Source: Halocatena salina (GTDB lineage: Archaea > Halobacteriota > Halobacteria > Halobacteriales > Haloarculaceae). Taken from it: a stretch of 64,000 nt of DNA. The notes beneath the pieces are model-generated. The model saw nothing but the letters and a program-made list of their open reading frames with translations, was not told where the DNA came from and searched no databases. Made by a program: the position numbers and the translations under genes. The stretch is from the NCBI RefSeq assembly GCF_023115355.1, contig NZ_CP096019.1, forward strand, positions 1,054,001 through 1,118,000. Reading direction: 5' to 3'. Each line of letters opens with the position of its first letter. Within the stretch, counting starts at the first letter, position 1. Below are positions 1 to 64,000 of this stretch, in pieces.

Positions 1-252
1 GTTCTCCGGCGACGCGGGGACTTCTATGAATCCACGTACCGCGCGCGTCGAACCGGCGTGACGATGACGCTCACCTCGATCGTAGCGATGATCGTGATGA
101 CTGTCTTTTCCTCACCACTCGTGTTCGGTATTCCCCTGTTGCCCGACATCGGGATCGTGCTCGTGTTCGGACTCACAGCCGATCTGATGAACACGTATCT
201 GCTCAACGTGAGCCTGCTTCGGTATTACAAATACGAGGGGGTCGCGGGATGA
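1..252 (+). CDS. secF: SecF, protein-export membrane protein (3' end only)
   Basis: The gene begins before the window; only its last 83 codons are present, read in frame from base 1 to a TGA. The fragment carries two hydrophobic membrane segments, the second containing the GLTADLMNTYLLN stretch typical of the last SecF helix, followed by a short basic tail. SecF works with SecD in the membrane to complete export through SecYEG. Its stop overlaps the secD start by four bases (ATGA), so the two are co-translated. The F-before-D order is the archaeal one. Identification rests on the C-terminal helices plus the secD partner. Confidence 0.88.
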   Translation, partial: VLRRRGDFYESTYRARRTGVTMTLTSIVAMIVMTVFSSPLVFGIPLLPDIGIVLVFGLTADLMNTYLLNVSLLRYYKYEGVAG

Positions 253-1868
253 GCCGGAATTTCAGCCTCCGGGAAAACTGGCGTATCGTGTTACTCGTCG
301 TGATCGTCCTGTTGAGTGCTGTCTCGATTTTCGCCCCCGTCGGTGACGGCGGAGGTGCCCAGAACGATACGGTGGGCAACGCCTCGGATTCGGCCACTGA
401 GGGCCCGACGAACCTCCAGTTCGGACTGGAGCTATCGGGGGGAACGCGGATCCGAGCGCCGATGGTCGGGATGACCGCAGAAGACGTCGGATTCAACGGA
501 TCAGATCCGCAGGCACAGACCGAACTCGAGCGAGCACTCACGAACGAGCTATCACTGTCGTCACAGGACGTACGAGTGCGACCGACATCGCAGGACGGCG
601 GAACTGTCGAACTGTTCAACGAGAACGTGACCCAAGAGGAGTTCGCTCGGGCGCTCCAGAACCAAGGGAAAGATGTTCAAACCGACGACATCCGAGACGG
701 CGTCACCGACAAAACGCTCGAAACCGCTGAGGGTGTCCTCGATCGGAAGGTCACGGGGGCCGGACTGTCTGGTGGTGAGGTGTCGATCTCACGATCCACG
801 ACTGGTGATGAGGCGTTCATCGTGGTCGAAGTGCCGAACAAACAGCCAGAAGAGGTCATCGATCTCATCGACGATCGCGGGACAGTGCTCGTCGTCGCGC
901 ACTTCCCTGTAGAAGAAAACGGAACGAAAACGTACCGGAACGTCCAGCTGTTCACGCAGGAAGGAATCAAGGACGTCAATCCAGCAAACCAACCAGAGGG
1001 TGGACGACCGGGAGTTCCTATTATTCTTGAACAGAATGCTGCAAAGAATTTCTCCGATGCGATGCGAAAGTTCGGCTTCTTGAGTGAGCCGCCATGCACC
1101 TACTACACTAACAAGAACGATTCGGGCCACTGCCTGTACACCGTTTCGAACGGGAAGGTCATCAACGGAACGATCACAGAAGGAGAAATCGTGTCCGCAG
1201 CGAGCATGGGTGACCTGTCAACTAAGATGAAACGTGGTAATTTCGTAGACGATCCGAGATTTCGGATCACCAGCGCCAACCTCTCTGAGGCCCAAAACCT
1301 TGCGTTAGATATGCGAGCCGGTGCCTTGCCGACGACGCTCGACATCGACGGGGGGACCTCCACGTACGTCCAGCCGAGCTTAGCAGAGAAATTCAAGCTG
1401 CTCTCGCTCGTCACCGGACTGCTCACCATGCTCGCTGTCGCCGGCACGGTGGCCTACCGGTACCGAGAGCCACGGATCGCGGTCCCGATGGTGGTGACAG
1501 CGGCTGCTGAGGTGTTCATCTTGCTCGGCTTCTCGGCCGCCATCGGTCTCGCCATCGATCTCTCACACATCGCTGGCTTCATCGCGGTGATCGGGACTGG
1601 AGTGGACGATCTCGTCATCATCGCTGATGAGATACTCCAGCAGGGAGACGTATCGACGAACCGCGTGTTCCGATCGCGGTTCCGGAAGGCGTTTTGGGTT
1701 ATCGGCGCGGCCGCAGCCACCACTATCGTCGCCATGTTACCCCTCGCCGCGCTGTCGCTCGGTGATCTCCAAGGCTTTGCGCTGATCACGATCGTCGGCG
1801 TGCTCGTCGGCGTGCTCATCACACGACCGGCGTACGGCGACGTGATCCGGAATCTGGTGTTGGATTGA
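249..1868 (+). CDS. secD: SecD, preprotein translocase subunit
   Basis: A 539-aa membrane protein with one N-terminal transmembrane helix (about residues 12-33), a large extracellular domain (about 35-375) and a C-terminal block of five helices (about 380-530) holding the GTGVDDLVII-type RND motif. This is the SecD architecture; SecDF uses the ion gradient to help pull proteins across the membrane. Start ATG overlaps the secF stop. The extracellular part contains NxT/S sequons and a Cys pair near residues 283 and 295. A spacer of about 140 bases follows before the next gene. Confidence 0.93.
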   Translation: MSRNFSLRENWRIVLLVVIVLLSAVSIFAPVGDGGGAQNDTVGNASDSATEGPTNLQFGLELSGGTRIRAPMVGMTAEDVGFNGSDPQAQTELERALTNELSLSSQDVRVRPTSQDGGTVELFNENVTQEEFARALQNQGKDVQTDDIRDGVTDKTLETAEGVLDRKVTGAGLSGGEVSISRSTTGDEAFIVVEVPNKQPEEVIDLIDDRGTVLVVAHFPVEENGTKTYRNVQLFTQEGIKDVNPANQPEGGRPGVPIILEQNAAKNFSDAMRKFGFLSEPPCTYYTNKNDSGHCLYTVSNGKVINGTITEGEIVSAASMGDLSTKMKRGNFVDDPRFRITSANLSEAQNLALDMRAGALPTTLDIDGGTSTYVQPSLAEKFKLLSLVTGLLTMLAVAGTVAYRYREPRIAVPMVVTAAAEVFILLGFSAAIGLAIDLSHIAGFIAVIGTGVDDLVIIADEILQQGDVSTNRVFRSRFRKAFWVIGAAAATTIVAMLPLAALSLGDLQGFALITIVGVLVGVLITRPAYGDVIRNLVLD

Positions 1869-2006
1869 AAATCCGATCCTCTCTCCTTTCCCGATCACTT
1901 GAGCAGTCTCGCCGTTTCCCCCGATGAACCGTGAAACACAACCGTCACCTCCCAATTATCGACAGTTGATTATACTACCACCTGATATGAAACGCTGTAG
2001 GAGACG

Positions 2007-4262
2007 ATGTGTGAGAAGATCGAACGGGATGGGAGTGGCGAGGAGTGGGAGCATCTTCGACGCAGGACGTTCGCCCGCGACGATGGTGTCTGTCAACGCT
2101 GCCAGACCGAACGCGAGACCCTCCAGGCCCATAAGATCGTTTCTCGACCGTCTCACATCGTCGACGATCCGATCGAGACGCTCGTCACAGTGTGTCGACC
2201 GTGTCACGCCGTTTTGCATCCCGATACTGACTCGTTCGACAACGCACACAAGAAGGCACCGCTGTTTCCGGATTCTGATGCGCCCAAATCGGTCTCTCGG
2301 ATGCGAACACGTGACGATCACGTGTGTCAGCGATGCCGTGCGGTGAAAACGGCGTGTGATGAACTCGTTGCATACGTCGGTCCTGACACCGACCGGCCGC
2401 TACTGCTGTGTCAACCTTGTGCAGGGGTACTTTACGCGCACGGCAATGTGGCTGCTGAGGCGTTCCGGGCAAATCACCGGTTTCCAGCCACTCAATTGGA
2501 GAGACTCAAATCGCAGGCGACACGATCGCCCCATCCAGATGCGCCACCTGCTGTTGCGATCGAGTGGGAGCCAGAATCGGATCAGCCCAGTACACCGCCA
2601 TCGTCAACGGATGTGGATGAAACAGAGCCAGCCACGGCCACAGGGGATACAACGAATGAAGCGACTGATTCTACCGGAATAGAGGTGTTTTTCGAAACCC
2701 TCCTGTGTTTGACGCCGACGGGATTTATATTTTGGATGTTGGTTCTTCCGTTCACCGGCGGTGAAGGATTTGGACCGATCATCTCCGCATTAGTGCTCAC
2801 TGTGCTGTTTGCTCGCGTGTTGATGCTTCGAGGGAATGCCATTGCAGTAGCGATACGGTGTTCTTCTGCGGCGATGCTCACGATATTTGGCATCATTGGA
2901 TATCACATGAGCAAGGGTCCCGTCTGGTATGCTGTGGGGATTCCACTCGTCTCGATAGTCGAGTACGTCCAGTCGAATCCTGCTACGATGGGCGTGATCG
3001 TGTTCTCAGTGATGGGAGCCGTGATAGCCATGACGATGTACACCGGCTGGAAATCTGAATCACCAACGGATTGGTTCCTTATCGGTCGGATGATCACGGC
3101 TATCCTTTTGCTCACCGTGTTGTTGACGGGGTTTACGGTCGGTCTCTGGCGTCTCCTCGAGGCATTCATCTGGTGGGTGTTGGTGTTACTCGGAATCTCG
3201 CCACACATCATTGCTGCAGTGCTCTCTGGATGGCTGCTCGTAACCTTCGTGTACTACGAAGCTAGCCGGATTGACACTGTCGATCAGGCCGAAGATGTGA
3301 CCTCTGTATCATCTAACAAATATCCTATGATCCATGAGAGTACAACAAAAATCGCCGCTCAGCTCAATATCCCGAAGCCGACGATTGCAATCTCCGACCG
3401 ATCCATTCCCGAGGCGATAACGGTTGGCTACCGTTCTCAATCGATCACCCTCATACTGTCAGAAGGTACCCTTAACGCACTCAACGAGGAGGAACTGGAG
3501 GCGGTTATCGCCCACGAACTTGCCCACGTCGCTAACAGGGACGCGATGGTGATGACGGTCGCTTCGTTACCACTTCGCTTTGCGACCGGACTCCAAGAGC
3601 GTATAGAGAGTATTAGTCCGCTCACTACTATCGGCGATGACACCAAACAAGATGGCACGAACAAACTACCACCACGAGATAGGGGGATTCATTTAGTGTT
3701 CTGGGTCATCATATTCATTCCTTGGATCGGAACGCGGGCCCTTAAGGCGCTCTTTGCACGGCTCCCATCGTGGTTCAGAAAGAAATCGCCACACAACTAC
3801 ATCTGGATTCCACCGTTGATCATCGCCATCCTCACGAAGTACAGTAGTCGGCCTGCCCTCAGCATCCTGTCACGAGCGCGTGAATCGGCCGCCGATCGAA
3901 CAGCCGTCAGGGTAACCGGATCGCCAGCAGCCCTCGCTAGTGCCCTCCAGACGCTCGATAAACGGATCAATGGGACCCAAACAACGGATCTTCGCGCGTC
4001 GCTATCGATCCTTCCACTTGAACCTTACCCCACTTGTATCACCGAGTATCCAGCCAAGACATCGAGATTTACGGATGTGCTACTGTTCATCCTGGCACCA
4101 AACTATGATGATACAGACAAAGAAGAAAACGGATCAATGATTGCAAAGCTGCTCCTTCGCACCGATCGATTGTTCTTTGCAACACACCCCCCGACCGCGC
4201 GCCGCATCGATGCGCTTCGAGAACTCATAGACGACCAAGATACGAATCGAAACGACCGATAG
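2007..4262 (+). CDS. HNH-like zinc-finger / M48 membrane protease fusion
   Basis: A 751-aa protein in three parts. The N-terminus (about 1-80) has an HNH-like treble-clef pattern: CQRC, then AHK, then CRPC followed by HAVLH. A second zinc-ribbon-like unit (about 100-145) has CQRC and CQPC but lacks the histidines. About 230-420 holds five or six hydrophobic helices. The C-terminal part is an M48 (HtpX-like) metalloprotease with HELAH (H503, E504, H507) and a probable third zinc ligand E626 in ARESAAD. HtpX proteases degrade damaged membrane proteins. The HNH-like front end is unusual; it may bind nucleic acid, act as a nuclease or be structural. No catalytic Asn is obvious. It stands alone between secD and rnhB. 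Confidence 0.8.
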   Translation: MCEKIERDGSGEEWEHLRRRTFARDDGVCQRCQTERETLQAHKIVSRPSHIVDDPIETLVTVCRPCHAVLHPDTDSFDNAHKKAPLFPDSDAPKSVSRMRTRDDHVCQRCRAVKTACDELVAYVGPDTDRPLLLCQPCAGVLYAHGNVAAEAFRANHRFPATQLERLKSQATRSPHPDAPPAVAIEWEPESDQPSTPPSSTDVDETEPATATGDTTNEATDSTGIEVFFETLLCLTPTGFIFWMLVLPFTGGEGFGPIISALVLTVLFARVLMLRGNAIAVAIRCSSAAMLTIFGIIGYHMSKGPVWYAVGIPLVSIVEYVQSNPATMGVIVFSVMGAVIAMTMYTGWKSESPTDWFLIGRMITAILLLTVLLTGFTVGLWRLLEAFIWWVLVLLGISPHIIAAVLSGWLLVTFVYYEASRIDTVDQAEDVTSVSSNKYPMIHESTTKIAAQLNIPKPTIAISDRSIPEAITVGYRSQSITLILSEGTLNALNEEELEAVIAHELAHVANRDAMVMTVASLPLRFATGLQERIESISPLTTIGDDTKQDGTNKLPPRDRGIHLVFWVIIFIPWIGTRALKALFARLPSWFRKKSPHNYIWIPPLIIAILTKYSSRPALSILSRARESAADRTAVRVTGSPAALASALQTLDKRINGTQTTDLRASLSILPLEPYPTCITEYPAKTSRFTDVLLFILAPNYDDTDKEENGSMIAKLLLRTDRLFFATHPPTARRIDALRELIDDQDTNRNDR

Positions 4263-4282
4263 CTTGCTCGTTGCTCGTGATC

Positions 4283-4924
4283 TCAAAACGAATCGAGTGC
4301 CGACTGCTCGGCTGCCGCAAGCGCTTCTTTCGCCGTTTTCCACGATGCTCGGGCACAATCCGGAAGTCGGCCGTGCTCACCCACATACTCGGTGAGAAAC
4401 GCACGCGTGGTCGAATCACTCGGGTAGCCGCTACCGACATCGCCGTACTCCTCACACAGCGCCGCGATGGCGCTGTCGCGTTCGACTTTTGCGATCACGC
4501 TCGCGGCACCGACGAGCGAGTACGTCTCATCGGCCCCGTGTTCGGCAGTGATCTCGACCGGGACCGACACCCGGTCGGTCACCCGCCGGGCGAACCGTGC
4601 TGGATCGGTGTCCGCGCCGTCGACGACGCCCGTTGTGGACGCCGAGACGACCTGTGAGATCGCCTCGGCGTGGGCGGCGACCGTGAGCGTGTTCATGTCG
4701 GTCGTCGGGTCGTCGATCCGGGCGGGCGAGATTCGAGCCACACCCACGCTGACGGACGGCTCCTCACGCAATCGGGTTGTGAGCGACTCCCGGCGCGCCG
4801 CTGAGAGCTTCTTCGAATCGTCGATCCCATCGGGAAGCACATCCGGTTGGGCAACCACACACGCAGCTACCATCGGACCTAACACCGGTCCCTTTCCCGC
4901 CTCGTCGACGCCGAATTCGTTCAC
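4283..4924 (-). CDS. rnhB: Ribonuclease HII
   Basis: A 213-aa enzyme that cuts RNA in RNA/DNA hybrids and removes misincorporated ribonucleotides. The N-terminus has the RNase H2 motif FGVDEAGKGPVLGPMV with the first catalytic Asp and Glu; DDSKKLS and the later DGADTDPARF and AEHGADETY motifs follow in order. The longer open frame reaches 5062, but the family begins right at the NEFGVDEAG motif, so the GTG at 4924 is chosen; a TTTTACC box about 27 bases upstream fits a leaderless start. It is convergent with the upstream protease gene, with 20 bases between their stops. Confidence 0.92.
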   Translation of the reverse strand: MNEFGVDEAGKGPVLGPMVAACVVAQPDVLPDGIDDSKKLSAARRESLTTRLREEPSVSVGVARISPARIDDPTTDMNTLTVAAHAEAISQVVSASTTGVVDGADTDPARFARRVTDRVSVPVEITAEHGADETYSLVGAASVIAKVERDSAIAALCEEYGDVGSGYPSDSTTRAFLTEYVGEHGRLPDCARASWKTAKEALAAAEQSALDSF

Positions 4925-5077
4925 ACCTACCCCACCACTGTCGACCGGTAAAACCGTTGTGTTGGGACGGTTCCGACGGAGGGATAAAACGGCACCCCGA
5001 TGATCGAACTGTGAGCATGATGAACTGGTCCTATCGACTGTGCCGTTTCGATCGGCGAGCACGCCGTCCTCCGAACG

Positions 5078-6232
5078 ATGAGTGACCGAGGACGGCTCGC
5101 CTTCATCGTGTGGAGTGTGCTCGTCTCACAGGTGTTTCTGTATCCGGGGTTAGAAGATACGGTCGCCGCCCTCGGTGGCAACGGCACCATCCTTGCCGGA
5201 ACGTGGTTTCTCGTCGCCGAATTCGGTGCGTTCGTCGTCTGTGCTGTCCTGTGGGGTGTCCTGAGCGATGTGCTCGGTCGGCGGACGCCACTCGTGGTAC
5301 TCGGGGCTGCCGGTGGGGCCGCCAGCTACCTCGCGGTCGCGCTGTCCCCCCGGCTGGGCGTCACGTTCGGCGTCGTACTCCTACTGCGGGTCGTCGGTGG
5401 GGCGTTTACGATCGGTGCGTTCTCGTTATCGATCACGATGTTGATGGATCTCTCCGGCGGCCACGGTCGAAACATGGGCGCAGCCGGCACGGCGGTGGGA
5501 CTGGGCGCGGCACTCGGATCCGTTGCTGGCGGTCAACTTGCGACAGTCGACCCGTTGGCACCCCTGTACGGTGGTGCGGCGCTGCTGGGTGGTGTGGCGG
5601 TCCTCGCCGCGACGATTCCGGATCGGAGCCCCGACAACGGGCTACCAGCTGACGCCATCGTCAACCACGTTCGCACCCGTCCCGCGCTCCTCGTGCCCTT
5701 CGCCTTCGGATACATCGACCGGCTGACCGCTGGATTTTTCGCGTTGACAGGAGTCGCTTACTTCCGGGATGCGTTCGGGATCGATGCCGCACAAGCGGGT
5801 CTCACGCTGGCGCTGTTTTTCGTGCCGTTCGCCGTGTTGCAGTACCCCATCGGCTGGCTGTCGGATCGGATCGGTCGGTTCCTTCCAGTGGTGGTCGGGT
5901 CGATGCTGTACGGCGTGACGATCGTCGGAATCGGACTCGTGCCCAATTACGCCCTGGCCGGTGGGCTACTGATCGCCAGCGGGATCTGTGGAGCGTGCGT
6001 CTCGCCCACGACGATGGCGCTTGTTACCGACATCGTTCCGGCTACAGAACGTGGTGTGGGGATGGGTGGCTTCAACGTGTTTGGAAGTCTTGGAATGTTG
6101 AGTGGATTTCTCGTCGGTGGCATCGTCACCAACCAGTACGGCTATCTACCGGCGTTTTTCGCGGCTGGGGGGTTGGAAATCGCCATCGCCGTGGTCGCCG
6201 CCAATGCGGTCAAACGGATCGCCACCGAATGA
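5078..6232 (+). CDS. MFS transporter
   Basis: A 384-aa protein of about twelve hydrophobic helices. The loop between helices 2 and 3 carries GVLSDVLGRRTP and the equivalent loop in the second half carries GWLSDRIGRFLP; this duplicated G-x-x-S-D-x-x-G-R motif is the major facilitator superfamily signature. It is probably a proton-driven drug or metabolite exporter, but the substrate cannot be told from sequence. The gene is divergent from rnhB with about 150 bases between starts. Confidence 0.82.
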   Translation: MSDRGRLAFIVWSVLVSQVFLYPGLEDTVAALGGNGTILAGTWFLVAEFGAFVVCAVLWGVLSDVLGRRTPLVVLGAAGGAASYLAVALSPRLGVTFGVVLLLRVVGGAFTIGAFSLSITMLMDLSGGHGRNMGAAGTAVGLGAALGSVAGGQLATVDPLAPLYGGAALLGGVAVLAATIPDRSPDNGLPADAIVNHVRTRPALLVPFAFGYIDRLTAGFFALTGVAYFRDAFGIDAAQAGLTLALFFVPFAVLQYPIGWLSDRIGRFLPVVVGSMLYGVTIVGIGLVPNYALAGGLLIASGICGACVSPTTMALVTDIVPATERGVGMGGFNVFGSLGMLSGFLVGGIVTNQYGYLPAFFAAGGLEIAIAVVAANAVKRIATE

Positions 6233-6474
6233 GCGAGACGGTGCATCCAAACGGCGGAGATCCCTGTAGAATCCGTCGGATGGAGAGCTTTGGTTCGAAC
6301 GATGCAAATTCTTGAAGGCACCGCTCATATCGCCACGCTGTCGTCCAAATTGAGATCGGTCAAGACGAATTGAGAAAGAAATCCTTTAACCCACGTGGTC
6401 CAATGATTACGCGAAGCATTGATGTCATCTGCTCTGGTTAGTACGTCGTCTTGTCCGTCGGGGTGGTGGTCGGG

Positions 6475-7515
6475 GTGACTGACCTGCGGCTACTCATTCC
6501 GGTTTCAGAGTCGGTCACGCTACGGAACACCGTCGCATACGCTGTTCGTCATGCGCTCGAACGGACCGACGAAAACGATGGCTCGGTGGCGATCCACTTC
6601 GTGTACCCTCTTACGGAGCGCCCTACGTTCGATCCGGAATCGGAGGAAGCCGAAACGGCACACACGCTACTCGACCGGGTGACGGTGTGGGCCCAAGAGG
6701 ATATCGAAGACGATGCCAACACAGTAACCATCGAAACCGCCGTGATCGGCGCAGAAGAGTATCTGTTCAGTCCGGGGGATTACGCCAACGTTCTCGTGCA
6801 GTACGCCCGTAACCACGATCTCGACGTTGCGGTGTTCGATCCCGGATTTTCCCCGCTCGGAACGACGCCCCTGTTGCCCCCCTTAGAAGCCGAAGTGCAG
6901 AATGCGGGGTTGGATGTCAGAGAGGCACCGGTCCAACGAGAGCGACGAAGCCCTCCCTTGGCACGACGTGGCACTGTCACGCAGTTTCTGACGCTGTTCG
7001 GTGTTTCGTACGTGTTTTATTTGTTGCTAGGAGGATCGTTCGAAACGTACAACCTCGTCACTGGCGTGATCAGTGCCGGCGTCGTTTCGGTCGCGCTGTG
7101 GAGGGTCTCGCTCACCTCGCCGGTTCGTCCCGTCCGGGCGGCCAAACAGCTCGGACGGCTCGCACTATATCTACCGTATCTCGTAGGAGAGATCGCAAAA
7201 GGAAGCGTTCACGTCGCCTACGTCGTTCTCCATCCGGATCTCCCGATCGATCCGGAGGTGACCGAGTTCGATGCCGCTGTGTGGTCGACGCTGTCGATAA
7301 CGACGTATGCCAACAGCATCACGCTCACTCCCGGAACCCTCACTGTCAACGTCTCCCAGCGACGGTTTACCGTGCATTCGCTGACCTCAACCACACGCGA
7401 GGACCTGCTAGACGGAGCGCTCGAACGAGCAGTGCGCTTTGTCTTCTATGGCCGGGCAGCCATGGATATTCCGAGTCCGCGAGACCGCATGAACGACGAG
7501 GATGAGAGCCAATGA
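6475..7515 (+). CDS. mnhE: Mrp/Mnh antiporter subunit E with an N-terminal stress-protein-like domain
   Basis: About 346 aa, roughly twice the bacterial MnhE. The first 155 residues resemble a universal-stress-protein fold (LLIPVSESVTLRNTVAYAV start, an HDLDVAVFDPG stretch). From about residue 168 come two hydrophobic helices and the MnhE core with LPYLVGEIAKGSVHVAY and the conserved TTYANSITLTPGTLTV. The frame opens with TTG at 6451; GTG codons at 6463, 6466 and 6475 are alternatives, and 6475 places the family's first residues at the start. It is the first gene of the antiporter operon and ends in an ATGA overlap with mnhF. Confidence 0.88.
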   Translation: MTDLRLLIPVSESVTLRNTVAYAVRHALERTDENDGSVAIHFVYPLTERPTFDPESEEAETAHTLLDRVTVWAQEDIEDDANTVTIETAVIGAEEYLFSPGDYANVLVQYARNHDLDVAVFDPGFSPLGTTPLLPPLEAEVQNAGLDVREAPVQRERRSPPLARRGTVTQFLTLFGVSYVFYLLLGGSFETYNLVTGVISAGVVSVALWRVSLTSPVRPVRAAKQLGRLALYLPYLVGEIAKGSVHVAYVVLHPDLPIDPEVTEFDAAVWSTLSITTYANSITLTPGTLTVNVSQRRFTVHSLTSTTREDLLDGALERAVRFVFYGRAAMDIPSPRDRMNDEDESQ

Positions 7516-7787
7516 CGCTCATCACAGACATCCTCTTTGGCGCTGCTGCCGTGTTCGTCACCGCCTCGTTGATCGCCGTCTATCGGATCCTGCGCGGACC
7601 CACGATGCCCGACCGCGTCATCGCAATCAACGTCCTCGGATCGAACGTCGTCATCGTCATCGCCTTGTTAGCAGCAGCCATCGGTGAACCCGGCGCGCTC
7701 GACATCGCCCTCGTCTATGCTTTGTTGAATTTCTTATTGAGTATCACAATATCGAAATTCACCGTCGACCGAGGTGAGGTGCTGTAA
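7512..7787 (+). CDS. mnhF: Mrp/Mnh antiporter subunit F
   Basis: A 91-aa protein with three hydrophobic helices and the MnhF pattern: YRILRGPTMPDRVIAINVLG after the first helix and ALVYALLNFLLSITISKF near the end. It is a small membrane subunit of the multi-component cation/proton antiporter. The start overlaps the mnhE stop (ATGA) and its TAA shares a base with the ATG of mnhG, so translation of E, F and G is tightly coupled. Confidence 0.92.
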   Translation: MTLITDILFGAAAVFVTASLIAVYRILRGPTMPDRVIAINVLGSNVVIVIALLAAAIGEPGALDIALVYALLNFLLSITISKFTVDRGEVL

Positions 7788-8101
7788 TGGAGATACAGGA
7801 GATCGTGGTCCTCCTGTTGGCCGCCGGTGGTGTGTTCTTCGCTATCGTTGCCGCCATCGGTCTCGTTCGTCTCCCAGATGTGTATACGCGAACGCACAGC
7901 GCCTCAAAGAGCGAGACGTTCGGAGCAGTGTTGACGCTCACTGCGGTAGCAATCACGTTCGGCTGGGATCTATCGTCGCTGAAGACGGTGCTGCTGTTGG
8001 TATTCATGTTCCTTACGAACCCCACTGCCGCCCACGCTATCGTGCGGGCAGCGGCCGATCAGGACATCGAACCGTGGACGACGGAGGACGAAGAATCATG
8101 A
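7787..8101 (+). CDS. mnhG: Mrp/Mnh antiporter subunit G
   Basis: A 104-aa three-helix protein with the family motif GLVRLPDVYTRTHSASKSET after the first helix and FLTNPTAAHAI near the end; both are hallmarks of MnhG/PhaG. It is a membrane subunit of the antiporter. The start is fused to the mnhF stop (TAATG) and its own stop overlaps the next gene's ATG. Confidence 0.93.
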   Translation: MEIQEIVVLLLAAGGVFFAIVAAIGLVRLPDVYTRTHSASKSETFGAVLTLTAVAITFGWDLSSLKTVLLLVFMFLTNPTAAHAIVRAAADQDIEPWTTEDEES

Positions 8102-8634
8102 ACGAAATACTCGAGATCGCGCTGTTGGTGTTTGTCGTGGCATCAGCCCTCGTTACGGCGCTGTTGCGGGATGTACTCGGGTCGATCATCGCGTTTAGCG
8201 CGTACAGTCTGGGTATTTCGATCGTCTGGGTGTTCCTTCGAGCGCCCGACGTGGGACTCACGGAGGCCGCGGTCGGCGCTGGCGTCATAACGGTCTTGTT
8301 CCTGTTGACCATCGCCAAAACCGTTCGGCCGACGGGCGATCGGACGCTCGAACGCGTCAATCCCGGAGCGCTCGTCATCACGATCGCATTAGTCGCAGTG
8401 CTGTCGATGACCGTCTTCGCACTTCCACCGGTGGGAGCGTCGGATTCGGCGGTAGTCACCGACGACGTGACCGAATACTACCTGCAGAACGCGTACACCG
8501 AAACCGAGGTTCACAACGCCGTCACGGCTGTGCTCGCGGCCTACCGTGGGTTCGACACGCTGGGTGAGGCGGTCGTGGTCTACTCGGCAGGAGTCGGGAT
8601 TCTCCTCGTTCTTCACAAGGAGGTGTTCGAATGA
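8098..8634 (+). CDS. Antiporter subunit, DUF4040 (MrpA C-terminal / MbhD-MbhE-like)
   Basis: A 178-aa membrane protein matching the part that in bacterial MrpA sits at the C-terminus and in archaeal Mbh/Mbx complexes forms separate subunits. The diagnostic stretch is residues 40-75, with VFLRAPDVGLTEAAVGAGV followed by a helix and IAKTVRP. A longer frame from 7774 runs through mnhG, but the ATG at 8098 overlaps the mnhG stop and starts exactly at the first helix. An exposed loop (about 115-150) precedes a final helix. Confidence 0.85.
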   Translation: MNEILEIALLVFVVASALVTALLRDVLGSIIAFSAYSLGISIVWVFLRAPDVGLTEAAVGAGVITVLFLLTIAKTVRPTGDRTLERVNPGALVITIALVAVLSMTVFALPPVGASDSAVVTDDVTEYYLQNAYTETEVHNAVTAVLAAYRGFDTLGEAVVVYSAGVGILLVLHKEVFE

Positions 8635-9101
8635 GCGACAGTACAACCGACGCTGAGACACCGACACCGTACGTCGAAAGTCCGATCATCATGACGACCG
8701 TCCGCATCATCACGCCGTTCGTGTTCACGTTCGGGCTGTTCGTGATGTTCCACGGTGCGGACTCGTCCGGTGGTGGCTTTCAGGGCGGCGTTATCGTCGG
8801 GACCGTCGTTCTCATGCTCGGGATGGCGTTCGGTATCGAGACGACACGAAGCTGGGTGGGTCCGAAACTCCCGGTCGGTCTGGTCGGTAGCGGTGTCCTT
8901 GCGTTCATACTGATCGGCATTGGGCCCGTTCTACTCGGAGGAACGTTTCTAGAGTATCACACATATGGGATATATCACGCCACCAAATACGGGATCGAAC
9001 TGGTCGAGCTCGGAATCGGACTCATCGTTTCGGGTATCGTGACTGGCCTCTTTTTCGTCATTTCGTCCGGAATGGGAGACAATGGAGGTGAGACTGCATG
9101 A
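8631..9101 (+). CDS. mnhB: Mrp/Mnh antiporter subunit B
   Basis: A 156-aa membrane protein with four hydrophobic helices. The motif FHGADSSGGGFQGGVIVGTV (about residues 41-60) is the strongest MnhB signature. The N-terminus is a short acidic tail before helix 1 at about residue 22. Start and stop overlap its neighbours by four bases. MnhB is a structural membrane component of the antiporter. Confidence 0.93.
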   Translation: MSDSTTDAETPTPYVESPIIMTTVRIITPFVFTFGLFVMFHGADSSGGGFQGGVIVGTVVLMLGMAFGIETTRSWVGPKLPVGLVGSGVLAFILIGIGPVLLGGTFLEYHTYGIYHATKYGIELVELGIGLIVSGIVTGLFFVISSGMGDNGGETA

Positions 9102-9454
9102 TCGAGGTTCTAAACGATCGCCTCTACTACCTCGTGGCGTTCCTGTTAATCGGGATCGGAACATACATGATGATTGATAAATCTAATCTCGTGAAAAAAG
9201 TCATCGGGATGAACGTGTTTCAGTCAGGGATATTCCTGTTTTTCATCGTGATCGCGTACGTGTCGGGGGCAAGTCCACCGCTGCTGACCGCCCCGGGACC
9301 GTACGTCAATCCACTTCCCCACGTATTGATCCTCACTGCGATCGTCGTCGGGGTGAGCCTCACGGCCGTCGCTCTCGGACTCATCGTCCGCATTTATGAG
9401 GAATACGGGACGCTCGACACCGCCGTGATTCGGGAGGTGAGCGAGGATGACTGA
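9098..9454 (+). CDS. mnhC: Mrp/Mnh antiporter subunit C (NuoK-like)
   Basis: A 118-aa protein of three helices homologous to NuoK/MrpC. Helix 1 ends in GIGTYMMIDKSNLVKKVIGM, and the stretch DPLPHVLILTAIVVG-like (here NPLPHVLILTAIVVGVSLTA) is the family's central motif. In complex I, NuoK takes part in proton movement; in Mrp, MrpC links the D subunit to the rest. It overlaps mnhB by four and the next gene by eight bases. Confidence 0.92.
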   Translation: MIEVLNDRLYYLVAFLLIGIGTYMMIDKSNLVKKVIGMNVFQSGIFLFFIVIAYVSGASPPLLTAPGPYVNPLPHVLILTAIVVGVSLTAVALGLIVRIYEEYGTLDTAVIREVSEDD

Positions 9455-10955
9455 TCTCCCGGCGTTGGTGATCGTGTTCCCCATCTTCGCGTCCATCGTG
9501 GTGTTGCTCTTCGGACTCGTTCGCCAACGTATCGGATGGCCGATCGCCACGATCGCGTCGGTCGTGCAGGTCGCTATGGCGGGTTCGCTTGCGATCCGCG
9601 GGTTTGACGGTGATCCGGTTCGGTATGTGGTCGGCGGATTCACCACTCCCTACGGCATCGAGCTCGTCATCGATGGACTTTCAGCGACGATGATCGTTCT
9701 GGTGGCCGTCGTCGCACTCGGCGTTCTCGGATACGCGCGAACCGCGGGACCGCGCTCGAACTCGTTTTATGCGACGTACCTTCTACTCGTCGCTGGACTG
9801 ACGGGGATGAGCGCCACTGGCGACATGTTCAACATGTACGTCTTTCTCGAAATCACGGGGCTAACGGCGTACGCACTGGTTGCCAGCGGCAAAAGCGGGC
9901 GGTCGGCGCTCGCCGCACTAAAATACCTCCTCGTAGGTACGTTCGGCGCGTCGTTGTTCTTGCTGGGGATCGGTTACGCGTACGTCGCCACGGGGACGCT
10001 CAACATGAACGATCTCTCCGGGCAGCTCGCCGCGGTGGGCCATACGTCCCCTCTGGTGCAGGCGGCGTTTGGGCTTCTCGTGGTGGGGCTGTTCGTCAAG
10101 ATCGCGGTGTTCCCGTTGCACACTTGGCAGCCAGCCGCGTACGCTGGCGCTCCGGACACGGTGAGCAGTCTCATCTCGGCACTCGTTTCGACGGTTTCGG
10201 CGTACGCGTTGCTACGGATCGTCTTCTCCGTCTTTACTGTTGACTTTCTGGCGGCCAATCCGTTCGCGCGGAACGTGCTTATGGCGGGGGCAACGATCAG
10301 CATCGTGGTCGGGAGCCTCCTCGCAGTCGCACAGAACGAGATCAAACAGCTTCTCGCGTACTCGTCGGTGTCCCAGTTTGGACTCATCATCGGTGCCATC
10401 GCAGTGGGGAACGGCACCGCGTTGACGGGTGCGGCGATCCATCTCGTGGGCCACGCCATCATGAAAGGTGGCTTGTTCCTGACGTCAGGCTTGATCGGGA
10501 ACAGCACCGGTGCCAGAACCGTCGAGGAGTTCGAAGGATTGGGTAAATATCTGCCAGCAGGCGCAGGTTCGTTCGGGATCATCGCGCTCGCGATGGTCGG
10601 TGTGCCGCCGACGATCGGATTCGTCGGCAAGTGGTACATCGCTCTTGGTGCGGTCGAAGCCCAGTCGTGGCCGCTTGCGGTCATCATCCTCCTGAGTACC
10701 CTGTTGACGCTGGCGTACTTCGCTCGGCTCATCGAGCGCATGTACTTCCGAGAACCGGCTACCACCACATCGAGCGTCGAGACGACAGAGACGACAGCCG
10801 CGATCGACGTCGCTACCGACGGTACCGGCACCGCTCCCTCCATGGGAATGTGGATGACGGTCGTGGCTACAGCCGTGTTGTCCGTCGTCCTCGGTGTCGT
10901 TGCCTTCGAATACGGACAGCTTCTTGAACCGACCATCGAACACCTTCTACCATGA
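9447..10955 (+). CDS. mnhD: Mrp/Mnh antiporter subunit D (first NuoL/M/N-like subunit)
   Basis: A 502-aa, about 14-helix protein of the NuoL/M/N (Proton_antipo_M) family. Ion-path residues are in place: the helix 5 glutamate in YVFLEITGLTAYAL, K218 in VGLFVKIAVFPLHTW and the downstream HAIMKGGLFL region. It should form one proton-translocating unit of the antiporter. A Thr/Ala-rich hydrophilic insert (about 433-462) precedes the last helix. It is the first of three paralogous antiporter-type subunits in this operon, joined by four-base overlaps. Confidence 0.9.
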   Translation: MTDLPALVIVFPIFASIVVLLFGLVRQRIGWPIATIASVVQVAMAGSLAIRGFDGDPVRYVVGGFTTPYGIELVIDGLSATMIVLVAVVALGVLGYARTAGPRSNSFYATYLLLVAGLTGMSATGDMFNMYVFLEITGLTAYALVASGKSGRSALAALKYLLVGTFGASLFLLGIGYAYVATGTLNMNDLSGQLAAVGHTSPLVQAAFGLLVVGLFVKIAVFPLHTWQPAAYAGAPDTVSSLISALVSTVSAYALLRIVFSVFTVDFLAANPFARNVLMAGATISIVVGSLLAVAQNEIKQLLAYSSVSQFGLIIGAIAVGNGTALTGAAIHLVGHAIMKGGLFLTSGLIGNSTGARTVEEFEGLGKYLPAGAGSFGIIALAMVGVPPTIGFVGKWYIALGAVEAQSWPLAVIILLSTLLTLAYFARLIERMYFREPATTTSSVETTETTAAIDVATDGTGTAPSMGMWMTVVATAVLSVVLGVVAFEYGQLLEPTIEHLLP

Positions 10956-12661
10956 CCGACGTTACATCCCTCAGACCGATCGCTGCAGTGCTCGTATCAG
11001 CAATCGCTGTCGTTCTGATCCTCACCTCCCACAGACGACCGGCCCTGCGCGAGTCGTGGACGATCCTCGCTGCCGGAACGAAACTCGGCATCGTCGGAAG
11101 CATGGTACCGGGCGTACTCGCGGGTCAGGTGTACGTCACCGACATCGGGACGTTCGTGCCGGGCGTTCGATTCGCGCTGCGAGCCGACGCGCTGGGCGTC
11201 CTGTTCGCCTTGCTTGCGAGCTTGCTGTGGTTGGTGACGAGCTTTTACAGCATCGGCTACATGCGGGGGCTGGACGAGCACGCACAGACTCGCTATTTCG
11301 CGGCGTTTGCTGCCAGCCTCTCATCGACGATCGGTATCGCGTTTGCCGCCAACCTGATCGTGTTGTACGTCTTCTACGAGCTGCTGACGGTTGCGACCTA
11401 CCCGTTGGTCGCCCACGATGGAACTGATGAAGCGCGTGCGGCTGGTCGGAAGTATCTGGCGTACACCTTCGGTGGTGGTGTGGCCGTGCTGGCGGGGACG
11501 GTGCTCGTGTTCTGGCTTACGGGAACGACGGCGTTCACGCCCGGCGGCATCGCACAACTCGCAACTGCCGATCCCGTCTTTGGGCGCACGGCGTTCGCCT
11601 TGTTGGCCGCTGGATTCGGTGTCAAGGCGGCGTTGATGCCGTTGCACTCGTGGCTCCCGGACGCGATGGTCGCACCGACCCCCGTTTCCGGACTGTTGCA
11701 CGCGGTCGCTGTCGTCAAATCCGGCGTGTTCGGCATCGCGCGCGTCATCCTCGACGTGTTCGGACCGGATCTAGTCGGAGATCTTGGTGCAGGGCTCCCC
11801 CTCGCAGCGGTCGCGGCGATCACCCTCACGGTCGCCAGCATCATTGCGCTCCGACAGGACAACCTCAAACGCCGGCTCGCATTCTCGACGGTGAGCCAAC
11901 TGTCGTACATCGTGCTCGGGCTGGCCGTTCTCAATCCTCTGTCGTTGGTCGGTGGGCTCCTTCACATCCCTGCCCACGCGTTCATGAAGCTCACGCTGTT
12001 TTTCTGTGCTGGAGCCGTTCACGTCGAGACCCACACCGACGACATCAGCAACATGGCGGGGATCGGAAAGCGGATGCCGTTGACGATGACTGCCTTCGGG
12101 GTCGCATCGTTGGGGATGGCTGGCATTCCGTTGGTTGCTGGGTTCGTCAGCAAGTACTACCTCCTTATCGGTACCGTCTCGACGGGACACGTCCTGTTCA
12201 CTGGCGCGCTACTCCTGTCGGGGATCCTCAATATCGCGTACTTTTGGCCGGTGGTGTACACCGCCTTTTTCGAGTCCCCAGAGGAGGACGATCCCAAGCC
12301 GATCGTCGAGAACGTGTTAGGTGGTCGGTACGCAGACGAGGAGGTCGTTGCCGACGGCGGTCACGCTCCCGACGACGCAGCCGGGGAAAAAGACGACCAC
12401 GGCTACGCACCGGATCACGAAGGACAGGGTCTACAAGACCGACAGGAGACACAAGCCCACCTCCATCCCGACCACGGATCCGATGGGGAACTGGCTTGGG
12501 AACACCGGGGATGGAGTGGTGAGGAGTCGACGTGGTTCATGCTCGGGCCGATCCTCTTTGTGGCCGCAGGATCGATCGTCCTCGGGATCGTCCCCGATAC
12601 CGCCGTGTTCCTCCGGATCGTCCGACTCATCGTCACCGGCGCAACGGGGGTGAGCGTCTGA
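10952..12661 (+). CDS. Second NuoL/M/N-like antiporter subunit with His/Asp-rich loop
   Basis: A 569-aa polytopic protein of the same NuoL/M/N family. It keeps the helix 5 glutamate (FYELLTVATYPL), K225 before PLHSWLPDAMVAPTPVSG, and HAFMKLTLFF. Between the last two helices, about residues 440-525, lies a hydrophilic insert rich in Asp, Glu, His and Gly that is absent from subunit one; it could bind metal ions or sense cytoplasmic conditions (inference). Neighbouring subunits are at both ends of this gene with overlapping or abutting codons. Confidence 0.87.
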   Translation: MTDVTSLRPIAAVLVSAIAVVLILTSHRRPALRESWTILAAGTKLGIVGSMVPGVLAGQVYVTDIGTFVPGVRFALRADALGVLFALLASLLWLVTSFYSIGYMRGLDEHAQTRYFAAFAASLSSTIGIAFAANLIVLYVFYELLTVATYPLVAHDGTDEARAAGRKYLAYTFGGGVAVLAGTVLVFWLTGTTAFTPGGIAQLATADPVFGRTAFALLAAGFGVKAALMPLHSWLPDAMVAPTPVSGLLHAVAVVKSGVFGIARVILDVFGPDLVGDLGAGLPLAAVAAITLTVASIIALRQDNLKRRLAFSTVSQLSYIVLGLAVLNPLSLVGGLLHIPAHAFMKLTLFFCAGAVHVETHTDDISNMAGIGKRMPLTMTAFGVASLGMAGIPLVAGFVSKYYLLIGTVSTGHVLFTGALLLSGILNIAYFWPVVYTAFFESPEEDDPKPIVENVLGGRYADEEVVADGGHAPDDAAGEKDDHGYAPDHEGQGLQDRQETQAHLHPDHGSDGELAWEHRGWSGEESTWFMLGPILFVAAGSIVLGIVPDTAVFLRIVRLIVTGATGVSV

Positions 12662-14373
12662 TGGTCGATCCGATCGTGCCACCGTTCGTTCCCATTCTCG
12701 CGGTCGCTTTGATAGTACCCTTCATCGATCGGCGGATCGGCCACGCGCTCGGCGTCCTCGCGACCGGAGCGGTCGTCCCGTACGTCTGGCTCATGCCCAA
12801 CGGGCAACATCTTCCGGCGAAGCTGTTCGGCTTCGACGCCGTGTTACTCAACGTCGATCCGTTCTCTACGCTGATGGGGATCATCTTCGCGTTCATCGGG
12901 TCCGTCGCCGTGCTCTACTCGTGGGCCAGTGACGCCTCATCGGTGCAGACGGCGTTCGCGCTCGGCTACGTGGGAACGAGCCTCGGTGCCGTCTTCGGCG
13001 GTGACTGGCTGACGCTCATCTTCTTCTGGGAGTTGATGGCGATTACCAGCACGCTGTTGGTCTGGTACTACGGTGGCCGTGCGGTACGCGCAGGGTTCCG
13101 GTACGCGGTGTTACACGGCATCGGTGGAACGCTGTTGCTCGGGGCGGTGGTGTGGCAGTACGTGGCCGTCGGATCGTTCCTGTTCACCGCAACCGCCGGC
13201 GGTCTCGCTGGCGACGTAGCCCCGGTGCTCGCGGGGATCGGAATCGGCGTCAACGTTGGATTCGTGGGGCTGCACGCGTGGCTACCGGACACGTATCCAC
13301 GACCACACATCGCGGCGAGCGTCTTTCTGTGTGTGTACACGACGAAAACGGGCGTGTATGGGATGTACCGAGCGTTCCCTGACGGACAGCTCGCCATCGC
13401 CTACATGGGAGGGGTGATGGCCGTCTTCGGTGCGGGGATGGCGTTGCTCCAAAGCGATATGCGTCGACTCCTTTCGTACCACATCCAGTCACAGGTCGGA
13501 TACATGATCGCAGGCGTGGGGATCGGTGGTGCACTCGCAACCGGTGGCGCGTTCGGTCACGTGTTCAATCACATCCTCTATAAGAGCCTGCTGTTCATGA
13601 CGGTCGGGGTGATCATCTACCGAACCGGCGAGGAGAGCTTGAAAAAGATCGGTGGACTCGGCCGAAAGATGCCGATCACGGCCATCACGTTTACCATCGC
13701 TGCGCTGTCGATCTCCGGATTCCCGGGGTTCAACGGCTTCGTTTCGAAGGGGATGGTCGTCGGTGCCGCGCACAAAAAACACCTCGATGTGCTCTGGTAT
13801 CTCCTGCTTGCTGGCGGCGTTGGGACGTTCCTTTCGTTCATCAAGCTCGGATACAGCGCGTTCGTCGAGGGAACGTACGAGACGCCGGTGAAAGACGCCA
13901 ACCGGGGACAGTCGGTAGCGATGATCCTCGTCGGCGGGTTGTGCGTGCTGTACGGGCTGGTTCCGTCGGCACTGTTCACGCTCCTCCCGACCACTGGCTT
14001 CGAGTACACGACGTACACCATCGGTCACGTCGGCGAGACGCTGATACTGGGAGCCATCGCCGTCGTCAGCTTCGTGTTCCTGAAAAATCCGCTCAAACGA
14101 ATCGGTCGCGTGCCCGACATCGATCGGCTGTACAACCCACTGACGTTGTACGGAACGCGTGGCGTCGTCCTCGCCGTCACCGAACTGTACGCAATCGTCG
14201 ATCGGGTCGTGGTGGCGCTCACGCGTATTTCGGTCGATGTCGTCGAACAGCCAGAGCGAGCCGTGGAACGACTCACCGGCAGAGAGCACGTTCAGTTGGA
14301 GGCTAGCATCGGGATGAGCGTGTTACTCGTCACACTCGTTCTCGTCGGGACGTTCGCGGTGTTGGTCGTTTGA
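12661..14373 (+). CDS. Third NuoL/M/N-like antiporter subunit
   Basis: A 570-aa polytopic protein starting on the ATG that shares a base with the previous stop. It has the helix 5 glutamate (FFWELMAITSTLLVWY) and the LHAWLPDTYP motif, but the lysine normally four residues before this motif's FVGLH is Asn198 here, whereas subunits one and two keep K218 and K225. Later lysines (TTKTGVYGM, HILYKSLLF) remain. It may play the MnhA-like role, since no full MnhA is present and its C-terminal part is encoded separately at 8098. It is the last gene of the operon; a convergent gene ends seven bases on. Confidence 0.86.
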   Translation: MVDPIVPPFVPILAVALIVPFIDRRIGHALGVLATGAVVPYVWLMPNGQHLPAKLFGFDAVLLNVDPFSTLMGIIFAFIGSVAVLYSWASDASSVQTAFALGYVGTSLGAVFGGDWLTLIFFWELMAITSTLLVWYYGGRAVRAGFRYAVLHGIGGTLLLGAVVWQYVAVGSFLFTATAGGLAGDVAPVLAGIGIGVNVGFVGLHAWLPDTYPRPHIAASVFLCVYTTKTGVYGMYRAFPDGQLAIAYMGGVMAVFGAGMALLQSDMRRLLSYHIQSQVGYMIAGVGIGGALATGGAFGHVFNHILYKSLLFMTVGVIIYRTGEESLKKIGGLGRKMPITAITFTIAALSISGFPGFNGFVSKGMVVGAAHKKHLDVLWYLLLAGGVGTFLSFIKLGYSAFVEGTYETPVKDANRGQSVAMILVGGLCVLYGLVPSALFTLLPTTGFEYTTYTIGHVGETLILGAIAVVSFVFLKNPLKRIGRVPDIDRLYNPLTLYGTRGVVLAVTELYAIVDRVVVALTRISVDVVEQPERAVERLTGREHVQLEASIGMSVLLVTLVLVGTFAVLVV

Positions 14374-14379
14374 TCCCGG

Positions 14380-15342
14380 CTATCGGCTGAGCCGAACGTC
14401 GAGACAGACGTTCAGCTCGTGCGGAGCGTACGATCGCACGGTGTGTCTGGTTTCGACAGTAACGGTGTACTCCGAGGCAGCCCCGCGGATGGCGCGCTCA
14501 CCCGGACCGAATGGGTCGTCCTCGTGTTGGATGTCATAATAGTGGAGCAAACACTCATCGCCAGCCAGTCTGACGGCGGTATCGAGGAACTCATCAGCGC
14601 TGTGGGGAAGGTTCATCACGATTCGGTCGGCCCACTCAGTGTAGTCGATCTCGCTGATATCGGCGTTGATGGCCGTCACACGGTCGGAAACACCGTTTCG
14701 TTCGGCGTTCTCTTTGAGGAATTCGATCGCGACGGGATTGAGATCCACACCGACGGCATGCGCTCCGCGCGTGGCGGCGGGAACGGCGAACGGACCGACG
14801 CCGGCGAACATGTCTAGAAACTGCTCGTCAGGCCGGACCTGCTCGATGACACGGTGTCGTTCGGTGGCGAGCCGTGGGGAGAAGTACACCTCCGCGATAT
14901 CGAGCATGAACTCCGTGCCGTACTCCCGGTGGACCGTTGTCGTCTCGCCCACGAGGACGTCCCACTCGCGCACACGAAGCTCGCCTTTCACCTTCGAGGC
15001 GCGGTTGACGACACTAGAGAGAGGAAGATCCGAAGCGACAAGCGCGTCCGCGATCTCTCTCGCCCGGTCTGGATCGTCCTCATCGAGGATAGCGATGTCA
15101 CCGAGTCGCGTGTACGACGGCTCGAATCCTAGCACGTCGGACGGCATCGTCTGTTGATCGCGTTCGGGAACCGCGTGCTCTACGACGGTGTAGCCGTCTG
15201 GGACCGCCACCACGGGAATGTACAACCAGTCATCTTCGACAGTAATCTCGTATGCTGGATGAAGGAGATCGCGCGCGGCGAGTTCCTGACGGGTTTCCTC
15301 ACCCGCAAACGGCCGTACGCGAACGCAGGGAACCTCACTCAT
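14380..15342 (-). CDS. trm5: tRNA (guanine37-N1)-methyltransferase Trm5
   Basis: A 320-aa class I SAM methyltransferase. The SAM site reads FLDMFAGVGPFAVPAATRGA followed by GVDLNPVAIEFL; the catalytic loop is NLPHSADEFL, the archaeal variant of NPP. An N-terminal domain (about 1-170) precedes the Rossmann fold, as in archaeal Trm5, which makes m1G37 next to the anticodon to prevent frameshifting. A TTAGTC box about 26 bases upstream supports the ATG at 15342. It is convergent with the Mrp operon. Confidence 0.9.
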   Translation of the reverse strand: MSEVPCVRVRPFAGEETRQELAARDLLHPAYEITVEDDWLYIPVVAVPDGYTVVEHAVPERDQQTMPSDVLGFEPSYTRLGDIAILDEDDPDRAREIADALVASDLPLSSVVNRASKVKGELRVREWDVLVGETTTVHREYGTEFMLDIAEVYFSPRLATERHRVIEQVRPDEQFLDMFAGVGPFAVPAATRGAHAVGVDLNPVAIEFLKENAERNGVSDRVTAINADISEIDYTEWADRIVMNLPHSADEFLDTAVRLAGDECLLHYYDIQHEDDPFGPGERAIRGAASEYTVTVETRHTVRSYAPHELNVCLDVRLSR

Positions 15343-15468
15343 GACTTCCCTCGCCGGTCTGTGTGACTAAGTCTGACGCTTCGACAGTAGATTGGCTCTC
15401 CAGCTTGGTGGAGGAACGACAAGATACATGTGCTCGCCAAGAAGATCACCGATAGTGAACGAACTGCG

Positions 15469-15792
15469 ATGACGAAGAGTGTACGCGGGAAATACATCCG
15501 TCTGCTAGGCGGTGGAGCACTGCTTTTCATCGGCGTCGGACTCATCGTGTACACGTTCTCGTCCCCGATAGCGAGTACCCTCGTTGCCTGCCCCGACAGT
15601 ATGACCCAGTGGGAGCTGTTCGGATTCTCGCTTCCCATCGTCCGATCGGTCGAGATATCACTCACCAAGATGCAACTCTCGTGGTACGACGGCTGTAACA
15701 CCAATCTGACCTCGCTGTGGATACCGCTCGGGGGGAGTTTGGGATTCCTGTTGGGAGCCATCATAACAGTGCACGAACTGAGAGCAAGTTAG
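15469..15792 (+). CDS. Small membrane protein of unknown function
   Basis: About 107 aa from the ATG at 15469; a GTG at 15430 would add 13 residues. Two hydrophobic helices (one after KYIRLLGG, one near the C-terminus) flank an external-looking loop with two cysteines (VACPDSMTQW and WYDGCNTN), which could form a disulfide outside the cell. I recognise no family. It is divergent from trm5 and separated by about 190 bases without visible genes from the following esterase. Confidence 0.5.
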   Translation: MTKSVRGKYIRLLGGGALLFIGVGLIVYTFSSPIASTLVACPDSMTQWELFGFSLPIVRSVEISLTKMQLSWYDGCNTNLTSLWIPLGGSLGFLLGAIITVHELRAS

Positions 15793-15942
15793 CTGTGGCC
15801 GCTGTGAATCGTTCGACTGGAAGCGCAACTACCCTGTTGAATCCGGAAACGGAAGCAAGACAGCGTCGCTCTGAACGAAGAAGAGAAGCGGAGTGTGCGT
15901 ACTGAACGGCGGAATCTCGTGTGACAGTGTCGAACCTGCGTA

Positions 15943-15952
15943 CTTTGATATA
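15943..15952 (+). promoter_or_regulatory. TATA-like promoter of the esterase gene
   Basis: TTTGATATAC lies about 31 bases (centre) upstream of the ATG at 15979, the spacing expected for an archaeal TATA box with a very short leader. Confidence 0.5.
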
Positions 15953-15978
15953 CTCGGCTCCATCACAGTCGTGATAGA

Positions 15979-16959
15979 ATGACCGATATCACCATCCATA
16001 AGGGGATCACCTACGCTGAGCGCGAGACCGGTGAGATGAAACTCGATCTATACGTTCCGAAGAGTGAGAACCCTCCGCTCGTCGTCTACATGCATGGTGG
16101 TGGATGGATCACGGAAACGCGCTCTAACATCCCGGACCCAGAGCGGTACGCCGCTGAGTGGGACTATGCCATCGCCAGCGTCAGTTATCGCCTCCAAGCA
16201 GTTCCCGACGGAGCGGACGTTGAAGGGATGTCTGATCCAGCAAACCCCACCCCTCGGGGCACCTTCCCTGATCACTTCGTGGACGTGAAAGCTGGGATTC
16301 GGTGGCTTCGAGCCCACGCCGATGAATACGGATTTGATGCCGAACGAATCGCCGCGTGGGGGTCATCCGCCGGTGGGCATCTCGCCCTTCTGGCGGGGGT
16401 TGTCGATGAGGTAACCGATCTCGGAGACGCCTTTACCGAGGAGGTAGAGAAAACTGTCGTCCCCGAGGAAGCAGGCACTGTTCAGGCCGTTATCAGCTGG
16501 TACGGCGTTGCCGACCTTACGCTCACCGACGACGCAGAGGGTGTCATCCCGTTACTGATGGGCGGTCCTCAATCCGAATACCCCGACAGATACGCACAAG
16601 CGAGTCCAGTTTCTCACGTCACATCACAGAGCCCGCCAACGCTGTTGATGCACGGCCGCGAGGACGAGGTAGTGGATATCGAACACAGTCGACGATTCTT
16701 CGACACTATGGACGATGTGGGTGTGAACGCGATTCGCTATGAGTTACACGATCTGAACCACGTCTGGTCTGAGAACATCGAGGACATTGAGTCTGAACGC
16801 GTGGCGATGGACCTGCTCGGGGCAGATCCAAATCACGCTCAGTCAGTGTATGAAGCGACTCACGTGGAGCAGGGCCGATCGCCGGACTCACTCCTTCCGG
16901 ACCTTCCGCCTGCTGGCCCTGAGACCATCCGACAGTTTCTCGACCGAACCATCAAGTGA
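15979..16959 (+). CDS. Alpha/beta hydrolase, esterase/lipase type
   Basis: A 326-aa protein of the hormone-sensitive-lipase / carboxylesterase-like alpha/beta hydrolase group. It has the oxyanion-hole motif YMHGGGWI, the nucleophile elbow GSSAGGHLALL with the catalytic Ser, an acid in REDEVVDIEHS and the catalytic His in HDLNHVW. No signal peptide is seen, so it is probably cytoplasmic. The substrate is unknown. A TTTGATATAC element 27-36 bases before the ATG supports the start and a nearly leaderless transcript. Confidence 0.84.
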   Translation: MTDITIHKGITYAERETGEMKLDLYVPKSENPPLVVYMHGGGWITETRSNIPDPERYAAEWDYAIASVSYRLQAVPDGADVEGMSDPANPTPRGTFPDHFVDVKAGIRWLRAHADEYGFDAERIAAWGSSAGGHLALLAGVVDEVTDLGDAFTEEVEKTVVPEEAGTVQAVISWYGVADLTLTDDAEGVIPLLMGGPQSEYPDRYAQASPVSHVTSQSPPTLLMHGREDEVVDIEHSRRFFDTMDDVGVNAIRYELHDLNHVWSENIEDIESERVAMDLLGADPNHAQSVYEATHVEQGRSPDSLLPDLPPAGPETIRQFLDRTIK

Positions 16960-17222
16960 GCGAACAACCGCGTCACCGGATCGTTCGAGCAGGGATAAAA
17001 ACGATGCTGGGTATCGCTTCCAAGATTGGCAAGCCGACACTCATCGAGACGTTGAACGTCACTTCGAGCATCGTCAAGCCCGTTTTTGTCCGTTCAAAGG
17101 ACGTGGAGTCGTCTGTTATGAATTCCCTGATCGATCCCTACACCGTCCATGGATGCAAAGAGCAAACGAAATGGGATGGAATGGAACGGGACGGAACGGA
17201 ACGGAATGAACAGGCTCCGGTC
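16960..17222. other. Intergenic stretch with pentamer microsatellite
   Basis: No convincing gene is seen in these 263 bases. An open frame runs from 16956 through dphB in another frame, but its composition is unlike its neighbours. The second half holds a short tandem of imperfect GGAAC/GGAAT/GGGAC units (about 17170-17212). Confidence 0.5.
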
Positions 17223-17230
17223 GGTTTAAC
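17223..17230 (+). promoter_or_regulatory. TATA-like promoter of dphB
   Basis: GTTTAACC centred about 27 bases before the ATG of dphB. Just upstream (about 17170-17212) is a run of imperfect GGAAC/GGAAT pentamers. Confidence 0.45.
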
Positions 17231-17253
17231 CCGGTTGATCCCCCAGCGGTGGT

Positions 17254-18033
17254 ATGCTCACATTCGTGGGGTTGGGGCTGTACGACGAGCGTTCGATCAC
17301 CGTTTCGGGACGGGAGGCGATCGCAAAAGCGGATCGCGTGGTCGCGGAGTTTTACACCAGTCGGCTCACCGGGACCACACTCGAAGCGCTCCAAGCGTAT
17401 CACGACATCTCTATCGAGGTGCTCGAACGCGCGGATGTCGAGCAACGGCCCGAGTCGATCCTCGATACGGCGCTGACCGAACGCGTCGTCTTTCTCACGG
17501 CCGGTGATCCGATGATCTCAACCACCCACGTCGATCTCCGGCTCCGAGCGGCCGAGCGCGATATCGACACTCATATCGTCCACGGTACGACGGCTCAAGC
17601 GGCAGCCAGCTCCCTCACAGGGTTGCAAAACTACCGCTTTGGGAAGGCGACGACGCTTCCGTTTCCGTCCGCTCACGGCGGCGACACGGTTCCAACGAGC
17701 GTTCTCGACACGATCGACGACAATCGCGAGCGCGAACTGCATACGCTCGTGTACCTCGATATCAAAGCCCAGCGCGAGGAGTTCATGCGGGCGTCTACCG
17801 CGAGTGAACTGCTCTGTGAGCAGTACGAGGACGTCCTCGCCGTCGCAGTCTGTCGAGCCGGCAGCGACGACCCGGTCGTCGCGGCCGACCAGCTCTCCGA
17901 ACTCGCTACCAGGGCGTTCGGCGCTCCGTTACACCTGCTCGTCGTTCCGGGCACACTCCACCACATGGAAGCCGATGCGCTCGTCGAACTCGCCGACGCA
18001 CCACGGAACTGCCTCGACGGCTACTCGGAGTGA
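17254..18033 (+). CDS. dphB: Diphthine synthase (diphthamide biosynthesis methyltransferase)
   Basis: A 259-aa member of the tetrapyrrole-methylase-like fold. The N-terminus MLTFVGLGLYDERSITVSG, the FLTAGDPMISTTH loop and HGTTAQAAAS are characteristic of archaeal DphB, which methylates the modified histidine of elongation factor 2 using SAM. A GTTTAACC box about 27 bases upstream fits a leaderless ATG. Its last 13 bases overlap the convergent archaeosortase gene. Confidence 0.93.
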   Translation: MLTFVGLGLYDERSITVSGREAIAKADRVVAEFYTSRLTGTTLEALQAYHDISIEVLERADVEQRPESILDTALTERVVFLTAGDPMISTTHVDLRLRAAERDIDTHIVHGTTAQAAASSLTGLQNYRFGKATTLPFPSAHGGDTVPTSVLDTIDDNRERELHTLVYLDIKAQREEFMRASTASELLCEQYEDVLAVAVCRAGSDDPVVAADQLSELATRAFGAPLHLLVVPGTLHHMEADALVELADAPRNCLDGYSE

Positions 18034-18977
18034 GCTGAATCACCCGAAACGACCGAACGCAGTTCGTAGTCGGTGCCTGTAAACAGGTACAACAGATCCT
18101 CGATGACGACCAACGTTGCTGGGAGTTCACGGACCACGAGCCACGTGATGGCGACGAGCACGAGAACCGATACGCTCTGTGCGAGCACCCGGTCGGCAAG
18201 GAAATACGACACTTTGTAGGGGTCCGTGGCCGAAAACGCGCCCAACACGAGCTCCGGAGCCACGTGGAGACGCTGCTGACCGAACGTCAAACCGATGAAC
18301 GTGTTCCGAATGAGATTGAGAACGTAAATCACGGGGATCGACACCGCGAGCGCTCGGAGCTTCCGGGTGAGGGGTGCGCGAACGGCACCGATTAGCCCGC
18401 CGAAGATGGCCATGCTTCCGAGACCAGTACACGCGATCCGGATCGTGTACGTGAGCTGATGACCGGTGTCGTCGACGAACAGAAACGTGCTGCGTCGATC
18501 CGGTCGATCCACCACCGTCCCGCTGACGACGCGAAAGTCCGCTGGAGCCGTCTGGCCGAACAGCCCCATCACGAACTCCGTCTGGTGGGTTACGATCTCG
18601 ATCAACGCCGTGGTCAACGACGGTATCGCTTCGAACGGGAGAAAGATGAGTCCCATCACGCCGACGGCACGGGACAGAATGAACAGGGAATCACGCCCCC
18701 GGAAGAGTAGATAGCCAGTGTACGCACACGCCGGAACGGCGACGATACAGCCGATCCCCTCGATGGCGCTTTTGGAGACGACGAGATAGTAGTGGATCAA
18801 CGAAAACCAAAAGACCGCGAACAGTATCCATCCGACGACGGTGACCGGACGAGCGCCGTCTCTGTCCGTCGATTCGAGCACCGCGCCCCCGAGAAAGACG
18901 ACAACCACCACCCACGCCAACGGATCCGAAAGGCGGTGACTCAACGCAAGCAACCGAACGAACTCCTCAACCATCAT
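18021..18977 (-). CDS. artA: Archaeosortase A
   Basis: A 318-aa polytopic membrane protein of the exosortase/archaeosortase family. The catalytic set is complete: Cys183 in RIACTGLGSMAIFGGL, Arg224 in NLIRNTFIGL and Arg263 in LADRVLAQSV. Each lies ten residues beyond C173, R214 and R253, which I recall as the essential residues of Haloferax volcanii ArtA. ArtA cleaves PGF-CTERM proteins and couples them to membrane lipid. A candidate substrate is encoded immediately upstream on the same strand, 53 bases away. Confidence 0.92.
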   Translation of the reverse strand: MMVEEFVRLLALSHRLSDPLAWVVVVVFLGGAVLESTDRDGARPVTVVGWILFAVFWFSLIHYYLVVSKSAIEGIGCIVAVPACAYTGYLLFRGRDSLFILSRAVGVMGLIFLPFEAIPSLTTALIEIVTHQTEFVMGLFGQTAPADFRVVSGTVVDRPDRRSTFLFVDDTGHQLTYTIRIACTGLGSMAIFGGLIGAVRAPLTRKLRALAVSIPVIYVLNLIRNTFIGLTFGQQRLHVAPELVLGAFSATDPYKVSYFLADRVLAQSVSVLVLVAITWLVVRELPATLVVIEDLLYLFTGTDYELRSVVSGDSAHSE

Positions 18978-19030
18978 TGGTACGTTCGACCAGAGACCGC
19001 ATAGCTATTGGGTTGCGCTTTGGAATCGGC

Positions 19031-20698
19031 TCAGTGGCGTCTGCCCATCGCGGCGATCAACGCGGTGATACTGAGAGCGATGAGACCAGCCAACGGTCCA
19101 AAGCCCGGACCGTCCACGTCCGACAGCCGAGCGTTCGATGCGCCGTCGCTGTCGGTTGTCTCCGTTCCTTGTTCGGTTACTCGGCCGTCGGAGCCGGCGT
19201 CAATTGCCGTTTCAGAGGGATCGGCGTCACCGTTGTCTGCCGGTTCGGACGGGCCACTCCCCGAGTGAGGCGGTGGGGCGGGCTGGTCGGTGGACCAATG
19301 GGTCGTACTTCCGGTCGAAGCGTTTGCTACGGCAATGATCGCTCCCCCATCGGCTCCGCGATACGGTCCATCGATCGAAGTGTTGTGACTGTCGAACTCT
19401 CCGTTGTCGTTCGTATCGAGGTGTGGAACTACGATAACGGTGCCGTCTCCTCGGTAGTCGCCGTCAAGCGTGATACTGACGTTCGAATGACTGCCGGGCT
19501 GGCGGTACTCGGAGACGCCCATGTAGCTCTCTCGGGCCTCCGATCGGTTCTGTGTGAGAAACGACTGATTGTACACTGCCAAGAAACCACCCTCAGAGAG
19601 GTTGGCGTCTTTTACCGTAATTGTCTTGGAACTATCGTTTTCGAACTGCTGGCCCGTGAGACTGACTGACGCGCTCGATGCAGCAGTGAGAACTCCCTCC
19701 GTCTTCGCTTCTTCGGAGAATCCTTCACCAGGGATCAACACCACAAACTGCGTTCCCTTCGTCACGTTGCCGAAATCGACGCGTAAACTAAAGCTCCCAT
19801 CCTCTTTCACCCGCGTAGTGTGAGTGATGTTGAACGTCGCTTCCTCGTTCGATCGGAGGTGAACCGTGAGGTTCGTCTGCGGTGCAACCGTCGTATCACC
19901 GGTGATGGTCCGGTTCGAATCGGCGGTGAGTTTGAGCACATCCTCCCCGTTCGTCTCCAACGATGCTTTACGGGGTGTAACTGTGATAGGTGTAGAGACC
20001 GCCTCATCGGTGTCTTGACTGTCGACCGTCACGACAAGATCGCCGGTCGTAACACCGGTCGTACTGTTCGTGAACACCGCCCGCTCCGTATCGATCAGGG
20101 CGTACACATCGGAGCCGTCCGTCTCGGGAATCACCCGAAGGCCTCCCGTCTCGTTCGTCGCAGCAAGGTCAAGCGTCGTGTTTGACGCCTCGTTTTCGAT
20201 TCGAACTTCGAGTACACCGGATCGAACCAGTTCGAGGAAACGTGCGTTTGAATTGCCGGATTCTTCCACTAGCGCGTTCGACAAGCCTGTAGCGGCCACC
20301 TCGATGACCAACACGTCTTCAGCAGCGATCGTCTCCGTCTCCGTGGCGAGTTCCGAAACGTCAGCTACTGTTCGTACGTCGTCGAACTTCGCTCCCGGTG
20401 CCGTCCGCGTCGTGACTGCCTCGATCGTTATGTCATCGGAAGATTCGGACGGCGAAATCGATCCGTCCATCGATCCATGCGGTTGCTCCATCCGTGTCGA
20501 ATGGAACGGGCTGGACTGGACAGTCGAACCACCATGGGCGGGATCATCAACCATCCCGACCGTATGAAGCCGATCGGCCTGTGAAGTACCCCCCGTAACT
20601 GCACCGACGACCATAGATCCACTCATCGTACCCACAAACACCGAACACAGTACGACAACAGGTATGAAATAACTTCGAATCGTTCTTTGCGTCCCCAT
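19031..20698 (-). CDS. PGF-CTERM surface protein with BGTF-like and DUF7282-like domains
   Basis: About 555 aa from the ATG at 20698 (20734 also possible). A signal peptide (RTIRSYFIPVVVLCSVFVG) is followed by a Ser/Asp/Thr-rich secreted region. About residues 225-335 resemble the haloarchaeal BGTF surface domain; about 335-455 resemble DUF7282 (DANLSEGGFLAVYNQS, HLDTNDNGEFDS). An Asp/Ser/Thr-rich spacer leads to a C-terminal DGPGFGPLAGLIALS helix and GRRH, a PGF-CTERM tripartite signal. It is therefore expected to be processed by ArtA and lipid-anchored in the S-layer zone. Many NxT/S sequons suggest N-glycosylation. Function beyond surface location is unknown. Confidence 0.85.
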   Translation of the reverse strand: MGTQRTIRSYFIPVVVLCSVFVGTMSGSMVVGAVTGGTSQADRLHTVGMVDDPAHGGSTVQSSPFHSTRMEQPHGSMDGSISPSESSDDITIEAVTTRTAPGAKFDDVRTVADVSELATETETIAAEDVLVIEVAATGLSNALVEESGNSNARFLELVRSGVLEVRIENEASNTTLDLAATNETGGLRVIPETDGSDVYALIDTERAVFTNSTTGVTTGDLVVTVDSQDTDEAVSTPITVTPRKASLETNGEDVLKLTADSNRTITGDTTVAPQTNLTVHLRSNEEATFNITHTTRVKEDGSFSLRVDFGNVTKGTQFVVLIPGEGFSEEAKTEGVLTAASSASVSLTGQQFENDSSKTITVKDANLSEGGFLAVYNQSFLTQNRSEARESYMGVSEYRQPGSHSNVSITLDGDYRGDGTVIVVPHLDTNDNGEFDSHNTSIDGPYRGADGGAIIAVANASTGSTTHWSTDQPAPPPHSGSGPSEPADNGDADPSETAIDAGSDGRVTEQGTETTDSDGASNARLSDVDGPGFGPLAGLIALSITALIAAMGRRH

Positions 20699-20899
20699 CG
20701 CGTGCCTAGCACCTCCACCGTTTCGATCTCCCATCCCTAACTTGGAATCGCTATCTATCGACTATGCATCCGCTTCACTAGTTGAACGATCCGATTCGAT
20801 ATTCCGAACATAGGCCCACCTTTATAAATGCTTTCTGGTACGTGTGGGAATCACCGTCCCAGTTCGTTCGACGAGACGGTCACCGAGGGTTTTCGATGG

Positions 20900-20907
20900 G
20901 TTTTACG
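20900..20907 (+). promoter_or_regulatory. TATA-like promoter of fumC
   Basis: GTTTTACG-type box centred about 26-27 bases before the fumC ATG. A second box, TTTATAAATG at 20821, lies about 107 bases before it and has no gene at leaderless spacing. Confidence 0.5.
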
Positions 20908-20930
20908 ACTGGACCGGAAGATGATGTACT

Positions 20931-22346
20931 ATGGGCGATCAGGAACACAGGATCGAACATGACAGTCTCGGTGAGATGGAAGTTCCGATAGATGCCTACT
21001 GGGGGGCACAAACCCAACGAGCCATCGAAAACTTCCCGATCAGTTCTGTGACATTCGGGCGGCGGTTCGTCCGTGCACTCGGTGTCGTGAAGAAATCAGC
21101 CGCGCGCGCGAATCAGGAACTGGGTCACCTCGACGACGAGACGGCCGAACACATCATCAGGGCTGCAGATGAGGTTATCGCTGGCGAGCACGACGATCAG
21201 TTCCCGGTCGACGTGTTCCAAACCGGGAGTGGCACCTCCTCGAACATGAATGCCAACGAAGTGATCGCCAATCGAGCAACCGAACTGTCCGGAGGGACGA
21301 TCGGCTCGCGAGACATCCACCCAAACGATCACGTGAACTTCGGTCAGTCGAGCAACGACATCATCCCGACCGCGATGCATGTCGCCGTCCTCGAAGCGAT
21401 CGAAGGCGATCTCGTGCCCGCGCTCGAAACGCTCGAAAACGAACTCACAGCCAAAGCAGAGGCGTTCGATGACGTCGTGAAAACCGGTCGAACCCACCTC
21501 CAAGACGCAACACCTGTCCGACTCGGACAGGAGTTCGGCGGCTACCGCACGCAGATCGAGAAAGGGATCGAGCGGCTTGAGGACACGACGCCTCGTCTGG
21601 CCGAGCTTGCACTCGGTGGGACAGCAGTCGGCACTGGTCTCAACACTGATCCCGAGTTCCCGCCGCTTGCCGCCGAGTACATCGCTGAGGAAACCGGTCT
21701 CTCGTTCAGAGAAGCCGACAACCATTTCGAGGCGCAAGCCGCCCACGACGCGATGAGCGAAGCCCATGGAGCACTCCGAGTCGTCGCAGGATCGCTCAAT
21801 AAGATCGCTAATGATCTCCGTTTGCTCGCTTCCGGCCCGAGAAACGGGCTAGGTGAGATCGATCAGCCCGAGAACCAGCCGGGGTCTTCCATCATGCCCG
21901 GAAAGATCAATCCCGTCGTCGCCGAAGCGGTCAATCAAGTCCACAAGCAGGTCCTCGGGAACGACGCCGCCGTTTCCGCCAGTGCAGCGGACGGACAGAT
22001 CGATCTCAACCTCTACAAACCGGTGATCGCGCACAACGTTCTTCAGTCGATCGAGCTACTCGCCAACGCCAGCAGCGTGTTCGCGGAGCGCTTCATCGCG
22101 CGATTGGAAGCGAACCGTGACGACTGTGAGCGACAAGTGGACCGGAGTATGGCGCTGGCAACCGCGCTCAATCCGAGTATCGGCTACGATGCCGCCGCTG
22201 AGATCGGCAAGACAGCGCTCAAAGAAGGGAAGACGGTCCGTGAGGTCGCCATCGAAAAAGGCCATCTCACCGAAGACGAAGCCGATGCAGTGCTCGATCC
22301 GGAGAAGATGACTGAAGTCGGTATTCTCGGTGAGGAAAGCGAATAA
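20931..22346 (+). CDS. fumC: Fumarate hydratase, class II
   Basis: A 471-aa enzyme interconverting fumarate and malate in the citric acid cycle. The family signature GSSIMPGKINPVVAEA is present at about residue 319, with TGSGTSSNMNANEV, HPNDHVNFGQSSND and TGRTHLQDATPVRLGQEF forming the active site. Length is standard for FumC and longer than aspartase relatives lack the same loop residues, so fumarase is the best reading. A TTTTACGA box 24-31 bases upstream supports a leaderless ATG. Divergent from the PGF-CTERM gene. Confidence 0.93.
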   Translation: MGDQEHRIEHDSLGEMEVPIDAYWGAQTQRAIENFPISSVTFGRRFVRALGVVKKSAARANQELGHLDDETAEHIIRAADEVIAGEHDDQFPVDVFQTGSGTSSNMNANEVIANRATELSGGTIGSRDIHPNDHVNFGQSSNDIIPTAMHVAVLEAIEGDLVPALETLENELTAKAEAFDDVVKTGRTHLQDATPVRLGQEFGGYRTQIEKGIERLEDTTPRLAELALGGTAVGTGLNTDPEFPPLAAEYIAEETGLSFREADNHFEAQAAHDAMSEAHGALRVVAGSLNKIANDLRLLASGPRNGLGEIDQPENQPGSSIMPGKINPVVAEAVNQVHKQVLGNDAAVSASAADGQIDLNLYKPVIAHNVLQSIELLANASSVFAERFIARLEANRDDCERQVDRSMALATALNPSIGYDAAAEIGKTALKEGKTVREVAIEKGHLTEDEADAVLDPEKMTEVGILGEESE

Positions 22347-22621
22347 TCAAAGCTATCCGTTTTACGGACGGGAAACGAGTTTTGATTAATCTCGTTTTGA
22401 TCCGTCGCCGTATCGGAACCTAGCGTTTCCCTGAACACACACGCGACGATTACTCTTCGATCGACCGTGAACGTTCCCACCGTTATACCACAGAATAACA
22501 TCACTTTCACTTTGTTTCGCGCGACGTATACGGAGCACTATTTGTCAATATTCCATTCTTTTTGTGGTGTGATTGATCCAAATTCGTTAGAATTTTCTAC
22601 TCGTAATGGCAATCACAAATA

Positions 22622-23125
22622 ATGGATCATATCGAAGATATCTCACTTGAGGATTTGCAGCGGGCGCTCGATCAGGTCGAACGAAAAAAGCCTACTATGC
22701 GTCTTTTGGCAGCGATCGCGTACAAAAACGGCGTGACTCAAACGGAGCTTGCCGAATGGTACGGCGTTCAGCGCCGAACGGTGTACAGTTGGCTCAAGCG
22801 GTTGGAGGAGCCGACGATCGAGAACGCCGTCCGTGACGCCCATCGGTCGGGACGACCACGAAAACTCACCGAGGAGCAACAAGCTTCGTTGAAACAGGTT
22901 CTTCGTCAGTCACCCGGGGCGTTCGGCGAGGATGCTGTGGCCTGGACGCCGGAGCTGGTCCGTCAGTACGTACACGAGCGGTTCGGAATAGAATACTCGT
23001 TGCCGAGCTGTCGGCGTCTGATGAAAGAAGCTGGACTCCGGTACTGTTCGCCCGAGGACTGTGACGTAGCGGCGTTCCCCACCGAACAGTTGGACACGGA
23101 TACGAAACATTGGCTGCCACAGTGA
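22622..23125 (+). CDS. Stand-alone IS630-type HTH protein lacking the DDE catalytic half
   Basis: A 167-aa protein matching the N-terminal DNA-binding half of haloarchaeal IS630-family transposases: an HTH with KNGVTQTELAEWYGVQRRTVYSWL (residues about 39-61), a GRPRKLTEEQ linker and a second winged-helix unit with WTPELVRQYVHERFGIEYS and SCRRLMKEAGL. The DDE nuclease half is missing; the last 30 residues do not continue the family pattern and gatE starts 68 bases later. It is either a transposase remnant or a captured DNA-binding protein. The reading frame is intact, which favours the second or a recent truncation. Confidence 0.75.
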   Translation: MDHIEDISLEDLQRALDQVERKKPTMRLLAAIAYKNGVTQTELAEWYGVQRRTVYSWLKRLEEPTIENAVRDAHRSGRPRKLTEEQQASLKQVLRQSPGAFGEDAVAWTPELVRQYVHERFGIEYSLPSCRRLMKEAGLRYCSPEDCDVAAFPTEQLDTDTKHWLPQ

Positions 23126-23161
23126 TGCTGTGAGTCGGACCGATCGGCGCGGACTGAACGG

Positions 23162-23170
23162 TTTTTTACT
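23162..23170 (+). promoter_or_regulatory. TATA-like promoter of gatE
   Basis: TTTTTACTG centred about 28 bases before the gatE ATG at 23194 supports a leaderless start. Confidence 0.5.
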
Positions 23171-23193
23171 GTTCGGACTCACATCACGACATA

Positions 23194-25047
23194 ATGACCG
23201 CACGCGACTACGAGGACGTCGGGCTGGTGGCGGGGTTAGAGATCCACCAGCAACTCGACACCGATACGAAGCTCTTCTGTGAGTGTCCGACACTCCGGCG
23301 GGAGCCACAGACAGCGACACGAGAGGTAACCCGATATCTCCATCCGACACGCAGCGAGCTAGGCGAGATCGACGAAGCCGCACTCGAAGAGAGCCGCATC
23401 GAACGGACGTTCACGTATCTGGCCTACGACACCACGTGCTTGGTCGAAGAGGACGACGAACCTCCTCACCGTATCGATCGAGAAGCGCTCTCTGTCTCCT
23501 TAGAGATCGCACAACTGCTCGATATGAACGTGGTTGACCAAGCCCACATCATGCGGAAAATCGTCGTCGATGGATCGAACACGTCCGGATTTCAGCGCAC
23601 AGCGCTGATCGCTACCGATGGCGAGATCGAAACCGACGATGGACCGGTCGAAATCACGGATCTACTCCTCGAAGAAGAAAGCGCTCAACGAGTCGAAGAG
23701 ACCGAACAGGGCGTCACCTACAGCCTCGACCGGTTGGGGATCCCGCTGGTTGAGATCGGTACTGGTCCGGACCTCCGAACGCCCGAGCAAGCCCAAGAAG
23801 CAGCCGCCACGCTGGGGATGCTGTTGCGTTCGACCGGCTCAGTAAAACGTGGGCTCGGCACCATCCGCCAGGACGTGAACGTCTCCATCGAAGACGGTGC
23901 TCGCGTCGAACTGAAAGGGGTTCAGAGTCTCGATGAGATCGCGGCCATCGTCGAACACGAAGTCGATCGACAGCTCGAACTGCTCGATATCAGCGAGACG
24001 CTGACCGAGCGTGATGCAGGAGTCGGCGACCCGGTGGACGCGACTGACGTGTTTGCGGACACCGACAGCGGCGTGATCGCCGGTGCAGAGTCTGTCATGG
24101 CCGTTCCGTTGTCCGGATTCGACGGATTGGTCGGACGGGAGATCCAACCTGACCGTCGACTCGGCACTGAACTGTCCGACCACGCAAAGCGCAGCGGTGC
24201 GGGAGGCATCTTCCACACGGACGAACTGCCCGCCTACGGTGTCACCCAAACTGAAGTCGATACGCTCCGTGAAACCGTCGGTGCGGGCGACCACGACGCT
24301 GTGGCACTGGTCGCTGCTGATGAGGCGGTCGCCACTGGAGCGATCGAGGCAGTCGCTGACCGTGCGCGCGCTGCTATCGAGGGCGTTCCCGAAGAAACCC
24401 GAGGAGCAACCACCGAGGGAACGTCCGAATATCTCCGACCCCTTCCCGGTGCGGCACGGATGTACCCGGAAACCGACGTGCCACCTGTCGAGCCCGATCC
24501 CTCCGGCGTGGAAACGCCAGAGCTACTCACCCAGCGGGAGGAGCAATACGTCTCCGAACTGGGACTGGATCCCACGCTCGCGGAGCAGGTCGCGTACGGG
24601 CGGCGAATGGCGACGTTCGAACGAGCGATCGAAGCGGGCATCGACCCGACGCTCGCTGCCAGAACGCTCGAAGGCACCCTCACAGAACTTCGTCGTGACG
24701 ACGTTCCTGTCGAAAACCTCACTGAAGAACACCTCATTACCACGCTCGAACTCGTCGGGGATGGACTTGCGAAAGAAGGCGTCACGACGGTGCTCAGACT
24801 TCTCGCAACCGACCCGGATCTGAGCGCCGAACAGGCCATCGAGGAGGCCGGACTTGCCGGTGTCGACGAAGGAACCGTTCGATCGACAGTCGTAGAGGTC
24901 GTCGATCGAAACGAGGCACAGATTCGATCGGAAGGGATGGGTGCGTTTTCCGCATTGATGGGCGAATGCATGGGCGCACTCCGGGGCAAAGCCGACGGAG
25001 AGCTAGTGAGTACTGTTCTCCGTGAGGAGATCCAAAAACGAACCTGA
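23194..25047 (+). CDS. gatE: Glu-tRNA(Gln) amidotransferase subunit E
   Basis: A 617-aa protein of the GatB/GatE family. It begins with GLVAGLEIHQQLDTDTKLFCECPT, has VEIGTGPDLRTPEQA and RQDVNVSI in the cradle domain, the GAD-type insert typical of GatE (about residues 270-400, GFDGLVGREIQPDRRLG) and a YqeY-like C-terminal tail domain. With GatD it converts Glu-tRNA(Gln) to Gln-tRNA(Gln), the archaeal route. GatD is not in this window. TTTTTACTG about 28 bases upstream fits a leaderless start. Confidence 0.95.
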   Translation: MTARDYEDVGLVAGLEIHQQLDTDTKLFCECPTLRREPQTATREVTRYLHPTRSELGEIDEAALEESRIERTFTYLAYDTTCLVEEDDEPPHRIDREALSVSLEIAQLLDMNVVDQAHIMRKIVVDGSNTSGFQRTALIATDGEIETDDGPVEITDLLLEEESAQRVEETEQGVTYSLDRLGIPLVEIGTGPDLRTPEQAQEAAATLGMLLRSTGSVKRGLGTIRQDVNVSIEDGARVELKGVQSLDEIAAIVEHEVDRQLELLDISETLTERDAGVGDPVDATDVFADTDSGVIAGAESVMAVPLSGFDGLVGREIQPDRRLGTELSDHAKRSGAGGIFHTDELPAYGVTQTEVDTLRETVGAGDHDAVALVAADEAVATGAIEAVADRARAAIEGVPEETRGATTEGTSEYLRPLPGAARMYPETDVPPVEPDPSGVETPELLTQREEQYVSELGLDPTLAEQVAYGRRMATFERAIEAGIDPTLAARTLEGTLTELRRDDVPVENLTEEHLITTLELVGDGLAKEGVTTVLRLLATDPDLSAEQAIEEAGLAGVDEGTVRSTVVEVVDRNEAQIRSEGMGAFSALMGECMGALRGKADGELVSTVLREEIQKRT

Positions 25048-25070
25048 CAAATAAACGAACGCGGGGAGGT

Positions 25071-25217
25071 TCAGTTGTGGACTTCCCGAACGCTGTTGCC
25101 ATCTCGCACTTTGTCCTCACAGTTCGGACAGACACGAGGATTACTGACGTCATTCGGCGTGAACACCCGGGCGTACTGCCTCGACACGAATGCATCGCAA
25201 TTTTGGCACTGAGGCAT
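25071..25217 (-). CDS. Small zinc-finger protein (DUF7563-like)
   Basis: A 48-aa protein. Two CxxC knuckles are present: CQNC at residues 4-7 and CPNC at 30-33, separated by RQYARVFTPNDVSNPRV, and it ends EDKVRDGNSVREVHN. This matches a widespread haloarchaeal small zinc-binding family (DUF7563 as I recall). Function is unknown; four Cys suggest one structural zinc. It is convergent with gatE (23 bases between stops) and lies 114 bases downstream of the HTH-10 gene on the same strand. Confidence 0.82.
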   Translation of the reverse strand: MPQCQNCDAFVSRQYARVFTPNDVSNPRVCPNCEDKVRDGNSVREVHN

Positions 25218-25331
25218 AGACTGTATGTGGTTGGGTAACACAAAATCAGTGGTGCTTGCAGTATCACCGATCTGCGCGAAAAATAGCGAGAGAGACGCAG
25301 GCTGCGATCGTTCGAGCGCGGTCTCTGTGGG

Positions 25332-26075
25332 TCAATCGAGATTGACGGTCGATAGCCGAGACGACACGAGCGAGGACGTTTCGGTCGTTTCGGTCTCCTC
25401 GTCCGTCGGGACCTCCTCTTGGGGCTCGGTCGTCGTGGGATGGAGCACCCGCTGGACCAGCGTATCGTGTCCACGGCGCAACCGTTCCGAAAGCGCCTGA
25501 TGGGAGATCTCCATCTCGACTGCGAGTTCGTCGAGAACGATCTCTCGAGGTACTTTGAAATAGCCGTGCTTGTACGCAGTGACGAGAGCCTCATACTGAT
25601 CGGCCGTCAAGCCGAGGGGATCGGGACCGTTGCCGTCCCACGTTTCGACACTGCTTACGTCCAATGAAAGGTTGTGCTTGGTGCAAAACTCGTCTAGCCG
25701 AGAAAGCGCATCACGGGTCGAAAAGAGAAGGCGAAACGTCCACTGTCGTTGTGTCGCGGCACCCGAAAGCACGAGACCTTCCGTCGCAGTCAACATCCGA
25801 ACGAGTAGACAAACTCGACTGTTCCAGCGGACGTGACACAACGCCTCGTCTTGCACACGGGTCAGTACCTCGAATCCATCGACAGTCGGATCAGCTTCGA
25901 GTGCCGATTCGAGCGAACTCAGATCAGAACCATGGAACCGCAACAGTGGTGTTGCCGTTTTATCTCCCAATGCTACAATACGCTCACAGGTGAGTGAGAG
26001 ATCAGAAATGCTGTTGAGCGCTTCGTGTAAGGCGAACTCGTCGGTGGGGAGATGGCACGTGATATGAGTTGCCAT
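25332..26075 (-). CDS. HTH-10 (Bat-like) transcriptional regulator
   Basis: A 247-aa regulator. The C-terminal HTH (about residues 155-215) carries the HTH-10/bacterio-opsin-activator signature: LGLTADQYEALVTAYKHGYF followed by REIVLDELAVEMEISHQALSERLRRGH. The first 150 residues form a ligand or partner-binding domain of the BAT-associated type with WTFRLLFSTRDALSRLDEFC. Such proteins are one-component activators in haloarchaea; the target and signal cannot be told from here. An acidic Thr/Glu-rich tail follows the HTH. A TATATATTT box centred about 30 bases upstream of the ATG implies a nearly leaderless mRNA. Confidence 0.86.
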   Translation of the reverse strand: MATHITCHLPTDEFALHEALNSISDLSLTCERIVALGDKTATPLLRFHGSDLSSLESALEADPTVDGFEVLTRVQDEALCHVRWNSRVCLLVRMLTATEGLVLSGAATQRQWTFRLLFSTRDALSRLDEFCTKHNLSLDVSSVETWDGNGPDPLGLTADQYEALVTAYKHGYFKVPREIVLDELAVEMEISHQALSERLRRGHDTLVQRVLHPTTTEPQEEVPTDEETETTETSSLVSSRLSTVNLD

Positions 26076-26100
26076 GATAATCAGAATCGGACCTTGTACG

Positions 26101-26109
26101 TATATATTT
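26101..26109 (-). promoter_or_regulatory. TATA box of the HTH-10 regulator gene
   Basis: On the minus strand the bases read AAATATATA, centred about 30 bases before the ATG at 26075. Confidence 0.55.
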
Positions 26110-26684
26110 TGTTACCAAAAAATTAAATTATAATTTAAGGAATTATGATACGATTGTTCAGATCGACAGCTACGAGCCGTTTAGACCACCGAGCGGACGA
26201 CCATGAGTACAATCTATTCGTGATTTTCCAACAGATGTACCACCATTCATGTCGGATGGATAATGGAACGGTGTTGGATCGTCGATGACGTCTGAAGCTT
26301 GGAGCTAGATCTCATGGGTTGAACCGCTATGCGTTTTATCCATCGATATGCGAGAGGTACCTTTCGAAGCTGTATACCGATGCCTGTTGGAAGGTAATGG
26401 TCATTCTAAGAGAGTTCGTTGACACGAACATTACAAGAGTATGGTTGTAATTGCATGGCAATGCGTCCGCGTATGTTCACGAATACGTCCGTGACTCCTC
26501 CGTACCATCGTATTCATTGCCATGATACTACTGATGATCTAGTTCGTTTTGGTACAGTATCCACGGTCAGTGGATCTCGACGGAACTAGTACGAGACCGA
26601 TCAGTAATGATGGTTCTACCGACGTGCTCGGAACTGAGAATGGCAGGGAGCACACAACGCTGTCTCCCTGATGCACGAAACAGG
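26110..26684. other. Noncoding stretch with a long inverted repeat
   Basis: No gene could be supported in about 575 bases, which are richer in A+T than the flanks. The one clear structure is a perfect 10-base inverted repeat, CATGGCAATG at 26454-26463 and CATTGCCATG at 26515-26524, with a 51-base spacer that itself holds GTAT/ATAC arms. It could be the stem of a small RNA or an operator, or a chance match. Confidence 0.4.
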
Positions 26685-26972
26685 TTATTCGTTCGAGTCA
26701 GCCTCGAGATACTGCGCTTCCCACTCGTTGCGGGCTTCGATCTCGCGCTGTCCTCTACGGGTCACTTCGTAGTAGTTCGTCCGCCGATCCAGCTGTCCCT
26801 TCTCAACGAGACCCTTCTCGACAAGGGTATCGAGGTTCGGATACAGACGACCGTGGTGAATCTCCTTTTCGTAGTAGTCTTCGAGCTCATCTTTGATTGC
26901 CAATCCGTGCGGTTCGTCTCGGCCAGCAATCACGTACAGCAGGTCACGCTGAAAGCCAGTCAGATCGTGCAT
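26685..26972 (-). CDS. PadR-family transcriptional regulator
   Basis: A 95-aa winged-helix protein. It starts MHDLTGFQRDLLYVIAG, continues EPHGLAIKDELEDYYEKEIHHGRLYPNL-type recognition helix (residues about 22-49) and DRRTNYYEVTRRGQREI wing, all typical of haloarchaeal PadR-like regulators. The frame opens at 27029, but the ATG at 26972 is the family start and a TTATTTG element lies about 27 bases before it. No target gene is adjacent; autoregulation or control in trans is likely. Confidence 0.87.
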   Translation of the reverse strand: MHDLTGFQRDLLYVIAGRDEPHGLAIKDELEDYYEKEIHHGRLYPNLDTLVEKGLVEKGQLDRRTNYYEVTRRGQREIEARNEWEAQYLEADSNE

Positions 26973-27925
26973 GGACTGATGTTGTATCCGTTCACAAATA
27001 AGTCTATCGTTGGGGAATACAAGATACAATCCTGTAATCCGAGAATGATGGATATACTACCGTTTCTCGGATGATTCACAGGGAACACCCACCACGAGAT
27101 GAACTTCTTGTCATATTCCATATAATGTATTTGAAGATAGTCGTTGTTGCTGTAAATATCCACTCCCAATAGCACGACGCAAGTGTGTGAGTTCAACAAA
27201 CGAAGATGAAAACCAAAACCTCCCGTTTATCCAGGGAGAAACGAACGAGGCGGTAGTGAGAAAACCCCTTGCCTCAGCTTTGATTCCGAAGAGCGATACT
27301 CAATCACGACCGAGTGGTAAACTCACTCATTACCATCACGTCCCCACCACACACGGTTTGAAACGAACCAGTCTACTCTCCAACTCGTCGTACGTAGAAT
27401 ACGAGTATATTTCTCACATACTTTATTGCTTCTGAAACGGGCGGTCCAACGCGCACAAATATGTCGTATACCATATCATATCACACAATAGAATTATATC
27501 TTTTACTTTCTATATTGTATTATGGATGCAAAAAGTAGAATTATCATCTATCGCTCTCGGCTGTCTACGGAGTTACTGCGCAACACAGATGCGCTATTCA
27601 CGGTTTTGGGCTCGATTAAACGCTGGCATGGATCAAACACCTCTGCCCCGGGTTTTAACTGTGTATTTCTATACAAGATGAGTAGACCGCTGTATAAGCT
27701 AGATTGTGGAACACCATATATCGAAAATCACTATAGGTAGTTTTTATGGAATTGGAACAATCATATATTTAGTCTGTCACTGGGCGTTCGATCCGATTGT
27801 ACAGAAACATATTTATTGATTATATTTTATTATTGTTCGAGTAAATATTCGATGACGGCCGTAACAGTATTGATCTCATAGGTATAATAAAATTTCTGTC
27901 GTATTGTGCCACTCCAGTACCCAGT
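26973..27925. other. AT-rich region without a supportable gene
   Basis: About 950 bases, markedly A+T-rich from 27430. Two plus-strand open frames, 27187-27435 and 27522-27740, have composition unlike haloarchaeal proteins (few acidic residues) and no recognisable domain. I see no transposase, integrase or RNA gene. The island ends at a tRNA gene 2 kb further on. Confidence 0.45.
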
Positions 27926-28699
27926 TTAGACGTGGTTCCGGAGATACGGAACGATCTGTCGGTGGATCTCTGTCGCCCGTTTGGCTTCGTCCGCGTCGTC
28001 TGGCCAGTCGGTCTCATCCCACGTTGCAACCACCGTGTCTGGTTCAAAAGCGATATCCGAAGACAGTCCGCCAAGGGTGCACTGAGGACCGACAACTCCT
28101 CCTCGTGTGAGTTCATCCAATAGATCTGCTGGGTCACCTGCTTGAGAAGACGATCGATCGTCAGGGACCGAGGAAGAAACGGACGAAGCGGCTCCGTCAC
28201 CCGCAGGTACACGATTGAGGACCTCACTCGGGGGAGACCCCCCGGGGGTTCGTTGGATACCGGCGACGTTGTGCTCGGACCCGTAGATCCTGAACTCGTT
28301 TCCTACTTCGGTGTCCGTTATGTGACCGAGAAACGATGGAAACCACGTGTCTGGCAAACCACGCACGGGTTGGACTGCAAACTGTCCGTCTTCAAAATAA
28401 AAAACACGTGATCGGACGTGCCACGGGTGCACGCCCAGAGACGACTGCTCAGGAGTACGGACAGTATCGGACTTCGAAAAGGCAGCTCGATACTGGAAAT
28501 GGCAATACGGATCGCTGTCGTGATCGGTGTTACAAACCACAGCATCGACCGAATGACGCTGGATCGCTGGATCTTCGGAACGAGGGTCGATCTCCGTAAC
28601 CGGCGTTTCCTCGAGCGCAGTACAAACGTCCTCTGGGGAGGGAAGCACAACCGACGGAAGCGTTACTGTTCCAAATTTGAAACGTTCTGAATTGCACAT
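27926..28699 (-). CDS. Orphan hypothetical protein in the AT-rich island
   Basis: About 257 aa from the ATG at 28699 (28744 possible). A TTTAATA box about 33 bases upstream supports 28699. The protein is acidic, as expected for a halophile, and has about 150 residues with Trp/Phe/His-rich segments (YCHFQYRAAF, HPWHVRSRVFYFEDGQF, DTWFPSFLGHI), then a Ser/Gly/Pro-rich low-complexity linker (about 175-205) and an acidic tail with WDETDWPDDADEAKRA. No family is recognised. It stands alone inside A+T-rich DNA, which suggests acquired material. Confidence 0.55.
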   Translation of the reverse strand: MCNSERFKFGTVTLPSVVLPSPEDVCTALEETPVTEIDPRSEDPAIQRHSVDAVVCNTDHDSDPYCHFQYRAAFSKSDTVRTPEQSSLGVHPWHVRSRVFYFEDGQFAVQPVRGLPDTWFPSFLGHITDTEVGNEFRIYGSEHNVAGIQRTPGGSPPSEVLNRVPAGDGAASSVSSSVPDDRSSSQAGDPADLLDELTRGGVVGPQCTLGGLSSDIAFEPDTVVATWDETDWPDDADEAKRATEIHRQIVPYLRNHV

Positions 28700-28744
28700 C
28701 GGTTTTACCAACCTGATCACCGGATTAGTATTAAATTTTCCCAT

Positions 28745-29504
28745 AGGTGATCAGATGAGAGAGTTTAATGGAATGATGATTATCAAGCGCATACACTGAT
28801 TATTTTATAATAAACGGCAGATAGTTTGCCCCATCAAGATCCATGTTTTATCGATAATAGCACCAACCGCGAACATTTGTTGGGATACGAGCAAACGGTG
28901 GACATCTCATACAATTACATTGTGATTAGTGCGTAAAAGCGATCGACGTTGCACTGCGGACGCCAAAATTATCATGTATAGTTGATTTTCAAAAATAATG
29001 TATCCAATATATACATGATGTAAGCATCACTCTAGTAAGTGGTCGTAATATTCTAGATATCAGGTAACAATATTGCATTTGAGTTATACTGTGGTAAGTT
29101 AGATACAGATTAGCAAGTATCACAATATAAATTCCACACCACACCTCATGTTCAAAAGTTATTGTAATGTCAATATATAGTAAAATATAGGACGTCTCCT
29201 ATTACACATTATACGGCAATTATTTTAGTCATACAAAGACATAGAGCACGTCCAAATGTCTATACTCTTCTATCGAGGGACGGAAACAGCTCATCTACCA
29301 TCAAGGGTCGTTTTCTCGGATTGAGTTTGACTCGTGATTAACTGTTTCACGATCTCTCTCCTCCATGGCGAATTGCTTCGGTATGAGTACAAAGTGGGTT
29401 CGCACGTACAGCAGCGCGATTTGAGAGCGTTCCAACGTGATGGATCCTACCGATACCGGACCGCAGTGGAGACAGAGACCCTGCTCACGAGAGGTAATTA
29501 CAGA
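28745..29504. other. AT-rich noncoding stretch beside tRNA-Ala
   Basis: About 760 bases with no reading frame I can support. Composition is clearly A+T-rich from 28745 to about 29270 and normal after that. No CRISPR-like repeats, IS ends or copy of the tRNA 3' end were found by eye. Confidence 0.45.
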
Positions 29505-29576
29505 TGGACTCGCCGGGATTTGAACCCGGGGCCTCTCCCATGCCAAGGGAGTGATCTACCCCTGATCTACGAGCCC
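29505..29576 (-). tRNA. tRNA-Ala (anticodon GGC)
   Basis: Read on the minus strand this is a complete 72-nt cloverleaf. The 7-bp acceptor stem is GGGCTCG with CGAGTCC (one G-U pair). The anticodon arm is CTCCC-TTGGCAT-GGGAG, giving anticodon GGC for alanine. The T arm is CCGGG-TTCAAAT-CCCGG and the discriminator base is A. CCA is not encoded. A GTTAAGTC box about 30 bases upstream could be its promoter. Confidence 0.96.
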
Positions 29577-29796
29577 GCACACGGGTGTATCCGGTCGGGT
29601 GACTTAACCCCATCGAAGCGTCGAGACGGGAAGTAGAAACCGTTTTGGGGTTGACGGCGTACCATCGGATGGGAACGGCACGGCCACACATCCGACATCG
29701 GCGTGGGCTTCCACGGCTTGGGAGTGTGGTAGTGCAACAGCGACTCGTCTCGTGCGAGCGCTGCATAGAGCGTATCGTGTGGTTCCAATCACAACC

Positions 29797-30267
29797 ATGG
29801 CACGAATGCACACCCGCCGTCGAGGGTCGTCCGGTTCGGACCGCCCGGCGGCAGACGAACCACCGGAGTGGAGTGACGTAGAGGCAGACAAAATCGAAGA
29901 GCGGGTCGTCGAACTTGCGGAACAGGGACACGATCCAAGCGTGATCGGACTCAAGCTCCGAGATGAAGGCGTTCAGGGCGTTCCAGTTCCCGATATTAAA
30001 CTCGCGACTGGAAAGAAGGTGACCGGGATCCTCGAGGAACACGACGCCCGACCGGATATCCCCGAAGATCTCCGGAGTCTACTCGAACGTGCGGTACGCC
30101 TCAACGAGCATATGCAAGACAATCCTGGCGACCACCAGAACAAGCGGGCGCTCCAGAACACGGAGTCGAAGGTTCGCCGTCTGGTGAACTACTACCGAGG
30201 AGACGAAATCGATTCGGAGTTCGACTACAGCTACGAGACAGCACGCGAACTCCTCGACCAGGAGTAA
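29797..30267 (+). CDS. rps15: 30S ribosomal protein S15
   Basis: A 156-aa archaeal-type S15 (longer than bacterial S15, eukaryotic S13 type). It starts MARMHTRRRGSSGSDRP, has the archaeal N-terminal domain with EERVVELAEQGHDPSVIGLKLRDEGVQGVP-type sequence and ends with the helical core including ALQNTESKVRRLVNYYR. ATG 29797 is chosen over upstream in-frame codons because MARMHTRRRG is the conserved archaeal start. First gene of an operon with the RecJ-like gene, pcc1 and rps3ae. Confidence 0.95.
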   Translation: MARMHTRRRGSSGSDRPAADEPPEWSDVEADKIEERVVELAEQGHDPSVIGLKLRDEGVQGVPVPDIKLATGKKVTGILEEHDARPDIPEDLRSLLERAVRLNEHMQDNPGDHQNKRALQNTESKVRRLVNYYRGDEIDSEFDYSYETARELLDQE

Positions 30268-30285
30268 GAGCAGCTCGATAGTACG

Positions 30286-31425
30286 ATGTCCACCGCTGAT
30301 CACACCGCAACCGATCGCTCTGTACGTGCTGTCGTCGCCGAACTCGACGAAGCGGAGTTCGTCCAGTTCGTTACGGCACCGGATGGAGACGCAGTAGCAG
30401 CGACAGGTGTTCTCGCACAGGGACTTTCGATCCCGTTTCAGGCTCGTGTGGCCAGAGCCACGGCCAGTGTGAGCGAAGCGGATGTGACGGTTGCTGTCGG
30501 ACAGACAGGAGGTGACGTTTCGATCACGGGTCGGCCGTTATCGGTCCGTGCCGTCGAGATCACGCAGAAACGTTCGAGTGATACGGAAACGAACCTGTCG
30601 CCGCCGCTTCGAATACTCGCACTCGCCGGTATCATCGCGGCTGAACGGGACATCGAGGACTATACGGACGTGTTTGGCCCGCTCGTTGAGACGGACGAAC
30701 GTCCGGGGCTTGCTATCCCGACGACCGATCCGGTCGATGGGTTAGCACACACGACGTTGGCCCACGCACCATTCTCGGGCGATCCGGATGCGACGGCCGA
30801 GGTAGTTGCCGAGATCAGTGAAACGGAACGCGGTAGAGACCCCCGCGTGCTCGCGTCAATGCTAGCGGTGTCGGTCGTCGACGAACCGGACACCCACGCA
30901 TCGACGGCGATCGAGCGGGCGCTCCATCCCTGTGTGGTCGAATCGGACGGGAGTTGCCCGTTCGTGACGCTCGCGGGATACGCGGACGTACTCGACGCAC
31001 TCGCTCGATCGAATCCGGGCGAAGGATTGGCGCTCGCACTCGGTCACGGGAGTCCCGAGAACGCACTTGCGTACTGGCGTGAGCATTCTCGGAACGTCCA
31101 CGACGCCGTTCGAAACGCGGAACTCGACCGACATCCGGAGTGTGTCGTCGTGGATCTCTCCGGGATACCGGTCTCGACCGTCGAACCGGCCGTGCGACTC
31201 GTTCGAGAGTATCGTTCGCCGGAACCGGTCGTACTTGCCACCACGGATGACGGTGTCGTAGCCACCACACAAACGAGAGAGCGGGACGTTAGAACCCCGC
31301 TGGCTAGCGCCGTCTCGGCGGTCGAAGACGAGACGACGGTAACGGAGCGTGGCCGGTATGCCCACGCACTCATAGCGCCGGAACCCCAAGATACCGTTGT
31401 GAATGCGTTCCGGGAGGCGATCTGA
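30286..31425 (+). CDS. RecJ-like (DHH-superfamily related) protein with degenerate motifs
   Basis: A 379-aa protein occupying the place of the haloarchaeal RecJ-like exonuclease gene between rps15 and pcc1. It keeps the overall two-domain plan, with VQFVTAPDGDAVAATGVLAQ where the first Asp motif lies, but no DHH triad is present and the glycine/histidine-rich DHHA1 end is replaced by ERGRYAHALIAPEP. It may therefore be a non-catalytic relative, as Cdc45 is to RecJ. Assignment depends partly on gene order; the protein itself is only distantly similar. Confidence 0.7.
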   Translation: MSTADHTATDRSVRAVVAELDEAEFVQFVTAPDGDAVAATGVLAQGLSIPFQARVARATASVSEADVTVAVGQTGGDVSITGRPLSVRAVEITQKRSSDTETNLSPPLRILALAGIIAAERDIEDYTDVFGPLVETDERPGLAIPTTDPVDGLAHTTLAHAPFSGDPDATAEVVAEISETERGRDPRVLASMLAVSVVDEPDTHASTAIERALHPCVVESDGSCPFVTLAGYADVLDALARSNPGEGLALALGHGSPENALAYWREHSRNVHDAVRNAELDRHPECVVVDLSGIPVSTVEPAVRLVREYRSPEPVVLATTDDGVVATTQTRERDVRTPLASAVSAVEDETTVTERGRYAHALIAPEPQDTVVNAFREAI

Positions 31426-31426
31426 G

Positions 31427-31657
31427 ATGGTCCGCCATGTAACCATCCGGACGGAGACCGACAACCCGAGTGTCATCGCAGCGGCACTCACGCCGGATAA
31501 CACCGAAGAGATGACGACGACGATACGTGATGGAACGATCGTAACCGAAATCGAGCGAGAGACGACTGGCGGCTTGCGGACGACGGTGGACGATTACGTC
31601 ACAAACCTCACGGTAGCAGCACAGTTGACGAACGACACGACCAACAATCATGAGTGA
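31427..31657 (+). CDS. pcc1: KEOPS complex subunit Pcc1
   Basis: A 76-aa protein starting MVRHVTIRTETDNPSVIAAAL with the Pcc1 core IVTEIERETTGGLRTTVDDYVTNLTVA. Pcc1 dimerises within KEOPS, which makes the t6A modification of tRNAs reading ANN codons. The ATG is two bases after the RecJ-like stop, and its end overlaps rps3ae by eight bases, so the genes are co-translated. Confidence 0.88.
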   Translation: MVRHVTIRTETDNPSVIAAALTPDNTEEMTTTIRDGTIVTEIERETTGGLRTTVDDYVTNLTVAAQLTNDTTNNHE

Positions 31658-32291
31658 ACGATCAGTCTCACGACGAAAGCGAGAGAAACGCTGGTACACG
31701 GTGTTCGCCCCGGAGCAGTTCGACCGGGCCGAACTCGGTGAAACAGTTGCACGGGAGCCCGAACAACTCGACGGGCGAACGATCGAAACGACGCTTGGCG
31801 CGTTGCGAAACGACGCCAGCGAGAACAACACCAAACTCACGTTCAAGATCACGGACGTGGGAAGCGACAGTGCCTACACGGAGTTCATCAAACACGAACT
31901 CACGCGCGACTATCTCCGGAGTCTCGTCCGACGAGGCTCTTCGAAGATCGGCGCCTTCGTGACCGTCCTCACGGCCGATGACTACCGGCTACAGGTCCAA
32001 CCCGTCGCTTACACTACCAAGAAGGCCGATCACAGCCAAGAGAAGGCCATCCGGCGGCAGATGACCGACATCGTAGAGACCGCTGCCGAGGAGCGAACGT
32101 TCGAGGAGTTCATCGATGGCATCGTCTCGGGCCGACTGTCGGGTGGTATCTACAACGAAGCGAAAACTATCTACCCGCTCCGACGCGTCGAGATCCAGAA
32201 GGCGACGCTCGAAGCACATCCCGAAGAGATCGCAGAAGAACAGGAAATGTCGGTCAGCGTCGAAGAAGACGACATCGAACTCGACGAATAA
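31650..32291 (+). CDS. rps3ae: 30S ribosomal protein S3ae (eS1)
   Basis: A 213-aa archaeal/eukaryotic-type ribosomal protein eS1. The N-terminus has SRRKREKRWYTVFAPEQFDRAELGET, followed by LTFKITDVGSDSAYTEFIKHELTRDY and the C-terminal YPLRRVEIQKATLEAHPEE. It is the last gene of the rps15 operon and is convergent with the copper-protein gene, three bases away. Confidence 0.95.
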   Translation: MSERSVSRRKREKRWYTVFAPEQFDRAELGETVAREPEQLDGRTIETTLGALRNDASENNTKLTFKITDVGSDSAYTEFIKHELTRDYLRSLVRRGSSKIGAFVTVLTADDYRLQVQPVAYTTKKADHSQEKAIRRQMTDIVETAAEERTFEEFIDGIVSGRLSGGIYNEAKTIYPLRRVEIQKATLEAHPEEIAEEQEMSVSVEEDDIELDE

Positions 32292-32293
32292 CC

Positions 32294-32725
32294 CTACGCG
32301 TTCTTTTCGACGACGATCACACCGGTCATGACCTGCTCGTGGGGGATACAAAAGTAGCTGTACGTCCCCGGAACCTCGAACGTGTGTGAATACGTCTGTC
32401 CGGTGAGGATCTTACCACCATCACGGCCGTCGTGTTTTGTCCATGATTCTCTCGCGGCGGCTACAGTGTCGAAGCCTCCGGAAGCGAAGTAGTCGGCCTC
32501 CTCGGGGATCGCACTTTCGTAGGCAGTCACGGAGTGAGCGCGGGAGTTAGTGTTACCCCAAACGACGGTCTCACCGACGGAGATGGTGTGTTTGTCGGGG
32601 GTAAAGGCGTTCGATGTCATCCCGATATCGTACTCTTCCTCGGAGAGTGATCCCCGAGCGAAACACCCCGCGAGTGTGGCGCTCGTGATACCCACTGTCG
32701 TCGCCAAAAACGCGCGCCGGTCCAT
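32294..32725 (-). CDS. Secreted blue-copper (halocyanin/plastocyanin-like) lipoprotein
   Basis: About 143 aa from the ATG at 32725. The N-terminus MDRRAFLATTVGITSATLAGC has a Tat-like RR pair and a lipobox ending in Cys, so it is probably Tat-exported and lipid-anchored. The mature part is a cupredoxin: a His in SRAHSVTAY and the C-terminal YFCIPHEQVMTG supply His, Cys, His and Met copper ligands. It probably acts as a small electron carrier. It overlaps no gene and is convergent with rps3ae. Confidence 0.88.
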   Translation of the reverse strand: MDRRAFLATTVGITSATLAGCFARGSLSEEEYDIGMTSNAFTPDKHTISVGETVVWGNTNSRAHSVTAYESAIPEEADYFASGGFDTVAAARESWTKHDGRDGGKILTGQTYSHTFEVPGTYSYFCIPHEQVMTGVIVVEKNA

Positions 32726-32844
32726 ACCGGCGGTAGCGACCACGAAAATATAGACCCGACGGTTTTCGTGACTGGCTACCGATCGTCGAAGCTGTCGTGC
32801 TACGAAAGGAAACGCTCTTGGCCGGGACTGTCGCAGTCTGATGC

Positions 32845-34140
32845 ATGAGCAACGGGGACGACGAAACTACGGCAACGGACTCGGAGGAATCCGCCCCCGA
32901 TCCCGAGGAAATCGCCGATCGTCTCGATGCGATCGAGGAATCGCTCGAAACTGCATCGACCGAGGCAGACCTCGACGACATCGAGGGGGACCTCGACACG
33001 GTAGACGAAAAGATCGAACAGCTTCCCGAACCAACCGACGAGGAAGAGACCGAATCGGACGAGGACGAAGATCCTCCACGCGTTCACCTCCAAGAACGTG
33101 TGCAATCGATCCGGGAAGCCCTCGAAGATCAGCGTGGACCGTACGCGAGCGAGGCCACCGAAGATATCGAGTCGATCAGATCCCAGATCACCGATACCCG
33201 ATGGACTGAACAGGGTGAGGCTGACGTTATCAGCGCTGTCGAGACGTTCGTGGAATCGATCGCTGGGACCCTCGGAACCGACATTTCACACGAAACGGCA
33301 TCGACCGACGAGGCGGCCGCTGCGCTCGGAGAGGCGATCGACGCCACCGAAGCGGCACAGCTCCATCCAGACGACGACCCAGAAACCATCGAGACCGTTC
33401 TCGATGAGACCGACACGCTCCAAAACGAGGTCGACGAGGCCCAAGAGTGGAGCGATCTGACGGTGCGAAAACAGCTCGAACACCAAGGATTTTACGACGT
33501 ACTCACCCCGAAAAACCGCAAGGACTACCCGCCGGAGCTCACTGTGATCCGGATCGCCGAATCGAACGACGATCCCGAGCCGATCTTGCTCGCACTCGAA
33601 CGGTTCACCTCGGAGTTCATGGAGGAGAACTGTCTCGACGCACTGGCTCGGATGGGACCACAAGCCGCGTTCGAAGAGATGAACCAGCGCGCACAGAAGC
33701 GAAGCCAAAAGCCGATCGAAGTGCTCGGAAAGATCGGTGATGATCGAGCTGTCGAGACGCTGGTTCCGTTCATCGAAGGTGACGGGGATCCCGTTTTACA
33801 GACGGTGACGCTCAAAGCCCTCGGAGAGATCGGTTCAAAAGAAGCAACCCAAGCCGTAGCTGATCGACTCGTTGCCGACTCGTCGTCGGTCCGCAGCGCT
33901 GCCGCCAAAGCGCTCGGTCGCATCGGTGACACACGCGCTGTCGAGCCGCTGGCCGAGCAGCTCGAAGACGACGGCGACGATACCGTTCGAGCGAGTGCTG
34001 CGTGGGCACTCAACCAGATCGGTACCCGAACTGCACTCGAACACGCAAGCGAATACGACGACGACAGATCGTATCTCGTCCAAACCGAGGCCGAACGAGC
34101 CACGACGGCCACGGCTGACAACGACGCCGAAGCGGTCTGA
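32845..34140 (+). CDS. HEAT-repeat protein with acidic coiled-coil front
   Basis: A 431-aa soluble protein. The first 190 residues are highly acidic and heptad-like (IADRLDAIEESLETASTEAD), suggesting a coiled coil. The C-terminal half (about 220-410) has at least four HEAT/PBS-lyase-type repeats, including AVETLVPFIEGDGDPVLQTV and AVADRLVADSSSVRSAAAKA and AVEPLAEQLEDDGDDTVRAS. Such proteins are usually scaffolds. No partner is clear; it is divergent from the copper protein and upstream of the PLD gene. The middle segment with QGFYDVLTPKNRKDYPPELTVIRI is not a known motif to me. Confidence 0.82.
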   Translation: MSNGDDETTATDSEESAPDPEEIADRLDAIEESLETASTEADLDDIEGDLDTVDEKIEQLPEPTDEEETESDEDEDPPRVHLQERVQSIREALEDQRGPYASEATEDIESIRSQITDTRWTEQGEADVISAVETFVESIAGTLGTDISHETASTDEAAAALGEAIDATEAAQLHPDDDPETIETVLDETDTLQNEVDEAQEWSDLTVRKQLEHQGFYDVLTPKNRKDYPPELTVIRIAESNDDPEPILLALERFTSEFMEENCLDALARMGPQAAFEEMNQRAQKRSQKPIEVLGKIGDDRAVETLVPFIEGDGDPVLQTVTLKALGEIGSKEATQAVADRLVADSSSVRSAAAKALGRIGDTRAVEPLAEQLEDDGDDTVRASAAWALNQIGTRTALEHASEYDDDRSYLVQTEAERATTATADNDAEAV

Positions 34141-34169
34141 CGGCCGCTCGGTGAACGGGGGATCCGTAG

Positions 34170-34178
34170 TTTTATATC
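34170..34178 (+). promoter_or_regulatory. TATA box of the PLD-family gene
   Basis: TTTTATATC centred about 27 bases before the GTG at 34201; the spacing implies a leaderless mRNA and decides the GTG start. Confidence 0.6.
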
Positions 34179-34200
34179 GAATAACGCATCCATCGGGGCT

Positions 34201-35868
34201 GTGGGAACGACGACGGAAGCCTCGGGGAGTACACGTCGCTCACGAGCGGCAGGACTGGCCTGCACGATCCTCGCAGTGGTGATCGTCGGTTCGACGCTTA
34301 CCGGTGTTTTACTGACGGTCAGTGCCGAGCAAGCGACGGGCACCGACGCCGAAATCGTCGGTGTGTATCCGAATCCAGTCACGGAGGGTGATGCCGGTGA
34401 GTTCATCGTTATCGACGTTCCGACGACCACGAACGTGAGCGGCTGGCAGCTCCGCGACGGGGAATCGAACGCTTCCTTGCCCACTACGACGGTGAGCGGC
34501 CGAGTTGTGCTCTCGACGGAGCCATCGGCGGCCCAAGCCGTGGTGGATGGGCCGGTTCAGCCACTCACAGGAAGGCTAACGCTTGCAAACAGTGGTGAAC
34601 GGCTCCGGCTCGTGAGAAACAACGCGTCGCTCGATACCGTCGAATACGACACCGCTCCGGAGGGAGAACGGTATCAGCGTGACGGTGAACGATGGGAGTG
34701 GCAGCCACTCGGCCACACTGACTTTTCCGCGTTCGAAACGGGATCGACATCAGCGAAGCTGTTCGTGCTCCCGGACACGCCAGACGTTCCCTTAGCGACG
34801 CTCGATTCAGCCACCGATCGGATCCTGATCGGTGGATACACGTTCACATCCGAGGCGGTCGCCACCAGATTGATTCGGGCGCATCGGCGTGGCGTTCACG
34901 TCGAGGTGCTCGTCGATGGCGGCCCAGTTGGCGGAATCTCGACCCACGAGGCAACAGTTCTCGATCGGCTCTCGGACGCGGGCATCGACGTTCACGTTCT
35001 TAGCGGTGAGCGAGCGCGATACGCTCATCACCACGCGAAATACGGCGTTGTGGACAATCGCTCCCTCGTGATGACCGAAAACTGGAAACCATCGGGGGTT
35101 GGGGGTCAGTCGAGCCGTGGATGGGGGGCGATCGTCGACGATGCAGCACTCACCGACCGATTGGCGGCAGTGTTTCGCGCCGATACCGGCTGGAACGATA
35201 CGACGCCGTGGTCGGAGTTTCGTCGCAACGAAACGTTCGAACCAGGGGAACAGGCGTCCGGATCCTATCCGTCCGAGATCGACCCCGATCGGGTGCCCGT
35301 CGAACAGGTGCGGTTCCTCGTTGCGCCCGACAACGCCGAATCGGAGGTGATCGGTCTGATCGACAACGCTACCGAGACGATCCGGGTCGTGCAGGTGTCG
35401 ACCGCTGGGCCTGACGGTCCGTTTACGAAGGCAGTGCTCAGGGCTGCGCAGCGAGGAGTCGACGTTCGTATCCTTCTAGACAGTACATGGTACGTTAGAG
35501 AAGAAAACAGTGCGCTCGTCGAGCATCTCACTCGAGTCGCAGCCGATCAAGACCTCCCACTCGAAGCACAACTCGCAGAGCCGAACGGTCGCTACGAGAA
35601 GATCCACGCCAAGGGGATGATCATCGACGGGAAACACGTTGTCGTTGGAAGTCTCAATTGGAACGAGGAGTCCGCCCGAGAGAACCGGGAAGCTCTCCTC
35701 GTCCTCACGGGAGAGGCAGTTGGAAGCTACTACGAAGCGGTGTTCGATGCGGACTGGACAGGTGGGACCGGCGACGGACTCCCCGTCGGCATCATCGCTG
35801 CGATCGGAATCCTCCTGATCGTGGCGCTGGTGCTCGCCAAAACCCTCGACTTCGAACGCGGACAGTAA
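34201..35868 (+). CDS. Secreted phospholipase-D-family protein with lamin-tail domain
   Basis: A 555-aa protein beginning on GTG. A signal-anchor (about 15-40) is followed by a lamin-tail-like domain (about 45-140: VGVYPNPVTEGDAGEFIVID, WQLRDGESNASLP). Two PLD catalytic motifs follow, HAKYGVVD (about residue 278) and HAKGMIID (about 468), both matching HxKx4D, so the active site is complete. A C-terminal transmembrane helix (LPVGIIAAIGILLIVALVLA) would anchor it outside the cell. Bacterial and archaeal LTD-PLD proteins are probably extracellular nucleases. A TTTTATATC box centred 27 bases upstream of GTG supports the start. Confidence 0.85.
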   Translation: MGTTTEASGSTRRSRAAGLACTILAVVIVGSTLTGVLLTVSAEQATGTDAEIVGVYPNPVTEGDAGEFIVIDVPTTTNVSGWQLRDGESNASLPTTTVSGRVVLSTEPSAAQAVVDGPVQPLTGRLTLANSGERLRLVRNNASLDTVEYDTAPEGERYQRDGERWEWQPLGHTDFSAFETGSTSAKLFVLPDTPDVPLATLDSATDRILIGGYTFTSEAVATRLIRAHRRGVHVEVLVDGGPVGGISTHEATVLDRLSDAGIDVHVLSGERARYAHHHAKYGVVDNRSLVMTENWKPSGVGGQSSRGWGAIVDDAALTDRLAAVFRADTGWNDTTPWSEFRRNETFEPGEQASGSYPSEIDPDRVPVEQVRFLVAPDNAESEVIGLIDNATETIRVVQVSTAGPDGPFTKAVLRAAQRGVDVRILLDSTWYVREENSALVEHLTRVAADQDLPLEAQLAEPNGRYEKIHAKGMIIDGKHVVVGSLNWNEESARENREALLVLTGEAVGSYYEAVFDADWTGGTGDGLPVGIIAAIGILLIVALVLAKTLDFERGQ

Positions 35869-35872
35869 GAGG

Positions 35873-37684
35873 TTACAGTAGGGTGCTTCGGAGCTGTTCG
35901 TCGATGTCGGCGTCGGCCATCTTCTCGACGAGCGCGTCGAACACCGTTTGACGCTGTCCCGAGACGAATTTGATCGAGCCCACGACGAGGTGTCCGCCGC
36001 CGCTAACCCCCGCTTCGGGGTATTCATCGGCCAGCGACGACACCATCTCAGGAATATCGAGTCGCACACCGTCGCTCCGGAGCACGGCGAAATCCGGTCC
36101 GTAGCCGATCGTGATAACGGGATCGCCGTCGTGTTTCGTAACCATCTCGTCGTGGACCGCGCCCGTCGTCTTTCCCGGTGCTGGATAGGTGAAGCGGTGA
36201 GCGTGACGTTCGACATCGATCCGGTACAAGTGTGCACCGTTGTCGAGTTGCTCGTGGTCGGTGTGGGAAAGCGTCACATCGAGTTGGCGGTTACGGTCGC
36301 GTTCGGCTCGATCGGCGAGAAACGACACCAACTCCGCGTGGCGGTCGGAATCGTCACAGCCCACATCAAGCACGTCGTTGACGAAACTGTTACCGTCATC
36401 GTACCGGAGCCAAAATGCGGCGTAATCGAGCGCCTCACCAATATCCTCGATGTCGGATTCGTCGTACCCAGCGTCGCTGGCGAGCGAGAGATACGCGTCC
36501 ATCGCGTCCGCGCGCGAGCGATCACACAGTCCTGCGACGGCGGGAACGTGTTTGAGATCCGTGGTCAGATCGGGATCGATCATCCGTGCGAGTTCGGTGG
36601 ACATCATACCGGTGGTAACACGGTAATCCTCTCCATGGAGATACGGATTGACGTGTTGTGTGACCAACGGCTCGACGGCTTCGGGATCCGGATGATGGTG
36701 ATCGACAACGACGATAGGAATGTCGTACTCGGCGAGCGTCCGGTATGCGGGCGTGTCCTCCTCGGTCGATCCGTTGTCGAGCATCAAAAACAACGGCAGC
36801 TTCTGACCGTGGCGGTCCCGATCGGACAGCGAGTGGTTGAGATCGCGCGTTACGTCTTCCATCTCGTAGAATGGAGCCTTGCTCGGCAGACGGCGAAGCA
36901 GATACTCGGAGGCTTCGGGTGTCTCGTATCGCTCTTCGATGAACCGTTCGAGCGCGAGCTGGAGCGGAATGCTGGCACACATGCCGTCGCCGTCGGCGTG
37001 GTGACGGATCCGGATCGGACGACCATCGAGTACGGCCCGACGAAGTGTTTTCGCAACATCGGAGAGGTCTGAAAGGATGGTGTCGAGTTCCGGCCAGTCG
37101 ACCAGCGGCTCGATCTCGTTGGGTTCCGCGACCGCGTCAAGCGACTCGCTGATCTGTGTGCGCATCTCCTCGGCGTTCGGAACTGGTTCCAACTGGTCAA
37201 TCTCGAGTTGTTTTCCACCGTCGTGTTGTTCGACAGTGCCAGATACTCGAACGATGTCACCGATCTCGTACTCCGGATACGCTCGAACACCAGCTTCCTC
37301 GAAACCAGCACATGGAACGACACCGACCTCATCTCGGACCTGGAAGATTGTCGGCCCGGAGGTTTGGCGGATCTGAATGACCTCACCGACGAAATGAACG
37401 GGATCACCGATGTTGTTGTCGAGATCCGTCGCGGTGATGAGCTGTCCCGGTTCGACAACATCGGTCCGGTATTCGGTCGGTTGGGCCTCACTGAAACTCA
37501 GATCTCCGTTGTCGAGGATCTCATCCAACTCAACGATGAGCGAATCACCGTACTCGTACTCATCGAGGAGCTTCGATTCGTGAACGAGTCCCGAGAGATT
37601 GTCCGAGAGGTCCACGAAAACGCCGTAATCGACAACGCCGTTGACCGTGGCGTGGTAATGCTCACCGATCTCGACATCGTCCAT
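35873..37684 (-). CDS. DHH-family phosphoesterase / RecJ-like nuclease with S1 and OB domains
   Basis: About 603 aa from the ATG at 37684 (37741 also possible). It starts with an S1 domain (YHATVNGVVDYGVFVDLSDN), then an OB domain (VHFVGEVIQIRQTSGPTIFQV), then a DHH phosphoesterase module with RHHADGDGMCAS and VVVDHHHPDPE; the C-terminal DHHA1-like part ends with GVSGGGHLVVGSIKF. All metal-binding motifs are intact, so it is probably an active single-strand exonuclease or nanoRNA/DNA phosphodiesterase. Archaeal relatives associate with the replication helicase (GAN) or degrade RNA. A TCTATGACC box 27 bases before 37684 supports that start. Confidence 0.85.
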   Translation of the reverse strand: MDDVEIGEHYHATVNGVVDYGVFVDLSDNLSGLVHESKLLDEYEYGDSLIVELDEILDNGDLSFSEAQPTEYRTDVVEPGQLITATDLDNNIGDPVHFVGEVIQIRQTSGPTIFQVRDEVGVVPCAGFEEAGVRAYPEYEIGDIVRVSGTVEQHDGGKQLEIDQLEPVPNAEEMRTQISESLDAVAEPNEIEPLVDWPELDTILSDLSDVAKTLRRAVLDGRPIRIRHHADGDGMCASIPLQLALERFIEERYETPEASEYLLRRLPSKAPFYEMEDVTRDLNHSLSDRDRHGQKLPLFLMLDNGSTEEDTPAYRTLAEYDIPIVVVDHHHPDPEAVEPLVTQHVNPYLHGEDYRVTTGMMSTELARMIDPDLTTDLKHVPAVAGLCDRSRADAMDAYLSLASDAGYDESDIEDIGEALDYAAFWLRYDDGNSFVNDVLDVGCDDSDRHAELVSFLADRAERDRNRQLDVTLSHTDHEQLDNGAHLYRIDVERHAHRFTYPAPGKTTGAVHDEMVTKHDGDPVITIGYGPDFAVLRSDGVRLDIPEMVSSLADEYPEAGVSGGGHLVVGSIKFVSGQRQTVFDALVEKMADADIDEQLRSTLL

Positions 37685-37929
37685 CGTACAGTTCGGTGCA
37701 AGGTCATAGACAATAGTGATAGAGACGCGTGAAGGTGGCATTTCCCCGAACTCGGCTCTCGTCGGTGTTAACGCTTCCCTTTCGAACGACCTTTGTCTAA
37801 ATTCTGTCCATACTCAAAAACAGAATGGTTGAATCGGCTCAGGAACGGGGTGAGACGCAGGGATCCACCTGCGAGCGGTGGCCACCCGTTTCGGAACTCT
37901 TAGATGGAAACCGGATCCTCTTAGTAGAT

Positions 37930-38418
37930 ATGCGCCTGTTTCGCTCGGACGAGATTCTCGGCATCGCCGAGGAGACGCTCGCGTTCGCGCGTGAGGCCGC
38001 CGAGAACACACACCCCGATGAGTATATGGGGTTACTCCGCGGTGAAGACGCCCGTACACTCGGATTGGAACAATCGGGCACCGTCATCACCGAGGTACTC
38101 GTCGTCCCCGGTACGGAGTCGTCGCCCGTAAGCGCGACGATGAAAACGAACATGGTTCCGAACGACCGGCAGGCCGTCGGTTCCATCCATTCACATCCCA
38201 ACGGCGTCCTCCAGCCAAGCGATGCCGATATCGCTACTTTCGGAAGCGGATCGGTCCACATCATACTCGGTGCGCCCTACCGAGAAACCGACTGGCGGGC
38301 ATTCGATCGGGATGGTACGCCAACGGAGTTGTCGGTGCTCGATGTGGCGCTCCCGGATCCGGAAGAACAGTTCTTCGATTTTACACAGGCAGACATCGAT
38401 AGGGAGCTACGCCGATGA
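37930..38418 (+). CDS. JAMM/MPN-family metalloprotease
   Basis: About 162 aa from the ATG at 37930; the frame extends to 37825, adding 35 residues with no family match. The complete JAMM motif is present: Glu in HPDEYMGLL and [14 protein letters not shown], which fits HxHx7SxxD. Such archaeal JAMM proteins remove SAMP or ubiquitin-like modifiers (HvJAMM1 in Haloferax) or are uncharacterised. It overlaps the next gene ribL by four bases, so both may be translated together; the functional link is unclear. Confidence 0.83.
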
Positions 38419-38840
38419 GAGTCGTTGCACAAGGGACCTTCGACATCCTCCATCCGGGTCACCTCCACTACTTTCGCGAAGGAAAGGCAATGGGCGAGGA
38501 ACTCCACGTCATCATTGCTCGTGGGAGTAACGTGACCCACAAGGACCAGCCCGTTCTTCCCGACCGCCAGCGCCGCGATATGGTTGGGGCCTTAGAAATG
38601 GTCGATCAAGCGCATCTCGGACACACCGAAGACATCTTCGTCCCGATCGAGCGGATCGATCCTGACATCATTCTGTTGGGACACGATCAACACCACGACG
38701 AAAGCGACATCGAAGCCGCACTGGCAGAACGAGGGATCGACTGCTCAGTCGAGCGAGCTTCGAGGATGGAACCACGGTACAACGGCGAGCTGTTCTCGAC
38801 CGGGCAGATCATCGATCGGATCTGTACGGAACGGTGCTGA
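38415..38840 (+). CDS. ribL: FAD synthase (archaeal RibL)
   Basis: A 141-aa nucleotidyltransferase. The N-terminus has [20 protein letters not shown], with the HxGH nucleotide-binding motif, and [19 protein letters not shown] further on matches archaeal RibL, which adenylylates FMN to FAD. It is encoded with the JAMM gene, ATGA overlap. Lumazine synthase (ribH) is 1.2 kb away on the opposite strand, so flavin biosynthesis is clustered loosely here. Confidence 0.9.
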
Positions 38841-38880
38841 CGACGGCTTCCGAGAGAAAAACGACGTGCGCGAACGATTA

Positions 38881-40029
38881 CTACAGATAGCCGTTGTTGG
38901 CGAGTCGTTCGACGCCTTCTTGGAGCCGTTCGGTGCTCGCTGCATACGACAGGCGCGCGTAGCCGGGTGTTCCGAAGGCGCTGCCGGGGACGGTGGCGAC
39001 GTGGGCCTCCGAAAGGGCGTTTTCACACCATTGTTGATCGTCGTCCGCCACGGGCACCATCATGTAGAACGCGCCGTCGCCGACAGGCACGTCCACACCG
39101 TGATCGTCGAAGAGATCCACGAGCATATCACGCCGTTCGGCGAACGCATCGCGCATTTCCGTGACGTACTCCTCACACTCGGTGAGCGCGGCGACACCGG
39201 CGTGTTGGACGAAGTTCGTCGCACACGTCACCGAATGGGATTGGAGCTTGTCCGCTTGGTCGACGAGATCGCTTGGCGCGGCGAAATATCCCAACCGCCA
39301 GCCGGTCATCGAATACGCCTTGGAGAAACCGTTGACGGTGACGGTACGCTCCGCCATTCCATCGAGCGTTCCGAGGCTCGTCTGTTCGACGCCGTAGGTG
39401 ATCCGATCGTACATCTCATCAGCGATGACGGTCACGTCGTGTTCGACTGCGAGATCACGCACCCCGTCGAGTGCTGCCTCGGAGAACACTGCACCCGATG
39501 GGTTGCTCGGGGAGTTGACGATCATGAGATCCGTTTCCGCAGAGACGGTCTCGGCAAGTTCGGGGAGAGCAGGTTCGAGTTGGAAATCGTGGGGGGTGAG
39601 ATCGACGCGTTCGAGCGATCCACCGGCGATTTTCACCATCGCCTCGTAGGACACCCACGCCGGATCGAGTAGCACGACCTCGCTGCCGTCCTCGACGAGC
39701 GTCTGTACGACTTCGAACAACGCTTGTTTCCCACCGGGGGTCACCATGATCTCTGCGGGATCGTAGGACAGCCCGCGCTCACCCAGAGAGTCGGCGATGG
39801 CCGACCGAAGGGCAGGGATTCCGTTCGATGGTGCGTATCCCGTATGACCAGCGTCCATCGCGTCTTTGGCTGCGTCGACGATCGGTTCGGGCGTCGGGAA
39901 ATCGGGTTCACCGACGCTCAAATCGACGACATCGACGCCGTCAGCTTCGAGTTCGGACGCGAGGTTGCTGATGGCGATCGTCGCGCTCGGTTCGACGCGT
40001 TGAATGCGCTCTGTGAAATCCGTATTCAT
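38881..40029 (-). CDS. Pyridoxal-phosphate aminotransferase, aspartate aminotransferase type
   Basis: A 382-aa class I/II aminotransferase. It starts MNTDFTERIQRVEPSATIAI and has DLSVGEPDFPTPEPI, the PLP lysine in NGFSKAYSMTGWRLGYF, and NSPSNPSGAVFSEAAL. The frame runs upstream through ribH to 40647, but homologues begin at the ATG at 40029. Fold-type I enzymes of this subgroup transfer amino groups between aspartate and 2-oxoglutarate or use other amino acids; the exact substrate is not visible. It is downstream of ribH on the same strand. Confidence 0.9.
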   Translation of the reverse strand: MNTDFTERIQRVEPSATIAISNLASELEADGVDVVDLSVGEPDFPTPEPIVDAAKDAMDAGHTGYAPSNGIPALRSAIADSLGERGLSYDPAEIMVTPGGKQALFEVVQTLVEDGSEVVLLDPAWVSYEAMVKIAGGSLERVDLTPHDFQLEPALPELAETVSAETDLMIVNSPSNPSGAVFSEAALDGVRDLAVEHDVTVIADEMYDRITYGVEQTSLGTLDGMAERTVTVNGFSKAYSMTGWRLGYFAAPSDLVDQADKLQSHSVTCATNFVQHAGVAALTECEEYVTEMRDAFAERRDMLVDLFDDHGVDVPVGDGAFYMMVPVADDDQQWCENALSEAHVATVPGSAFGTPGYARLSYAASTERLQEGVERLANNGYL

Positions 40030-40043
40030 ACTCGTGTACACAT

Positions 40044-40451
40044 TCACAACGTTTCCGCGAGATCGATAGCGCTTTCGACAGCGGTCGCACCGTGGTCGAT
40101 GCGTGCGTTGGCTTCGTCGACGCTCATTGCCGGGCCAGTGATGCCGAGCGTGACGGGCGTATCCCGTTTGAGAGACACCTCCGTCAGGCCTTGGGCGGCA
40201 GCGTCGGCGATGACCTGATCGTGATCGGTGTCGCCGGTGACGATCGCACCCAACACCGCGACAGCGTCGATGTCCTCCCGCCGTGCCAGCCGATCGGCGG
40301 CTAGGGGCGTGTCGTACGATCCCGGCACTGGAACGGTCTCGACGATCTCCGCGTCGTGTTCGGCAGCCGCGGTCCGGGCGCGCTCTTCCATCTCGTGGGT
40401 GATCTCCCCCTCCTTGTTGAACTGGGAGACCACCAACCCGAGTGAAACCAT
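40044..40451 (-). CDS. ribH: 6,7-dimethyl-8-ribityllumazine synthase
   Basis: A 135-aa enzyme of riboflavin synthesis. It has VSQFN near the start, VPGSYDTPLAADRLARREDIDAVAVLGAIVTGDTDHDQVI-type active-site region with the GDTDHD loop, and ITGPAMSVDEANARID near the end. The ATG at 40451 is used; upstream in-frame codons extend into a repeat element. It sits 14 bases before the aminotransferase gene start. Confidence 0.92.
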   Translation of the reverse strand: MVSLGLVVSQFNKEGEITHEMEERARTAAAEHDAEIVETVPVPGSYDTPLAADRLARREDIDAVAVLGAIVTGDTDHDQVIADAAAQGLTEVSLKRDTPVTLGITGPAMSVDEANARIDHGATAVESAIDLAETL

Positions 40452-40492
40452 ACCCGTCGGATCGGGAGGCGAATGCAAAGGGGTGACGTTCC

Positions 40493-40631
40493 ACTTTTTT
40501 TGCGTTCGGGTGAGCGAAGCTCACCCTCACGCAAAAAACCTGGACTAAAAAAGGCCGCGAGCGAAGCTCGCGGTGAGTGACCTGCCCGCTCCGCCGCCGC
40601 GACCGCTGCCGCCCCGCGACCGCCGCCGTCG
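40493..40631 (+). repeat. Double-hairpin palindromic repeat, copy 1
   Basis: Module one is a palindrome: CCAC, a T tract, GCG, then stem GGGTGAGC with GAA loop and GCTCACCC, then CGC, an A tract and TGG. Module two is GCGAGC-GAA-GCTCGC followed by GGTGAGTGACC and a GC-rich tail. It lies about 40 bases upstream of ribH. It is nearly identical to copy 4 (42004-42146) over a 47-base stretch beginning GCTCGCGGTGAGTGACC. Confidence 0.85.
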
Positions 40632-40643
40632 ACTCTGTTGTTC

Positions 40644-40742
40644 TCAATCGTCGACGTGGACGGCTGGCGGCTCGCTAACGACGCGCGCCACCTCGGGATA
40701 CTGCTGGCGCAATCCATCGAGGTCGCCGCGCTGGCGATACCG
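40644..40742 (-). pseudogene. 3' end of a second copy of the 183-aa cysteine protein gene
   Basis: The last 32 codons plus stop are homologous to the end of the gene at 40921-41472; over the final 31 residues only four differ (one copy has DLDGLRQQYPEVARVVSEPP, the other DLNGLRQQYPEVARVVGEPP). Most nucleotide differences are silent, so the fragment derives from a once functional paralogue rather than a fresh tandem copy. Upstream it breaks off at repeat copy 2. Confidence 0.75.
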
Positions 40743-40743
40743 G

Positions 40744-40905
40744 CCCACCTTTTTTCCGCTCGGGTGGCCTTCGGCCACCACTCGCGCAAAAAATCTGGAT
40801 CAAAAAAAGCCGCTCACTCCGCTCCGCTTCGTTCGCGGTGACTACACTTGCATCTCCCGCCTCCGCGACCGCTTCCGCCTCCGCCTCTCCCCCGCCTCCG
40901 CACCG
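40744..40905 (+). repeat. Double-hairpin palindromic repeat, copy 2
   Basis: Same plan as copy 1. Module one stem is GGTGGCC-TTC-GGCCACC between T and A tracts, with CCCACC at the left and TGG at the right. Module two is GCCGCTC...GCGGTGA followed by a pyrimidine-rich tail of CCTCCG units. It lies just 3' of the unknown gene at 40921-41472. Confidence 0.8.
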
Positions 40906-40920
40906 CCGACCCTGTTGTTT

Positions 40921-41472
40921 TTAGTCGTCGGCGTGGACGACCGGCGGCTCGCCCACGACGCGCGCCACCTCGGGATACTGCTGGCGCAAGCCATTGAGAT
41001 CACCGCGCTGGCGATAGTGGCAGTACTCCGCCAACAGTGCGACTAACGCGGCTGGGGCACTCGTTGCGTCAGGCTGCTCAGTCACCTCGGCTGGCTCTCG
41101 ATCGTTTTCGGGGGTGTACACCGACTGCACGACCGTTCCGTCGCGCTGTTCGTGATACCGCACCCGGCCGCCATTGTCGAACCAGCTCGTGACGACCAGC
41201 TCTTTCGGCGCGTTGTAGCGCGTGACGTTCGCTATGCCGGGCAAATCGTCGTAGTCCACTTGTGACCGGCCAAGCCCGGCCGTCGCCAGTATCTCCTCGA
41301 TCTGCGTGGCGTGCGTACAACCCGTACTCCGGCACGGCCGACACCACGTTCCAGTGCCCACGTCCACGACGTGGTACAACTCCGCTTTCGAGATCGTCGC
41401 TCGATCGTCAAGGGTCGAGAGGTTCACTGATTCGCCCAGCCGATCCCAGAACTGAAACACCGGCAGCGTCAT
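40921..41472 (-). CDS. Unknown 183-aa protein with SWIM-like Cys/His cluster, flanked by inverted repeats
   Basis: The frame extends to 41724 through a repeat, but the first Met with sensible downstream composition is at 41472. The only motif is C44-x2-C47-x4-C52-x-H54 in the context VVDVGTGTWCRPCRSTGCTH, which resembles a SWIM zinc finger (CxCxnCxH) with a slightly longer first spacing. The rest is acidic and unlike any family I know. A diverged fragment of its 3' end lies at 40644-40742. Both gene ends abut palindromic repeats in opposite orientation (copies 2 and 3), suggesting that gene and repeats move or evolve together. Confidence 0.6.
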   Translation of the reverse strand: MTLPVFQFWDRLGESVNLSTLDDRATISKAELYHVVDVGTGTWCRPCRSTGCTHATQIEEILATAGLGRSQVDYDDLPGIANVTRYNAPKELVVTSWFDNGGRVRYHEQRDGTVVQSVYTPENDREPAEVTEQPDATSAPAALVALLAEYCHYRQRGDLNGLRQQYPEVARVVGEPPVVHADD

Positions 41473-41495
41473 CTCGTTCCCCCACGAACGCAGTT

Positions 41496-41583
41496 CCCGC
41501 GAGCGCAGCGAGCGGCTTTTTTCGCCCACGTTTTTTTGTGGGAGTGGTGGCCGAAGGCCACCCGAGCGCAAAAAAGGTGGGTC
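41496..41583 (-). repeat. Double-hairpin palindromic repeat, copy 3 (inverted)
   Basis: On the minus strand it reads CCCACC, T tract, GCGCTC, then the same stem as copy 2 (GGTGGCC-TTC-GGCCACC), a degenerate right arm, A tract, CGTGGG and a second module GCCGCTCGCTGCGCTCGC. It sits just upstream of the start of the 183-aa gene and is the inverted partner of copy 2. Confidence 0.8.
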
Positions 41584-42003
41584 ATCGACGGCCCTCCAGC
41601 AGTGAACAGCCAACCCGATGCGCGTACCGCGACCGAACCGGTCGGCCACACTGGGGACATCGCTGTCGCTGGTCACGTTTCTGATACGATTCGACACCGT
41701 TACATGTCTCTGCTTCGTTCCCAATCATGGGTTCTTGCACTCAGAGGACCCAGCGTCGGGTGCTACCACCACCCGGCGCGTTCAATACGAACGCACACGC
41801 CCCGTGGCGCACGCAAGCGTCCTCGTTTATCGTTCCTTACCCCATCACGTATAAAGGTACTGATGTAACGAGTAATGTCGTGTCGTACAAACAACTGTTC
41901 TCCAGTCAAATCTCGACCGAAATAGGACCGAGCCATCGGATCAAGGAATGTTTTATCGGATGGTATCGTACTGATGGGATCCAGTGCAATTCGAACCGGA
42001 TGG
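41584..42003. other. Interval between repeat copies 3 and 4
   Basis: About 420 bases with no supportable gene. A plus-strand frame (41727-42152) runs through into repeat copy 4 and lacks the acidic composition of its neighbours. Composition shifts to A+T-richer DNA from about 41850. Confidence 0.4.
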
Positions 42004-42146
42004 CGCGGTCGCGGAGCGGCAGCGGTCGCGGCGGCGGAGCGGGCAGGTCACTCACCGCGAGCGTAGCGAAGCGCAGCGAGCGGCCTTTTTTAGTCCAGGT
42101 TTTTTGCGCGAGGGTAGCTTCGCTACCCGAGCGGAAAAAACGTGGA
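42004..42146 (-). repeat. Double-hairpin palindromic repeat, copy 4 (inverted)
   Basis: Read on the minus strand it matches copy 1 closely. The first stem is GGGTAGC-GAA-GCTACCC where copy 1 has GGGTGAGC-GAA-GCTCACCC, so both arms changed together. The A-tract is followed by CCTGGACTAAAAAAGGCCGC as in copy 1, and the tail is identical for 47 bases. It lies about 40 bases upstream of the Agl23-like gene. Confidence 0.85.
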
Positions 42147-42185
42147 TCATAAGAATTCTAACTAAAGGTGCCTAGGAGCCAGCCA

Positions 42186-43976
42186 ATGGAACGCCCCGCA
42201 CTCACTAGTCGGGACTGGAGTCCCGGCCGCACGGCGACGGTGGCAGTCGTCTCGATCACCGCCCTCGCGTTGCTCGCTCGATTCGCCTTCCTCGGCGATC
42301 GTATCGCCCACTGGGACGAAGCCCGTGTCGGCTTCTGGATACTCGATTACATGCAGACGGGAAACTACAGTTACAGTCCCGTCATTCACGGACCGTTCTA
42401 CCACCACATTAACCCGCTGTTGTTCGAGTGGTTCGGATACACTGACGCCGCGATGCGCATCGTACCGGCGTTCGTGACCGGGCTGCTCCCACTCACGGCG
42501 CTGTTGTTCCAAAGCCGGTTGGATCGGATCGAAACCGTCGCGCTGGCGGCGTTTCTGGCGTTCGATCCGATCCTGTTGTACTACTCGCGATTCATGCGTG
42601 GCGATCCCCTCGTCGGTGCGTTTATGTTCGCGGGCTTTGCGTTTCTCGTCCGGGCGATCGACACCGACCGAACGGATCATCTTCTCGCTGCTTCGGGGCT
42701 GATCGCGCTTGGCTTTACGACCAAAGAGAACGCGTTCGTGTACGTCCTCTGCTGGCTCGGTGCGTTCGCGGTGATCCTCGACCACCGATTCGTGACTCAC
42801 GTCCGCGAACGAGCGCTCCGGACTGTCGTTTGGGACGCGCTCGTGCGAGGTTGGAATTGGTTGGGCCGCCACGGTCTCGGAGTCATCGCGGCCATCATCG
42901 AATTTTTCGTCGTCATCATCGCGTTCTATGCCCCACGGTCGAACGGTCGTCTCCACGTGCCCGGATCGAATGGCGGACAGTACGTCGGCTGGAACGCACT
43001 CACGGATCCATCACTGTTGGGGGCGTTCATCTGGGAGGGGACGGCCGGAGCGTTCCAGTCGTTTTACTCGTTTTGGGGAACCGGTGCGCAATCAGAACAC
43101 CCATACATCCCGTATCTCGTTGATCTGCTCGAAACGATCGGCTACGGATCGCTCGTGCTCGTGGTGCTCGCGTGTCTTGGCTTTGTCGTCGATCGATACG
43201 CTACCGACACTCCGCGTGAGCTACTTACGGTCACGTTCGCGTGGGGGGTGGTGTCGCTGTTGGGGTACCCAGTCATCACAGACATCAAAGCTCCGTGGGC
43301 GGCGGTCCACGTGGTGTTGCCACTGATGATTCCCGCTGCTGTCGGTGTTGGAGCGCTTCTCCGGCCGATCCGTGCCGGCGTCGTGACGAACACTCGGTGG
43401 GCACGCGTTGGAGTAGCCGGGGTCGTTTTGCTGTTGATCTCTGCGCCCGTCGCTGCCGTCGGGATCCACAGCGTCTACCAGGAACCACAAGCATCCGACA
43501 ACGAACTCGTTCAGTACGCCCAACCGGCCGACGATTTCCATCCGACGGTCCACGAGATCGAACGGATCGCTGCAAACAATCAGCAGGGAACTGACGTCGT
43601 GCTCTACGGACAGCAGTTCGTCAACGGTGATCCGATCTATCAACAACCGTCGTGTGCCGGTAACAATGGATGGTTCGACGCGCTCCCGTTGCCGTGGTAT
43701 CTCGTTCGCAGCGATGCATCGGTCACGTGCGCCCAATCACAGGCCGAACTCGATCAACTCAACCAGAAACCACCGGTCATCATCACGACCGCATCCCACG
43801 TCACGAAAAACGAAAGCAACCAGACCGTCACCGTCCCGGTCGTTCCCGAGGGACTCGACAGGCGGTTCCCAGAATACGACGCGACGATCGAACAGATGCG
43901 GACCACCGACACTGACGTGGTGTTTCTCATCGACCGCGATCGGGTGAACACGACTCAATCGTCGCCCGGACGGTAG
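42186..43976 (+). CDS. Agl23-like flippase-activity-associated membrane protein
   Basis: A 596-aa polytopic protein starting MERPALTSRDWSPG. An N-terminal helix is followed by FLGDRIAHWDEARVGFWILDYM; the Asp-Glu of HWDEA is the GT-C-type glycosyltransferase motif. About ten more helices follow, then a soluble C-terminal part (about 430-596) with VVLYGQQFVNGDPIYQQPSCAG. This is the TIGR03663 family, named flippase activity-associated protein Agl23 in haloarchaea, linked to lipid-linked glycan handling in N-glycosylation. The specific reaction is unproven. Confidence 0.85.
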   Translation: MERPALTSRDWSPGRTATVAVVSITALALLARFAFLGDRIAHWDEARVGFWILDYMQTGNYSYSPVIHGPFYHHINPLLFEWFGYTDAAMRIVPAFVTGLLPLTALLFQSRLDRIETVALAAFLAFDPILLYYSRFMRGDPLVGAFMFAGFAFLVRAIDTDRTDHLLAASGLIALGFTTKENAFVYVLCWLGAFAVILDHRFVTHVRERALRTVVWDALVRGWNWLGRHGLGVIAAIIEFFVVIIAFYAPRSNGRLHVPGSNGGQYVGWNALTDPSLLGAFIWEGTAGAFQSFYSFWGTGAQSEHPYIPYLVDLLETIGYGSLVLVVLACLGFVVDRYATDTPRELLTVTFAWGVVSLLGYPVITDIKAPWAAVHVVLPLMIPAAVGVGALLRPIRAGVVTNTRWARVGVAGVVLLLISAPVAAVGIHSVYQEPQASDNELVQYAQPADDFHPTVHEIERIAANNQQGTDVVLYGQQFVNGDPIYQQPSCAGNNGWFDALPLPWYLVRSDASVTCAQSQAELDQLNQKPPVIITTASHVTKNESNQTVTVPVVPEGLDRRFPEYDATIEQMRTTDTDVVFLIDRDRVNTTQSSPGR

Positions 43977-44240
43977 GCCCGAGCGTTTTTCGATCTCGTA
44001 TACGGCGAGGCGAGTTTGTTCGTGGTCGATTCGACAACCGAGCCAGAACACACCGATACGAAGCTTGTCGTGTGGAACACCAGCTAGTGGCTCGACGTAT
44101 TCGTCCGGATCACGCCATTCGTCGGTAACGATCCCATCGAGTTTCGACGTGATGCGATCCTGTTCGTAGTTCTCAAGCTTCTCAAACGACGCCTGAGCAC
44201 GAGGGGCAAACTCCTACGACCACTCCTCCTTATTCGGCAT
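43955..44240 (-). pseudogene. RelE/ParE-type toxin, inactivated
   Basis: From ATG 44240 the frame reads MPNKEEWS, then TAG, then EFAPRAQASFEKLENYEQDR and EWRDPDEYVEPLAGVPHDKL, RIGVFWLGCRIDHEQTRLAV and YEIEKRSG. This is a haloarchaeal RelE-family mRNA-interferase toxin in which the usual EEW-x-WEF tryptophan is a stop codon. Near the C-terminus the frame also shifts: the expected YRPGDD end is found only after skipping two bases. Its tail overlaps the end of the Agl23-like gene. Confidence 0.8.
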
Positions 44241-44534
44241 CGTCGCTGTCCCCGGAATCCGATGTCAGCCCGGCACGGAGCTCGTCGCTAGAAACGAACT
44301 CCGTTTCATCCATCCGCAGTTCGTGCTCGGTCGCGGCGATCGACTTCCACGTTTCACGCGATAGCCCGGGGTGTCGCATGGCATCGCGCAAAACATACCG
44401 CATGAACTCGTCCCGGCTGCTGAACCCCTCTTCTTTCCACCTGCGTCGATGTCGTCGAGAAACACCTCCGATAATCGCAGGTTGATGCTTGTCATCGTCG
44501 GCTCGTCGCCGTTGTGCGCATCCGTGTTAGACAT
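44230..44534 (-). pseudogene. Ribbon-helix-helix antitoxin, frameshifted
   Basis: The N-terminus MTSINLRLSEVFLDDIDA is that of a haloarchaeal RHH antitoxin (start at 44534 or 44495). At about 44438-44444 the frame shifts by one base; in the neighbouring frame the normal continuation appears: WKEEGFSSRDEFMRYVLRDA, then HELRMDETEFVSSDELRAGL and a DDAE end. Its stop overlaps the toxin's ATG, the normal gene order. Both members of this toxin/antitoxin pair are thus broken. Confidence 0.78.
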
Positions 44535-44682
44535 ACAAAGTATATACGTGCGTATATGCCATAAACACATCAACGAACTGTGCTCGAAGGAGAGCTACTG
44601 TTCTTTCTCCCAATCAGAATATCGCCCATAAATCATCGTTACTGTACAGATATATAATGATGTATATAATTTGTATCTGTTG

Positions 44683-45381
44683 ATGACAGATACAACAGAG
44701 CGATTGGAGGTCGATGGGTTCGCGCTCATCGGGCGCACGTTCGAGGAGTACGTCCACATGTTCGATCTCGATCCGGCAGCGCTGGCTGGTCAGACGGTGC
44801 TCGACTGTCCGTCGGGCGTTGGCTCGTTCGTTCGGACGGCTAACGACCACGGCATCAACGCGATGGGTGTCGATATCGCCTACGGGAAGTCCACGGCTCG
44901 ACTCCTACAACTGGCGAACACGGACCACAAGCGCGTGGTGGCCCAGCTTCGGGAGAAGTCGTCATTGTTTGAATGGGGATTCTACGGGGATACCGACGGG
45001 CGCAGTCGGTATTTGAAGCGTGCGTACGAGGAGTTTCTCGATGATTTCGAGGACAACAGGGATCGGTACGTTCACGCCGCGCTACCGGTGCTCCCGTTCA
45101 ACTCGGATTCGTTTTCGGTCGTACTCTCCGCACATTTTCTGTTTTTATACGGAGATCGACTGGATCGAGAGTTTCATCTCCCGTCGCTGCGCGAACTCGC
45201 CCGTGTAGCGACCGAGGAGGTCCGGGTGTTCCCGCTCTCCGAACTCGACACGAACCGGTATCACGAACTCGATTCGATCGTCAAAACGCTCGAAACCGAG
45301 GGATACACCACAGAGCAGGTGAGCGTTCCGTTCGAGTTTCAGCGCGGTGCCACAGAGATGCTTCGAATCACGGACGTTTGA
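44683..45381 (+). CDS. SAM-dependent methyltransferase, class I-like
   Basis: About 232 aa from ATG 44683 (a TTG lies 12 bases upstream). The SAM-binding motif is VLDCPSGVGSFVRTANDHGINAMGVDI, followed by a YGKSTARLLQL region. Residues about 140-175 hold LPVLPFNSDSFSVVLSAHFLFLYGD, typical of motifs post I and IV. The substrate is unknown; similar haloarchaeal proteins are annotated only as methyltransferases. It is preceded by A+T-rich DNA and followed by purK. Confidence 0.78.
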   Translation: MTDTTERLEVDGFALIGRTFEEYVHMFDLDPAALAGQTVLDCPSGVGSFVRTANDHGINAMGVDIAYGKSTARLLQLANTDHKRVVAQLREKSSLFEWGFYGDTDGRSRYLKRAYEEFLDDFEDNRDRYVHAALPVLPFNSDSFSVVLSAHFLFLYGDRLDREFHLPSLRELARVATEEVRVFPLSELDTNRYHELDSIVKTLETEGYTTEQVSVPFEFQRGATEMLRITDV

Positions 45382-45444
45382 GACGGTTCGCCATATCCAC
45401 CGGCTATCGACAACGGTTATGGCGATCGACTCGAACGCTCTTCC

Positions 45445-46623
45445 ATGAGCGTTCGACTCACGTCGCCGGGCCCGACGCTGGGCGTCGTCGGTGGCGGACA
45501 GCTCGGGCGGATGCTCGGTGAGGCAGCCGGGCCGCTCGGTATCGAGATCGTCGTGCTTGATCCGACGCCCGATTGTCCGGCATCGCCCGTCGTCACAGAC
45601 CAGATCGTCGGCGAGTTCGGCGATCCCGATGGACTCCGCGAACTCGCGGAGCGTGCGGACGTGTTGACGTTCGAGATCGAACTGGCCGATCCGGAGCTGT
45701 TAGAGACCGTCCACGAGGAGACCGGTGTTCCGGTCGAACCCTCACCATCGACGCTTCGGACCATTCAGGACAAGCTGGTTCAGAAACGATCGTTGGCCGA
45801 GGCAGGGATTCCGGTCCCGGAGTTCCGGCGCGTTGACGACGTGGAGGAACTCCGGGGGGCAGGCGAGGAGTTGGGCTGGCCGCTCATGCTGAAAGCCCGG
45901 CGTGGCGGCTACGACGGTCGGGGCAACGTCGCCGTCGATGGTCCCGAGAAGGCCGACGACGCGATGGCAGAGATCGGTGGCGACGCGATGGTCGAGGCGT
46001 TCGTCCCCTTCGATCGGGAGCTGTCGGTCATCGGCGTGAAAGGTGACGATACGACCGATGTGTTCCCGGTCACTGAAACCATCCACGAACAGGAGATACT
46101 CCGGGAAACGGTCTCCCCACCACGGATCGGTGGAGAAACCGACCGCTCGGAGATCGAACGCCGCGCCTACGACGTTGCCAGCGACGTGCTCGACCAAATG
46201 GAGGGGCGAGGCGTGTACGGGATCGAACTGTTCGAAGTCGATGGACGGATACTCCTCAACGAGATCGCACCCCGGCCGCACAACTCCGGCCACTGGACGA
46301 TCGAGGGTTCGAGCACCTCGCAGTTCGAACAGCACGTCAGGGCCGTGATGGGGTGGCCACTCGGAGCCACGGAACGACGGTGTCCGACCGTGACGAGCAA
46401 CGTGCTCGGCGACACCGACGAGTCACGTCCTGCCGAGCTAACCGGTGTGGAAACCGTTCTGGGGGCGTCGAACGCAAACCTCCACTGGTATGGAAAACGA
46501 GAGGTGCGGCCGCTCCGAAAGATGGGGCACGTAACCGCCATCGGAGAGGACCCCGACGCACTCTTGAAACGCACGCGCGATCTTCGTGATTCGGTGTCGT
46601 TCGAAACCACTAACGAACCATGA
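45445..46623 (+). CDS. purK: 5-(carboxyamino)imidazole ribonucleotide synthase
   Basis: A 392-aa ATP-grasp enzyme of purine biosynthesis. N-terminal LGVVGGGQLGRMLGEAAGPLGIEIVVLD, ATP-binding WPLMLKARRGGYDGRGNVAV, GRGVYGIELFEVDGRILLNEIAPRPHNSGHWTIE-type catalytic region (HNSGHWT) and RHVRAVMGWPLG-like C-terminal domain (EQHVRAVMGWPLG) are all in place. It overlaps purE by four bases. PurK carboxylates AIR with bicarbonate and ATP for PurE. Confidence 0.94.
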   Translation: MSVRLTSPGPTLGVVGGGQLGRMLGEAAGPLGIEIVVLDPTPDCPASPVVTDQIVGEFGDPDGLRELAERADVLTFEIELADPELLETVHEETGVPVEPSPSTLRTIQDKLVQKRSLAEAGIPVPEFRRVDDVEELRGAGEELGWPLMLKARRGGYDGRGNVAVDGPEKADDAMAEIGGDAMVEAFVPFDRELSVIGVKGDDTTDVFPVTETIHEQEILRETVSPPRIGGETDRSEIERRAYDVASDVLDQMEGRGVYGIELFEVDGRILLNEIAPRPHNSGHWTIEGSSTSQFEQHVRAVMGWPLGATERRCPTVTSNVLGDTDESRPAELTGVETVLGASNANLHWYGKREVRPLRKMGHVTAIGEDPDALLKRTRDLRDSVSFETTNEP

Positions 46624-47240
46624 CTGTCTCCGAACTACGATCACTCATTGACGAATTGGAAGAACAAGCAGAAACCGACCGTCCGTCCGAGACCACGCCC
46701 GAAATCGGTATCGTCATGGGGTCAGATTCGGATCTCGACACGATGTATGGGGCGTATGAGGCCCTGATAGAACTCGGGTTCGAGGAGTGTACCGACTACG
46801 ACGATCCGCCCGAGACCCGGTTTACCTTCGAAACGTACGTGGTATCGGCTCATCGGACCCCACAGCTCATGTACGCCTACGGCGAGACCGCCCGCGATCG
46901 CGGAATCGACGTTATCATCGCCGGTGCGGGCGGGAAGTCGGCCGATCTCCCGAACATGACGGCGTCGATCGCCTATCCGCTGCCCGTTATTGGAGTGCCG
47001 GTCCAGGAGAAATCAGTCGATTCGGTGCTCGGAATGCCCACTGGTGCACCGATCACTGCCGTCGACGCCGGAAAATCGTTCAACGCCGCGCTGTCGGCGG
47101 TTCAGATCCTCGCTCGGGAACACGAACAGCTCGAACAGCGCCTTACTGAGTATCATACTGAACTGCAACGCGACGTAGGGACCGTTTCCCGGGAACTACA
47201 CGAGCGCGGAACGACGGCGTTTCGAGACGAACGGAAGTAG
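46620..47240 (+). CDS. purE: N5-carboxyaminoimidazole ribonucleotide mutase
   Basis: A 206-aa enzyme, slightly longer than bacterial PurE because of N- and C-terminal tails. Core motifs IGIVMGSDSDLDTMYGAYEA, VVSAHRTPQLMYAYGETA, IIAGAGGKSADLPNMTASI and MPTGAPITAVDAGKSFNAAL are complete. It moves the carboxyl group from N5 to C4 to give CAIR. Co-translated with purK. Confidence 0.94.
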   Translation: MTVSELRSLIDELEEQAETDRPSETTPEIGIVMGSDSDLDTMYGAYEALIELGFEECTDYDDPPETRFTFETYVVSAHRTPQLMYAYGETARDRGIDVIIAGAGGKSADLPNMTASIAYPLPVIGVPVQEKSVDSVLGMPTGAPITAVDAGKSFNAALSAVQILAREHEQLEQRLTEYHTELQRDVGTVSRELHERGTTAFRDERK

Positions 47241-47360
47241 AACGGCGAAGTGTTTCGGGAGCACGTTTGTCGCCGGGGATCACTACACACACTGACGCAC
47301 GAATAACAACAGAGAATCCGCCGGACACGACCGGAAACGGGCGGATCACCGGAAATGAAT

Positions 47361-47370
47361 CCTTATATGG
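47361..47370 (+). promoter_or_regulatory. TATA-like promoter of the nuo operon
   Basis: CCTTATATGG centred about 40 bases before the nuoA ATG at 47405; implies a leader of about 14 bases. Confidence 0.5.
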
Positions 47371-47404
47371 GTGGCATTCTAAGCGACCATACGATACAAG
47401 CACG

Positions 47405-47821
47405 ATGAGTAATCCATGGATAGCGATCGGCGCGCTGGGGTTGGTTGCGGTTGCGATACCGTTCAGCATGATGGCCGTTTCGAGCTTGTTGCGCCCTAGT
47501 GTGCCCGAACAAGGAAAAACCACGACCTACGAGAGCGGCGAGGTGCCAACGGGCACCACGCGCATCCGGTTTAATATCCAGTACTACATGGTTGCGCTGT
47601 TGTTCCTCGTCTTCGACATCGAGACGGTGCTCATTTTCCCGTGGACAGTCATCTACCGAGACGCCGTTTCTCAGCCAGACATCGGACTTGTTCCGGTGTT
47701 GGTTCCGATGCTGGTGTTCATCGGAGTCCTTTCCGTCGGTCTCGTATGGGCGTGGCGCAACGGTGCGGTCCGCTGGGTTCGATCTCCCGGGCGGGAACTG
47801 ACCGGAGCACGAGAGCCATGA
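47405..47821 (+). CDS. nuoA: NADH-quinone oxidoreductase-like subunit A
   Basis: A 138-aa three-helix membrane subunit. The family motif YESGEVPTGTTRIRFNIQYY followed by MVALLFLVFDIETVLIFPW is intact. An upstream frame from 47267 adds residues unlike the family; ATG 47405 begins at the first helix. First gene of the nuo operon; 22 bases precede nuoB. Confidence 0.93.
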   Translation: MSNPWIAIGALGLVAVAIPFSMMAVSSLLRPSVPEQGKTTTYESGEVPTGTTRIRFNIQYYMVALLFLVFDIETVLIFPWTVIYRDAVSQPDIGLVPVLVPMLVFIGVLSVGLVWAWRNGAVRWVRSPGRELTGAREP

Positions 47822-47843
47822 CACCAGACAGATCCCAGGAGCC

Positions 47844-48533
47844 ATGAGTAGCCACAATCAAGACACGACAGGCGCACAGACCACACAGGAGGCCCGTATG
47901 GGCGAGGGGGTCGATAACCGATTCAACTCGAAGCTCCGCGAAGCGTTCGGTTCGTCGCCCTTCATCCTCACGAAGTTCGACAGCTTCATGAACTGGGTTC
48001 GGGGCTCCTCGATGTTCATGCTACAGTTCGGTATCGCGTGTTGCAGCATCGAGATGATGCACACCTACGCCGTCAAGCACGATCTCGATCGGTTCGGCTC
48101 CGGTGTTCCTCGTGCATCACCCCGGCAGGCGGACGTAATCATCGTTCCCGGGACCATCGTCTCGAAGTTCGCCCCACGGATGAAGCGGGTGTACGACCAG
48201 ATGCCCGAGCCGAAATTCGTCGTTAGCATGGGATCGTGTACCTGTTCCGGTGGACCGTTCCAGGAAGGGTACAACGTCATCAAGGGTGCCGAAGAGGTCA
48301 TCCCGTGTGACATTCACGTCCCGGGCTGTCCACCACGGCCCGAGGCGTTGATTTACGGCATTGTCAAGCTTCAAGAGCGGATCGCAAACGGTGAGACAGC
48401 CCCAGTGACGGTCAAACCGTACGAACTCGAACAGTTCGGTGATCTCGAAGATGACGAACTCGTACAGCATCTAGCCGATCAGATCGACGAGGACGATCTC
48501 GTCATGCGGTACAACTGGGCTGAGTCACCATGA
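47844..48533 (+). CDS. nuoB: NADH-quinone oxidoreductase-like subunit B
   Basis: A 229-aa Fe-S subunit. Cluster N2 ligands are visible: the adjacent cysteines in [31 protein letters not shown] and [18 protein letters not shown]. It sits at the end of the electron path by the quinone site. An acidic N-terminal tail precedes the conserved part, and its stop overlaps the nuoCD start by four bases. Confidence 0.95.
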
Positions 48534-50206
48534 GTTTGGAAGCACCTGAACCGAGCACTCACACCGATGTCGGTGTCACCGAGACCGGTCTCGATTACGA
48601 CGCACTCGAATCGCTGTTGGGTGAAATGGTCATCGACCGCGAAGCACACCTCAACGCGGAGGCCTTCGTCGTTCGTCCGGACCGTGTCGTCGACGCGCTC
48701 TCGGTGTTACGAAAGCAGGCGGGGTTCGACCACTGCTCGTGTGTCACGGCACAGCAGTACGAGGACCGCTATGAGAGCATCTATCATTTGAAGAAATACG
48801 ACGATCCGACCCAAGAGGTCGGCGTCGTGGTACCGACGAGCGTCCACGAGCCGAAAAGTCAGAGCGGAGCAGGAGTTTATCGGACGGCCGACTGGCACGA
48901 ACGGGAGGCGTACGATCTGGTCGGCGTCGAGTACACTGACCATCCGGATCTTCGCCGGATTCTGCTGCCGGAAACGTGGCAGGGCCATCCACTGAGCCTA
49001 AACTACGATCAAGAACGACAGCAGGTCGTGCCGCTGACCGAGCACGCTAACCCGTTAGAAGAAGATCATCGCGGTGAGACGGACACGATGTTCATCAACA
49101 TCGGTCCCCACCATCCTGCGACCCACGGCGTGCTCCACCTCAAAACGACGCTCAACGGCGAGCAAGTCGCCGATGTCGAATCCGACATCGGTTATCTCCA
49201 CCGGTGTGAAGAACAGATATGCCAGCAGGGGACCTATCGGCATCAGATCATGCCGTACCCCGACCGGTGGGACTACATCTCGGCTGGGCTCCTGAACGAG
49301 TGGGCGTATGCCCGTGCCGCCGAGGATCTCGCCGACCTCGACGTGCCCGAGTACGCCCAGATCATCCGAACGATGAGCGCGGAGCTGTGTCGGATCGCGT
49401 CCCATCTGCTTGCGCTCGGCACGTTCGCTATCGACGTGTACGGGGATTTCTCGGCGATCTTCATGTATGCATTCCGAGATCGGGAAGTCGTACAGAACAT
49501 CCTTGAGGATCTCACCGGCCAGCGGATGATGTTCAACTACTTCCGGCTCGGTGGCGTGGCGTGGGACTTGCCCGAACCCCGTGAGGAGTTCTTCGAGAAA
49601 ACCCGGGACTTTCTCGACGAACTGCCCGCCAGACTCGAAGAATACCACAATCTCGTTTCCGGTAACGAAGTGTTACAGCTTCGGTGTGTGGACACGGGGG
49701 TCCTCGAACCGGAGGTGGCCAAACAGTACGGCTGTACCGGCCCGGTCGCACGAGGATCGGGGATTGATTACGATCTCCGGCGTGACGATCCGTACGGTTA
49801 CTACGACCGCCTCGATTGGGACGTCGTCACCGAAGACGGCTGTGATAACTACGCGCGCGTGTTGGTTCGCCTCCGAGAAGTCGAAGAGAGCGCGAAGATC
49901 ATCGATCAGTGTGTCAATCTCCTCGAAGAGTGGCCCGAAGACGACCGCCAAATCCAGAGCAACGTTCCCCGGACGCTCAAGCCCGACCCAGACACCGAAA
50001 TCTACCGCGCTGTCGAAGGTGCGAAAGGCGAGCTCGGCATCTACATCCGCAGTGATGGCACCGACACCCCCGCGCGGTTCAAAATCCGCAGCCCGTGCTT
50101 TTCGAACCTGCAAGCACTCCCCGAGATGGCCGAAGGCGAGTACGTTCCCGACCTGGTCGCGGCGCTTGGAAGCTTGGACATCGTGCTCGGTGAGGTGGAC
50201 CGATGA
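48530..50206 (+). CDS. nuoCD: Fused NADH-quinone oxidoreductase subunits C and D
   Basis: A 558-aa fusion. Residues about 20-160 are the NuoC (30 kDa) domain with EREAYDLVGVEYTDHPDLRR; residues about 185-558 are NuoD (49 kDa) with NIGPHHPATHGVLHLKTTLN, RCEEQICQQGTYRHQ-type quinone-site region and a PARFKIRSPCFSNLQALPEM end. NuoCD connects the Fe-S chain to the membrane part and forms the quinone pocket. It overlaps nuoH by four bases. Confidence 0.94.
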   Translation: MSLEAPEPSTHTDVGVTETGLDYDALESLLGEMVIDREAHLNAEAFVVRPDRVVDALSVLRKQAGFDHCSCVTAQQYEDRYESIYHLKKYDDPTQEVGVVVPTSVHEPKSQSGAGVYRTADWHEREAYDLVGVEYTDHPDLRRILLPETWQGHPLSLNYDQERQQVVPLTEHANPLEEDHRGETDTMFINIGPHHPATHGVLHLKTTLNGEQVADVESDIGYLHRCEEQICQQGTYRHQIMPYPDRWDYISAGLLNEWAYARAAEDLADLDVPEYAQIIRTMSAELCRIASHLLALGTFAIDVYGDFSAIFMYAFRDREVVQNILEDLTGQRMMFNYFRLGGVAWDLPEPREEFFEKTRDFLDELPARLEEYHNLVSGNEVLQLRCVDTGVLEPEVAKQYGCTGPVARGSGIDYDLRRDDPYGYYDRLDWDVVTEDGCDNYARVLVRLREVEESAKIIDQCVNLLEEWPEDDRQIQSNVPRTLKPDPDTEIYRAVEGAKGELGIYIRSDGTDTPARFKIRSPCFSNLQALPEMAEGEYVPDLVAALGSLDIVLGEVDR

Positions 50207-51246
50207 GCATCACAGACACCCTCGGGAGCACACTGGGACTCGGTTCGCTCGGCCCGCTTGAGGACTTTCTGCTTTCGTTGGTTGGTGCGGCATTCGTCGG
50301 GACGTTCGTTCTGCTCAACACGGCGGTTGCCGGTCCATGGGCCAAGCGGAAGATAACCGCCGCGTTCACCGACCGGATCGCCGTCAACCGCGTCGGTCCG
50401 TTCGGACTGTTGATCATCATCGCCGACGCCGTACGGATGCTCTCGAAGGAACTCATCATTCCCGATGGAGCCGACCGACCGGCGTTCGATCTCGCACCGC
50501 TCCTGTTGGTCGCCTCGGCGTTGCTCGGCTTTGCCGTGGTGCCGATGGGAAACGGCATTCAGCTCGCTGATCCGGAGGTCGGACTCGCCTTTCTGTTTGC
50601 CGTCGCGTCGATCGCCAGCGTCGCGCTCGTGATGGCCGGCTACGCGTCGAACAACAAGTATTCGATGCTCGGCGGACTGCGAGCGGTCGCCCAGAACGTC
50701 GCATACGAAATCCCGTTGGTCATCACGGCGATGTCCGTCGTGCTGTTCACCGGGACGCTCCAGACCAGCCAGATCGTCGGCGCACAGGCCGAGACGTTGA
50801 TCACGATCGCTGGGGTCTCGATCCCCTCGTGGTACGCGTTCGTGAATCCCTTCGCGTTCGTGTTGTTCATCGTCGCAAACATGGCAGAAGTCGGCCGGAA
50901 TCCGTTCGACGTACCGGAAGCACCTACTGAAATCGTCGCCGGCTATCAGACGGAGTACTCGAGCGTCTACTTCGTGTTGATGTATCTCGGTGAGTTCATC
51001 CACATCTTCCTCGGTGGAGCGATCCTTGCGACGGTGTTCCTCGGTGGGCCAGCTGGACCGGTGTTGCCGGGCTTCGTCTGGTTCACCATCAAGATCTGGG
51101 CGTTCTTCCTGTTCACCCAGTGGGCGCGCTCGGCGTTGCCCCGCGTTCGGATCGACCAGCTCATCGAAATCGGCTGGAAAGGACTGCTCGAATTGAGTTT
51201 CGTCAATCTCCTGCTCACCGCCATCATCGTCGGAGTGATCGTGTAA
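50203..51246 (+). CDS. nuoH: NADH-quinone oxidoreductase-like subunit H
   Basis: A 347-aa, about eight-helix membrane subunit. Motifs include NRVGPFGLLIIIADAVRMLSKE (here split RVGPFGLLIIIADAVRM), NMAEVGRNPFDVPEAPTEI and AGYQTEYSSVYF, all hallmarks of NuoH, which holds the quinone tunnel and anchors the peripheral arm. It is followed after 52 bases by nuoI. Confidence 0.94.
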   Translation: MSITDTLGSTLGLGSLGPLEDFLLSLVGAAFVGTFVLLNTAVAGPWAKRKITAAFTDRIAVNRVGPFGLLIIIADAVRMLSKELIIPDGADRPAFDLAPLLLVASALLGFAVVPMGNGIQLADPEVGLAFLFAVASIASVALVMAGYASNNKYSMLGGLRAVAQNVAYEIPLVITAMSVVLFTGTLQTSQIVGAQAETLITIAGVSIPSWYAFVNPFAFVLFIVANMAEVGRNPFDVPEAPTEIVAGYQTEYSSVYFVLMYLGEFIHIFLGGAILATVFLGGPAGPVLPGFVWFTIKIWAFFLFTQWARSALPRVRIDQLIEIGWKGLLELSFVNLLLTAIIVGVIV

Positions 51247-51298
51247 CCCGACGGGACGGTGGACTCAAACGCTTCCCACTCTAACACACCATAAAACC

Positions 51299-51760
51299 AT
51301 GATCGGACTACTCAAGGGCATGGCGACGACCATGAAACACGCGCTTGACGGCTCGACGTTCACCGTCGAATACCCGGACGATCCGCCCGAGGTCAGCCCC
51401 CGGTTTCGCGGCGTCCACAAGTTCAGCCAGGAGCGCTGTATCTGGTGTCGTCAGTGTGAAAACGTCTGCCCGAACGATACGATACAGATCGTAACGGACG
51501 AACAGCGCAACGGCGAACAGTACAACCTCCACATCGGACAGTGTATCTACTGTCGGCTCTGTGAGGAAGTGTGTCCCGTCGACGCCATCCTACTCACGCA
51601 GAACTTCGAGTTTACGGCGGACACCAAAGACGAGTTCGCCTACAACAAAGAACAGCTGAAAAACGTCCCATGGTACAAGGACATCGATCCGCTTGCCTCC
51701 CGCGAACCGGATCGTGGGGCGTGGATCGGCGAAGGCGAAGGCGAAGTGGATTACCAGTAA
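51299..51760 (+). CDS. nuoI: NADH-quinone oxidoreductase-like subunit I (2x4Fe-4S)
   Basis: A 153-aa ferredoxin-like subunit with two 4Fe-4S motifs, CIWCRQCENVCP and CIYCRLCEEVCP. These are the N6a/N6b clusters passing electrons to NuoB. This is the last nuo gene here; a gene on the opposite strand ends 36 bases on, so no nuoJ, K, L, M or N follows. Confidence 0.95.
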   Translation: MIGLLKGMATTMKHALDGSTFTVEYPDDPPEVSPRFRGVHKFSQERCIWCRQCENVCPNDTIQIVTDEQRNGEQYNLHIGQCIYCRLCEEVCPVDAILLTQNFEFTADTKDEFAYNKEQLKNVPWYKDIDPLASREPDRGAWIGEGEGEVDYQ

Positions 51761-51796
51761 GCGAAATTTCGAGCTTGTTTTCGATTGCGGTCGGGA

Positions 51797-52429
51797 TCAC
51801 GTGCTGTCGGTAGCCAACCGCGCGAGAAACAGCGTGAACATTGCTTCATCATCTGTTAAGCCGCTTTCGACGGTCCACTTGTCCAGCACGGAAAAGCCCG
51901 CAGCCCGTAACTGCCGTTCAGTTGCGGTCGGTCCGGCGATCTCCCACTGCATTTCTACGCCGCTGTCGAGCCAGTCTGGGTTCTCACCCTGCCAAGCCTC
52001 TGTGCCTTCAGTGAAAAGCAGGTAGCCCGCCGGTCGGAGAACGCGGGCGAACTCATCTAACACGCGCTGGTGGTGATCAAGGGGTACGTGGATCAACGAG
52101 TGGAACGCCGTCACCGCATCGACCGTTCCATCACGAACCGGAAGCGAAATCATATCTCCCTGTAGGAGGGACGCTGTGGGCGCGTTCTCCGTCGCCGATT
52201 CCACCTGTCCACGGGAGAACTCCACGCCGATCGCTTCGGTCTCACTGGCAAGTCGAGCGAGTATCGGCGCGCCGTGACCACACCCTGCGTCGAGAACGCG
52301 GGCTGTCTCTGAGAGCCGATCGAGAAAACCCTCCAATCGCTCCCGTTCGTTCCCACCAGCAGTTCGGTACTCGGCGTAGCTCTCCGTGATCTCGTCGTAC
52401 GCACGCTGAACGTGCTTTCGATCGTCCAT
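51797..52429 (-). CDS. Class I SAM-dependent methyltransferase
   Basis: A 210-aa Methyltransf_11/25-type enzyme. Motif I reads RVLDAGCGHGAPILARLASE, motif II AIGVEFSRGQVESA, then LLQGDMISLPVRDGTVDAVTAF and LIHVPLDHHQRVLDEFARVLRPAGYLLFTE-type sequence. Substrate is unknown; small-molecule methylation is typical of the group. It is convergent with nuoI and divergent from the SRP RNA gene. Confidence 0.85.
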   Translation of the reverse strand: MDDRKHVQRAYDEITESYAEYRTAGGNERERLEGFLDRLSETARVLDAGCGHGAPILARLASETEAIGVEFSRGQVESATENAPTASLLQGDMISLPVRDGTVDAVTAFHSLIHVPLDHHQRVLDEFARVLRPAGYLLFTEGTEAWQGENPDWLDSGVEMQWEIAGPTATERQLRAAGFSVLDKWTVESGLTDDEAMFTLFLARLATDST

Positions 52430-52529
52430 CGAGATCGAGTACTGACGGTACTCACAAATGCATACCCATAGAATGTGAATTACTCACACCCATTCATCTT
52501 GACAACCCTCGAATCGCAGTACCGAAAGG

Positions 52530-52539
52530 CGTTTATGTC
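52530..52539 (+). promoter_or_regulatory. Promoter of the SRP RNA gene (CGAAA and TTTATG)
   Basis: A CGAAA BRE-like element is followed by GTTTATGTC centred about 26 bases before the inferred RNA start near 52560, typical of haloarchaeal stable-RNA promoters. Confidence 0.55.
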
Positions 52540-52559
52540 GGTCCCGGTTACCAAGAGAA

Positions 52560-52866
52560 TGGACTAGGCCGGGCAGTTAGGCCCTGCTCGAAACTCACAA
52601 AATGGTCTTTAGTGAGGGCCGAATCCGGGTGCGTCCGGCCAACCGGTGCGGGCCCTGCAAACCAACTGAGAAGCCTCGTCCGTCGGGGGCAGCGGTCCAC
52701 GACCAGACGCCTGCAGGGGCGTTTTGGCGTGGTTGATCGTGGTCAGTCCGTCAGGCGCGGAAGCGAGCAGCGGAACCACGGACACCTGTCGCTCGACGGG
52801 TCGCGGGGTGGAGGAGGGGAGCAGCATTCCCCGTCCCGGAACGCCGGGCAATCCCGTCGTCCGCCT
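52560..52866 (+). ncRNA. ffs: Signal recognition particle 7S RNA
   Basis: About 300 nt with the conserved archaeal SRP RNA features: GGCCGGGCAGTTAGGCCCTG in the Alu (5') domain with the TAGTGAGGGCC segment, and the S-domain motif GGTCAGTCCGTCAGGCGCGG followed by GAAGCGAGCAGC (helix 8, SRP54-binding). The 3' end returns to pair with the 5' end (GGAC with GTCC at about 52858). The size fits the roughly 300-nt haloarchaeal RNA. Ends are approximate. With SRP54 and SRP19 (elsewhere) it targets membrane proteins. Confidence 0.93.
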
Positions 52867-52907
52867 TACTCATTCGTATTCATACTCCAGAGACAGTAGT
52901 CCGCTCG

Positions 52908-53675
52908 TTATCGATGCTGGTAGTCGTGTGTCTGCTGTGTCCAATCGATCCAGTCGTGTTCCCAACCGGATCGACCGGTGCTTTCTCGCGCGGCGAACTC
53001 CCGATCTTCTCGAAGCGTCCGGTTGCGCTCGATCGTGTCACCCTGTTCACCATCGATCAACAGGGGATCGAACGCGACCCGTCCGAATTCGGCAGTTCGC
53101 TCGCCGTTCGGGGCGACTAGCGTCAACGTCTGTGGATTCGTTCCGAGTGGGATGAGCAATCGCCCCTCGGAAGAGAGTTGACGAACGAGCGCAGCAGGCG
53201 GATTGACCGCAGCGGCCTCGACCAAGATTCGGTCGTACGGTGCATACTCCACCAGTCCCTCGCTGCCGTCGTGGCAGTCGACGAGAACACCGTCGTAGTC
53301 GGCTGCGGCGAGGTTGCGCCGGGCGTCGGTCACCAGCCGTCGAGTGATATCGATCGCGTGAACGTTGTGTGTGCCAACTATCTCCGCAATGACGGCTGCG
53401 GTGTAGCCAACACCGACACCGACGACGAGCACGGACCCATCAGCGGGGAGGGTGAGCGCTTCGATAAGGCGTGCAGCAGTGCTCGGCGCGAGCACGCGTG
53501 ACCCGAACCGTTCGAACGAGCGGTCGGTGTACGCGCGCTCTCGGTGCACTGGTGGGACGAATTCGTGGCGCGGGACTGTCCGCATAGCGAGACTGACCGA
53601 CTCGGTTTCGATCCAGCCTTTGGTATCGTGTTCGAGGCTGGCGACCATATCGTCTCGCAACACCGCCCGTTCCAT
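52908..53675 (-). CDS. Protein-L-isoaspartate O-methyltransferase-like protein
   Basis: A 255-aa Rossmann methyltransferase of the Pcm family. Conserved parts are RTVPRHEFVPPVHRERAYTDR at the start of the core, SSTAARLIEALTL-like LAPSTAARLIEALTL, VGVGVGYTAAVIAEIVG (SAM loop) and GRLLIPLGTNPQTLTLV. Pcm repairs isoaspartyl residues. The motif VGVGVGYTAA replaces the usual GxGSGYxAA and no standard HMVA-like substrate signature is obvious, so this may be the second, diverged haloarchaeal paralogue. Upstream of it on the same strand is the RIO-like kinase gene. Confidence 0.83.
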   Translation of the reverse strand: MERAVLRDDMVASLEHDTKGWIETESVSLAMRTVPRHEFVPPVHRERAYTDRSFERFGSRVLAPSTAARLIEALTLPADGSVLVVGVGVGYTAAVIAEIVGTHNVHAIDITRRLVTDARRNLAAADYDGVLVDCHDGSEGLVEYAPYDRILVEAAAVNPPAALVRQLSSEGRLLIPLGTNPQTLTLVAPNGERTAEFGRVAFDPLLIDGEQGDTIERNRTLREDREFAARESTGRSGWEHDWIDWTQQTHDYQHR

Positions 53676-53723
53676 ACGTACGTTCAGGACTAGACCCTAA
53701 TCAATCGCGCGGCTGTCCAGTGC

Positions 53724-54539
53724 TCACGATTCGGTGTCGGACTGTGCGGCGTACTTTTCGATTTCACCTTTGGTTCCGGCAGCATCGAAGTGATGGTCCG
53801 GACGCATGTTGACGAAATCAAGGAAGTCACGCGCGGCGAGAAGATCGGCGGCCGTGTACTGCTGAAAGGCGGCATCGACGGCGACGCGCGCGCCAACGTG
53901 TGGTTCGAGCGCCGCGAGTGCACACGCGAGATCATACGCGCGCGCAGCACTGACCGCTCCGTTTCGGACGTTCGTGGCGTCAATGAGATACAGTTCTCCA
54001 TCCGAAATGAGCACGTTCGCAGCCCGGAGATCTCCATGAGCGAGACCGACGTCGTGCACCCGTGCAAGCGACGCGAACAGATCCGGGACGAACTCCTCAA
54101 CTGCGTCGTCAGTAAGATCGCTCAACGTTCGAAACTCGTTGAGATACTCCACCACGAACACACCCAGCCCGTCGTGTTCGAACGCCTCGATCGGCTCGGG
54201 AACGTTGATCCCGATGTCGCGCATCGTCCGGGTCGCACGTAACTCCTGTCGGGCCATCTCAACCGGTGTTTGTACGTGCTCGAAAAATCCCATCCGTCCG
54301 CTCGACAGCGCACCGAGGTTCCGACCAGTGGTGATGAACGTGTGGACCAGTGCGTGTTGATTAGAAATAACCTTGACAAACCACCGATCGTTTACAGCAC
54401 AAGGAACCGATAACCAGTTGTCAGCCTCCAGGAACTCGATGCGGAGGGTCTCCTCTTCGTACCGGTGGGCGACCTCAAGCATGACACTTTCCAGTCGATC
54501 CCACTCGATCGAGCCCCTGATGAGCCGACGAATCACCAT
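53724..54539 (-). CDS. RIO/Bud32-like protein kinase
   Basis: A 271-aa kinase-fold protein. The ATP lysine is in DRWFVKVISN; the catalytic loop is AHGDLRAANVLIS (HGDLxxxN) and the metal Asp is in YLIDATNVRNG, all matching RIO/Bud32/ABC1-type atypical kinases. The N-terminal 60 residues lack a recognised winged helix. It could phosphorylate a protein or small molecule; no target is indicated. It is followed by the pcm-like gene on the same strand, 48 bases downstream. Confidence 0.78.
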   Translation of the reverse strand: MVIRRLIRGSIEWDRLESVMLEVAHRYEEETLRIEFLEADNWLSVPCAVNDRWFVKVISNQHALVHTFITTGRNLGALSSGRMGFFEHVQTPVEMARQELRATRTMRDIGINVPEPIEAFEHDGLGVFVVEYLNEFRTLSDLTDDAVEEFVPDLFASLARVHDVGLAHGDLRAANVLISDGELYLIDATNVRNGAVSAARAYDLACALAALEPHVGARVAVDAAFQQYTAADLLAARDFLDFVNMRPDHHFDAAGTKGEIEKYAAQSDTES

Positions 54540-54659
54540 TCATCTGAACGATCGCGGGCAGGCCGTATGAGTGTTGCCGATTATCAAATATATGTTAGTT
54601 TTGCAGGCATGTTTCGCCACACAACTTAACCATATCGTCCACACAAAGATTTGCCGTAG

Positions 54660-54668
54660 TTTTTATAC
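54660..54668 (+). promoter_or_regulatory. TATA box of the acyl-CoA dehydrogenase gene
   Basis: TTTTTATAC is centred about 20 bases before the ATG at 54684 and about 26 before the next ATG at 54690; by leaderless spacing the second ATG is the likelier start. Confidence 0.6.
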
Positions 54669-54689
54669 AACCCCTCACTCATCATGAGT

Positions 54690-55832
54690 ATGGAGTTCGA
54701 TCTGCCCGAGGAGCATCGGATGATCCGTGAGACGGTTCGGGAGTTCTGTGACCAGGAAATCGCCCCGATCGCCCAAGAGATCGAAGAGGAACACCGGTAT
54801 CCCTCGGAAATCTTCGACGCGTTGGCAGAGTTAGATATGATGGGCGTTCCGATCGAAGAGGAACACGGTGGTCTGAGTGGCGACCAGCTCATGTATGCGT
54901 TGGTTACCGAGGAGTTGGGGCGTGTTTCGGGATCGGTCGGCTTGTCGTATGCGGCCCACATCAGCCTCGCATCGAAACCGATCGAGCTGTTCGGGACGTC
55001 AGAACAAAAAGAGCGCTGGCTCCGACCGCTCGCAGAGGGTGAGTACATCGGTTCGTGGGCGTTGACCGAACCCGGAAGCGGTAGCGACGCGAGCGACATG
55101 GCGACGATCGCCGAAAAGGACGGCAATGAGTACGTGCTCAACGGCACAAAGCAGTTCATCACGAACGCCAGCGAGGCCGGCTCCATTCTCGTCAAGGCCG
55201 TTACCGATCCGGATGCGGGGTACGACGGCATCTCGACGTTCATCGTCGATCCACAGGAAGACGATGGGTTCGAGGTGACCACTCTCTGGGATAAGATGGG
55301 ACTCAACGCCTCACCGACGTGTGAGATCACGTTCACTGACTGTCGGCTTCCCGAAGATCGACTGCTTGGGGCGGAAGGCGAGGGCTGGGAACAGACCAAA
55401 AAGACCCTCGATGGTGGGCGGATTTCGATCGCGGCACTCTCGACGGGACTCGCACAAGGCGCGTTCGAAGCGGCTCGTGAGTACGCGACCGAACGCGAAC
55501 AGTTCGGATCGCCGATCTCGAAGTTCGACGCCGTTCGGGACATGATCGTCAGCATGGACCGGAAGATCGAGCGTTCGCGGCTGTTGACCCACAAGGCTGC
55601 AACGATGTACGACGAGGGTGAGGACGTGACGCGGCTCTCGGCGCTGGCAAAGCTCGATGCGAGCGAGACCAGCCGCGAAGTCGCTGAAGACGCCGTCCAA
55701 GTTCTCGGTGGCTACGGCTACACGACTGACTTCGCTCCCCAACGGTTCTACCGGGACGCCAAACTCATGGAAATCGGGGAAGGAACGAGCGAGATCCAAC
55801 GTCTGGTGCTCGGACGAGAGCTTGGATTATGA
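54690..55832 (+). CDS. Acyl-CoA dehydrogenase
   Basis: A 380-aa flavoenzyme from ATG 54690 (382 from 54684). Family signatures are present: WALTEPGSGSDASDMATIAE (flavin and substrate binding), QFGSPISKFDAVRDMI, AVQVLGGYGYTTDFAPQRFYRDAK and MEIGEGTSEIQRLVLGREL. It oxidises acyl-CoA to 2-enoyl-CoA in fatty or branched-chain acid breakdown; the catalytic Glu lies in the EGTSE motif. Chain-length preference cannot be told. A palindromic repeat (copy 5) starts just after the stop. Confidence 0.92.
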   Translation: MEFDLPEEHRMIRETVREFCDQEIAPIAQEIEEEHRYPSEIFDALAELDMMGVPIEEEHGGLSGDQLMYALVTEELGRVSGSVGLSYAAHISLASKPIELFGTSEQKERWLRPLAEGEYIGSWALTEPGSGSDASDMATIAEKDGNEYVLNGTKQFITNASEAGSILVKAVTDPDAGYDGISTFIVDPQEDDGFEVTTLWDKMGLNASPTCEITFTDCRLPEDRLLGAEGEGWEQTKKTLDGGRISIAALSTGLAQGAFEAAREYATEREQFGSPISKFDAVRDMIVSMDRKIERSRLLTHKAATMYDEGEDVTRLSALAKLDASETSREVAEDAVQVLGGYGYTTDFAPQRFYRDAKLMEIGEGTSEIQRLVLGRELGL

Positions 55833-55835
55833 CTA

Positions 55836-55960
55836 CCCACTTTTTTACGCGAGGATGCGCGGATCGCACCCGAGCGTAAAAAAGATGGCAAAAAAGCCGC
55901 TCGCTTGCGCTCGCGGTGAGTGACCTGCCTGCTCCGCTTCCGCCTCCGCGCGCTGGTGGT
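55836..55960 (+). repeat. Double-hairpin palindromic repeat, copy 5
   Basis: CCCAC, a T tract, ACGC, a stem GGATGCG...CGCACCC (one mismatch), GCGT, an A tract and ATGG form module one; the second module is GCCGCTCGCTTGCGCTCGCGG followed by TGAGTGACCTGCC and a GC-rich tail. It begins three bases after the acyl-CoA dehydrogenase stop and could act as a terminator there. A degenerate sixth copy (T tract, GTGAG, AGCGG-AA-CCGCT, CAC) follows at about 55968-56003. Confidence 0.75.
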
Positions 55961-55967
55961 GCCAACT

Positions 55968-56003
55968 TTCCAACTTTTTTGTGTGAGTAGCGGAACCGCT
56001 CAC
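55968..56003 (+). repeat. Degenerate sixth copy of the palindromic repeat
   Basis: Begins CCAACTTTTTTGTGTGAG and continues AGCGG-AA-CCGCTCAC, a stem of the same design, but without the right-hand A tract. Immediately follows copy 5. Confidence 0.5.
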
Positions 56004-56092
56004 GGAAGGGCTCATAGACGTAGCACAGGGACGATAGAACTCGGGTACGTCGGATCGTCAGTTTGACTGTGCTACCGGGCGAACGATCCAGT

Positions 56093-56335
56093 ATGAGTGA
56101 CGAGCTGCGCGAGCGTGCCCACGAGATCGACGCGACGGTCCGAGTCGGGAAAAGAGGAATCGATTCCGTTGTGGACGAACTGCGCGACCAACTCACCGAG
56201 CGAACGCTCGTGAAGGTGAAGTTCCTCCGGTCGTCACGAGGAGGAACGACGACCGACGATTTGGCTGTCGAACTCGCCTCGAAAGTCGACGCGGAACTCG
56301 TCGAAACGCGCGGACATACCGCGGTGTATCATTGA
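56093..56335 (+). CDS. CRM-domain (YhbY-like) RNA-binding protein
   Basis: An 80-aa protein of the CRM/YhbY family: ATVRVGKRGIDSVVDELRDQ with the GKxG loop, LVKVKFLRSSRG and AELVETRGHTAVYH. Such proteins bind structured RNA in ribosome assembly or tRNA processing. Upstream in-frame codons from 56063 are outside the family; ATG 56093 fits. It lies between the repeats and a convergent hydrolase gene. Confidence 0.86.
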   Translation: MSDELRERAHEIDATVRVGKRGIDSVVDELRDQLTERTLVKVKFLRSSRGGTTTDDLAVELASKVDAELVETRGHTAVYH

Positions 56336-56374
56336 GATCTCGTTGTGGCTGTTACTGAACAGGCTTGATGACGG

Positions 56375-57319
56375 TTAGTCGACGAGGTAGTCGTCTGCAT
56401 CCTCCGTATCGGCCACGACGTCGGTGAATCCTTGAGGATGTTCGACGTGTGGAAGCAACATCGCTTCATCAAACACGGCAAGCTCGGCGTCGGCGTGTGA
56501 CGAAAGCGACTGCCCGGTCGTGAGCGGCGTCGTCGTAGCGTTCCGACCCCACACGAGCCGCACGGGAACGTCCAGTTCCGACAGCGCTGTTCCGAGTTCT
56601 ACGTCCGGATCAAGAGCTCCGCTGAAGAAAGAAGCAGGTGCAAAGCGTGCCCCGGGTTGGTGGGTCGTCTGCCACCGGTATTCGATGTACTCCGCGTCGG
56701 CATTAGCGGGGTCGTACAGTCCGTGATCGGTGGCGAAATGCCGTAGTGCGGATTTGCTCGTCATCAGATTGAACAGTCCCTCACCGAACACCGGGGATCG
56801 CAACACCGACCGCAGCCACGTCCGATTGCCGGGCATTGTCGTGGTGGTCGGACAGACGAGCACGAGTGACGAAACGGCTTCCGTCTCGGCCGCCATCGTC
56901 GCGTACGCACCGGTGACCGACGAACCGACCACGCGCGGTTCGTCGGTCATATCGCGGATGAAATCGGTGATGAACGTCACGTACAGCGACGGGGAATACA
57001 ACAGCGGCGGGCGGTCGGACAGCCCAAAGCCCGGCAGATCCGGCGCGATGACGTGGTACTCCGTCGCCAAACTATCGAACACGGCAGCGAACTCCGCGCT
57101 TGATCCGGCGGCGTTCAGTCCGTGCAACAACAACAGGTCTTGATCATCGGGCGATCCAGCCTCCGTATACGCGATGTCGAATCCACGCCAGCGGTACTCT
57201 TCGGTCGATTGCCCGAGCGGTGCTCGGAGTTGATCCGCCTGTTGGGTCAAAAACCGATTCGTGGCGGCAACAAGACCGAGACCGCCGACAGTTCCTGCAA
57301 GAAGCCTTCGAAGTCCCAT
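56375..57319 (-). CDS. Alpha/beta hydrolase
   Basis: A 314-aa protein with an N-terminal signal-like segment (RRLLAGTVGGLGLVAATNRF) and a hydrolase core: LLLHGLNAAGSSAEFAAV (oxyanion region), VVGSSVTGAYATMAAE (nucleophile elbow with Ser), VRLVWGRNATTTPLTTG and the catalytic His in LPHVEHPQGF. The first 30 residues may anchor it to the membrane. Substrate is unknown. Confidence 0.82.
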   Translation of the reverse strand: MGLRRLLAGTVGGLGLVAATNRFLTQQADQLRAPLGQSTEEYRWRGFDIAYTEAGSPDDQDLLLLHGLNAAGSSAEFAAVFDSLATEYHVIAPDLPGFGLSDRPPLLYSPSLYVTFITDFIRDMTDEPRVVGSSVTGAYATMAAETEAVSSLVLVCPTTTTMPGNRTWLRSVLRSPVFGEGLFNLMTSKSALRHFATDHGLYDPANADAEYIEYRWQTTHQPGARFAPASFFSGALDPDVELGTALSELDVPVRLVWGRNATTTPLTTGQSLSSHADAELAVFDEAMLLPHVEHPQGFTDVVADTEDADDYLVD

Positions 57320-57399
57320 ATCCGGCGTACGGCCGTCGGCGGCTTAACTGTGGGTGAAACACACGTTCCATCGGATGAGCAGCGACCGCTTCGGATCGG

Positions 57400-58437
57400 T
57401 CAGCGTTCGCCCTCGGCTTGCTCCTGTTCGGCGCGGTGGTGAATACACTCTTCGATCGGGGCGATCAGTTCATCGACGATCGTGTAGGGATCGGTCTCCC
57501 GACGGGTGACTGCCTCAACGATCTCGTCGAGACCGCCCTGGGCGTCGATCTCCTGTGCAGTGAGATGTCGGAGGTCCTCTCGGAGATGAGTGCTGATCTC
57601 TTGGGCATACCGCTGACGGGCGCGTTGGGTTCGTTTGCCCGATTCGACGAGATGGTCGGCGTGCGCTTGGAGCACAGAGACGAGTTCCTCGACTCCCTCT
57701 CCGGCGTTGGCGATCGTTTCGAGGATCTGTGGCTCCCAGTCCGTATCGGTCCGATCGATCGCCCGATCGATCCCTGTTGTCCCGTTCCGTTCGGATGTGT
57801 AATCCTCGCGAGTCCGGATCATCTCCCGGAGCTCTTTCACGGTACGATCGGCTCCCGAAAGATCTGCCTTGTTGACGACGAACACGTCGCCGATTTCGAA
57901 GATACCCGCTTTGAGCATCTGGATGTCGTCTCCCGTTCCGGGGGGGACGAGCACGGCGACCGTATCGGCGGTTTTCACGATGTCGATCTCGTTCTGTCCG
58001 GCACCGACGGTTTCGATGATGATCTTGTCCTTGCCGAACGCATCGAGCGCTTTCACGGCGTCGGCTGTGGCGGTCGATAGCCCCCCGAGTCGTCCCCGAG
58101 CACTCATCGAGCGGACGAACACGTCCATATCTCCCGTGGTCGAACCCATCCGAATGCGATCGCCGAGCACCGACCCGCCAGTGAACGGCGAAGACGGATC
58201 GATGGCGAGTACACCGACAGTGAGATCGCGGTCGCGGTACTCTCGTGTGAGCTTGTCCACGAGCGTGGATTTCCCTGCGCCCGGACTACCAGTAATACCG
58301 ATCACGTCCGCAGTGCCGGTATGTTCGTGCAGTTCGCTTACCAGATCCCGATAGCCGGGATCTCGATTCTCGATAGTCGTAATCGTGCGTGCGAGCGCCC
58401 GGTGGTCACCCGCCAGCAGGTCCGAAACCAGACTCAT
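57400..58437 (-). CDS. meaB: Methylmalonyl-CoA mutase-associated GTPase MeaB
   Basis: A 345-aa G3E-family GTPase of the MeaB/ArgK type. Walker A is GITGSPGAGKSTLVDKL, then VLAIDPSSPFTGGSVLGDRIRM, VDRIIIETVGAGQNEIDIV-like IIIETVGAGQNEIDIV and VVNKADLSGADR (GTP-base motif NKAD). MeaB protects and loads cobalamin in methylmalonyl-CoA mutase. It overlaps the B12-binding subunit gene upstream by four bases. Confidence 0.93.
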   Translation of the reverse strand: MSLVSDLLAGDHRALARTITTIENRDPGYRDLVSELHEHTGTADVIGITGSPGAGKSTLVDKLTREYRDRDLTVGVLAIDPSSPFTGGSVLGDRIRMGSTTGDMDVFVRSMSARGRLGGLSTATADAVKALDAFGKDKIIIETVGAGQNEIDIVKTADTVAVLVPPGTGDDIQMLKAGIFEIGDVFVVNKADLSGADRTVKELREMIRTREDYTSERNGTTGIDRAIDRTDTDWEPQILETIANAGEGVEELVSVLQAHADHLVESGKRTQRARQRYAQEISTHLREDLRHLTAQEIDAQGGLDEIVEAVTRRETDPYTIVDELIAPIEECIHHRAEQEQAEGER

Positions 58438-58856
58438 CGCTCGGGAGCGTTCTCGCGGACGAACTGGATCGTCTCCTCCATCGATGCGCCTGGCCCAAAG
58501 ATCTCCGCAACACCGAGTTCCTTGAGATCAGGACGATCGTCCTCGGGAACGATACCCCCCACGATCACGAGCATGTCCGACAACGCGCTGTACTCCTCTA
58601 ACCCATCCACGATCTTCGGCACGAGCGTATTGTGGGCCCCCGACAGGATCGAAACCCCGAGAACGTCGACATCCTCTTGCACCGCGGCCTGAACGATTTC
58701 GTCCGGCGACTTGTGTAAACCCGAATAGATCACCTCGAATCCGGCGTCTCGGAACGCTCGGGCGATCACATGCGCACCCCGATCGTGTCCGTCTAATCCC
58801 ACCTTGGCAACAAGACAGCGTATCGTTCGCTGTCCCTGTCCCTGCTCTGTGCTCAT
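58434..58856 (-). CDS. Cobalamin-binding subunit of methylmalonyl-CoA mutase
   Basis: A 140-aa B12-binding domain protein. The motif VGLDGHDRGAHVIARAFRDAGFEV contains the DxHxxG lower-ligand His, and later SILSGAHNTLVPKIVDGL and IVGGIVPEDD complete the fold. It matches the separate small (alpha C-terminal) mutase subunit of archaea; the catalytic subunit is not in the window. Operon with meaB. Confidence 0.92.
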   Translation of the reverse strand: MSTEQGQGQRTIRCLVAKVGLDGHDRGAHVIARAFRDAGFEVIYSGLHKSPDEIVQAAVQEDVDVLGVSILSGAHNTLVPKIVDGLEEYSALSDMLVIVGGIVPEDDRPDLKELGVAEIFGPGASMEETIQFVRENAPER

Positions 58857-58942
58857 ATTGTACCTAATAAACCCAGCGTGGGTTTGACTCTAACGGTCAT
58901 ACATGACCATTCACGGATCCATGTCACAAACGGCTAAGACGT

Positions 58943-60115
58943 TCATCCGGATCGTGTCAACGGCTCGTGGGGCTTGCGGTGCGACGCCGAGCAATCGAGC
59001 ACGTCAGCATAAACATCTTCGTAGTCGCGTACCATCCGGTCCACCGTGAACTGTTTTGAACGACGGCGAGATCGGGTAGCCATCTCTTCACGCAACCCAT
59101 CGTCAGAAACCAGCTTCTCGACGCGCTCGACGAACTGATCGAGATCAGCAGGCTCGACGAGAAAGCCCGTTTCGCCGTCGACGATCGACTCCGAAACCCC
59201 CCCGACGTCGTAGGCCACGATCGGAACACCGAGATGCAGACACTCCAACACGGTAAGAGGAAACCCCTCGAACCGCGAGGGCAAGAGAAACACGTCGATG
59301 TCCGCGAGCAGTTCGAGCGCGTGTTGATGGAATCCGAGCAGATGAGCGTCGACGTCGTGGTCGTCGATGTATTCCCGACAGTCAGCTGTGAGTGATCCAC
59401 TACCGATAATAACGACGGTCACGTCGGTCCCACGGCGTTGGAGGCGAGCACCAGTTTCCAGTATCGCCATCGGATCTTTCTGGGGGGCAAGCCGGGCGAT
59501 CGCACCGATGATAACCGTTTCCGGGTCTCGGTCGATCTCTTCGTCGATCGTCGCACGGTCGTCGGAAAACGAGACCGGAGCGATTCCGTTATGAATCACG
59601 GAATCAGTCGTGTGTCTGAGGATGTCGTTCTCTCGTCCACGGTTCCGGTCGTTCTCCGAAACGCAGACGATCGCGTCGGTGAGTCGCGCCAACGCCCGCT
59701 CCCCGGAGGAAACTCCCGACGAGAGCCACTCATATTCCGTGTTGTAAAATCCCCATCCATGAACGGTAAAGATGGACGGCGTTCCAGTCATCGCAGCAGC
59801 GATCCGTCCAAGTGCCCCCGCTTTCGTACTGTGACAGTGAACGAGATCGAACGACTCCCGTCGAATGAGTTGCCGTAAGCGATAAAGCGCGCGCACGTCG
59901 CTTATCGGATCGATGCTTCGTTTCAGGTGGGGCTGTTCGAACACCGGTACATCTACGGAACGAAGTCGGTCGATCAGCTTTCCTCCCGGACCACAGGCGA
60001 CAGCCGTGGTAGCAGCCGTTTCGTCTGCCAACAACTGCACGATACGCGGTGCTCCACCCCAGTCCGAACGCGTGATAACGTGTAATATCTTTTTCTCAGA
60101 TATATCAGAAGTCAT
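58943..60115 (-). CDS. GT4-family glycosyltransferase
   Basis: A 390-aa enzyme. The N-terminal half has HVITRSDWGGAPRIVQLLAD and FDLVHCHSTKAGALGRIAA; the C-terminal half has IGAIARLAPQKDPMAILETG, DIDVFLLPSRFEGFPLTVLECLHLGVPIVAYD-type sequence containing the GT4 E-x7-E motif, and GETGFLVEPADLDQFVERVE. It should transfer an activated sugar in surface glycan synthesis. The ATG at 60115 overlaps the next upstream gene's stop by four bases; longer frames do not match the family. Confidence 0.88.
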   Translation of the reverse strand: MTSDISEKKILHVITRSDWGGAPRIVQLLADETAATTAVACGPGGKLIDRLRSVDVPVFEQPHLKRSIDPISDVRALYRLRQLIRRESFDLVHCHSTKAGALGRIAAAMTGTPSIFTVHGWGFYNTEYEWLSSGVSSGERALARLTDAIVCVSENDRNRGRENDILRHTTDSVIHNGIAPVSFSDDRATIDEEIDRDPETVIIGAIARLAPQKDPMAILETGARLQRRGTDVTVVIIGSGSLTADCREYIDDHDVDAHLLGFHQHALELLADIDVFLLPSRFEGFPLTVLECLHLGVPIVAYDVGGVSESIVDGETGFLVEPADLDQFVERVEKLVSDDGLREEMATRSRRRSKQFTVDRMVRDYEDVYADVLDCSASHRKPHEPLTRSG

Positions 60116-61578
60116 TGTATGTACCCGAGTTCTTCGAGCCGTGATTTCGTTCGTTCGGACATCGATACAGCACCGGAGGCGTTCGCGTGTTCGAACGAGT
60201 CGAGCCACTGGTCCAGTTCCTTTTCGAGGTGTCTGCTCCGATCTGATCGGTCGCTGGCAACGTCCACGGATTCGTTCGGATCGTCCACGATATCGTACAG
60301 TTCCATAGAACCGTCGGAACCACGGATCAGTTTGTACTGCTCCGTCCGGATGGCCCTGAGAGATCGATCGTACTGTCGAGCAGTCGAGGTAAGACCATCG
60401 AGCTGCTCGTCGAGAGCGTCCATAGATGGCTGTGGAGCCATATACTCCGAAATGACGTGCTTGCGTGCGCTCGTCTCTGCATCCGGATGGAACGAGCGCC
60501 CTTGGAACTGGCTTCGGACTTCGTCGGCGTCGATACCTGCCGCATCGAGTAGTGTGGGGGGGATGTCAGTGGTCTGTACCAGTTCATCGATCTCACCACC
60601 GCCATCGAAGCTTCCGCCAGCGATGATCAACGGAACGTGGAGGAGCGTATCGTACAAACAGTACTGATGATCCATGAGATCGTGTTCACCGATGTTCTCT
60701 CCGTGATCGCTAGTGAGAACGAAAATCGTGTCATCCCACTCGTCGGCGTCGACGAGCGACTCTCTGAGATCTCCGATACGTCGGTTCAAATAGGCAATTT
60801 CGGCGAAATAGAGCGCCCGAAGCGCCTCGAACTGCTGCTCGGAATGGTCGGTACGTCCGGCGATATACTCCCAGGCATTCTGGGAGATGTCCATCGCCTC
60901 GGCATAGGAGATTTCCTCGGGAAGAAACTGTGTTGCGATCGATTTCGGCGGACGATACTCCAGATGTGGTTCCAAATAGTTGATGAAAAGGAAAAACGGT
61001 CGGTCGTGTCGTTCACCGAGCCATCGTTCGACCCATTCGTTCGTTCGCCGGGCACCATCGTCCCGTCGTTTCCGTAAGAACCGGCCATAAACGGCGTTGG
61101 CAATGTTTACGACAGGATTTCCCTCGATGAGCCGCCTGGCAAGCGCCGGGAACATTTCGAGTCCGTTCGTCGTTCGAGCTACTTCCCCGAGATCGGTGTC
61201 CGTCTGAATATACTGCCACGTTTTATGAAACGTATCGAACCCCCGCCTGAATCCGAACTCCTCGCTGATCCACGTGTTGTTCGAAACCCCGACTGTCTCG
61301 TAGCCGTTCGCCGCGAACGTTTCTGCCACCGTCTCGAGCGACTCATCGAGGTGTTTGTGATCGGCATGTGCCCCGTGTTTCGATGGATACGTTCCTGTAA
61401 ACAACGACGCATGCGACGGTAGCGTCCACGGAGCGGTAGTGAACGTTCGAGTGTACGTACTACCTTCATCAGATAACCGGTGTATAGCAGACCGGTCGAT
61501 GTACCGGTCAAGAGCTACGACTTCACGGAAACGGGCGGTGTCCATGACCACGAGGACGATGTTCGGAGGAGTGCTCAT
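60112..61578 (-). CDS. Sulfatase-like / alkaline-phosphatase-superfamily protein with Thr nucleophile position
   Basis: A 488-aa protein with NIVLVVMDTARFRE (metal Asp), FTTAPWTLPSHASLFTGTYP, LTSDHGENIGEHDLMDHQYC and YDTLLHVPLIIAGG. In true sulfatases the nucleophile motif is C/S-x-P-x-R; here it is T-L-P-S-H, so the Cys is Thr and the Arg is His. That pattern is usual in haloarchaeal surface-glycan clusters and may indicate phospho- or sulfo-transfer instead of sulfate-ester cleavage. Located between a GT4 and another member of the superfamily. Confidence 0.83.
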   Translation of the reverse strand: MSTPPNIVLVVMDTARFREVVALDRYIDRSAIHRLSDEGSTYTRTFTTAPWTLPSHASLFTGTYPSKHGAHADHKHLDESLETVAETFAANGYETVGVSNNTWISEEFGFRRGFDTFHKTWQYIQTDTDLGEVARTTNGLEMFPALARRLIEGNPVVNIANAVYGRFLRKRRDDGARRTNEWVERWLGERHDRPFFLFINYLEPHLEYRPPKSIATQFLPEEISYAEAMDISQNAWEYIAGRTDHSEQQFEALRALYFAEIAYLNRRIGDLRESLVDADEWDDTIFVLTSDHGENIGEHDLMDHQYCLYDTLLHVPLIIAGGSFDGGGEIDELVQTTDIPPTLLDAAGIDADEVRSQFQGRSFHPDAETSARKHVISEYMAPQPSMDALDEQLDGLTSTARQYDRSLRAIRTEQYKLIRGSDGSMELYDIVDDPNESVDVASDRSDRSRHLEKELDQWLDSFEHANASGAVSMSERTKSRLEELGYIQ

Positions 61579-61676
61579 CGTGTATGTAAGAGTGTAGACC
61601 TCTCAGATAAATCCGATCCTTTTGATCGCGGGGTTGTAAGACTCACGCGCAAAATATCGATCTCATATGTGTTAAT

Positions 61677-62597
61677 TCACACTCGGTATCCCAAATCCTT
61701 GAGATGCTCTTCGACTGATTCGATGTCTATTTCCTCGTCGTCAACCGGCTTCTCGGCGACGATCGTCTTGCGCTCTCCCGACTCGTAGGTGTGCCACGGA
61801 ACTTTCACCAGCCCATCCACGTACACTCCCTCCGGATGACGATACGTCTTGATCGGTATCGGACGTTCTCGATCCCCGAGTAGTTCGCCGTGATCGGCAC
61901 TCACGACCGTTTTGCCTTGGAGATCGTCTAATAGTGACTCAACTTCCTCCAAAACGATGTCGAGATTCTCGCGGTAGGCCTGCATGACGTCCGTATGTGT
62001 TGCGTCCGTCGTCCGCATGACCTCGTGAAACGGTCCCTGCCGAAATTTATCTCCGGTGGGACCGAGATACGGCCAGTGTGGCTGCATGTAGTGCACCATG
62101 AGGCGTTTGTTCGGATACGTTTCTGCAGCCTCACGCGCAGCGTCTGATACCGTCTCCGGGTGTGAGGTACGCCCGTTCATGAGATCTCGGTCGGTGAAAT
62201 CCAACGCGTGAACCTCCGCATCGATATCGTCTTTCGTCTTTGCGTACCAGTCGTTGGCAGTCACGTAGACGAGATCATGAAGCTGCTTGCCACCGAAATT
62301 CCCTCGAACGAACTCCGGACTCGTACTTCCCCGAGAGATCCGGCTCTCCGTTTCTCCGGGAAGATCGGAGCAGCGAACGAATTCGTCGTATCGACACGCA
62401 TCGAGAATGATGAGATTGTCCCAGTCCTCCTCGAACACGTCGATACCGTTCGGGTTGTACGGTTGTCCTGCACGCCAGTGGTTGTACTGCTGATTTATCT
62501 CTGAAACGATGGAATGAGGATGTTTAATCCCGTGGATAACATCTTCTGTTCGATAGGGGAACCTGTTTGTAATCTTCTTAGTAACGTTAGCTATCAT
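61677..62597 (-). CDS. Alkaline-phosphatase-superfamily hydrolase/transferase of haloarchaeal type
   Basis: A 306-aa protein with the haloarchaeal core DWDNLIILDACRYDEFVRCS, SRGSTSPEFVRGNFGG, HYMQPHWPYLGPTG and VVSADHGELLGDRERP. Two metal-binding sets (LDACRYD and SADHG) are intact; the nucleophile is probably the Thr/Ser of RGSTSPE. Such proteins occur in archaeal surface polysaccharide clusters and are often called sulfatases; the reaction is unknown. About 100 bases separate it from each neighbour. Confidence 0.82.
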   Translation of the reverse strand: MIANVTKKITNRFPYRTEDVIHGIKHPHSIVSEINQQYNHWRAGQPYNPNGIDVFEEDWDNLIILDACRYDEFVRCSDLPGETESRISRGSTSPEFVRGNFGGKQLHDLVYVTANDWYAKTKDDIDAEVHALDFTDRDLMNGRTSHPETVSDAAREAAETYPNKRLMVHYMQPHWPYLGPTGDKFRQGPFHEVMRTTDATHTDVMQAYRENLDIVLEEVESLLDDLQGKTVVSADHGELLGDRERPIPIKTYRHPEGVYVDGLVKVPWHTYESGERKTIVAEKPVDDEEIDIESVEEHLKDLGYRV

Positions 62598-62719
62598 TGT
62601 AATCCCTTAGTTACTTCGAGGGTTATTCCCCATAGATATAAAAATTACCGATCCATTTGTGTTATTATCCTCAATATTCTATCTTAGATATATTACGTCG
62701 AAACGGACGCTGTGGGTGT

Positions 62720-63844
62720 TTATCGACGTGTGTCGGTAAGATCCCGATAGAGCGTTACGTACGATCGGGTGGTTTGACGGACATCGAACTGTTCCGATAC
62801 GCGGCTGTATGCCCGGTCTCCAAACGGTTCATCCGTCGAAGCGACCCGTTTCATCGCATTAGATAGCTCGTTGGGCGACCGTGTCGGCACCAATACGCCC
62901 GTCCGTTCGTGTTCAACCACTTCCTTCACACCAGATATGTCGGTTGCCACGATTGAAAGGTTAGCTGCCATCGCCTCCAAGATAGCGATCGGAAGTCCCT
63001 CTCGGACCGAAGAAGAGACGAACACATCAGCGAGACCGTAATATTCCGGGATGTCCTCGGATGGAACGCGACCGACTATCGTAACGGCATCCGAGAGATC
63101 GTGCTCTTTCACCGTCTTCCGGAGCGTAGATTCCATCTCTCCCCATCCCACAACCAGAAGATGGGCCTGTGGGAAGTCCTCTGTGAGATGATTCATGGCC
63201 AGAACGAGATCTTCTTGTGCTTTTGCCGGAACGTATCGCCCCACCGTGAGAAACAGCGGGTCACCGTGTATCCCTTTCCGAGCACGAAACTCGTCCGGAT
63301 CTGCTTGTTGAACTCGTTCGTGGAACTCCGTAACGTCGATCCCGTTGTAAATGGTACACCACTGTCCGTCCAACTGCCCCTCATACCGGTGAACCGTCCC
63401 TGTGAAGTCCCGTTCGATATCTCCCGCGACAGCGATGGTCGCGGCATCAAGCGGGCGCGTGATCCGTTCAAGCGTTCTCGTGATTGGATGTCGTTCGCTC
63501 GGAACGTTGTGTTGGGTCGTAATTATGTGGTCTACGTTCCCAAGGCGACCGAACACACGTCCGAGCGTTTGTGAATAGGGAAGATGAGCATGGACAATGT
63601 CGAACTTCTCATGGCGCAAAAAGCGAGCCAGTCGTGCGATGGCTCGTGGGTCGAATTTGAAGCCGGCATCGAAATCGACCACATCAGCCCCTGCCGCTTC
63701 GAACTCCGGTGCGAGCGTGTCTTCACCTTCGAGAAAACAGATCGTGTACGTGATATCCGAGGCGTCAGTGTTGCGAACGATATCAAGCAGCAGTGTCGGA
63801 GCACCTCCAGGAGCAAGTTGATTGATCAAGAAACAGACATTCAT
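62720..63844 (-). CDS. GT4-family glycosyltransferase
   Basis: A 374-aa enzyme beginning MNVCFLINQLAPGGAPTLLLD. It has FDIVHAHLPYSQTLGRVFG, LFLTVGRYVPAKAQEDLVLA, the donor-site stretch EYYGLADVFVSSSVREGLPIAILEAM and ERTGVLVPTRSPNELSNAM, all typical of GT4. Substrate is unknown. It is the first gene read on the minus strand of this glycan cluster as far as the window shows; 156 bases of upstream DNA follow with no visible gene. Confidence 0.88.
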   Translation of the reverse strand: MNVCFLINQLAPGGAPTLLLDIVRNTDASDITYTICFLEGEDTLAPEFEAAGADVVDFDAGFKFDPRAIARLARFLRHEKFDIVHAHLPYSQTLGRVFGRLGNVDHIITTQHNVPSERHPITRTLERITRPLDAATIAVAGDIERDFTGTVHRYEGQLDGQWCTIYNGIDVTEFHERVQQADPDEFRARKGIHGDPLFLTVGRYVPAKAQEDLVLAMNHLTEDFPQAHLLVVGWGEMESTLRKTVKEHDLSDAVTIVGRVPSEDIPEYYGLADVFVSSSVREGLPIAILEAMAANLSIVATDISGVKEVVEHERTGVLVPTRSPNELSNAMKRVASTDEPFGDRAYSRVSEQFDVRQTTRSYVTLYRDLTDTRR

Positions 63845-64000
63845 TTGCTCGGATACCTCATTTGAATCGGGTTTACGTAAGTATCGGAAAAAAAGTTAGC
63901 GCTTCGATGATGGGTATGAGATATTAGGGTTGTAGAAAGAAGTGTGTTCGATCTGGATGGTGTATGAAGAACGATAGCCGAACGAGAGGGTTCGACTGTC

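Follow-up and report, generated by a model that had tools for sequence, protein, structure and literature searches.

A dispersed, repeat-bounded element of Halocatena carrying a structured leader RNA with a hypervariable loop and two small conserved genes

Riboswitch-like translational leaders combine a conserved, folded and covarying leader with an alternative pairing that masks the start codon, while antisense-controlled leaders, such as the copy-control RNAs of plasmids, carry recognition loops. Among mobile elements, REP-RAYT units place two inverted palindromic repeats, which are also found singly, around a gene (PMC2817692) for a Y1 transposase with an HUH motif (Pfam Transposase_17). 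In Haloquadratum walsbyi, the SMR, MITE and PATE repeats are free of transposases, including the ISH2-type HqIRS32, which carries a non-transposase ORF, and the SMRs give no target duplication (PMC3119063). Haloarchaea also possess C(P)xCG zinc-finger micro-proteins (PMC11241148, PMC6562870), and a structured leader common to the genes encoding them was not found in the literature searched.

In the window (the whole 64,000-nucleotide stretch of Halocatena salina DNA that was analysed), the preliminary description had placed four copies of one repeat design around a small gene, and a covariance model of the repeat scores all four at the same positions (80-101 bits; E 3e-14 to 3e-18 in 64 kb). 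Copy 4 (42004-42145, minus strand; core 42055-42145, homology to 42004) is the left-end twin-hairpin repeat, and its outer edge, between AAAAAACGTGG and ATCATAAGAATTC, is the boundary of the element. Two further covariance model matches are copy 3 (41497-41580, minus strand), an extra twin-hairpin repeat at the junction of ORF1 and ORF2, just past their original ATGA overlap, and copy 2 (40745-40838, plus strand), the right-end twin-hairpin repeat adjoining ORF2 downstream. Copy 1 (40491-40623, plus strand; core 40491-40573, flanking homology to 40623) is the outermost downstream repeat and represents a second, duplicated right end. As described, an exact 47-base tail is common to copies 1 and 4, the 63-nt arms of which are 95% complementary, and copies 2 and 3 form a matching pair (86% pairing over 81 nt). 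The palindromes are not the product of chance: among 21 distinct repeat copies, compensatory changes occur in 7 of 26 pairs, and 34 cells are changed on both sides of palindrome pairs, compared to 7.5 in shuffles. The repeat palindromes are maintained.

A fragment between copies 1 and 2 (40626-40744, minus strand), 87% identical to positions 40903-41021, duplicates the end of ORF2 on its 3' side, which makes copies 1 and 2 two versions of one end. Where the nested order of two repeats, gene and two repeats had suggested a composite element, the notion of a repeat-bounded dispersed element stands, but the fourfold nesting is a derived state and not the archetype. The window copy is a degraded example, to which a junction repeat (copy 3) has been added and in which one end has been duplicated (copies 1 and 2). 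The 3'-end duplication, ORF1, the leader RNA and a solitary fifth repeat had been missed; this last copy (55837-55916) sits immediately 3' of the stop codon of an acyl-CoA dehydrogenase-like gene and has no gene copy adjoining it.

The Halocatena salina genome holds about 16 dispersed copies of the gene, most bracketed by inward-pointing repeats, and 14 of these have their full or almost full length, with 83-89% identity to the window copy or to one another. Repeat copy 1 has 47 nucleotide matches in the same genome. Downstream repeats lie 125-470 bp past the gene and face inward, while upstream repeats lie 700-1220 bp upstream of the gene end in the opposite orientation, with the nearer class corresponding to the ORF1/ORF2 junction. 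The archetype runs from an inverted twin-hairpin through a promoter, a cloverleaf leader RNA of ~80 nt, ORF1 and ORF2 to a second inverted twin-hairpin, though the left repeat is absent from some copies. The inverted terminal repeats bound a discrete insertion, and Pfam and fold searches detected no recognisable transposase inside the element. One locus (L018; 1558799-1561525 of G000 C1) is a 2.7-kb hairpin-bounded stretch with an A+T-rich ORF upstream of the leader, possibly extra cargo.

ORF2 (40921-41472, minus strand) encodes 183 amino acids, stop included, with a candidate zinc site (CxxC-x4-CxH), and is under purifying selection (dN/dS 0.13-0.15). It has no usable match in Pfam, NCBIfam, PDB sequences or PDB folds, with the fold result to be read as soft because the AlphaFold model searched was of moderate quality (pLDDT 77). 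The single NCBIfam match, to NuoI, was dismissed as chance (16 bits against a cut-off of 229). ORF1 (41582-41728, minus strand) encodes a zinc ribbon of 48 amino acids (CPQC...HRVGC) and overlaps the original start of ORF2. Ten ORF2 copies in G004 and G005 (L094-L098 and L103-L107) carry an insertion of 51-55 bp at the same place within the zinc-site codons, which is itself a different twin-hairpin repeat (TGTCGC..CTGCTAAC..TGATG).

Within the genomes sampled, the ORF2 family belongs to a single genus, with seven genomes including that of Halocatena salina, and 90 other genomes returned one weak match (E 1.6e-4). Among named organisms, a search gave Halocatena pleomorpha and strain YIM A00010. 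Gene matches number about 20-40 in five genomes and one each in two near-identical assemblies, G002 and G006, the matches of which are identical and which are probably the same organism in two assemblies. Two genomes (G001 and G003) carry two gene subfamilies, B and C. Among the examples inspected, several subfamily C copies have downstream hairpins and no adjoining repeat was seen beside the subfamily B copies (two species) or the single G002 copy; a search of G002 with the repeat covariance model gave no match at all. The repeat model matches 43 of 59 genomes in all, five of them Halocatena.

Empty sites, a check proposed in the preliminary description, were found at three loci in three relatives. 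At the window locus and at loci 1614113 and 622634, the flanks are only 0.49-0.77 kb apart in G001, G002 and G003, compared to about 2.1 kb when occupied. The right boundary at the window locus is the outer edge of copy 4, where the flanking DNA is too diverged for a target duplication to be read. In G005 the unit appears to lie in the opposite orientation at three loci (1614113, 622634 and 1736400), an arrangement that recombination between inverted ends would be expected to produce. Both flanks identify many loci as shared between species, and the element copies are rearrangement points, because some flanks have been re-paired between copies. Between G000 and G005, orthologous copies (0.60-0.66 identity) resemble each other no more than non-orthologues do (0.60-0.65), while paralogues are far closer (0.80-0.88), a pattern in the aligned sequences which indicates that element copies evolve in concert within genomes.

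The leader RNA (41744-41824, minus strand; 68 bits to covariance model R1) folds as a cloverleaf in which stem P1 encloses a variable P2, P3 and P4, and a promoter-like TATA box (CCTTTATA; 41850-41857, minus strand) lies upstream in the window and recurs upstream of the aligned leaders. In most copies the leader is located ~185-195 nt before ORF2, and farther where a hairpin intervenes. All six leaders tested fold below their dinucleotide shuffles (z -2.1 to -4.5). The structure was derived from single-sequence folds and a cut alignment, with P1 covariation counted separately; RNAalifold on the whole mixed alignment, in which MAFFT had misplaced P1, recovered P4 alone and no covariation. Pairs in P1 are standard in 87 of 87 sequences, a figure biased by the cutting of segments on P1 pairing, and changes on both sides occur at four of six pairs, which are independent of the cutting. 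Model R1 has a small flaw, with one P1 pair off by one column. Rfam (gathering score or E below 1) returned no family for the leader in the window stretch and five further loci, and no description of it was found in the open-access literature.

The leader is present in every Halocatena genome. Outside the genus, the covariance model detected eight copies in G062 and single matches in G045, G063 and G078, of which the G063 match sits inside a coding frame and is probably due to chance. Of 293 genomes from the order, 117 contain a simpler motif, CCGGGTG-N6/7-CACCCGA, with up to 30 per genome (family f7), and the reversed pattern is near zero across the genomes of the order. For motif matches outside the Halocatena element that passed loose stem tests, 35 of 56 have a zinc-site ORF within 450 nt downstream, compared to 12% of random positions. 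The leader RNA is undescribed and recurs across haloarchaeal families.

The genes that follow the RNA vary. On smaller G005 contigs (L170, L171 and L172), it precedes a succinylglutamate desuccinylase/aspartoacylase-like gene and not a zinc protein. In two family f7 genomes (L217-L221 and L223-L225), the proteins encoded downstream of it have 112 amino acids, match HalOD1 weakly and carry a CxxC..CGC tail, and a short conserved ORF (MIGYLLRGLKHPVRQTNR) separates the RNA from the gene. A motif scan of viral contigs led to 80 loci being tested, one of which was believable with R1: on contig IMGVR_UViG_2913406730_000001 (L238:548-622), the leader RNA (loop CTGGAA) is followed by an ORF1-like zinc-ribbon ORF (RCxxCG..HRPGC).

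The P4 loop, which is 6-7 nt long (GTGGTAG in the window copy; 41763-41769, minus strand), is hypervariable. No loop is repeated in G003 (21) or G005 (31), and distinct loops number 14 of 15 in G000 and 17 of 18 in G001. Even for 17 pairs of leaders that share an identical downstream linker and differ at three or fewer positions across the 56 upstream nucleotides, the edit distance between loops is 0.49, compared to 0.58 for all or random pairs, and the loops are identical in two. Loop p-distance (0.66) exceeds synonymous distance (0.41) in G000. Loops nonetheless follow rules: Watson-Crick combinations are avoided at positions 1 and 7 (z 10.7), and U2-N-R4, a pattern that resembles RNA recognition loops with U-turns, is present in 47 of the 84 distinct loops. 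No complement to the loop beyond chance was found in flanking DNA, and a loop target in the flanks, as for guided insertion, was discarded for want of a signal.

The 3' strand of P1 can pair with CCCATG at the ORF1 start (41726-41731, minus strand). Pairing of this strand with the first-ATG region exceeds that of shuffles in subfamilies A, B and C and in family f7 (z 8.3, 4.0, 2.1 and 10.3, respectively), with the split between B and C following a rough rule and masking in C being weak. Strands from f7 and from Halocatena each suit the start regions of their own group better than those of the other. Together these describe a predicted, mutually exclusive expression platform, again weak in C, in which the P1 3' strand is held either by P1 or by the start codon.

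From these sequence comparisons, the reading that we put forward, with about even confidence, is of a multicopy dispersed element that has inverted twin-hairpin ends and no recognisable transposase, and that would carry as cargo a regulated cassette (promoter, leader, ORF1 and ORF2) with a loop-addressed translational switch. With P1 formed, the start codon would be free, and with P1 open, the 3' strand would mask it. The P4 loop may act as an address that a second RNA recognises by base pairing, in the simplest case a transcript antisense to the same locus, and its variation would keep 16-40 near-identical copies from cross-talk. A cis antisense RNA is preferred as partner because it would change automatically with the loop and leave no second complementary site, as found. 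ORF1 and/or ORF2 may bind RNA or act on the switch, and the hairpin ends could terminate transcription and be acted on by recombination or by a transposase supplied in trans. A broader proposal, which we regard as possible but somewhat unlikely, is that the leader constitutes a haloarchaea-wide multicopy RNA class with a loop address per copy for RNA recognition. One genome would then have tens of switches for zinc-finger cassettes, each insulated from the others; in Halocatena the repeat-bounded element, which has no transposase, would have spread them, and at least one viral contig carries the RNA.

The preliminary description had suggested a possible REP-RAYT-like system with ORF2 as the cognate protein of the repeats. 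Inverted palindromes do bracket the gene in subfamily A, and solitary repeats exist elsewhere. However, ORF2 lacks an H-x-H or HUH motif, as the description itself had observed, and has neither a Transposase_17 match in Pfam nor any fold match. The suggestion that homologues would always adjoin repeats did not hold for subfamily B or the single G002 copy. Conversely, outside the genus, where the gene family is absent or unconvincing, the repeat model matches 38 of 52 genomes, although these matches are weaker and may partly reflect terminator-like hairpins. Such a spread had been named, along with a lack of empty sites, as counting against the reading; the spread was found, while empty sites do exist. 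With association between gene and repeat not obligate, the REP-RAYT reading was rejected as highly improbable. A more substantial contender, although one we place short of even, is a passive MITE- or SMR-like element, the ends of which are recognised by a transposase encoded elsewhere and for which the RNA-ORF cassette is mere cargo. The inverted ends, the discrete insertions with empty sites and no transposase inside, the solitary repeats and the presence of the repeat design in many haloarchaea all fit, and Hqr. walsbyi offers a precedent in its transposase-free families, one MITE of which has a non-transposase ORF (PMC3119063). Against this, the cassette is under purifying selection, many positions are common to several species, and subfamily B and G002 have the leader and ORFs but not the ends.

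For the RNA itself, an ordinary autoregulatory mRNA leader, in which the zinc-finger product binds the stems and the P4 loop has no partner and is free to vary, perhaps as a mutation hot spot, would account for the failure to find a complementary loop partner in cis and for the homogenised proteins and constrained flanking stems alongside varying loops. This appears somewhat unlikely given that divergence in the loop outpaces that of the variable linker and the upstream segment to either side of it, and that of synonymous sites, yet the loop keeps strong internal rules, unlike an unconstrained loop. Contact with or imitation of tRNA anticodon loops, as a T-box-like sensor or decoy, was also considered. 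Among the 84 distinct loops, 18 are identical to a host anticodon loop at six or more of seven positions, compared to 9.6 expected (p 0.003; p 0.018 with the triplet shuffled as a block), and three are exact. Complementarity to anticodon loops is not in excess (z -0.35, column permutation), on which ground anticodon kissing was rejected, and the sense signal is weak and may reflect shared U-turn rules, leaving this alternative with little probability.

If the loop-addressed switch is correct, stems and neighbours that are kept while one loop is changed in nearly every copy, dozens per genome, would suggest that archaea have an addressable system of RNA recognition. The Halobacteria would gain a class of RNA switches, part of their large set of zinc-finger micro-proteins would be explained, and the element would show how a transposase-less, repeat-bounded unit spreads, flips and homogenises. 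With riboswitch-like leaders, the RNA shares a conserved covarying leader and a start-codon-masking alternative pairing, but each genome has many copies of it, almost all with different loops, and it has no Rfam match at the loci searched. Its hypervariable loop, with a U-turn-like rule on a constant stem, is reminiscent of antisense-controlled leaders, from which it differs in being chromosomal, dispersed and associated with zinc-finger products. ORF1 and several of the downstream ORFs, as small zinc ribbons, resemble the C(P)xCG micro-proteins. The likeness to REP-RAYT units (PMC2817692) is one of outline only, with inverted palindromes around a gene that are also solitary; the element has no HUH/tyrosine transposase, the association is not obligate and the repeat design is distributed more widely than the gene. 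As with SMRs, MITEs and PATEs, the element is short and dispersed, with inverted or palindromic ends and no transposase, but its cargo comprises a promoter, a structured RNA that is conserved and bears a hypervariable loop, and two ORFs that are conserved and evolve under purifying selection, and it occupies orthologous positions while being homogenised within genomes.
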